A stretch of 27,141 nucleotides of DNA, taken from the IMG/VR virus record IMGVR_UViG_3300000256_000010, positions 6,660 through 33,800 of that record; one strand, 5' to 3'. The stretch's first letter is position 1, and the number at the start of each line of letters is the position of its first letter. The notes under the pieces are model-generated. The model ran no database searches. It was not told the origin of the DNA and saw only the letters and a program-made list of their open reading frames with translations. The stretch is from a virus. Shown piece after piece: positions 1-27,141 of the stretch. Both the position numbers and the translations under genes were made by a program.

Positions 1-101
1 CGACTTTCAATTCGTTCCATATTCTCCTCCAAGTAACCGTAGCGTTCACTGCAGATTTCTACGTGTGCCTCGAGGCTCTGTTTTTCAATATCTGATGGCA
101 T
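1..101 (-). CDS. Small coiled-coil-like phage protein, 3' end cut by window
   Basis: An ATG at 101..99 opens a frame that runs without a stop to the left edge, so only the N-terminal 33 residues are visible. The protein starts MPSDIEKQSLEAHVEICSER and is rich in Glu and Lys, which suggests an amphipathic helix or coiled coil. AAAGGA lies 5-6 bases upstream of the ATG and supports this start. The gene lies downstream of the 185-residue gene in the same direction, after a 129-bp gap that holds a late-promoter-like box. It resembles short helical proteins seen in marine T4-like phages, but I cannot name a function. Confidence 0.6.
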   Translation of the reverse strand, partial: MPSDIEKQSLEAHVEICSERYGYLEENMERIES

Positions 102-213
102 AATAATCCTTTAATGTCATACAAAAAATGCCTTCCGCCCGCCCTATATTATGTGCCTTTACAAATGCCAATCATTTCGCCTAAAATGAGCCTAAGTCTC
201 TGCCTAGTATAAT

Positions 214-221
214 TATTTATG
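214..221 (-). promoter_or_regulatory. T4-late-like promoter box (CATAAATA)
   Basis: On the minus strand this reads CATAAATA, seven of eight matches to the T4 late consensus TATAAATA. It lies in the gap between the 185-residue gene and the partial gene at the left edge, about 110 bases before that start. In AT-rich DNA such matches occur by chance, so position is the main support. Confidence 0.35.
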
Positions 222-230
222 AAGGGTGGG

Positions 231-788
231 TTACAGATTAAAAGGTATTTTTTCGTTTAGAACAAAATATATATTTTTATTACGAGGATTTATTGCTTCC
301 CAGATTGGGGTTTTTAATTTGATTGTTTCTGTTAAATTAACAATTACAGGAACATTTGTAAAATCATTTGTCAGGCCTGATAATGGTTGATCTTCTTGTC
401 CCCGTTCAATATAAAGTCCAATTTGCTCCACAGTAAAAGAAGTAGACCAAAATATATGTTTTCCTTTATAAGAGGAACCAAAATCTAATTGCTTAATATT
501 ATCTACTGTATATTTGCGTGGAAGTTCAATATACATAGGATTACCACGTAAACTAATAGTTTGTATCAATGTCTCACAATTGCTTTGTTGATTTCTACTT
601 TTATTCCAAGATTGTTCACTATTAACTATTTGATTTGCATCATCTACAAACGCAGGAACATCTGTTCTGTAAGGTGATACAACACCAGATTGTGTAATAT
701 CTATTAATGTGTATATGGTAATAAACTCGCCAACGCCACTTCCAAACTTGCCTTCGCCAGCAATACCATGTGCTCTTTCTTTTGCCAT
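231..788 (-). CDS. Hypothetical protein, possibly virion-associated (185 aa)
   Basis: I do not recognise this protein. It is 185 residues, starts MAKERAHGIAGEGKFGSGVG, and then has alternating polar and beta-prone stretches with many Asn, Thr and Gln, as in many phage tail or baseplate proteins. There is no signal peptide, membrane segment or enzyme motif. The ATG at 788..786 is preceded by a weak AGGTAA. The gene is separated from the upstream 108-residue gene by a strong terminator, so it probably has its own promoter in 789-828; an imperfect late-like ACTAAATA lies near 816-823 on minus. Assignment to the virion is inference from composition and from late-type neighbours. Confidence 0.6.
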   Translation of the reverse strand: MAKERAHGIAGEGKFGSGVGEFITIYTLIDITQSGVVSPYRTDVPAFVDDANQIVNSEQSWNKSRNQQSNCETLIQTISLRGNPMYIELPRKYTVDNIKQLDFGSSYKGKHIFWSTSFTVEQIGLYIERGQEDQPLSGLTNDFTNVPVIVNLTETIKLKTPIWEAINPRNKNIYFVLNEKIPFNL

Positions 789-828
789 AACTTACCTATA
801 ATATGCTATTATAATATTTAGTGCAGGC

Positions 829-856
829 AAAAAAAAGCGGAGGATAAGTCCTCCGC
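829..856 (-). terminator. Rho-independent terminator after the 108-aa gene
   Basis: A perfect 8-bp stem, GCGGAGGA (837-844) with TCCTCCGC (849-856), closes a 4-base loop. On the minus strand it is followed at once by eight T (829-836). It lies 58 bases beyond the stop of the 108-residue gene. The other strand lacks a comparable T tract, so termination is mainly for minus-strand transcripts. Confidence 0.9.
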
Positions 857-913
857 TCTTTAAAATTACTAGTCTCTAGAAATTTCTAAAAACTGGGTGA
901 TTTTACGCTAATC

Positions 914-1240
914 TTATACAAATGTTAGTGCTGAAATTATAACAACTGTTAAGGCCTGTGCGGCTACTGCATCTAAAGCTGCCTCTAGTGCTGTAAAATT
1001 TGTGCCTGTACCAGCTGCTACGTGTGCATCACAACCTGAAACGCCTACTATGACGCCTGCGGCTGTTGCTGTGCCTACAACTTCAATTGTTGCATATGAT
1101 GAAATTGCTCGCAAAACTGCTGCCATATCTGCGTTTGCTGTGAAGTCACCACCTGTTGATTTCAACCATGTAATATCACGACCAATAAGTTCTACTGGAT
1201 CATGAACATTGGATAACGCATTATTTGTTAAACTTGCCAT
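914..1240 (-). CDS. Small Ala/Val/Thr-rich protein, probably an abundant virion component (108 aa)
   Basis: This 108-residue protein is rich in Ala, Val, Thr and Gly. The C-terminal half (about residues 50-108) is hydrophobic, with runs such as VVGTATAAGVIVGVSG and LTVVIISALTF; these look more like a beta-rich or decoration protein than a clear membrane segment, though a membrane role is possible. The ATG at 1240 has a strong AGGAGA seven bases upstream. The gene is a single-gene unit, with a late-like GATAAATA box about 55 bases upstream and a strong terminator after it. That layout suggests high late expression, as for an abundant structural protein. No family recognised; function is inferred. 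Confidence 0.65.
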   Translation of the reverse strand: MASLTNNALSNVHDPVELIGRDITWLKSTGGDFTANADMAAVLRAISSYATIEVVGTATAAGVIVGVSGCDAHVAAGTGTNFTALEAALDAVAAQALTVVIISALTFV

Positions 1241-1292
1241 TTTTAAATCTCCTATATCTTGTAGTGTGTAAACTAATTTACACCGTTAATAT

Positions 1293-1300
1293 TATTTATC
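1293..1300 (-). promoter_or_regulatory. T4-late-like promoter box (GATAAATA)
   Basis: The minus strand reads GATAAATA, seven of eight matches to TATAAATA. It lies in the 89-bp gap just upstream of the 108-residue gene with the strong RBS, the expected place for its late promoter. Confidence 0.45.
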
Positions 1301-1329
1301 TCAAAAATAGAAAATTATTGGCTGTTATT

Positions 1330-2076
1330 TTACTTCTTCTTAGCACCAAAAGTATAATCAAAATCAGTATCTTGATAGCCAGTTATCCCTTTTGCTAGTT
1401 TCTTACCCAACCAATAACCAGCAACACCGGAGGCGGCCGCCGCCGCGGCTTTTGCACCAAAGGATGTTTTTCCTGCTATTTCAGAATTATGTACATCTTT
1501 AAGCTCATAACCACCCTTACGAACAAATGTTTCATATGGACTACGTAAATCACTACGAGCAGACTTTGATCTTATTGCTTGTAATAAACGAGTTGTACTT
1601 AATTTACGTTCACTACCAAGCAGTCTATTCCAATCACTCAATAATCTTCGTGTTGCACTATATTGAGCATTATGAATACCTAAATTTCGCTCTAAACTCA
1701 TTAAAAATTGTTTATCAAAATTTGGATTTACTTTACCACTTGCCACTTGCCGCAAATATTGTTTAAATTGTAATATTGGTATATTTGCTCTTCCAGCAGG
1801 ACCTATTTTATCAACATATCTATCTGCTTGATTAAAAACAGCGACCCAATTATGTAAATCTGTAGCAGTAGTACGAATATTATCAAAACCAGGATTCATC
1901 ATTGTTTTTTTAGCATATTCTTGTGCAAATTTCATTGAATTAGGATCATGCCGCATTGCCTGAAGTGATAAAACATTCATATAAATGTTTTCTGCCACTT
2001 GCTCAGCACTCATATTTTTCAATCCACGTTGATTACGTAATGCTTTTGATTCGTATAAATCTTTAATAAATCCCAT
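1330..2076 (-). CDS. Hypothetical basic protein with Ala-rich hydrophobic segment (248 aa)
   Basis: This 248-residue protein is not recognised. It is mostly helical and basic. Near residues 207-227 there is an Ala run followed by a small hydrophobic stretch (AASGVAGYWLGKKLAKG), which could be a short membrane-active helix, then a Lys-rich end. The Ala run is written in GC-rich codons in an otherwise AT-rich gene (1431-1450). The ATG at 2076 lies 8 bases after the stop of the upstream 421-residue gene, and the RBS-like AGGAGGG overlaps the end of that gene, so the two are probably translated from one message. Its place in a late-type cluster suggests a virion or assembly role, but this is inference. 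Confidence 0.6.
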   Translation of the reverse strand: MGFIKDLYESKALRNQRGLKNMSAEQVAENIYMNVLSLQAMRHDPNSMKFAQEYAKKTMMNPGFDNIRTTATDLHNWVAVFNQADRYVDKIGPAGRANIPILQFKQYLRQVASGKVNPNFDKQFLMSLERNLGIHNAQYSATRRLLSDWNRLLGSERKLSTTRLLQAIRSKSARSDLRSPYETFVRKGGYELKDVHNSEIAGKTSFGAKAAAAAASGVAGYWLGKKLAKGITGYQDTDFDYTFGAKKK

Positions 2077-2084
2077 AATACTAT

Positions 2085-3350
2085 TTACCCTCCTGCCAGG
2101 AAGTTACGTCGTGAAAATTCCAATCTATTAATTAATTTTACAGCGCCACCAACATGGTCTATTGCTACAAATCCTTCTGGACCGGCAACTTCATAACCAT
2201 TATCTGTTTTATAAAATGCTTGTATGCCTTCTATAGCATTAAGTTTTTTCATTAATATTGACTTAACTTGTATAATTTGTTTATAAACTGCCAATATTGC
2301 CAGCAACGTGTTACTATTATCTTCAATAAATGCCCTAGTTGCTTCTATTTTATTAATACGTGCTTCGGCGGCCGGACTCCATCCTGATGCTGTTTTATCA
2401 GAAGCACCACCATCTTTAAGTTTATCTATTTCTGCTTGCTTTTTACTATCATAGTAATCAATGAATTCTTTCAAAAAAGCATTAGCATTTCCAACTTGTG
2501 GTCGGTCTGCTCTAATTTTACTATTAACAAATGGTTCAATATGTTCTCTAAACTCTTCATTGTTCATTAGTGTATTAAATCTATTTGCATTTATTTTTTG
2601 CAAAATTCCTTGTAATTTATCAAGTCCATTTGCTACTTGTGCTGTTTCACGTCCAGTCATTGTAGCACGACCAGTTAAATCTCTATAATCAGCATCTTGT
2701 GACCATACATTTTTATTTCCTACAGGGGCGGCCGCACCAAATGATGCTGTCAAATCTGACATCTCAGGACCACCACTATATAATGTGTGCCATACAACAC
2801 CAATCTCAGCCGCAAGTAATTCTTTTGCTAAATCACTGCCCGCTGGAACAGCATATGCTATTTCATTTGGTTTAAAAACAACATATGACTCACCATCTAT
2901 ATCTTCAGTTGTCAAATCACCTTTAGTAAACATAATATCGCCTTGCAATATACCGTCAAAATTAAGTTTACGCAAATGTTTTAATGCTATATTTAATTTA
3001 TGTGCTAAACCTGGTATTTTACCATGATTTTTTCTAATATCTGCAGGAGTTTTATTTAATAATGGAGTAGCATTAAATACACTTTTTGTTCCTACAAAAA
3101 ACTTACCATCTTTAGGATCATTACCAGCAATTACAGCAGGCTTACCATCCCATTTTACAGATATTCTACCCGCTTCGCTTGTTCCTGCTAACATTTCTGC
3201 TGTTTGTGCAAGATGATTTATTGCTTTTTTTACACCTTGGTAACCTTGATAAAATACTAAATCCTCTATATGAGTCATATGAGTATTTTTGCCGCCAGTA
3301 TCTTCAACGATCATCCATTTACATTCACCTTGAACTTCAAATAGTTTCAC
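2085..3350 (-). CDS. Large conserved-type phage protein with a ligase-like KxDG motif (421 aa)
   Basis: The first 170 residues look like the core of the covalent nucleotidyltransferase fold (DNA/RNA ligases, capping enzymes). SVKWDGKPAV at 64-73 fits motif I KxDG with Lys66. FVGTKS at 85-90 is a strand with basic residues. LQGDIMF at 135-141 could stand for the motif III region, and YVVFKPNEIAYAV at 156-168 for later core strands. The acidic Glu-Gly of motif IV is not evident. The C-terminal half is helical with Lys/Glu-rich parts. I think this belongs to a family of uncharacterised marine T4-like phage proteins (possibly DUF6267). The ATG at 3350 overlaps the upstream stop by 4 bases (ATGA), indicating translational coupling. 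Enzyme activity is inference. Confidence 0.7.
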   Translation of the reverse strand: MKLFEVQGECKWMIVEDTGGKNTHMTHIEDLVFYQGYQGVKKAINHLAQTAEMLAGTSEAGRISVKWDGKPAVIAGNDPKDGKFFVGTKSVFNATPLLNKTPADIRKNHGKIPGLAHKLNIALKHLRKLNFDGILQGDIMFTKGDLTTEDIDGESYVVFKPNEIAYAVPAGSDLAKELLAAEIGVVWHTLYSGGPEMSDLTASFGAAAPVGNKNVWSQDADYRDLTGRATMTGRETAQVANGLDKLQGILQKINANRFNTLMNNEEFREHIEPFVNSKIRADRPQVGNANAFLKEFIDYYDSKKQAEIDKLKDGGASDKTASGWSPAAEARINKIEATRAFIEDNSNTLLAILAVYKQIIQVKSILMKKLNAIEGIQAFYKTDNGYEVAGPEGFVAIDHVGGAVKLINRLEFSRRNFLAGG

Positions 3351-3658
3351 TGATCGTCCTCGCCTCCAATCCGTGATGTTCGTCCTTGGCGAGTTGTTCT
3401 ATCACTTGTACGCAACCCAGGTTTCTTAGACGTAACTTTTGGTTTTGCTAGATTTGCCAGATTCGACTCTGGCTGCTGGTAGAGCTGGTTGATATGATCA
3501 TCACTACCAATACCAGTTATATTTTTAAAACCAGCCCACGCACCACTAGGTAATTTTTTTAAATAATTTAAAATATTATTTCCAACCTTACCTTCCCAAT
3601 CATGTGATCCTGACGCGAGAAATCCATGGTCTTCTTTTATAAAGTCTTTTGCTCTCAT
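3347..3658 (-). CDS. Hypothetical protein, MRAKDFI-type N terminus (103 aa)
   Basis: This 103-residue protein begins MRAKDFIKED, an N-terminal pattern I associate with several small proteins of marine T4-like phages. The C-terminal third is basic and low in complexity (Arg, Thr, Gly, Lys) and ends with acidic residues, so it is probably disordered. No enzyme motif is visible. It overlaps both neighbours by ATGA junctions (3655-3658 and 3347-3350), placing it in one coupled chain between the 85-residue and 421-residue genes. Function unknown. Confidence 0.65.
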   Translation of the reverse strand: MRAKDFIKEDHGFLASGSHDWEGKVGNNILNYLKKLPSGAWAGFKNITGIGSDDHINQLYQQPESNLANLAKPKVTSKKPGLRTSDRTTRQGRTSRIGGEDDQ

Positions 3659-3909
3659 ATATCTACACCCTGCATAATATCTAAAAGTTCTGTAACAGCA
3701 TTGCTGAAACGTGCTTTAGATTCAGGATCAAGCTTCGGGTCTTCCCAATCAACTTTTACCCATCTATCTACAATATGTTCTAATTCTTGTGACATTTCAT
3801 CAACAATACCACTAGTCTTACCTGTAGGTATACGTGAAGATATTGAGTGAGGTCTATCTATGTGTATGTTAGATGTATCTGAGAAATCAGATATTTCATT
3901 CAATCTCAT
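3655..3909 (-). CDS. Hypothetical small protein (84 aa)
   Basis: The frame is open from a GTG at 3960, but I prefer the ATG at 3909. It gives MRLNEISDFSD, shortens the overlap with the upstream gene to 14 bases, and avoids an N-terminal stretch that would lie wholly inside that gene. The product is about 84 residues: an acidic, Ser/Pro-containing N-terminal part followed by a helical C-terminal part (MSQELEHIVDRWVKVDWEDP and a final amphipathic helix). Function unknown. Its stop overlaps the next start (ATGA). Confidence 0.6.
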   Translation of the reverse strand: MRLNEISDFSDTSNIHIDRPHSISSRIPTGKTSGIVDEMSQELEHIVDRWVKVDWEDPKLDPESKARFSNAVTELLDIMQGVDI

Positions 3910-4201
3910 TGTCACCAGCCTTACGTATGCTACGGATAAACTTTTTATTATCCTGTCCACGTATGCTGTTAAGAAGACGGCGTTCTAGCTCAGAAGCAAC
4001 TTCATGATCATAGTGTTCATGTATAATATTAACTAAATTAATAGCACTATCAATGATATGAATAGCACGACTTTCTATGATCGCACTTTTATTGTGATCC
4101 TTATACAAGGAATTCAATTCTTCTAATATTGTTCTAGTCTTACGTTTCATTGTCATATGTGTCACATTATGTTTATTATATTTAGTTAAATTGTGACCCA
4201 T
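3896..4201 (-). CDS. Hypothetical helical protein (about 101 aa)
   Basis: The start at 4201 forms a TGATG overlap with the stop of the DUF1353 gene, so translation is probably coupled. A later start (MTMKRKTRTILEEL) is possible, because the conserved-looking part begins there. The protein is almost entirely helical, with alternating charged and hydrophobic residues (SLYKDHNKSAIIESRAIHII and HEVASELERRLLNSI). It resembles small helical proteins of T4-like marine phages, but I cannot assign a role. Confidence 0.65.
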   Translation of the reverse strand: MGHNLTKYNKHNVTHMTMKRKTRTILEELNSLYKDHNKSAIIESRAIHIIDSAINLVNIIHEHYDHEVASELERRLLNSIRGQDNKKFIRSIRKAGDNEIE

Positions 4202-4734
4202 CAATTATCAAATTTAGACTGTTTACGTATTGCCCACCTACCAAAAGGGCGGACTGACCAAAAACAGGAAAATATTTTCCAATTCGGAATGGTAGGATCA
4301 GCATCATCCATGCCTCTCCTAAACACATTATCAGCTTGGGCCCGCAATACTTTTACAGTTTGTGGATTCAATCCTTTTACTGCCACAGTTTTACGCAATG
4401 CACCATATAATACATCGTGTATTACCGCCGCCCTTGCAATATCCCAAGGTGATATAATATTCCACATAATGCGATGTATAGATGCTAAATCTGTTTGATA
4501 CCCAACTGGTGCTGTAATTAAAATAGTGGTTGGTGTAGTTTTTACATCTACATTTAAATTTGTCCAACTAGAAACCCATTCGTCCATCCCAGCACTTCTA
4601 CTTTTTTCTAATTCATAGGTAAGTGGTTGAGTAAGTACCCAATATTTTGGTCCATGAAATTCAGCTTCTAATAAACCATGCCATGCCATTTTTGATGCTC
4701 CTAAATAAATTCTCATGGCGGGATGATTCTTCAT
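4201..4734 (-). CDS. DUF1353 family protein
   Basis: The core GYQTDLASIHRIMW (about residues 78-91 from the chosen start) and the following AAVIHDVLY are the hallmark of DUF1353, small proteins common near phage tail or lysis modules and of unknown biochemistry. The conserved Asp and the His-Asp pair could form an active or metal site. The frame is open from a GTG at 4776, but the ATG at 4734 (MKNHPAMRIYLG) is preferred: it lies about 20 bases downstream of a perfect late-promoter box, whereas the GTG lies upstream of that box and inside the helicase gene. The ATG at 4716 is an alternative. Family call is firm; virion role is inference. Confidence 0.75.
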   Translation of the reverse strand: MKNHPAMRIYLGASKMAWHGLLEAEFHGPKYWVLTQPLTYELEKSRSAGMDEWVSSWTNLNVDVKTTPTTILITAPVGYQTDLASIHRIMWNIISPWDIARAAVIHDVLYGALRKTVAVKGLNPQTVKVLRAQADNVFRRGMDDADPTIPNWKIFSCFWSVRPFGRWAIRKQSKFDN

Positions 4735-4753
4735 CGACAAGTTCCGCCAATGG

Positions 4754-4761
4754 TATTTATA
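4754..4761 (-). promoter_or_regulatory. T4-late promoter box (perfect TATAAATA)
   Basis: On the minus strand the last codons of the helicase gene and its stop spell TATAAATA, an exact match to the T4 late promoter consensus. The DUF1353 start codon follows about 20 bases later. This would separate late expression of DUF1353 and downstream genes from the early helicase transcript. Confidence 0.6.
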
Positions 4762-6172
4762 TGTCATCTGAAGCACTCATATTACGTAATAAAGATCTTA
4801 TTTTGCTTCCACTTGCTTCAGCAGTTACTTTAGGTGTATCCTCATTAGGTTGTACTGTTGCACTTCTGTTTATTCTGTCAAATATATTTGTTGATTGTGA
4901 TTGTGTTGCTGTATAAGAAGTATCTTCTTCTGGTTGTGCATCTTCTCCCAAGTCTCGTATACGCAAACTGCTTATATCAAATTCCAAATCTACTTTAGAA
5001 CCAACACCGCTACTACTTCTTGTTTTCATAAACTGTACTTGATAACGTCCACGCTCACGCATTGCTCTACTTGTAAAAATACCAATAACATTATCTGCTG
5101 TATTAATTTTACTAATACCACCTGCAATGTGACTATGATCAAATTCTATTTCGTCTACTGCACTTCTGTTTAACTGCGATGCTGTGACAAATACAACATC
5201 TAACTCTTTGGATAAGTTACGCAGTTCTTCTGCAACATACTTGTCTTTAACATATAAATCACTTGGTGCTACTTTAGTGCTTATTGGCATACACAAATCT
5301 AAATAATCTACTAACACTACGTCTGCTTTCATACCTTTTTGCACATTTAATTCTTTTATATAACTGCGAAAGTCATTAATGTTACTTTGTGCTGGCATAT
5401 ATTTTATTTGCAAGCTGCCTGCTTTTTTACTTACAAGTTTAATTTTCATTTCAACAGTATCCAAATCCTTAAATATTTGGTTTGTCGGAATATTAGATAT
5501 CATACTGTCAATTCGCATTGCTGTTAATTCCTCACTCAACTCCAATGTAAAATATAATACATTGAGTCCTGCAAGTATCCAATTAACTGAGAGATTTTGC
5601 ATAAACAAACTCTTACCACTGCCACTACCACCAGCAAATATTTGTAACTCACCTCTATTAAATCCACCAAACAATTTTCTATCAAACATTTCCCAACCAG
5701 TGCTAACTTGCCCATTACTTGTTTTTAAATTCATCAAACGTTCACGCGGATTGTCCCAATAATCAGTTCCCATGTCTGTTGTAAGGCCAACCTGCACAGC
5801 TTCCTTAATTTTGGCCTCTACTAACCCATAATCACCTTTCTCTAACAAATCCGCACTGTCTAATATCGCTCGTTCTAATTCTTTATGCCTACTAAATTGT
5901 TCAAACTCGTCTAATAACCAATTACTATGCTCTTCTAATTGATCCATTACAATATCTTGTAATTTAGAACCTGTTTTGCTGTTTATTTGCTTTACTTCTG
6001 GCAATGCCTTATATTCATCTACATAATTTAAAACAAAAGTTGCTATTGGACGCAAACTTCTATCAAAATTCTGTGGATTAAATATATTTTGCACCCTAAC
6101 AAATGCTTCTGGATTGCTTACTAGCATTTCCAAGTATAATTTCTGTAATTCTACGTTATATTCTTTATTCAT
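4757..6172 (-). CDS. gp41: Replicative DNA helicase, T4 gp41 / DnaB type
   Basis: This 471-residue protein has the DnaB/RecA-like layout: a helical N-terminal domain (about 1-150), then the ATPase with Walker A GGSGSGKS at 181-188, a FTLELS segment at 208-213 typical of DnaB helicases, and Walker B VVLVDYLDL around 285-292. TASQLNRSA follows as in DnaB sensor regions. It would unwind the fork 5' to 3' as a hexamer and load the primase. T4 gp41 is 475 residues, so the length matches. The ATG at 6172 is only 13 bases beyond the primase stop, giving a primase-helicase operon. No Shine-Dalgarno sequence is visible. The C-terminal 70 residues are polar and probably flexible. Confidence 0.93.
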   Translation of the reverse strand: MNKEYNVELQKLYLEMLVSNPEAFVRVQNIFNPQNFDRSLRPIATFVLNYVDEYKALPEVKQINSKTGSKLQDIVMDQLEEHSNWLLDEFEQFSRHKELERAILDSADLLEKGDYGLVEAKIKEAVQVGLTTDMGTDYWDNPRERLMNLKTSNGQVSTGWEMFDRKLFGGFNRGELQIFAGGSGSGKSLFMQNLSVNWILAGLNVLYFTLELSEELTAMRIDSMISNIPTNQIFKDLDTVEMKIKLVSKKAGSLQIKYMPAQSNINDFRSYIKELNVQKGMKADVVLVDYLDLCMPISTKVAPSDLYVKDKYVAEELRNLSKELDVVFVTASQLNRSAVDEIEFDHSHIAGGISKINTADNVIGIFTSRAMRERGRYQVQFMKTRSSSGVGSKVDLEFDISSLRIRDLGEDAQPEEDTSYTATQSQSTNIFDRINRSATVQPNEDTPKVTAEASGSKIRSLLRNMSASDDI

Positions 6173-6185
6173 ATACTATAATTAT

Positions 6186-7157
6186 CTATATTTGTAATCG
6201 TTTTTGATGTAATTGGATTTTAAGCCTTGTAGATTGGACATTATCCAATATATTCTTTAATGTAAATATTTTACCATAATTTAATACTGATTCATTTATA
6301 TCCTTGCAAGTATCATACCAAGTTGGAAAACTAACGTCCCAATTATATTTTAATGCTTGTGTTATAAGTTTATTGCCAGCACTATCATTGTCTGGCATCA
6401 TTATTACTTGTTTATTTAAACTTTCTATTAAATCTACCTGGGCATCACCAATATCACTACCCAATATTGCAACACCATCTACAGCGATTGCATCAAATGG
6501 GCCTTCTGTTACTATAACAAACTTACGATCTTCAGTTTGCCTGTCCATATTAAACACATAACCTGCAGGCGTACTTGTAAAATATTTTGGATTACCCTTA
6601 ACTGCTAGTCGTGCTGTGTATCCTACTATTTCACCTTGCCAAAAGAATGGAATAATTACACGCCTGTCAAATTTTGTCTCTGTAATTGGTGTCCAGTAAT
6701 ATGGATAATCATTTTCATCCAATCCGCGCTTATGTAAATATTCTAATATAAGTTTATTATCAGACGCTAATGGACTGCTTTGCTCTGGAAAGTCTTTCTT
6801 CTCAAAATTAAATTCAACTTCCTCTGGAATTAAATTTTGTTCAATTGCTGTCTCTTTTAATTGTATAGCAGTTAATACAAGACGCTTTATATCAGATTCC
6901 GGAGTGCCAAGCCAATCCATCAATTGCCGTAGTTTACGACTTAATGGTCTGCCCGGTTGCCAGCCTGTTTTATACCCACAATTAAAGCAATTATACGATA
7001 TTGCCTCTCCGTTAAGTATAATACCGCCTCTACCACGTTTGTCTTGCGTTTCTCCGTTATGAACACAGCACGGAGCATTAAAGGATTGCCAACCACTAGA
7101 ACTTTTCTTTACCCTTCCTGGTAAATTGCTCATAATGACTGACTGTATTTGATTCAT
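6186..7157 (-). CDS. gp61: DNA primase, T4 gp61 type
   Basis: This 323-residue protein starts with a CHC2-like zinc-binding region (Cys30/Cys31, His33, Cys57, Cys60) and continues to a TOPRIM catalytic domain with TEGPFDAIA at 217-225 and MPDNDSAG at 254-261, giving the metal-binding Glu and Asp residues. T4 gp61 is 342 residues. It makes RNA primers on the lagging strand and works with the gp41 helicase encoded directly downstream. The start is uncertain: a strong promoter at 7192..7164 would begin transcription at or very near the ATG at 7157, so the mRNA may be leaderless, or the internal ATG at 7133 (MSNLPGR) may be used. Neither has a Shine-Dalgarno sequence. Confidence 0.93.
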   Translation of the reverse strand: MNQIQSVIMSNLPGRVKKSSSGWQSFNAPCCVHNGETQDKRGRGGIILNGEAISYNCFNCGYKTGWQPGRPLSRKLRQLMDWLGTPESDIKRLVLTAIQLKETAIEQNLIPEEVEFNFEKKDFPEQSSPLASDNKLILEYLHKRGLDENDYPYYWTPITETKFDRRVIIPFFWQGEIVGYTARLAVKGNPKYFTSTPAGYVFNMDRQTEDRKFVIVTEGPFDAIAVDGVAILGSDIGDAQVDLIESLNKQVIMMPDNDSAGNKLITQALKYNWDVSFPTWYDTCKDINESVLNYGKIFTLKNILDNVQSTRLKIQLHQKRLQI

Positions 7158-7163
7158 ACAGTT

Positions 7164-7192
7164 ATTATATAGGAATTACTACTAGAAGTCAA
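7164..7192 (-). promoter_or_regulatory. Sigma70-type promoter of the primase-helicase operon
   Basis: Minus strand: TTGACT (7192..7187), 17-base spacer, TATAAT (7169..7164). This is one mismatch from the full sigma70 consensus. The -35 box overlaps the stop codon of the upstream radical SAM gene. The predicted start point falls at about 7157, the first base of the primase ATG. Confidence 0.8.
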
Positions 7193-8481
7193 GAATGTAT
7201 TTCATTATATACTACAGGAAAGAGTTCTTTATAATTTGTACCGCGCCGCTTATCTAATTCAGTGAGATATATATGAAATTGTTTTTGTAATTTTTTGTCA
7301 GGAGTGGACTGCTCTATGCTTTTGGCAATACCTCTATAATATTCTTTAGTAGATATTATAATATCTTCATCAAAGTCTTGTAATTTATTAATAGCATCAA
7401 TATAACCCCAGTCAAGAATTTTTGGTCCAAAAATTGAAGGATGTACATATGGTCGGCCAGCGGCTTGCATTAAACTATTATGTACTATTTGATAATCATC
7501 TTTCCCTCTATTAGTAACAATCCATTCATTCCACTCATTTGTTTTTTCCATTAGATCTGGTAAAGTAAATGTTGTTAATGGCATCCAACATATATTAATA
7601 CCTGTTGATATATCTGTATTTTTAAAAATATACTGAATATTCTTCTCAAATAGTTTGAGATCTAAACCAAACCTAACATATTCTGCCTCAGGTCCCCAAC
7701 AATCTATACTGCCAGTCACTTTACCACCACGAATATTATCATCTTCTATTAGTTTTTGTAACTTATCTAATCGCACTCTCGTTTTATCATGTTCTACACT
7801 AAGATTACTAAAAAATGTTATATTCAAATCAGGATTACGTTGAGTAGATAATAAATCTAATAATCTATCACTTTGTGGTTGTTTAAATGGCTCTCCACCC
7901 AAAACATATAACGTACGAAGGGATTTTAAATTTTCCTCCAGCCAAGTAAACATTTTTTCTGTAAGACTTAACTCTGTGTAATCCTCATAAACATCATATG
8001 CTACTCCTTCTGTCACAACATCTATATGACCAAATTTGGTATTTTCTGATTGCCAAGTACTACTAAAATGCTCACCACAATATATACAAGATAAATTACA
8101 ATTATTACTAAAATATATCTCTAACTCTGTTGGAGAGACATGTACTGCTTGCGGATTATCTAATAATTCTGGAGGTGAACCAGGGGCAAATGGATGAGTT
8201 AAATGTAACATTCTATCACTCATTCCACCAGCATCTTCTATAACTCTACAATGCTCACACCCTTTTTCAGGCCAAACGTTATCAAGCATTTGTTGTCTAG
8301 CAAGTAATTTTTCTGGAGTATTATGAAAATCAAAATTATCCGGAATAGCATCATGATTTACTCTATGACAACTGGCCGTCGTTCCTTTAGTAAGAAAAAC
8401 TGTACTATGTGCCCATTTTAAACGACACTGTAAATCTGATTGTATTGGATGCAGTACTGCTGTTTTTTGAGGTTTATGCAT
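7189..8481 (-). CDS. Twitch-domain-type radical SAM protein (430 aa)
   Basis: NNCNLSCIYC gives the radical SAM CxxxCxxC motif at Cys128, Cys132 and Cys135, which binds a 4Fe-4S cluster and SAM; VLGGEPF at 193-199 is the GGEP-type SAM-binding motif. More cysteines upstream (Cys38, Cys75, Cys78 in GCEHC) could bind a second cluster or zinc. The length and N-terminal Cys/His region fit the twitch-domain radical SAM proteins known from marine T4-like phages; their substrates are unknown. The ATG at 8481 directly follows the stop of the 124-residue gene (TAAATG), so the two are coupled. Chemistry would be radical-based modification of an unidentified substrate. Confidence 0.85.
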   Translation of the reverse strand: MHKPQKTAVLHPIQSDLQCRLKWAHSTVFLTKGTTASCHRVNHDAIPDNFDFHNTPEKLLARQQMLDNVWPEKGCEHCRVIEDAGGMSDRMLHLTHPFAPGSPPELLDNPQAVHVSPTELEIYFSNNCNLSCIYCGEHFSSTWQSENTKFGHIDVVTEGVAYDVYEDYTELSLTEKMFTWLEENLKSLRTLYVLGGEPFKQPQSDRLLDLLSTQRNPDLNITFFSNLSVEHDKTRVRLDKLQKLIEDDNIRGGKVTGSIDCWGPEAEYVRFGLDLKLFEKNIQYIFKNTDISTGINICWMPLTTFTLPDLMEKTNEWNEWIVTNRGKDDYQIVHNSLMQAAGRPYVHPSIFGPKILDWGYIDAINKLQDFDEDIIISTKEYYRGIAKSIEQSTPDKKLQKQFHIYLTELDKRRGTNYKELFPVVYNEIHS

Positions 8482-8856
8482 TTACTTAACCTTTTGGATT
8501 AATTGTATATTACGGCGTTTAGTTCTGCGTTGTGCTAGTTCATTCATACTAACATATGGACCATGGACTATTTCTACGTCTTTAGCCATAAATGTTTTAA
8601 TAAATGGTTTAAATGCGATAAAGTCTCGTTTGAGAAATATGTTTATAGGGAACATTCTATTTGATTCCCACCACCATACTTCGCCCAGTTCTAAAAACTT
8701 TTCTTTTGTCTCTATGTTTGGTAGTGCATTAAAATCGTAAACGCTTACTATAGTTGCATCTTTATTAAGAATAATACCAACGACTTCCCTATCAATATGT
8801 TTAATATAACTGATAAAAGGATACTTTTCTGTTAGCTCTTCGTATATGTTTGGCAT
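8482..8856 (-). CDS. Hypothetical protein (124 aa) coupled to radical SAM gene
   Basis: This 124-residue protein is unrecognised as to function. It is beta-rich in the middle (VVGIILNKDATIVSVYDF), has a striking Trp run (EVWWWES, about 59-65), and ends in a basic tail (QRRTKRRN) that could bind nucleic acid or RNA. The ATG at 8856 has no Shine-Dalgarno sequence, and a perfect late box lies 45 bases upstream. It is the first gene of a two-gene unit with the twitch radical SAM protein, so it may be its partner or substrate carrier; that is only a guess from adjacency. Confidence 0.65.
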   Translation of the reverse strand: MPNIYEELTEKYPFISYIKHIDREVVGIILNKDATIVSVYDFNALPNIETKEKFLELGEVWWWESNRMFPINIFLKRDFIAFKPFIKTFMAKDVEIVHGPYVSMNELAQRRTKRRNIQLIQKVK

Positions 8857-8863
8857 ATAAATA
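8856..8863 (+). promoter_or_regulatory. T4-late promoter box (perfect TATAAATA), plus strand
   Basis: Plus strand TATAAATA, an exact late consensus match, lies 20 bases before the ATG at 8883 of the plus-strand structural-type gene. It overlaps the first base of the divergent 124-residue gene. An AAAGG ribosome-binding site lies between the box and the ATG. Confidence 0.6.
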
Positions 8864-8882
8864 TAATAAAAGGTCTTATAAT

Positions 8883-9662
8883 ATGTTAGTTACTACGGTC
8901 TATTTATATAACCAGAATGTTAATCTGAAAATAAAGGCGGACACTGATAAGGAGCATTGGGGGTATGAAATGTATAATCATCCTATAAAGGTATACAAGG
9001 GTATTGACAATACCATACAATTGTCACTAAAGAACGATAATCAAAAGTCGTTAACGATCACTGATAAAACAATAACGTTTAATATTTTAGATAATGTTGG
9101 TGATACTGGTGTGTTATTAAGTAAAACGGCCACATTAGTAGATGGAATTAAAGGAACGGCGAAAGTTGTTATAACAGAAGGTGATCTACTAAATTTAGAC
9201 TCTCAATATCTTAATTACTCTGTAACAGTAGTAGACGGTGAATCCAATACTAGTATTGGTTATGTAGATGGCGCATATGATGTATTAGGACAATTACAAA
9301 TTTCAGATGGTGTTTTTCCAACACTTACAGATAGTAAAGTATTAAACACAGCAGACTTTACCATCTCAGGTTCAACTCATACAAGTAATCCATTAGTAGC
9401 AGATTCAAAACTTAATCAAAATACAGCATTACAAACTGCGGCGTTTTATTTTTCAGGTACATATACTGGCACTATTGTAATACAAGGTACATTAAATGAA
9501 AATATATCATTAGCAGATGATGATTATTTTGATATTAAAACATTAAATTTAACTGACCAAACTGGTGTTGGTTATACAAACTGGAATGGTGTTCATAGTA
9601 GAATTCGTATTAAATGTACTCCTACATCAGGTGGATTAGAAAAAGTTTTATATCGTCCTTAA
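8883..9662 (+). CDS. Probable virion/baseplate-type structural protein (259 aa)
   Basis: The frame is open from a TTG at 8850, but the ATG at 8883 is preferred: AAAGG lies nine bases upstream, and a perfect late-promoter box lies between the TTG and the ATG. The protein is almost all beta strand. Residues about 40-130 (IQLSLKNDNQKSLTITDKTI, then FNILD and YSVTVVDG) resemble the BppU N-terminal Ig-like domain of phage baseplate proteins. The C-terminal part (FYFSGTYTGTIVIQGTLN, then a final basic strand) looks like a small jelly-roll-type domain. It would sit in the tail or at its tip. It starts the only plus-strand gene pair in the window. The domain resemblance is moderate. Confidence 0.7.
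   Translation: MLVTTVYLYNQNVNLKIKADTDKEHWGYEMYNHPIKVYKGIDNTIQLSLKNDNQKSLTITDKTITFNILDNVGDTGVLLSKTATLVDGIKGTAKVVITEGDLLNLDSQYLNYSVTVVDGESNTSIGYVDGAYDVLGQLQISDGVFPTLTDSKVLNTADFTISGSTHTSNPLVADSKLNQNTALQTAAFYFSGTYTGTIVIQGTLNENISLADDDYFDIKTLNLTDQTGVGYTNWNGVHSRIRIKCTPTSGGLEKVLYRP
8901..8908 (-). promoter_or_regulatory. T4-late promoter box (perfect TATAAATA), minus strand
   Basis: Plus-strand TATTTATA is TATAAATA on minus, 45 bases before the start of the 124-residue gene. It lies inside the 5' end of the divergent plus-strand gene, so the two late boxes face away from each other with overlapping transcript starts. Confidence 0.5.
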
Positions 9663-9698
9663 ATTCTCGTACAGTTATAAAAAGCAGTAAATAATAAT

Positions 9699-11474
9699 AT
9701 GCGTATAAAATTTATCGTATTTGGCTCAAACGCCGACACAGGTGATCTAACCACTGAATTAAGGCAAGATGGCTCACTTGAAGGAATAAATGATTATTTT
9801 CTAACGCCAATATATTATTTCTTAAAATCTTTCTATAAAAAAATTGGAAAATACTATAACAAATACATATGGCTACCTACTGAATATGGTGAATTCAAGA
9901 ATACTAGTGTAAAAAATATAATATCCATAATCGAAAAAGAAAAACCAGATATTATTTGTTTCTCTATGTTTTTATGGAATTTTGATGTACAAATAAAAAT
10001 AGCAAATATAATAAAACAAAAACATCCTAATATAAAACTTATTGCTGGCGGGCCGAGCATTGATCATAAAAATCCAAATACTGCTAATAACTATCCTTTT
10101 ATAGATTATTTTGTCTATGGTGATGGTGAAAAAGCTTTTACTATGTTGTTAGATAGTTTTTATGAGCCAATAGATGAAAGAACAATACCGAATTTAATAA
10201 CAAAAGAATTTAAAACTAATCACGAAATCTTACGATTTAAAGATTATCCAGCATTTAGTCCATATTGTGATTTAAAAGAAGACTTTATTAATGAACATAA
10301 TCAGATTACAGATTACTTAAACAAAAATACTACTAATAATTACGTACTTACTTACTCTTTCGAAAGAATACGTGGTTGTCCATATGCTTGTACGTTTTGT
10401 GATTGGAGTGGTGGGTTACATCACAAATTAAACAAAAGATTGGGAGATTGGAAGGAAGAAATAAAGTTTCTTTCAAAATTTAATAACATATCTATGCATT
10501 GGATTGATGCTAATATTGGAATGATGAAGGAGGATATTGAAATATTTAAATTTGGTCTATCATACACAACTAATTCTTTTTCCTTTAGCGGCGGGAACAT
10601 GGCAAAATTACATAAAAGCAATGTTTTTGATATATGGAGAGCTATATATGAACATGGGCGCGGCAATGTGTTTAAAGTATCATTACAACATCAAGATAAA
10701 CAAATATTAAAAAACATTAATAGACCAGAACTTCCATGGAATGAACATAAAAAATTATTAATTAATTTTAGACAAAAATATAATAAGGCAGAATATAAAG
10801 TAGAATTAATTCATGGATTACCTGGCGCAACTATTGAAGCTCATAAAAAACAATTAATAGAATTCAGTGAAATACCTATAAGTATTGCATCTTTGTATGC
10901 ATGGGAGTTATTACATAGTAGTCCTGCATATGACAAATCTTATCAAGAAAAACATAATCTAAAAATAATCACTGCTGGAGTTGTTAACACCAATGTCATA
11001 AACTCCACTATTGATGATTTATATCATAATGTATCATCTGATAATTATAATCCAATAGAAATATATCAATCAGAGAGAATATGCGATAGTAATTTAGGTT
11101 TTAAAGAATATTTGATTATCACGTATATGACAATATTATATAATATGTTATTTGAAACTACATTAACAACGTCTGAATACAATAAAATTAGATTTATTAA
11201 CTTTTTAGATTATGCAATGCCAATAATTGAAAAATTGGCCGGGGAGCAAACTAAAGACTGGGATGAGAAATTAGAAAAATACGGATTTATTATATTCGGG
11301 TTACCGTTTGGATCAAATAAAACTCAAACAGTACAACTTGGCTTAGGATTGACAATGATTTGTAATAAATTATTTAGTGGATTACTTTCAGGAAATATTC
11401 AAACACCATGGTGGGATGCGTATGGTCATATAGAAGATAAAACGAAACAAAGAGGTTCATTGAGTGAGGTTTAA
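9699..11474 (+). CDS. B12-binding-type radical SAM protein (591 aa)
   Basis: The N-terminal 150 residues look like the cobalamin-binding Rossmann domain of class B radical SAM enzymes (KPDIICFSMFLWNFDVQIKI at 82-101, then LIAGGPS at 114-120), although the DxHxxG cobalt-ligand motif is not visible. RIRGCPYACTFCDWSGG gives the cluster motif at Cys227, Cys231 and Cys234. A long C-terminal region follows. Relatives methylate or rearrange lipids, antibiotics or sugars, and this substrate is unknown. It follows the structural-type gene after 36 bases; no clear Shine-Dalgarno sequence, but TATAAAAA at 9676-9683 could be a weak late box. It is very AT-rich even for this genome, which may mark recent acquisition. 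Its 3' end overlaps the converging DnaE-like gene by 18 bases. Confidence 0.85.
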   Translation: MRIKFIVFGSNADTGDLTTELRQDGSLEGINDYFLTPIYYFLKSFYKKIGKYYNKYIWLPTEYGEFKNTSVKNIISIIEKEKPDIICFSMFLWNFDVQIKIANIIKQKHPNIKLIAGGPSIDHKNPNTANNYPFIDYFVYGDGEKAFTMLLDSFYEPIDERTIPNLITKEFKTNHEILRFKDYPAFSPYCDLKEDFINEHNQITDYLNKNTTNNYVLTYSFERIRGCPYACTFCDWSGGLHHKLNKRLGDWKEEIKFLSKFNNISMHWIDANIGMMKEDIEIFKFGLSYTTNSFSFSGGNMAKLHKSNVFDIWRAIYEHGRGNVFKVSLQHQDKQILKNINRPELPWNEHKKLLINFRQKYNKAEYKVELIHGLPGATIEAHKKQLIEFSEIPISIASLYAWELLHSSPAYDKSYQEKHNLKIITAGVVNTNVINSTIDDLYHNVSSDNYNPIEIYQSERICDSNLGFKEYLIITYMTILYNMLFETTLTTSEYNKIRFINFLDYAMPIIEKLAGEQTKDWDEKLEKYGFIIFGLPFGSNKTQTVQLGLGLTMICNKLFSGLLSGNIQTPWWDAYGHIEDKTKQRGSLSEV

Positions 11475-12035
11475 ATTAAGTAAATTCATATGCACAACGA
11501 CCAAATGTGCATAGGCAACCGCATGTGATTTCTTAAAATAATAACCTTTATCAGGCTTTTCCCATACTTGCTCACCAATTTCTTCCCATGATTTGCCAAT
11601 CAAATAACGTTTTGCTGGCCGTATTACAGATAAAAACATTGCCATGCGTGGAATAGTATCTGGCATCATTTTTTTAATAAGATCATATTGATTACCGATA
11701 TGTATTACTTGCTCACAATATTCTTTCTCTGCTAATCTTTCCCAAGGTGGTTCTGTAAACATTAAATCAATCAAATGTGCTTCACTTTCAACTTGGCTAT
11801 ATACATTTACATTAAGCAAATCCAATTTAAAATATCCGCGTTCTTCCGCGTCTTTATGATCAAGTGAACAAATACCTTTTACTGGATCTGTCGGCACATC
11901 AGTAAAATACGCACCAGTATTATGCTTAATTAATTCATTTGCCCTAATAATAGTCGCAGGAGTATGATGCTTTACTTTTTCCAGCACAGCAGTTCTATCT
12001 GCAAAATCTATATCAATATCAAACTTAAGGCTCAT
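11457..12035 (-). CDS. Miniature DnaE-like (family C DNA polymerase) protein (192 aa)
   Basis: Three blocks match bacterial DNA polymerase III alpha in the right order. FDIDIDFADR at 5-14 matches the catalytic PDxDxDF block. KHNTGAYFTDVP at 37-48 through GYFKLDLLNV at 67-76 matches the region ending in the K(F/L)DxL block with the third catalytic Asp (Asp72 here). YFKKSHAVAYA at 166-176 matches the conserved F-KSHAxAYA block. The PHP domain, fingers, tau-binding and OB parts are absent, and the whole is only 192 residues against more than 1,100 for DnaE. The ATG at 12035 overlaps the upstream gene by 11 bases, in an operon beginning with clamp-loader gp62. Whether it polymerises DNA is unknown. 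Confidence 0.75.
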   Translation of the reverse strand: MSLKFDIDIDFADRTAVLEKVKHHTPATIIRANELIKHNTGAYFTDVPTDPVKGICSLDHKDAEERGYFKLDLLNVNVYSQVESEAHLIDLMFTEPPWERLAEKEYCEQVIHIGNQYDLIKKMMPDTIPRMAMFLSVIRPAKRYLIGKSWEEIGEQVWEKPDKGYYFKKSHAVAYAHLVVVHMNLLNLNLTQ

Positions 12036-12732
12036 TTTGATTTCTCGTTCTTGGTATAATTGGCAATGCTAAAAATCCTAAACGTGGTGTTGGTAAATTT
12101 CCACCAGCATCATCAAATGCTTCTATATATTCATATCCATGATTAAAATATGTTTTTTTATAATAACTTGAATCTTCCCACCACACTATCAATTCTTTAT
12201 GCTTATCTATTGGGTCTGGATTGGATCGCAAGTGTACTTCTATAATATTATCATCAATACACTCTACATTTATTTTACCTACATCTTTCAACTCATCAAA
12301 CCACTCTGGAAGTTCAACAAATCTATTCATCTTAACCCATTTACTCCATCTCCACAACTTTTCTTCTCCAGTTTCCCTGTATCCTTCCCAACAATTTAAT
12401 TGTCGCCAACCTTTTGTATATCGCGGAGTTCTTAATGGTCCTTCCCAGTCCTCTTCCCATTCAAAATCATATGAGAAATGTCTCCCTTCAAACTTTTCAC
12501 ACCAAAAATGACCCGACGGTATGGTAATCCATTCATGTGGATCCATTTTTATAGTTTTAGCACCCACACCCATACCTTCTAAATTCATAATAGGGCGCAC
12601 AATATATTCTTCATCAAACAATACATTTACACCAGCCGGGCCACATCTATAGCCTAACTTTTCACTTAACCATAACTTATTATACCATTTACGGTGATGT
12701 GGATAAGTGTCATAGGCAACTGCGTCATCCAA
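12025..12732 (-). CDS. Hypothetical protein with ATP-grasp-like features (235 aa)
   Basis: I do not firmly recognise it. YIVRPIMNLEGMGVGAKTI (43-61) resembles the strand, Gly-rich loop and strand of ATP-grasp enzymes, and FWCEKFEGRHFSYDFEW (76-92) resembles their (Q/C)E-(F/Y)-(I/E)G-x-E/H segment. The N-terminal part (YDTYPHHRKWYNKLWLSEKL) is basic and aromatic. The C-terminal part has many aromatic and acidic residues. The most likely start is TTG at 12732: a stop lies shortly upstream in frame, and no ATG occurs until residue 49, inside the conserved-looking region. It overlaps the 64-residue gene by 8 bases and the DnaE-like gene by 11. If ATP-grasp, it would ligate a carboxylate to an amine; this is inference. 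Confidence 0.6.
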   Translation of the reverse strand: MDDAVAYDTYPHHRKWYNKLWLSEKLGYRCGPAGVNVLFDEEYIVRPIMNLEGMGVGAKTIKMDPHEWITIPSGHFWCEKFEGRHFSYDFEWEEDWEGPLRTPRYTKGWRQLNCWEGYRETGEEKLWRWSKWVKMNRFVELPEWFDELKDVGKINVECIDDNIIEVHLRSNPDPIDKHKELIVWWEDSSYYKKTYFNHGYEYIEAFDDAGGNLPTPRLGFLALPIIPRTRNQNEP

Positions 12733-12919
12733 ATTTTTGCTCCATAAACATTATTTTATCTTTAAGCCATAACTTTTCTTTTTTCAATTCAATTATTTTC
12801 ATATGTACTTCGCCAATATCTTGCTCATTCTCCTCGATTTCCCATATCGTTTTATCTAACTCTTTATGCCTAATTTTTAACTTTTCCAAATCAAGGTTGT
12901 ATACATTTTCATTAGTCAT
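12725..12919 (-). CDS. Small coiled-coil protein (64 aa)
   Basis: A 64-residue, strongly charged protein with a heptad-like pattern throughout (LEKLKIRHKELDKTIWEIEE and then MKIIELKKEKLWLKD), typical of a short coiled coil. The ATG at 12919 has an excellent AAAGGAGA six to seven bases upstream, the strongest ribosome-binding site of its operon, so it may be made in larger amounts than its neighbours. It sits between the zinc-finger gene (12-base gap) and the ATP-grasp-like gene (8-base overlap). Function unknown. Confidence 0.65.
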   Translation of the reverse strand: MTNENVYNLDLEKLKIRHKELDKTIWEIEENEQDIGEVHMKIIELKKEKLWLKDKIMFMEQKFG

Positions 12920-12931
12920 TAAATATCTCCT

Positions 12932-13633
12932 TTACATGTTTGCGTCACTTAAAATATGTTTAACCCATTCTACATCGGCCATAAACGCTTCAAAACGTCT
13001 ACTCCAATATATTGGGTCTATAAAATCATTAATTAAACCTAACTGCTCATCAGTCATTTTCTCTAACATTTCCATGCCTGTTTTACTATTATAGATTGTC
13101 CATGGACTTATTTTTCCATTTCTAATTAATGCTACTGCTTTATTGAAACTTACAAACTTAAAAAAATGATTGAACCGGGCATCATTTTCAGTTGCCCATT
13201 TTTCCATAGTTATAATACTGCGCTCTAATGCATCACGAACGTTTTCAGTTTTAATATATGGTAATAGATACTCCTCATATACAGCATCTTTACACCAGTG
13301 ATCTAACTTTGTATTACTTTTAATAACATAATCTATAAAGTAATCTGGATTTATTACGTTAATATTAATAATGTGGTTACCAAATTTTACAAAAGCATTA
13401 TAATATTGACTTTGTGAAAAGTGCTCATATGTTTTAAAATTTGAACTGCCTTGTGTTAACTCATAGAACCGTTTGTAAGCAATATACGCAATTTGTACAT
13501 GCTTTGCATCCTGTTGTTGATGCCTACGCTTGGGCTCACATACGTGCGCCGCTAGTGTTTTCTCTCTTGTAAAACTCCTTTTACAAAATTGGCACTCATA
13601 ATCTTTCTCTGATTGACTTATCATCATAACCAT
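12932..13633 (-). CDS. Zinc-finger (C2HC) phage protein (233 aa)
   Basis: YECQFCKRSFTREKTLAAHV followed by Cys gives a C2H2-like finger with Cys14, Cys17, His30 and Cys32, including the conserved Phe21 and Leu27 of classical fingers. The rest is a helical domain without known catalytic motifs (for example KHVQIAYIAYKRFYELTQ and ALERSIITMEKWATENDARF). Similar single-finger proteins occur in marine T4-like phages next to clamp-loader genes; role unknown, nucleic-acid or protein binding likely. The N terminus MVMMISQSE offers ATGs at 13633, 13627 and 13624; all overlap the gp62 gene by 29-38 bases, so expression is coupled to gp62. Confidence 0.75.
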   Translation of the reverse strand: MVMMISQSEKDYECQFCKRSFTREKTLAAHVCEPKRRHQQQDAKHVQIAYIAYKRFYELTQGSSNFKTYEHFSQSQYYNAFVKFGNHIININVINPDYFIDYVIKSNTKLDHWCKDAVYEEYLLPYIKTENVRDALERSIITMEKWATENDARFNHFFKFVSFNKAVALIRNGKISPWTIYNSKTGMEMLEKMTDEQLGLINDFIDPIYWSRRFEAFMADVEWVKHILSDANM

Positions 13634-14066
13634 GTTCTATTGCTAATTGTTTAAGTTCTTTCTTGTCACACATCTCAGCATATGCTTCGACGTCACTTAA
13701 TTTCCAAGTTGGATATAATTCTCTTAGAAACTTTGTCTTTTTATTATCTTTTACATTTTTTTTCATTGGCAGATACTTGCGATTAAAACTGCCAATTTTG
13801 GGATTAATAGCACACAAAATCATCCATACTAACTTTGGATGCTTACTAATTTCCCAGAAATCTTTATTTAATTCTTCATTTGTAGAGCGTATCATATACT
13901 CTTGCAAGTCGTTATTACCCGTAGCACTTGCATTATATTTTAATTGCAAATAAGAACTAAATGCTTTTTGCTTTTCTTTCCCAATCCGACCATAGAACCA
14001 ATAATCTTTATTATCTAATGCATTAAATATCTCTTTAAGAGGTAATATTGGTTGTTTACGTGGCAT
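13596..14066 (-). CDS. gp62: Clamp-loader small subunit, T4 gp62 type
   Basis: The 156-residue protein begins with PLKEIFNALDNKDYWFYGRI, continues with FSSYLQLKYNASATGNNDLQ and the helical NEELNKDFWEISKHPKLVWM, and ends with KLSDVEAYAEMCDKKELKQL and a basic helix. This pattern matches the short gp62 proteins of T4-like cyanophages (T4 gp62 is 187 residues). gp62 pairs with four gp44 ATPase subunits to load the gp45 sliding clamp for the gp43 polymerase. None of gp44, gp45 or gp43 is visible in this window. The ATG at 14066 overlaps the upstream gene by 11 bases, with AGAGAAAG as a weak ribosome-binding site, and a sigma70-type promoter lies about 60 bases upstream. Confidence 0.8.
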   Translation of the reverse strand: MPRKQPILPLKEIFNALDNKDYWFYGRIGKEKQKAFSSYLQLKYNASATGNNDLQEYMIRSTNEELNKDFWEISKHPKLVWMILCAINPKIGSFNRKYLPMKKNVKDNKKTKFLRELYPTWKLSDVEAYAEMCDKKELKQLAIEHGYDDKSIRERL

Positions 14067-14679
14067 TTCTTTCTCTTATATGGGTATGAAAGTTATTTGT
14101 AAATACTTCTGATATATACTCTTCTATTTTAACATGTTTCATATATTTGTCAAGTTCGAAGGGTATACTATCAGCAACCCGAGTAATGATGCCGCCTTTT
14201 TCTCTAAACCTATTGCTAATCATTTTCAAGTTGTATGCGTCTATAATAAACCCGCCTGCTTCTTTATTGCTTGGCTTATATTGGGGTGAATCCTTATACA
14301 CATTGTTTGTTAATCCGTCAGTAGTTTCAAGATCAAATCCAATAATATCAATTTCTTTATGATCCCGCATTGCTATGCATATTGCCATATGTCCGGAATT
14401 CATCATTGGTTCATATTCGGGCATATCTTCCACAAAATAAACATGCTTTGGCATACCATAAAATGTATTACCTTCTGGTTCATCTACAGCACGACCAGCC
14501 TGATGAGAATTATATTCAAATTCAGTCCGCATTTCTTTATCAATTATAACTAAATGATCTGGATTAAATTCTCTATATAGAGCATTACATCCATATATTT
14601 CCCACTCATTGCGTTTGAATAAATTTAAACCAATTCTTTTTCGACTCTCACCATTTCCTACTACTAATGCTTTTTTCAT
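14056..14679 (-). CDS. Sialyltransferase / DUF115-like protein
   Basis: KKALVVGNGESRKRIGLNLF near the N terminus is a strand and glycine loop like the VIxGNGPSL start of Cst-I type (GT42) sialyltransferases and DUF115 proteins. Later NSGHMAICIAMRDHKEIDII followed by GFD matches their (T/N)SG-xxM-x-xAI-x-xG-x-(K/E)-I-x-(L/I)-x-GxD block. Between them, FNPDHLVIIDKEM fits the nucleotide-sugar-binding part. The fold call is good, but the sugar donor is unknown; transfer onto a glycan or another acceptor is likely. The ATG at 14679 (MKKALVVG) is preferred to a TTG at 14697 because it is the usual start of this motif. About 207 residues. It follows the SGNH-like gene. Confidence 0.7.
   Translation of the reverse strand: MKKALVVGNGESRKRIGLNLFKRNEWEIYGCNALYREFNPDHLVIIDKEMRTEFEYNSHQAGRAVDEPEGNTFYGMPKHVYFVEDMPEYEPMMNSGHMAICIAMRDHKEIDIIGFDLETTDGLTNNVYKDSPQYKPSNKEAGGFIIDAYNLKMISNRFREKGGIITRVADSIPFELDKYMKHVKIEEYISEVFTNNFHTHIRERNAT
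14126..14153 (-). promoter_or_regulatory. Possible sigma70-type promoter of the gp62 operon
   Basis: Minus strand: TTGACA (14153..14148), 16-base spacer, TAAAAT (14131..14126). The -35 box is perfect and the -10 box has five of six matches. It lies inside the 3' end of the sialyltransferase-like gene, about 60 bases before the gp62 start. It would allow gp62 and the following genes to be transcribed apart from the upstream genes. Confidence 0.5.
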
Positions 14680-14710
14680 TTTACGTTGAAGGCCCAATGC
14701 TCCAAAACTT

Positions 14711-15547
14711 CTAGTACGGGCTATTCATCCGGCCGGCCTCGTCATCCCAATGCCAATACTCACAATTTCCACCATGAATATGACAGTGGCCTGGACCCAA
14801 CATATTAAAATGAAAGTAATCTATCATATCACCAACTCTACCATGAATATGAGCAATATGTGCTTGAGCAGGAGTATTTTCTTGTTTAAACACATCCAGT
14901 ATAAAATGAGCCAAATTTTTATTATTTTCATCATTCATATGATTATTTCTTTTGGTGTCAACTGGATCAGTGTCAACATTACGGGTCCAATCTTTCTCAG
15001 ATAAAAATTCTGACTTAGAAATAGCGATTAAAGGAATACGTGCCATTGGTCCACTTTTAGGTATATAATCATTCATACTGTTCTCAAAACACGGTAACCA
15101 TATACATCGTTGTCTATACTCAAGCAACATATTATCAATTGATTGTAATAATGCGACCTGTATATCAAGATTATATTCCTCATCATACAGCATTTTATAA
15201 TATAATGTAATTGCTTTTTTGTATTCGAACATTTGACTAATATTATCTTTCTCCCAATTTAAAAAAGTTGTACTCATGTTTTGATCAAAATCAACTTTAA
15301 CATGTTTATTATATAATCTATGCGGATTCGTAACACATATCACAATATAATCAACTTTTCCGATTACTGTTTTAATTTGCTTATAAGCACTATACAAGGC
15401 TGAAGCAGGTTGGCCAGCACACATAATTTCAGCACTTAATTCATATGCTATTATATCTAAATATGACACACTGTCACAATTGTAGTATGGCGTCCGGAAG
15501 TCCCGGGAGTCTGCACAAAAACTATCTCCGCAAAATGCTATTTTCAT
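14711..15547 (-). CDS. SGNH/GDSL-hydrolase-like protein (278 aa)
   Basis: The N terminus MKIAFCGDSFCADSRDF carries the GDSF block with a candidate nucleophile Ser9. YIVICVTNPHRLY has Asn74 in the block III position, and NNHMNDENNKNLAHFILDVF (about 201-220) resembles the block V His region (His203). The usual Asp three residues before that His is missing, which is odd. The C terminus is rich in His (HFNMLGPGHCHIHGG) and may bind metal. Relatives remove acyl groups from sugars or lipids. The start ATG at 15547 shares its A with the stop of the preceding gene (TAATG). A role in glycan editing beside the sialyltransferase-like gene is inference. Confidence 0.65.
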   Translation of the reverse strand: MKIAFCGDSFCADSRDFRTPYYNCDSVSYLDIIAYELSAEIMCAGQPASALYSAYKQIKTVIGKVDYIVICVTNPHRLYNKHVKVDFDQNMSTTFLNWEKDNISQMFEYKKAITLYYKMLYDEEYNLDIQVALLQSIDNMLLEYRQRCIWLPCFENSMNDYIPKSGPMARIPLIAISKSEFLSEKDWTRNVDTDPVDTKRNNHMNDENNKNLAHFILDVFKQENTPAQAHIAHIHGRVGDMIDYFHFNMLGPGHCHIHGGNCEYWHWDDEAGRMNSPY

Positions 15548-16047
15548 TACATTACCTGGTTAACATCTATTACCTCAGATTGTTTATTAATTTCACTTAC
15601 AAAATATGCACATTGGGGTTTTGGATCATCATTTAATGGTATTGCTAATAATTGACCTGTTTTAAGTTTTGGAAAATACCATTTAACTTCTGTATAGATA
15701 TCTACAATGTCTATTTCTCTATACTCATGCATATATCCACTTAGACAATTATATAAAAATGCTTCAAAACCTCTATCATTCACACTTGTTAGGGGCAATA
15801 CTTCTAAGTCTCCCACTTCAGGACTACCCACTACAATGTGCCAATCAACTGGCATCATTATTCTATCTTTCCCCAATTGAATTACTAATGCTGGCGCATT
15901 AAAACTCTCTAAAAATATTAAGGGAATAAAAAAGTAATCTGGATCCTGTGGATTACTATTATCTAATATACAAAAACGAACATCATCTACCTTTTCAGGC
16001 ATCTCATTCATAGCGAATGCTTTATCTTCTAATGTATGTATTCTCAT
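15547..16047 (-). CDS. Hypothetical beta-rich protein (166 aa)
   Basis: Not recognised. The 166-residue protein alternates beta strands and loops (DYFFIPLIFLESFNAPALVI, MMPVDWHIVVGSPEVGDLEV, KLKTGQLLAIPL) with many acidic residues and no charged cluster, catalytic signature or membrane segment. The ATG at 16047 has AAGGAA five bases upstream. It lies 20 bases after the coiled-coil gene and is coupled to the SGNH-like gene. A compact beta-barrel-like domain is plausible; function unknown. Confidence 0.6.
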   Translation of the reverse strand: MRIHTLEDKAFAMNEMPEKVDDVRFCILDNSNPQDPDYFFIPLIFLESFNAPALVIQLGKDRIMMPVDWHIVVGSPEVGDLEVLPLTSVNDRGFEAFLYNCLSGYMHEYREIDIVDIYTEVKWYFPKLKTGQLLAIPLNDDPKPQCAYFVSEINKQSEVIDVNQVM

Positions 16048-16067
16048 TGATTTCCTTATTTAATTGA

Positions 16068-16547
16068 TTAAAAAGGTGGAATTTGATCAGCAGTTCCATC
16101 ATCTGCTGTATTACCTCCATCTTTTATAGCATCGTCTTTATCCGTCGTAGGTGGTTTATAATTAGGATTTGGCACTATTCCTTTCTTAGGATCTACTACA
16201 TATGCAGAATTATCTTTTGGTGGAATAGATAGAGGTGTATTAGCATCTCCATGTCCTTTAACTGTAGTACTTGCTCTTGGTGCTATACCTGGTGCAACTG
16301 GCGTTGATGATTTAACATCTGCAGCTTTCTGATCTTGTAACTTTTGAGCAAGGTTTAAAGTATTAACTATTTTTTCTAATGATGCAATTTGCTTCACTAA
16401 TAAAATAATTTCAGACTGTAATCCCTTGTTCTCGGCTTTGGCCCTAATTAACTCCTCCGCAAGGTCCTTAATAGATTCTTGTATAGATTTGATGTTGTCG
16501 GACACTTCGTGGTGCTTTTTGTAAAGATCACTCACTTGTGTACTCAT
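16068..16547 (-). CDS. Coiled-coil protein with Pro/Asp-rich tail (159 aa)
   Basis: The chosen start is the ATG at 16547 (MSTQVSDLYKK). A GTG at 16562 would only add five residues and abuts the uvsW stop. Residues about 8-80 form a clear coiled coil (IKSIQESIKDLAEELIRAKA, LQSEIILLVKQIASLEKIVN). The rest is low-complexity, rich in Pro, Thr, Ala, Gly and Asp, and probably disordered, ending DGTADQIPPF. This layout suits an oligomeric scaffold or adaptor. No function can be assigned. It follows uvsW by 14 bases and may share its transcript. Confidence 0.6.
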   Translation of the reverse strand: MSTQVSDLYKKHHEVSDNIKSIQESIKDLAEELIRAKAENKGLQSEIILLVKQIASLEKIVNTLNLAQKLQDQKAADVKSSTPVAPGIAPRASTTVKGHGDANTPLSIPPKDNSAYVVDPKKGIVPNPNYKPPTTDKDDAIKDGGNTADDGTADQIPPF

Positions 16548-16561
16548 GCCAATATTTAGCA

Positions 16562-18010
16562 CTACTGCCAGTTAATTTTATCTACTGTAAACGGATATTC
16601 TGCCTCCCTATAAAAACTTTTCCTTTTTGTTAAGTGACGTTTTGCAAACTTACAAGTACTCGTTATATCCCATATTTGCACAAAGTCCTTGTCCTCTGCT
16701 TTACGGACGCCACGCCCGATGCTCTGTATAACCCGCACAAAACTTTTTCCTGGTTCTATTAACACAAGATTAAATATTCGCGGGATGTTAATTCCTACTG
16801 ATGCAACGCCATACGTTGCTATAATGATTTTTGCTTCTGCTGTACGTACTTCATCATAATGCTCTTTACGCTCATCCGCTTTTGTAGCACCACTGATGAA
16901 TACACTATCCTTTAATTTTAATTGTATTGCTTTACCAGCACTAATTCTGTCTACAAGTATAAGTGTATTGCCACTCTTTTTAACATCATTTAAAAACTCG
17001 CCTATATACGATACCCTATCCTCGTTAGTAAGCAAATACTTTAATTCGCTTTGATAGTTATTATACTCACCATAGTCCTGTAACTGCACGATATTCACGT
17101 GACAGTTTGCCAGAACGCCCTTCTCCTGCAAATCGGCGGCAGCTACCCTATTGACTACTTCCCCTATGCTGACACGCAGTGACATCCATTCGAATTGCTC
17201 CTTGGGTATGGTTCCAGTTAAACCCCAACGTATGGGTACATGAGACAATTGCTGGGTCAGTAACTGCTTGAGCACGTCTGCCTTACTCTGATGTACCTCA
17301 TCTACTATCACACAGCAAACGTCCTCTATAAAGTCTTCAAACGTTATATCTGCTTGAGCATTACGAGTACGCTTCATCAGTATATTAAGGGATTGCCACG
17401 TACATATAGTATGAGTGTGTCCAAACTCTTTTCTATCTCCATAGAACACACCTACATCTAAACCCAAGTTGGCATAGTCTTCCTCTGTTTGAGTAACTAA
17501 ACTCTTATTGGGTACTATAACTATTGTCCTACCATATGGCTCACATTTGTGACTGAGTATTGCTGTAACAAGTGTCTTACCAGCACCAGTAGCAACCTCT
17601 TGAATGGACTGCGGGGATTGTAGAAAGTTATTGATAACCTCTACTTGGTAATCTCGCAATATAATAGGTTGCCCTTCGTGCGTATGTTTTTTAGGCCATT
17701 TATATTCACTATAACTAACTTCAGTTACTGGCTCAAATACTAAATCAACTGGCTTACGATAATCTATCAGATCAATTTTATAATTAGAAATGTCATCTAA
17801 TATGTCTGGCAAGAGATTAATAAACGTGCTACCGCCCAATTGGAAGAAACTTATTTTGCCATCCCAGCGTCCTAAACGAACTGCTGGCATAAATCGCGCA
17901 TGAGGAATATCGAATTTAAACTTATTAGATAACTTTCGTCTATCCGTTAAGTCTAATCCCTCAAATTTACAATTTACTTCGTCTTTTAAATATAACTTAC
18001 ACTTTGGCAT
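16562..18010 (-). CDS. uvsW: UvsW superfamily 2 helicase
   Basis: The protein has an N-terminal domain (about 1-110) as in T4 UvsW, then IILRDYQ (Q-motif-like) at 116-122, Walker A ATGAGKT at 140-146, DEVH at 237-240, TGT at 265-267, and a C-terminal RecA domain ending in the motif VI stretch QSIGRGVRK. About 482 residues against 503 in T4. UvsW reverses forks and branch-migrates Holliday junctions, and removes R-loops, so it links origin-dependent to recombination-dependent replication. The ATG at 18010 (MPKCKLYLKD) is preferred to the TTG at 18031. It overlaps the upstream 316-residue gene by 14 bases and no Shine-Dalgarno sequence is present, so translation is probably coupled. Confidence 0.92.
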   Translation of the reverse strand: MPKCKLYLKDEVNCKFEGLDLTDRRKLSNKFKFDIPHARFMPAVRLGRWDGKISFFQLGGSTFINLLPDILDDISNYKIDLIDYRKPVDLVFEPVTEVSYSEYKWPKKHTHEGQPIILRDYQVEVINNFLQSPQSIQEVATGAGKTLVTAILSHKCEPYGRTIVIVPNKSLVTQTEEDYANLGLDVGVFYGDRKEFGHTHTICTWQSLNILMKRTRNAQADITFEDFIEDVCCVIVDEVHQSKADVLKQLLTQQLSHVPIRWGLTGTIPKEQFEWMSLRVSIGEVVNRVAAADLQEKGVLANCHVNIVQLQDYGEYNNYQSELKYLLTNEDRVSYIGEFLNDVKKSGNTLILVDRISAGKAIQLKLKDSVFISGATKADERKEHYDEVRTAEAKIIIATYGVASVGINIPRIFNLVLIEPGKSFVRVIQSIGRGVRKAEDKDFVQIWDITSTCKFAKRHLTKRKSFYREAEYPFTVDKINWQ

Positions 18011-18947
18011 AATAATTTTGACCAGGCCCAACCATTCCTTCCTTTGATTTTATATTACTATAATAACATACTTTGGGTATTTGGTCAATTAAAATGTTAA
18101 AACTATTCTCGTTTACCATTCGTGTAAAAAATATCATTTGTGGTTCAATATTACTTTGTATCAATGTTTGTATTGAATAACTATAATAAACATCACAATT
18201 AGACTTCATCTTGTGACTTGGTGGTAATAACACTACACTAATTTTATTTTTATTCACTAATTTATTAACTACTTTAGTTACTAATTCACTATAGTGTCCT
18301 AAATTAGGATCTTCGTTATTGTCTGGCTTATAAAATACTATAGGTGTTCTCTTATACTTTAGAGCGTATTGTATAATCTGCTCAAGTTTAGAATGCTCAT
18401 TTTTACTGCCAGTAAACAACGTCACATATTGATTATTGAGCATTGTATGCTCTACTGAATCGTCTAATAAACCTAAAACGTTACTACTTAATCCATAACA
18501 CAACTCAATAGACTTATCTATTAATTGCCACACATTTTCAACTTTATTCTGCTTAAGATATTCTATCAATTCATCACTAGCATTTTTCATAATAGGTTTG
18601 CCATTTATGAAATCTAACTGAATAAGATGATTGTGAATTTCTGATTGTACTTTTTCTATTTCATCTAAATAATAGCAAACATCTTCATCAAAAATAACAT
18701 CTTCTTCCATATCATTATTACGCAAATAATTAGCAAGAAATAATAAATTGGGTTCGCTTAAATTAAAAATCCAAGCATCTTCTTCCGGGTCATAATAAAC
18801 ATTTTGGGCCGCTTCCTTAACATACTCATAAAATTGCTGTGATATTTTTTGGACATACGAAGTGCCCCATTGTTCTAAATCGAACTCAGGCACCCTTACG
18901 TGAATACTATCGTCTTGTATGGAAACTTGCCAGCAATTATATTTCAT
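17997..18947 (-). CDS. UvsW-linked protein with a HARP-like motif (316 aa)
   Basis: Not a named T4 protein. NVYYDPEEDAWIFNLSEPNL (49-68) followed by a Leu-rich helix resembles the HARP motif of SMARCAL1-type annealing helicases (Y-D-x-x-x-x-x-W-x-F-x-L-S). Residues about 170-316 have an alternating strand/helix pattern (YVTLFTGSKNEH, RTPIVFYKPDN, KISVVLLPPSHKMK, EPQMIFFTRM) like a Rossmann or RecA-like domain, but no Walker A is present. The gene overlaps uvsW by 14 bases, so the two products are probably made together. Fork remodelling as a UvsW partner is a plausible inference. The ATG at 18947 lies directly after a terminator and has no ribosome-binding site. Confidence 0.65.
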   Translation of the reverse strand: MKYNCWQVSIQDDSIHVRVPEFDLEQWGTSYVQKISQQFYEYVKEAAQNVYYDPEEDAWIFNLSEPNLLFLANYLRNNDMEEDVIFDEDVCYYLDEIEKVQSEIHNHLIQLDFINGKPIMKNASDELIEYLKQNKVENVWQLIDKSIELCYGLSSNVLGLLDDSVEHTMLNNQYVTLFTGSKNEHSKLEQIIQYALKYKRTPIVFYKPDNNEDPNLGHYSELVTKVVNKLVNKNKISVVLLPPSHKMKSNCDVYYSYSIQTLIQSNIEPQMIFFTRMVNENSFNILIDQIPKVCYYSNIKSKEGMVGPGQNYYAKV

Positions 18948-18950
18948 ATC

Positions 18951-18978
18951 AATAAAAAGGGAGGCTCATGGGCCTCCC
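18951..18978 (-). terminator. Rho-independent terminator of the AAA ATPase operon
   Basis: Stem GGGAGGC (18959-18965) with GCCTCCC (18972-18978) and a 6-base loop. On the minus strand it is followed by five T and an AT-rich stretch (18951-18958). It lies 65 bases beyond the AAA ATPase stop, and the next gene's ATG begins 4 bases after it, so that gene needs readthrough or a promoter within 18979-19042. Confidence 0.85.
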
Positions 18979-19007
18979 CGAAGCTTATAGATACTTATAG
19001 TTGGAGC

Positions 19008-19021
19008 GATACTAAAGTATC
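19008..19021. repeat. Short palindrome GATACT-AA-AGTATC
   Basis: A perfect 14-bp dyad between the AAA ATPase stop and its terminator. Its half-sites GATAC and GTATC also occur, spaced wider, in the repeat upstream of the same operon (20940-20957). It may be an operator, or a small RNA hairpin; no direct proof either way. Confidence 0.4.
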
Positions 19022-19042
19022 TTTTAGGAAATTGTTATTATT

Positions 19043-20107
19043 TTAGTTAGCCGACGCCTGCTTACTGACGCGGGTCATAACCGTTGTCTCCGCTAGGCGC
19101 TTCCAGTTGTCTTTCGACATTTTACGCAGGTCACCAATCTTCAGTGCCATACGTAGGCTCATTTCCCGAAGCCTATCCTTGTTTTCTTCCATGTAGTCCA
19201 AAATCTCGTCCTCATCGGAAGACTTAAACCCGTATCCTACAAACAACTCACCATTCTTGGCAATGTCCTTAATACGGAGTATTTTGTCGCGCATTGTATC
19301 GAGCGTCAAATCCAGGTAATGGCAACGCGACTGAAGTGCGTCCAAGTGATCTTTGATCTTCTTGCTCCGGACGTTTTCAAACTTCACGTTGGTGATAAAG
19401 ATCGCTGAGCCATTAAAGTCAAACATATTCGGAATCCCTTCCGCTCTCAGTTTAGCACTATCAGCATTCCAGTGGATTCGGCGTCTCTTACCTGAGTCCA
19501 ATGCCGCTTTCAGTATGTTGAGTGACAAGTCATCAAACAATACAGTGTCGCAGTCATCAAACACTAGCACATTGTTCTTGTCGCTGTATTCATACAGTTT
19601 GGCGTAAAGTCCAAGGGCAGTCATCGCGCCTTTGACTACGTCATAACGTATCTTCTTACCAGCAATCTTGTCAAACAATACGGCTTTCTCAAGAGTGGTT
19701 TCCACAATGTAGGACTTACCAACCCCTGGAGGGCCTGTTACGATCATTGCTCGAACATCACCATCGATTGTGGCTTGGGTCATACTGCCCAAGATCTCAA
19801 ATCGCTCTGCAATGCGAGCCATAACCTCAGTGTCGGTCTCCCCCGCTTCAACAGAGGCGCCAACCATTTTAGCGGCCGCTTCTTCTGCTACTGACTCACC
19901 CACACGTTCATAATGTAGTGGGGAATCTACCTTAACACGGATGTTCCGCTGAGGGTAAGCAGAGTTGCCAGTTCCATCAACTGTGATGTAACCACCTTTT
20001 TTGCCCACTTTATAATCGCGGACCAATGGGAATACTACATCTTCAACTATCCCACCGGGTGCATCCGCGTGGTATCCTTTCGTTACTGAAACATATTGTG
20101 TTGACAT
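19043..20107 (-). CDS. AAA family ATPase (354 aa)
   Basis: Walker A GPPGVGKS at 125-132 and Walker B VLVFDDCD at 180-187 identify an AAA ATPase. IFITN, later in the sequence, fits sensor 1, and a Cys/Arg-containing segment (LQSRCHYL) follows. The N-terminal 100 residues (YHADAPGGIVEDVVFPLVRD at the start, then basic strands) look like a small adaptor domain. This ATPase type is widespread in marine T4-like phages; its target is not known, remodelling of a nucleoprotein or host complex is possible. The ATG at 20107 has AGGAG seven bases upstream. The gene is visibly richer in GC than its flanks and closes a three-gene operon ended by a strong terminator. Confidence 0.85.
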   Translation of the reverse strand: MSTQYVSVTKGYHADAPGGIVEDVVFPLVRDYKVGKKGGYITVDGTGNSAYPQRNIRVKVDSPLHYERVGESVAEEAAAKMVGASVEAGETDTEVMARIAERFEILGSMTQATIDGDVRAMIVTGPPGVGKSYIVETTLEKAVLFDKIAGKKIRYDVVKGAMTALGLYAKLYEYSDKNNVLVFDDCDTVLFDDLSLNILKAALDSGKRRRIHWNADSAKLRAEGIPNMFDFNGSAIFITNVKFENVRSKKIKDHLDALQSRCHYLDLTLDTMRDKILRIKDIAKNGELFVGYGFKSSDEDEILDYMEENKDRLREMSLRMALKIGDLRKMSKDNWKRLAETTVMTRVSKQASAN

Positions 20108-20130
20108 AATTCGCTCCTGTATGTCGTTGG

Positions 20131-20514
20131 TTAAACTAATTCGTAGGGTTTACTGTAGTTCCCTACTTCGAGGTTGAAGTAAAAAGCGGTATGGAAATAA
20201 TCCACCATCGCATCACTCTTGTCAAACCATTCCCGGCCGCCTTCTGCTTTACCGGGTGCTGTCTTAATGACATCAACAATGTCATCAAACAATTTGGCAT
20301 GTTCACCATACATGTGAGTGTGGTAATGATTGACCTGAGCATACCCGCGATCACCTTCACGCATTATGTCGGAAAAATCAACATTGCCCTTCTTAATGGT
20401 AACTGTCACCGATGAGTGATGTTGCTTCTTTACTCCAAATTTCAACTCGGGTCCGAATTCCTCTTTAAGAGTTTCTCGGATTGCCTTTACTTCGTTTGTT
20501 CGTATATAAGCCAT
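20131..20514 (-). CDS. LPD29-like protein (127 aa)
   Basis: The first 45 residues (VKAIRETLKEEFGPELKFGV, then SSVTVTIKKG) match the look of the LPD29 domain found in large polyvalent phage and plasmid proteins: a helix, the FGxELKF-type strand, and a Ser/Val-rich strand. The middle is His-rich (VNHYHTHMYGEHAK), and an aromatic C-terminal part (VDYFHTAFYFNLEVG) follows. The function of LPD29 domains is unknown. The ATG at 20514 has AAGG five bases upstream. It lies between the 84-residue gene (6-base gap) and the AAA ATPase (23-base gap), and shares their higher GC content. Confidence 0.6.
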   Translation of the reverse strand: MAYIRTNEVKAIRETLKEEFGPELKFGVKKQHHSSVTVTIKKGNVDFSDIMREGDRGYAQVNHYHTHMYGEHAKLFDDIVDVIKTAPGKAEGGREWFDKSDAMVDYFHTAFYFNLEVGNYSKPYELV

Positions 20515-20520
20515 TACGCC

Positions 20521-20775
20521 TTATCTCCGTGAGTGGTGGTTGGTTTCAACTACGCATCTTGGGACGCCATAACGGCCATCCATATTCCAACGATGCGTCA
20601 ATTTGCCTTCGATCCCATACCGTTCAACAGTAAGGGGCGTATCAAACCCGCCTTTGAGCAGGTTAAATTCTGCAACCGCATCCATAAGGGTAGCGGTGGA
20701 TGCGGATATAAAAATCCGGGCACCACCTAGTATGGGTTCACGGTAAAAAACTTTAAAACAGCCTTGATCTAACAC
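20521..20775 (-). CDS. Small hypothetical protein, GTG start (84 aa)
   Basis: 84 residues from a GTG at 20775; an in-frame stop lies shortly upstream and no better start is available. The protein is mixed alpha/beta (CFKVFYREPILGGARIFISA, then LMDAVAEFNLL, then RYGIEGKLTHRWNMDGRYGV) and basic at the C terminus. No family recognised. It is the first gene of the operon with the LPD29-like protein and AAA ATPase and shares their codon style. The leader contains a possible sigma70-type promoter at 20837..20810. Confidence 0.6.
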   Translation of the reverse strand: MLDQGCFKVFYREPILGGARIFISASTATLMDAVAEFNLLKGGFDTPLTVERYGIEGKLTHRWNMDGRYGVPRCVVETNHHSRR

Positions 20776-20809
20776 TTGGGTAACTCTCTGTTTCTTAACT
20801 TACTATACT

Positions 20810-20837
20810 AGTCTAACATATCGAGCAGATCTGTCAC
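20810..20837 (-). promoter_or_regulatory. Possible sigma70-type promoter of the AAA ATPase operon
   Basis: Minus strand: GTGACA (20837..20832), 16-base spacer, TAGACT (20815..20810), five of six and four of six matches. A second candidate -10, TATAGT, lies at 20807..20802. The GTG start of the first gene is about 35 bases downstream. Confidence 0.35.
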
Positions 20838-20881
20838 TCTTTTTATGACGCTAAGTGCTTGATTTCATTGAAGAACGACAA

Positions 20882-20929
20882 ATTTCTGATATTTCTGGTG
20901 AAAAATTGCTGAAATTGCTGGTTTTCTGA
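20882..20929. repeat. Iteron-like direct repeats, five copies of an 8-mer
   Basis: Five direct copies close to (A/T)TT(T/G)CTG(A/G): ATTTCTGA (20882), ATTTCTGG (20891), ATTGCTGA (20905), ATTGCTGG (20914), TTTTCTGA (20922). Spacings are 9, 14, 9 and 8 bases. They lie in the 239-bp non-coding region between the FkbM gene and the AAA operon, next to two longer tandem repeats. Confidence 0.55.
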
Positions 20930-20933
20930 GCAT

Positions 20934-20988
20934 TAACCCGATACTTTATAGGGTATCTAGGGCAATAACCCGATATTTTATAGGGTAT
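20934..20988. repeat. Two tandem 23-bp repeats with dyad symmetry
   Basis: Two copies, 20934-20956 and 20966-20988, differ at one base and are 32 bp apart, close to three helical turns. Each has a near-palindromic core: CCCGATA, three bases, TATAGGG. This is the layout of paired operators for a dimeric regulator. It lies upstream (minus strand) of the AAA ATPase operon, about 160-215 bases before its first start codon. Confidence 0.6.
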
Positions 20989-21014
20989 TTGAGGTATATT
21001 AGGAACTGCTTATA

Positions 21015-21908
21015 TTAGGGTTTGCTACTGGACTTGGTTTTCTTAGCCTTTTTCTTAGCCTTTTTCTTAGCCTTCTTTTTCGTAGTTTTCTTAAGAGTTT
21101 TCCACTTATCATTAACGCCTTTAACCTTCTTTAAATTGTCTATGGTAATATCTATTTCTTTTGGATACGCAAAAATATTAATTATCTGGCTAGTTGGATC
21201 ATCAAATATACATCCCTTACTCTCAAAAAAGTTATCAGGATTAAAATTATTTGAAGGAACCCAATATGCTTCATAACCAATATCTTTAACAAACTGGAAT
21301 AATTCTTTTGTATTTTCCTGTGCCTCGCACATAATAAAAGGACGATGTTGGGAAAACAATTTCTCACCTGTTTGTAGTATATCTGCTTCATTACCACTTA
21401 CATTAACTTTTACTAAACCACAATGCTCTAATCCAATATCATCCAATTTAAACACAGCACATTGTTCTAAAGTATCACCACTATCCTTAATAGTAGTTTT
21501 TAAATTACCATGATCTATTTCATCATTAATATTATTAATAGGAATATATAAAGGACGTTGAGTACCTATCGCCGCTTTAAAATGTTGTGCGTTGAATGCG
21601 TTGTTGAGGGTTAAATTGGTGACTAAAAAATAATAATTTAAATCACTAGGTTCAAAACTTAAAATTTTACCTTCATCTCCAACTAATTTACTGTAAAAAA
21701 CAGAATGAATACCGATATTAGCTCCTACATCAACTACATTAGTGCCTGGACGTATAATTTGTGATGCTAATGCCAATTCTGCTTCTGCGTATTCGCCATA
21801 ATTATCTAAACTACGACCAATTACAACATCATTTAAATTATAAGCAAAATCACCATGCTTACATTGTTTTACTCGTACACTACCTTGTGATACAATTGGA
21901 AATCCCAT
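21015..21908 (-). CDS. FkbM family methyltransferase with Lys/Ala-rich tail (297 aa)
   Basis: NVVDVGANIGIHS (57-69) is the SAM-binding motif I of FkbM methyltransferases, ILSFEPSD (82-89) carries the motif II acidic residue, and the later VKVNVSGNEADIL (167-179) corresponds to the family's KxDVEGxExxVL block, with the usual acidic residues partly replaced. FkbM enzymes O-methylate sugars or small molecules. The last 28 residues are a histone H1-like tail of Lys and Ala (TKKKAKKKAKKKAKK), coded by a 12-bp tandem repeat, and could bind nucleic acid or acidic surfaces. The ATG at 21908 lies 9 bases after the stop of the other methyltransferase gene, so it ends the uvsX-uvsY chain of genes. Confidence 0.8.
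   Translation of the reverse strand: MGFPIVSQGSVRVKQCKHGDFAYNLNDVVIGRSLDNYGEYAEAELALASQIIRPGTNVVDVGANIGIHSVFYSKLVGDEGKILSFEPSDLNYYFLVTNLTLNNAFNAQHFKAAIGTQRPLYIPINNINDEIDHGNLKTTIKDSGDTLEQCAVFKLDDIGLEHCGLVKVNVSGNEADILQTGEKLFSQHRPFIMCEAQENTKELFQFVKDIGYEAYWVPSNNFNPDNFFESKGCIFDDPTSQIINIFAYPKEIDITIDNLKKVKGVNDKWKTLKKTTKKKAKKKAKKKAKKTKSSSKP
21037..21072. repeat. Three tandem 12-bp units coding the Lys/Ala tail
   Basis: Three consecutive 12-base units (plus strand TTTTTCTTAGCC, the first with one difference) encode repeated KKAK near the C terminus of the FkbM protein. Unit number can change by slippage without shifting the frame. Confidence 0.75.
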
Positions 21909-21916
21909 AATATTAC

Positions 21917-22681
21917 TTATACCCTTTTACTATAATCTGTTATTGTCCCATTCATCCATGTTAACAACAGAGCAGTTTCATCAAAATAATTCTTACTCTG
22001 TATCATTTTATGTGTGCTTTTAGGCAACACACCCCTATCCATTAGATCAACCATTGTTAAATCAAACGGATCATCTGGTTCATTCCAGTTGCGAGCTGGT
22101 TTTACAACCGCATATATATTACGATTGTTTTCTAATTTTTGAAAGTACCCGCCTTGACAATCCCAACCAGACATTGCTAAATGTCGTATTAATATAGGTA
22201 AATTATAATAATTTCTATCATACTGATCAAATTTACTTTTTAAACGATTATATTCCATATCTAAAGTTTGCGGCACAGCGAGCAGTAGTAATGAGTAATC
22301 TGTCATTACTCGCCTTATTTCTATTAATCCTTGTACTGGATCTTTTAATTGCTGTAAAGTATGATGACACCAACCCATATTAAATTCGTCATCTTTATAA
22401 GGCATTGATAATATATCACCTTGAACTCTATCAAACTTGTCTGTTTTTGAATCTATTAAATCTATGCCTGAAACTTTTGTATAATTAGCATATTGGTCAT
22501 TTTCATCAAATGGTGCTTGATTGCAAAACCATTGAGTTATCGAACCATCACCACATCCAAAATCACAAATATGAATCATATTAGTAAATAATTCTGCTGA
22601 CACTACTTTAAAAAATTCATCAGCTGAATTTTTTAAGTGTAAATGTTCACCAATCATCCTTCGTTTTTGATCAGAATTCAT
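21917..22681 (-). CDS. Class I SAM-dependent methyltransferase (254 aa)
   Basis: ICDFGCGDGSITQWF (38-52) is motif I of class I methyltransferases. A later FDRVQGDILSMPYKDDEFNM and WCHHTLQQLKDP match the motif II-III region of the Methyltransf_11/25 type, where the first Asp binds SAM ribose and the loop before the helix is next to the acceptor. The remaining 110 residues are helical and unassigned. Substrate unknown; small molecule or glycan acceptors are typical. The ATG at 22681 overlaps the uvsY-like stop (TAATG), so its translation is coupled to recombination genes. Confidence 0.8.
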   Translation of the reverse strand: MNSDQKRRMIGEHLHLKNSADEFFKVVSAELFTNMIHICDFGCGDGSITQWFCNQAPFDENDQYANYTKVSGIDLIDSKTDKFDRVQGDILSMPYKDDEFNMGWCHHTLQQLKDPVQGLIEIRRVMTDYSLLLLAVPQTLDMEYNRLKSKFDQYDRNYYNLPILIRHLAMSGWDCQGGYFQKLENNRNIYAVVKPARNWNEPDDPFDLTMVDLMDRGVLPKSTHKMIQSKNYFDETALLLTWMNGTITDYSKRV

Positions 22682-23136
22682 TATACTGTAACGTCCTCCA
22701 TTCCTGAAGTTCTCAATCTTATTATATTACTTACCTGAAATTGCTTAACATCTAATCCCTTAATAACTCCTAACCATTTATTTCGTACAAGTGCGACTTC
22801 ATTTATAATTGTTTCGAGGTCTATTACCTCGTCTTCTCCATCGACATACTTTTCAACATCGCGGGAGGTCAGGGCCCGCTGATAATTCTCTAAATAACTC
22901 TTAAAGTGCTTACGCCTTACTTTTCTTAATTGAATGTTTAGAAACTGTAATATTGCTTCTATTTCTTGTAACTGGTTAAACCTGTGCTCTACAATGCCAG
23001 GTAATTCAGACGAATTCTTCTCTAATATTCCTTTTATTTTAACATCTTTTTTTGCTGGTATTAATTCACCTTCATAATACTCTAATGCATCAGGAATATT
23101 GATCAAATCTTGAACTATTTTATTATACCAAGTCAT
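22681..23136 (-). CDS. uvsY: UvsY-like recombination mediator (151 aa)
   Basis: 151 residues, mostly helical and charged, against 137 in T4 UvsY. The pattern of a basic helix (LRKVRRKHFKSYLENYQRAL), then a segment of the DVEKYV type, then a Glu/Val-rich helix (IDLETIINEVALVRNKWLGV) and a C-terminal segment (KGLDVKQFQVSNIIRL) fits UvsY proteins of marine T4-like phages. UvsY loads UvsX onto gp32-coated ssDNA. Genomic context supports this: it is next to uvsX, with only the 71-residue acidic gene between. The sequence match is by overall pattern, since the family is short and poorly conserved. The ATG is at 23136. Confidence 0.7.
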   Translation of the reverse strand: MTWYNKIVQDLINIPDALEYYEGELIPAKKDVKIKGILEKNSSELPGIVEHRFNQLQEIEAILQFLNIQLRKVRRKHFKSYLENYQRALTSRDVEKYVDGEDEVIDLETIINEVALVRNKWLGVIKGLDVKQFQVSNIIRLRTSGMEDVTV

Positions 23137-23139
23137 ATA

Positions 23140-23355
23140 TCACCAGTCGTCTTCGTCATCAAATTCCTCAACATCATTTAAGTCTTCTAATGCTTGAGCA
23201 ATTACTGGACAGTTATCTGCCAACTCACTCAACGTGTCAGCAGTAGTGTCCTCATTTAAATAATTGACAATTTGTTCCGCGGCTGATGATACTTCTTTTT
23301 TTGGTATATATGCTTTAAGTATGTCCCAAATATTTACTAGAACAGTATCTTCCAC
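23140..23355 (-). CDS. Acidic small protein between uvsX and uvsY (71 aa)
   Basis: A 71-residue protein whose start is GTG at 23355, supported by GAGGA six to seven bases upstream. The C-terminal end is very acidic (DLNDVEEFDDEDDW), and the middle has many Ala, Glu and Asp. Acidic proteins of this size can mimic DNA or bind basic partners such as recombination proteins; this is inference from charge only. It lies between uvsX (30-base gap) and the uvsY-like gene (3-base gap). A CATAAATA late-like box lies 23 bases upstream. Confidence 0.6.
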   Translation of the reverse strand: MEDTVLVNIWDILKAYIPKKEVSSAAEQIVNYLNEDTTADTLSELADNCPVIAQALEDLNDVEEFDDEDDW

Positions 23356-23377
23356 AAATGATCCTCGTTTTTAGAGT

Positions 23378-23385
23378 TATTTATG
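23378..23385 (-). promoter_or_regulatory. T4-late-like box (CATAAATA) after uvsX
   Basis: Minus strand CATAAATA, seven of eight matches to the late consensus, abuts the uvsX stop (23386) and lies 23 bases before the GTG start of the acidic gene. It might let uvsY and the methyltransferases continue to be expressed late. Chance occurrence is possible. Confidence 0.3.
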
Positions 23386-24435
23386 TTAATCGGCCGTTTC
23401 TTCCTCTTGTGCTGATACGTTAAAATTGCGAGCAACAAGGTCTTCCATTACGATATCTAACTTCTCTCCAATCCAACCTTTCCTAAACTCTAAAATTTCT
23501 GTACCATCTTTACAAATGTATTTTAACCTATTTCCTTGCTTCGCAACCCAGGACTGTGCTTCAAACATCTCAAGTAATCCACTATATGGATCCATGCCTT
23601 GTTCATAAGGAATTTTAACATGAACTCCCTCAAATGGTTTTGCGTAACGAGTTTTCATTACTTTACAAGCGGCTCGTATACCGTGTACTTGTGATGTTTT
23701 AGTTCCTTCGCTATCTTCTTTTAACTTTAAAAGTTTCATAGCAATTACTATTGAAGATGCATAAATGAACCCTTGTCCACCACTAATTTTATCATCTGGA
23801 TTAAACATATCTTGTGATGCATAAGTGTGATTAGTTGCTACTAAACCAACATTATATCCACCAAACATATTAACGCAATTACGAACTAATGCTGTTAATG
23901 CTTTAGGTTTACGACCCAAATCACCTTTCATATCACCTCTATCAAACTGATCTACATCAGTTTGAGTTAATAACATACCAAGTGAATCAATAACAAATAA
24001 TATCTTAGGGCGTTCTTCCTCAGACATTAATTTATAATCTTTCATAAATGTACTAATGGTTTTAGCGACATCATCGATCATACTCATACTCAATCGCATT
24101 ATTTTATCTTCGTCAGTACTGACGCCGATTCGTTCTAACCACTCTTTATCAAGAGCATTTTCACTATCTATTAATACTACAAAAATTCCTTGTTCTTGAG
24201 CGGCCTTTACAATATTGCCTGCCGCAATATACGACTTTCCTGAACCTGATTCTCCGGCAAGTACTGTTACTCTGCCAAGTGGAACTCCTTTATAAAAGTC
24301 TCCACTTACGAGATAATTGAGACAATAGTTGCCTAATGAGATCCAGTCTGTTGGATCGTTAAAACCTACAGATAATCCATCTATAGATTTTGTAATATCT
24401 CGTCTAAATTTACTTACGTCAAATGGTTTTACCAT
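23386..24435 (-). CDS. uvsX: UvsX, RecA-like strand-exchange protein (349 aa)
   Basis: Walker A GESGSGKS at 61-68, the strand FVVLIDSENALD (85-96) typical of RecA/UvsX, and Walker B ILFVIDSLG at 145-153 identify this RecA family ATPase. LVATNHTY and the glycine-containing KISGGQGFIYAS that follow match the L2-type and ssDNA-binding loop region. It is 349 residues against 391 in T4 UvsX. It forms filaments on ssDNA and drives strand invasion, with gp32 and UvsY. The ATG at 24435 has AGGAAA seven bases upstream. A 13-bp hairpin lies in the gap between it and the gp32 gene. Confidence 0.94.
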   Translation of the reverse strand: MVKPFDVSKFRRDITKSIDGLSVGFNDPTDWISLGNYCLNYLVSGDFYKGVPLGRVTVLAGESGSGKSYIAAGNIVKAAQEQGIFVVLIDSENALDKEWLERIGVSTDEDKIMRLSMSMIDDVAKTISTFMKDYKLMSEEERPKILFVIDSLGMLLTQTDVDQFDRGDMKGDLGRKPKALTALVRNCVNMFGGYNVGLVATNHTYASQDMFNPDDKISGGQGFIYASSIVIAMKLLKLKEDSEGTKTSQVHGIRAACKVMKTRYAKPFEGVHVKIPYEQGMDPYSGLLEMFEAQSWVAKQGNRLKYICKDGTEILEFRKGWIGEKLDIVMEDLVARNFNVSAQEEETAD

Positions 24436-24466
24436 AATTGTTTCCTAAAGAAATTCTATAATTATA

Positions 24467-24496
24467 ATATGTGGAGCGGTTTCCCGCCCCACATAT
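24467..24496 (-). terminator. Strong hairpin after gp32, GAAA loop on the minus strand
   Basis: A 13-bp stem with one mismatch (24467-24479 with 24484-24496) closes a four-base loop that reads GAAA on the minus strand, a stable tetraloop. A T tract is lacking, so it is not a classical terminator. It could slow, process or stabilise the gp32 transcript before uvsX. Confidence 0.6.
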
Positions 24497-24506
24497 CTAA
24501 CTTATT

Positions 24507-25460
24507 TTACTGATTCTGTCTTGAGCGGATAGTCGCTAAAATATCCTCTGCTTTAGAACCGCCACTACTCTTTGGAGTTTCGGAGACACTCGCTTCTTGT
24601 TTTGCTTCCTTTTCCTCAGTTGCGGCAGTGGATGCTACTGGGGCGGCGGAAGTTCTTGTTCCATTATCCGGTGTTGCAAAACCAGATGGACGGAAATACT
24701 GACCATAAAGATCAGGATCATACTGACCGCCATCAACAGATGCTTCAAACATGTCTTTAATGACATTTACTGCTGTCTCTTCAGGTTTCTTTGGAAGGAA
24801 GTCACTCAAATTCCAAAGTCCATGTTCAGTAATAGCACCCATCTCATCTTTATCTAACGCTCGTTCACGTCGTGACCAGGATGATGTTGAGTAATCAGAA
24901 TAGCCGCCTTTTGTTGTCTTTGTCAAACGGAAATCCAAACCCTGCATATAGTCAACTGGAAGTTCCTCTAACTCAGGATCCATCAAAGCCGCTTTTAAGA
25001 TTTGGAAAATCTGTGGACCGATAATAAATCGGCGAATGGGATTTTCTGGAACTGTGTCTTCTGCGAGAGGACTATCCAAAACAAATCCTTGGAAAACGTA
25101 AGAACGCTTTTTCCAATATTTCCGACCCATATCCTCAAGGGATGAGTCTTTGAACCAAGTGCGAACCTCGGTCAATACTGGGCAAGTTTCTCCAAACATT
25201 TCCATACAGGGAACCTGTACAAAGCAGTTTTTAGAATCATTGTCTCCTTTAATACCTTGAAAAGGAAGCCTGATCATAAGTCTTTCTGCCCAAAAGAACG
25301 GATTGCTCTCGTTTAAGTCGGGTAGAAATCGTAATACTGCTGTGGATTGCTCTGGGATATTCCAGAATGGGTAAATGGCGTTATCGCCACTAAATTTAGA
25401 ACCGCTACTTTTATTGTCTTGTGCCTGTAGCCGCGCACGTATGTCTGCTAATGATGCCAT
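24507..25460 (-). CDS. gp32: gp32 single-stranded DNA-binding protein
   Basis: The start at 25460 gives MASLADIRARLQAQDNKSSG, the expected gp32 N terminus with its basic cooperative-binding part; a TTG at 25511 would add 17 residues that lie in the leader. The core holds many aromatic residues (FWNIPEQSTAVLRFLPD, FFWAERLMIRLPFQG) and cysteines 79, 85 and 93 near a likely zinc site. The C-terminal 60 residues are Ala/Ser/Glu-rich and flexible and end with a basic helix (AEDILATIRSRQNQ). gp32 coats ssDNA for replication and recombination. The length of about 317 is close to T4 (301). GAGG lies ten bases before the ATG. Confidence 0.93.
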   Translation of the reverse strand: MASLADIRARLQAQDNKSSGSKFSGDNAIYPFWNIPEQSTAVLRFLPDLNESNPFFWAERLMIRLPFQGIKGDNDSKNCFVQVPCMEMFGETCPVLTEVRTWFKDSSLEDMGRKYWKKRSYVFQGFVLDSPLAEDTVPENPIRRFIIGPQIFQILKAALMDPELEELPVDYMQGLDFRLTKTTKGGYSDYSTSSWSRRERALDKDEMGAITEHGLWNLSDFLPKKPEETAVNVIKDMFEASVDGGQYDPDLYGQYFRPSGFATPDNGTRTSAAPVASTAATEEKEAKQEASVSETPKSSGGSKAEDILATIRSRQNQ

Positions 25461-25526
25461 AATAATATGCCTCTTGTCTGTTATTTGCCTAAAATGTGCC
25501 TGATCATACAATGCACATTAATATAC

Positions 25527-25555
25527 ATTATATGATATTGTATTTAGTTTGTCAA
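25527..25555 (-). promoter_or_regulatory. Perfect sigma70-consensus promoter of gp32
   Basis: Minus strand: TTGACA (25555..25550), 17-base spacer, TATAAT (25532..25527), a full match in both boxes with the ideal spacing. The start point would be at about 25520, giving a leader of about 60 bases to the gp32 ATG at 25460. Confidence 0.88.
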
Positions 25556-25595
25556 GTAAAAAGAGGGTGTTTTATGGTTTTTTAAAGATTTTATC

Positions 25596-27141
25596 TTAAC
25601 TACGAAGTTGCCTGGCTCTGCTTACACGATCCAATGATTCATTTGATCGGCGATTTTTACGTTGTTGTTTCTTCAATGCCATCATTCTATCTTCTAATTC
25701 TTTATATCGTTCACGTGTAATACCAGGTGTTTTCATTTCATCTTGTACTCTGTTTAATTCAGAATTGAGTTGAGCAGAAGTTAAATCGCCTACCGGAACA
25801 TGAGAATAATCAATATCTGGACCCTTGCCTCCAAATGGCTCTAATGGGTTATCCGTTGCTTCGGGCCCAGTTCTAGGGCGATACCATCCATATACATCAT
25901 CCATTTTTTCCATATACTCTCGTTGCTGTCGATCAAGAATTCGTATTATTCTCTTAAGATTTCTTGATTGTCGTATACGTTCTTCTCGTTTATTGGGATC
26001 ACCAATTCGAGCAAGATTATCAAGTTCTTGAACTTCGTCTATCAATCTGTTTAATTCTGTTCCTAAACCATGATCTTGTGGATTCCTTCCTAACGCATAT
26101 CCTGAACCATCTTTACTCCAATAAGCATAACTACCTTGTAAAACACCTTCAACTTCCCCTGGTTCTACTTCATCGCCAGTATCAGCTCTGGCCGCTACTG
26201 ATGCAAAAAGTCCACCTAAGCCTAAAGTTGCAGCTGTGGCTTTAATGGTGGCCGCACTTAATCCAACACTTAATCCGCCTGCAACCATTGGGAACCATGC
26301 TGGAGCTGTTATAATTCCTGCCAAAATTGCTCCCATTAAAGCAATTGTTCCGGCGTTATTTCCAAGAGTTTCTATCGCTTTCACCCACGCTGTATCATCA
26401 CCTTGCTGTAAACGATAACCTAACTCAGTAAGAGTTCCAGTTTGTACATTTACTATTCCGGCTGTTGTCATAGTGGAATTTAATGCGGCTAATTGCTCAC
26501 GGGCCCGAGCTGCAATAACTTGATTATCATGTTCTGTTGCTTTGTTTGTAATAGGCTTACCAGGTTTAACAACAAATCCACCATTAATAATATCTTGGCC
26601 GTTTTTGTCTGCGTCGGCTGTTGTTTTAGTTATATAGTCTTGCTTACCTGTATCCGTGGCGCCTGCTTCTGCGCCTGTTGCTTTTGGTGGTTCTTCGTAA
26701 TCAAACTTCCAATTACCGTCTTTGTCATAGCCACCAGGTGGTACATATTCACCATCAGCGCGTAAGGCGGGGCCGTCGGCATCAGAATGCCATTTACCAT
26801 CTGGACCAATACCACCAGGCGGAACAAATTCTTCACCTGAACCACCTGGGCGAGTCTCAACCCAAGCATCTAATGCGGCTTGAATATCTGCTCGAGTTAA
26901 ACCGCCTGTGTCCATTTGATCAAGTATTTTTTGTGCCGCTGGTCGTAAATTAGTTGGTATACCATAATCTTCAACCTTTTGACTTATACCTGTTTGTGGT
27001 ATTGCTTCAGCAGCTGATCCAAGATCTATATTAAGTGGACCTACTGGATCTTCAGTTTCTGATGGAGTTACCAGTGCTTGTGTAACTGGTGCGGTGTAGT
27101 CAACTACTGGATCTTCAGTTTCTGATGGAGTTACCAGTGCT
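25596..27141 (-). CDS. Large Gly/Ala-rich protein with tandem repeats, N terminus beyond window (at least 514 aa)
   Basis: The frame stays open from the right edge to the stop at 25596, so an internal ATG at 26915 is not the true start. From the edge: a 21-residue unit ALVTPSETEDPVVDYTAPVT plus Gln, then the first 12 residues of a second unit; a Pro/Gly-rich part with two related motifs (PPGGIGPDGKWHSD and PPGGYDKDGNWKFD); a hydrophobic Ala/Gly stretch that could form two or more membrane helices (ALMGAILAGIITAPAW, MVAGGLSVGLSAATI); and a basic C-terminal half with helices. No family recognised. The composition suggests a virion or internal/injected protein. It lies upstream of the gp32 promoter. 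Confidence 0.65.
   Translation of the reverse strand, partial: ALVTPSETEDPVVDYTAPVTQALVTPSETEDPVGPLNIDLGSAAEAIPQTGISQKVEDYGIPTNLRPAAQKILDQMDTGGLTRADIQAALDAWVETRPGGSGEEFVPPGGIGPDGKWHSDADGPALRADGEYVPPGGYDKDGNWKFDYEEPPKATGAEAGATDTGKQDYITKTTADADKNGQDIINGGFVVKPGKPITNKATEHDNQVIAARAREQLAALNSTMTTAGIVNVQTGTLTELGYRLQQGDDTAWVKAIETLGNNAGTIALMGAILAGIITAPAWFPMVAGGLSVGLSAATIKATAATLGLGGLFASVAARADTGDEVEPGEVEGVLQGSYAYWSKDGSGYALGRNPQDHGLGTELNRLIDEVQELDNLARIGDPNKREERIRQSRNLKRIIRILDRQQREYMEKMDDVYGWYRPRTGPEATDNPLEPFGGKGPDIDYSHVPVGDLTSAQLNSELNRVQDEMKTPGITRERYKELEDRMMALKKQQRKNRRSNESLDRVSRARQLRS
27041..27141. repeat. 38-bp perfect direct repeat (63-bp period) cut by the window edge
   Basis: The 38 bases at 27041-27078 recur exactly at 27104-27141, giving a 63-bp, 21-codon period in the large protein. 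The second copy ends at the window edge, so the array may continue. Confidence 0.85.

Follow-up and report, generated by a model that had tools for sequence, protein, structure and literature searches.

The noncoding gap at positions 20776-21014 of the window (the whole stretch of viral DNA analyzed here, 27,141 nucleotides) is best read from its sequence as the promoter region of a minus-strand operon encoding an 84-aa protein, an LPD29-domain protein, and an AAA ATPase. Comparison across the phage genome shows that the predicted promoter is a member of a multi-copy module class, further copies of which precede additional gene clusters in this phage. This minus-strand promoter is the main feature of the gap and was missed by the original prediction, which had described iterons and paired dyads there. 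Taken as a whole, we consider it fairly probable that the gap combines an early promoter, an upstream bending or activator site, and locus-specific dyads serving as regulator sites.

Genomic context of the gap

The virus record containing the window is 33,800 bp long, and the window sequence is also present in a 322,647-bp jumbo-phage contig (G001), where the gap occupies positions 52,671-52,909. The kind of phage and its relatives suggest that it is marine. Genes of the T4 superfamily (UvsX, UvsY, a UvsW-like helicase, and the single-strand binding protein) flank the region, and no cultured phages with DNA like that of the window were found. As predicted, the gap measures exactly 239 bp and is flanked by two minus-strand genes. 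With a median gap of 8 bp in G001, it can fairly be called long for such a compact genome, but the length is not extreme: 23 of 380 predicted gaps reach at least 239 bp, some of which hide small genes. The possibility that the repeats are part of an unannotated gene was checked by open reading frames, and coding DNA was rejected as an explanation of the gap. No reading frame longer than 24 aa lies wholly inside it, the longest overlapping frame (37 aa) falls mostly within the neighboring gene, and no conserved frame was seen. Likewise, no Rfam RNA or tRNA was matched in the gap.

The first gene of the operon (20521-20775, minus strand, GTG start) encodes the 84-aa protein, which is without a family match and has relatives at 57-99% identity. 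It is followed on the same strand by a 127-aa protein (20131-20514; phrog_10415, LPD29 domain) and by the AAA+ ATPase (19043-20107; phrog_1250). The closest matches of the ATPase are jumbo-phage proteins from the PA5oct group (40-50% identity), and T4-type NrdC.10 is among its relatives. Two further observations concern other genes of the window. The FkbM-type methyltransferase has a lysine-rich C-terminal tail arising from 12-bp repeats (21038-21085), and the phage replication region encodes two radical-SAM-like proteins (7189-8481, minus strand; 9699-11474, plus strand), the second with a B12-binding domain, although the radical-SAM matches of both fall below the family cut-off.

The predicted promoter and its module class

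In the direction of the operon, the predicted promoter begins with an upstream box, TCAATGAAATCAAGCACTTA (20852-20871, minus strand), which is identical at 19-20 of 20 positions in all relatives. A -35-like hexamer, GTGACA (20832-20837, minus strand), lies 14 bp downstream of the box and is identical in all four lineages. It is followed by an extended -10 element, TGtTAGACT (20810-20818, minus strand), whose hexamer reads TAGAGT in two relatives and TATAAT in other class members. The start-site region and 5' leader (20776-20809, minus strand) are identical at 32-34 of 34 positions in relatives and contain GTTAAG (20799-20794), AGAGAG as a possible ribosome site, and a shared ACCCAAG motif from 20781. 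In a sigma70 scan, GTGACA-16-TAGACT was recovered as a sigma70-type promoter with TG before the -10 and 9 of 12 matches. Such matches are frequent by chance (28 found, 23.7 expected), and the weight of the promoter assignment therefore rests on the class model.

The block upstream of this promoter recurs in G001 and in a second contig, G003. The module comprises a 20-bp box, 14 bp, a -35-like hexamer, 16 bp, TGn with the -10 hexamer, and AGTA. An 80-bp full profile built from nine copies detects six strong copies in G001 (at 52.7k, 181k, 187k, 219k, 265.9k, and 281.7k) and two weak ones (5.6k and 179k), together with three strong copies and one weak copy in G003. When the 52k and 63k copies were left out, so that the model contained no copy of the window locus, the window promoter was still found at 46 bits (E=1.5e-12). 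The full model had no match in ten Markov (shuffled) genomes, and a strict pattern found five copies in G001 and none in controls. In wide scans the module also turned up in many additional viral contigs, with two or three copies in several of them; some of these contigs represent nearly identical strains of the same phages. One of the remaining module-bearing contigs is L195, the best annotated match of which is again a PA5oct-group protein; the module pattern is absent from phages PA5oct and Melnitz themselves. A host-derived promoter was also considered and set aside, the full module occurring in 0 of 369 gammaproteobacterial genomes, in which too few bases were searched to conclude.

The genes behind the copies in G001 include DnaK and Hsp20 (5.6k) and many small unknown proteins, and inspection by eye added a MoxR-like ATPase with VWA proteins (179-181k) and a ligase-like protein (281k cluster). 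The DnaK is a full-length protein of 627 aa followed by the Hsp20-type protein (G001 3121-5492, equivalent to L047 3121-5492), and both lie behind a weak module copy. A separate motif, ATAAATA / GTATAAATA, is strongly enriched upstream of G001 genes, with ATAAATA in 44 upstream regions against 14.6 expected, in agreement with T4-type late promoters.

The -10 hexamer is TATAAT in five of the six strong G001 copies and TAGACT in the window copy. This departure (TAGACT or TAGAGT rather than TATAAT) suggests a weak promoter that would require upstream help. The original proposal that the AAA-ATPase operon is preceded by a control region is supported: a promoter of the genome-wide class is found there, and both the box and the first dyad are kept in four lineages. 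The locus resembles the early promoters and oriE iterons of T4 in its T4-superfamily genes, its putative sigma70-type early promoter, and the repeats near it. It differs from oriE in that the window repeats consist of A/T tracts and have drifted among relatives, and to our knowledge the box module is not a feature of T4.

The upstream box as a putative IHF site

The 13-bp core of the box, AATCAAGCACTTA (20852-20864), is an exact match to the consensus of the DNA-bending protein IHF, WATCAANNNNTTR (PMC8942017, PMC7581858). IHF bends DNA by up to 180 degrees (PMC8942017), and work cited in that paper concerns sequence-directed bends that replace IHF. A single match is weak by itself, because the window contains eight exact matches where 3.9 are expected. 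Across the class, four of the promoter-proximal boxes of seven G001 copies match WATCAANNNNTTR exactly and three have one mismatch, and intergenic sites matching the consensus are enriched (13 against 3.5 expected), mostly due to the box-promoter class. The box may be an IHF site, or it may be the site of another protein. A search of the phage records yielded no HU/IHF-like gene. Gammaproteobacterial proteins are the closest relatives of the phage DnaK (up to 74% identity), which is consistent with a host that has IHF but does not prove one.

The box is constrained beyond the IHF consensus, with N4 mostly [GT][CG]AC and a second TCA 9 bp upstream. When 25 boxes were compared, the TCAA and TTA positions were invariant or nearly so, a conservation that is circular in that the list was gathered by a pattern demanding most of these positions; the matches of the seven proximal G001 boxes and the intergenic enrichment are free of this circularity. 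Most boxes are A-rich at -12 to -9, yet positions -7, -6, and N4 are conserved too. Second boxes occur 34-36 bp upstream at the 181k and 187k copies of G001 and in G003, L081, and L082. Conservation beyond the IHF consensus (C at -6, C at +9) is what would be expected if the box were bound by a dedicated activator or repressor other than IHF, encoded by phage or host, that ties the promoters into one regulon, with the bend and dyads as accessories. In keeping with this alternative, NNAC is over-represented at N4 in less related contigs as well, among the matches listed, and in some boxes the sequence makes up a 22-bp dyad, AAGTCANTGANNTCANTGACTT, that is nearly perfect. On the other hand, the best conserved box positions include those of WATCAANNNNTTR, and shared ancestry of the copies within a genome may conserve extra positions without any binding. 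We regard a dedicated factor as a serious but less probable explanation of the box.

The preferred reading, a bending or activator site upstream of an early promoter, has a counterpart in IHF-assisted phage promoters such as the early promoter of phage Mu, where an IHF-consensus site likewise lies upstream of a sigma70-type early promoter and bending is proposed. In contrast to these, the jumbo-phage module is repeated at many loci, its box is more narrowly defined than the IHF consensus, and IHF is its putative partner; the window copy further adds strongly curved DNA and tandem dyads. No relevant papers on IHF and jumbo-phage promoters were found among the open-access papers searched.

Scans of the wider collection returned other arrangements. 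With the gap set to 34-44 (the class gap being 33), the single match was L077, which is probably due to chance. A broad IHF-type scan gave, among the matches listed, chance matches mixed with a possible second class of other spacing. In a different group of promoters, carried by four contigs (L189, L202, L218, and L266), a ATCAAGTACTTA box overlapped by a terminator-like hairpin immediately precedes a TTGAC-TGCTATAAT promoter.

Predicted bent DNA in place of iterons

Upstream of the box, five copies of an 8-mer had been described at 20882-20929. The repeats are indeed clustered, with four copies within one mismatch and five within two, counts that were each reached in 0 of 300 shuffles, but they are degenerate, and their strict 8-mer periodicity is not significant, being matched by 101 of 300 shuffles. 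The same stretch (20871-20934) is predicted to be intrinsically curved DNA and contains five A/T tracts, centered at 20923.5, 20914, 20904, 20892.5, and 20882.5 (spacings of 9.5, 10, 11.5, and 10 bp), and 0 of 300 shuffles were as curved. Two of three wedge models place it first for curvature among all 63-bp segments of G001, and in the third it ranks about 14th, 13 places exceeding it; from these models the ranks are usable rather than the angles. Because the repeats coincide with the roughly helically phased A/T tracts of DNA predicted to be strongly curved, they are better read as phased bent DNA than as iterons, as far as these models can be relied upon. The L002 and L038 versions of the region are similarly curved and the L029 version is less so. 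Extreme curvature was rejected as a feature of the whole class, the other copies lying at the 51st-93rd percentile of upstream regions. Promoters with upstream phased A-tract DNA share the spacing of A/T tracts about 10 bp apart, whereas the curvature in the gap lies farther upstream (~70-130 bp before the start), beyond the putative protein-binding box.

Conservation among relatives

The region exists in four distinct versions: that of the window and G001, that of L002, that of L029 (also found in G002-G004 and L007), and that of L038. A distant relative that has the 84-aa gene, L010, has neither the dyads nor a strong module match. Between the window and L029, the box (20/20), the -35 hexamer (6/6), and the leader (33/34) are kept, together 59 of 60 positions, as is dyad 1 (17/19), whereas drift is seen in the repeats (36/58), in the spacer between the dyads (6/13), and in dyad 2 (11/19). 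The difference between dyad 1 and the drifted parts (Fisher p = 0.016) is suggestive only, since the segments were chosen after the alignment was seen. Alignment with relatives had been proposed as a check for conserved repeats between drifting spacers; in L029 the repeats diverge as the spacers do, while operon and promoter are kept.

These comparisons bear directly on the suggestion that the gap is a replication origin, with iterons, dyads, bent DNA, and an IHF-type site beside a replication-priming promoter. Origins can indeed combine bent DNA with IHF sites, repeats, and dyads, those of T4 coincide with promoters, and the dyads of the gap are found at only one place per genome. Against this, the promoter module is present at several loci, and the supposed iterons are degenerate, coincide with A/T tracts of predicted curved DNA, and have diverged in L029, where the operon is retained. 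Nor does GC skew, read in 5-kb steps, show a switch at 52.8 kb of G001, although the skew appears to follow gene direction throughout. Origin iterons are thus not supported, and we consider an origin very improbable here.

The dyads

Two dyad repeats spaced 32 bp apart had been predicted, and both are present as 19-bp dyads of the form ACCCnATAnTTTATAGGGT, the sole matches in the window (0.02 expected). Dyad 1, ACCCTATAAAATATCGGGT (20968-20986, minus strand), has the arms ACCCNATA and TATNGGGT and is retained by all four lineages, with 17-18 of 19 positions identical; dyad 2, ACCCTATAAAGTATCGGGT (20936-20954, minus strand), is present in three of the four. The arms pair imperfectly, at 7 of 8 positions, and the 27-bp direct repeat is identical at 25 of 27 positions, which was equalled in 0 of 300 shuffles. 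In G001 the dyads occur only at the gap locus, apart from one half-like match at 8603, and in G003 there are no copies within two mismatches besides this locus. A genome-wide operator network for the dyad was accordingly rejected, and the dyads are best read as putative locus-specific regulator sites.

Two features count against this part of our explanation: the dyads are far from the promoter, and in relatives they also lie just upstream of a divergent gene. The L002, L029, and L038 versions have an opposite-direction gene between the FkbM-type methyltransferase gene and the dyads, encoding 192 aa in L004 and L009. It is conceivable, and we hold it as a tentative alternative, that the dyads belong mainly to this gene and are a leftover where it was lost, as in the window. 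The 192-aa gene starts ~30-100 bp from dyad 1 in L002, L004/L029, and L009, and dyad 1, which is nearer to it, is better conserved than dyad 2. Yet the window lineage, which is without the gene, keeps both dyads intact, a weak test because the loss may be recent (the window and L002 are nearly identical here).

Elements acting in RNA, with the dyads as terminators of the upstream methyltransferase gene or as part of a structured RNA, appear quite unlikely. The plus-strand RNA (20930-20992) folds well, the two dyads pairing into one long hairpin (z -3.35), and a perfect hairpin, ACCCTATAAAATATAGGGT, with flanking T runs is found in the unrelated phages L040 and L041, apparently as a terminator. 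In the window, however, no T run follows either dyad and neither appears in the terminator scan, folding of the minus strand (the gene direction) is ordinary (z -1.38), the dyads lie between divergent genes in relatives, and Rfam gave no match.

A model for the region and its implications

In the model that we propose, host RNA polymerase with the main sigma factor would transcribe the module early in infection, and a DNA-bending protein, most simply host IHF, would bind the box, which lies ~60 bp before the start site. At the window copy, the intrinsic bend would stand in for the second upstream box that several other copies have, and a dimeric regulator bound to the dyads, ~130-185 bp upstream, could be brought back to the polymerase by the bends. 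A more far-reaching possibility, which we advance with less confidence, is a regulon built on an unreported module common to several uncultured lineages, in which one specific box-binding factor would co-ordinate takeover genes and the window copy would be tuned by its extreme bend and private dyads. The takeover genes in such a regulon would be those for DnaK/Hsp20, the MoxR-like and VWA proteins, the NrdC.10-like AAA ATPase, and many small proteins.

Little is known of how uncultured jumbo phages control transcription, and a recognizable promoter module would allow its target genes to be listed from sequence alone. The example of this gap indicates that apparent origin iterons can be bent promoter DNA, and, judging from the module, the switch may be either a bending protein of the host or an unknown regulator.
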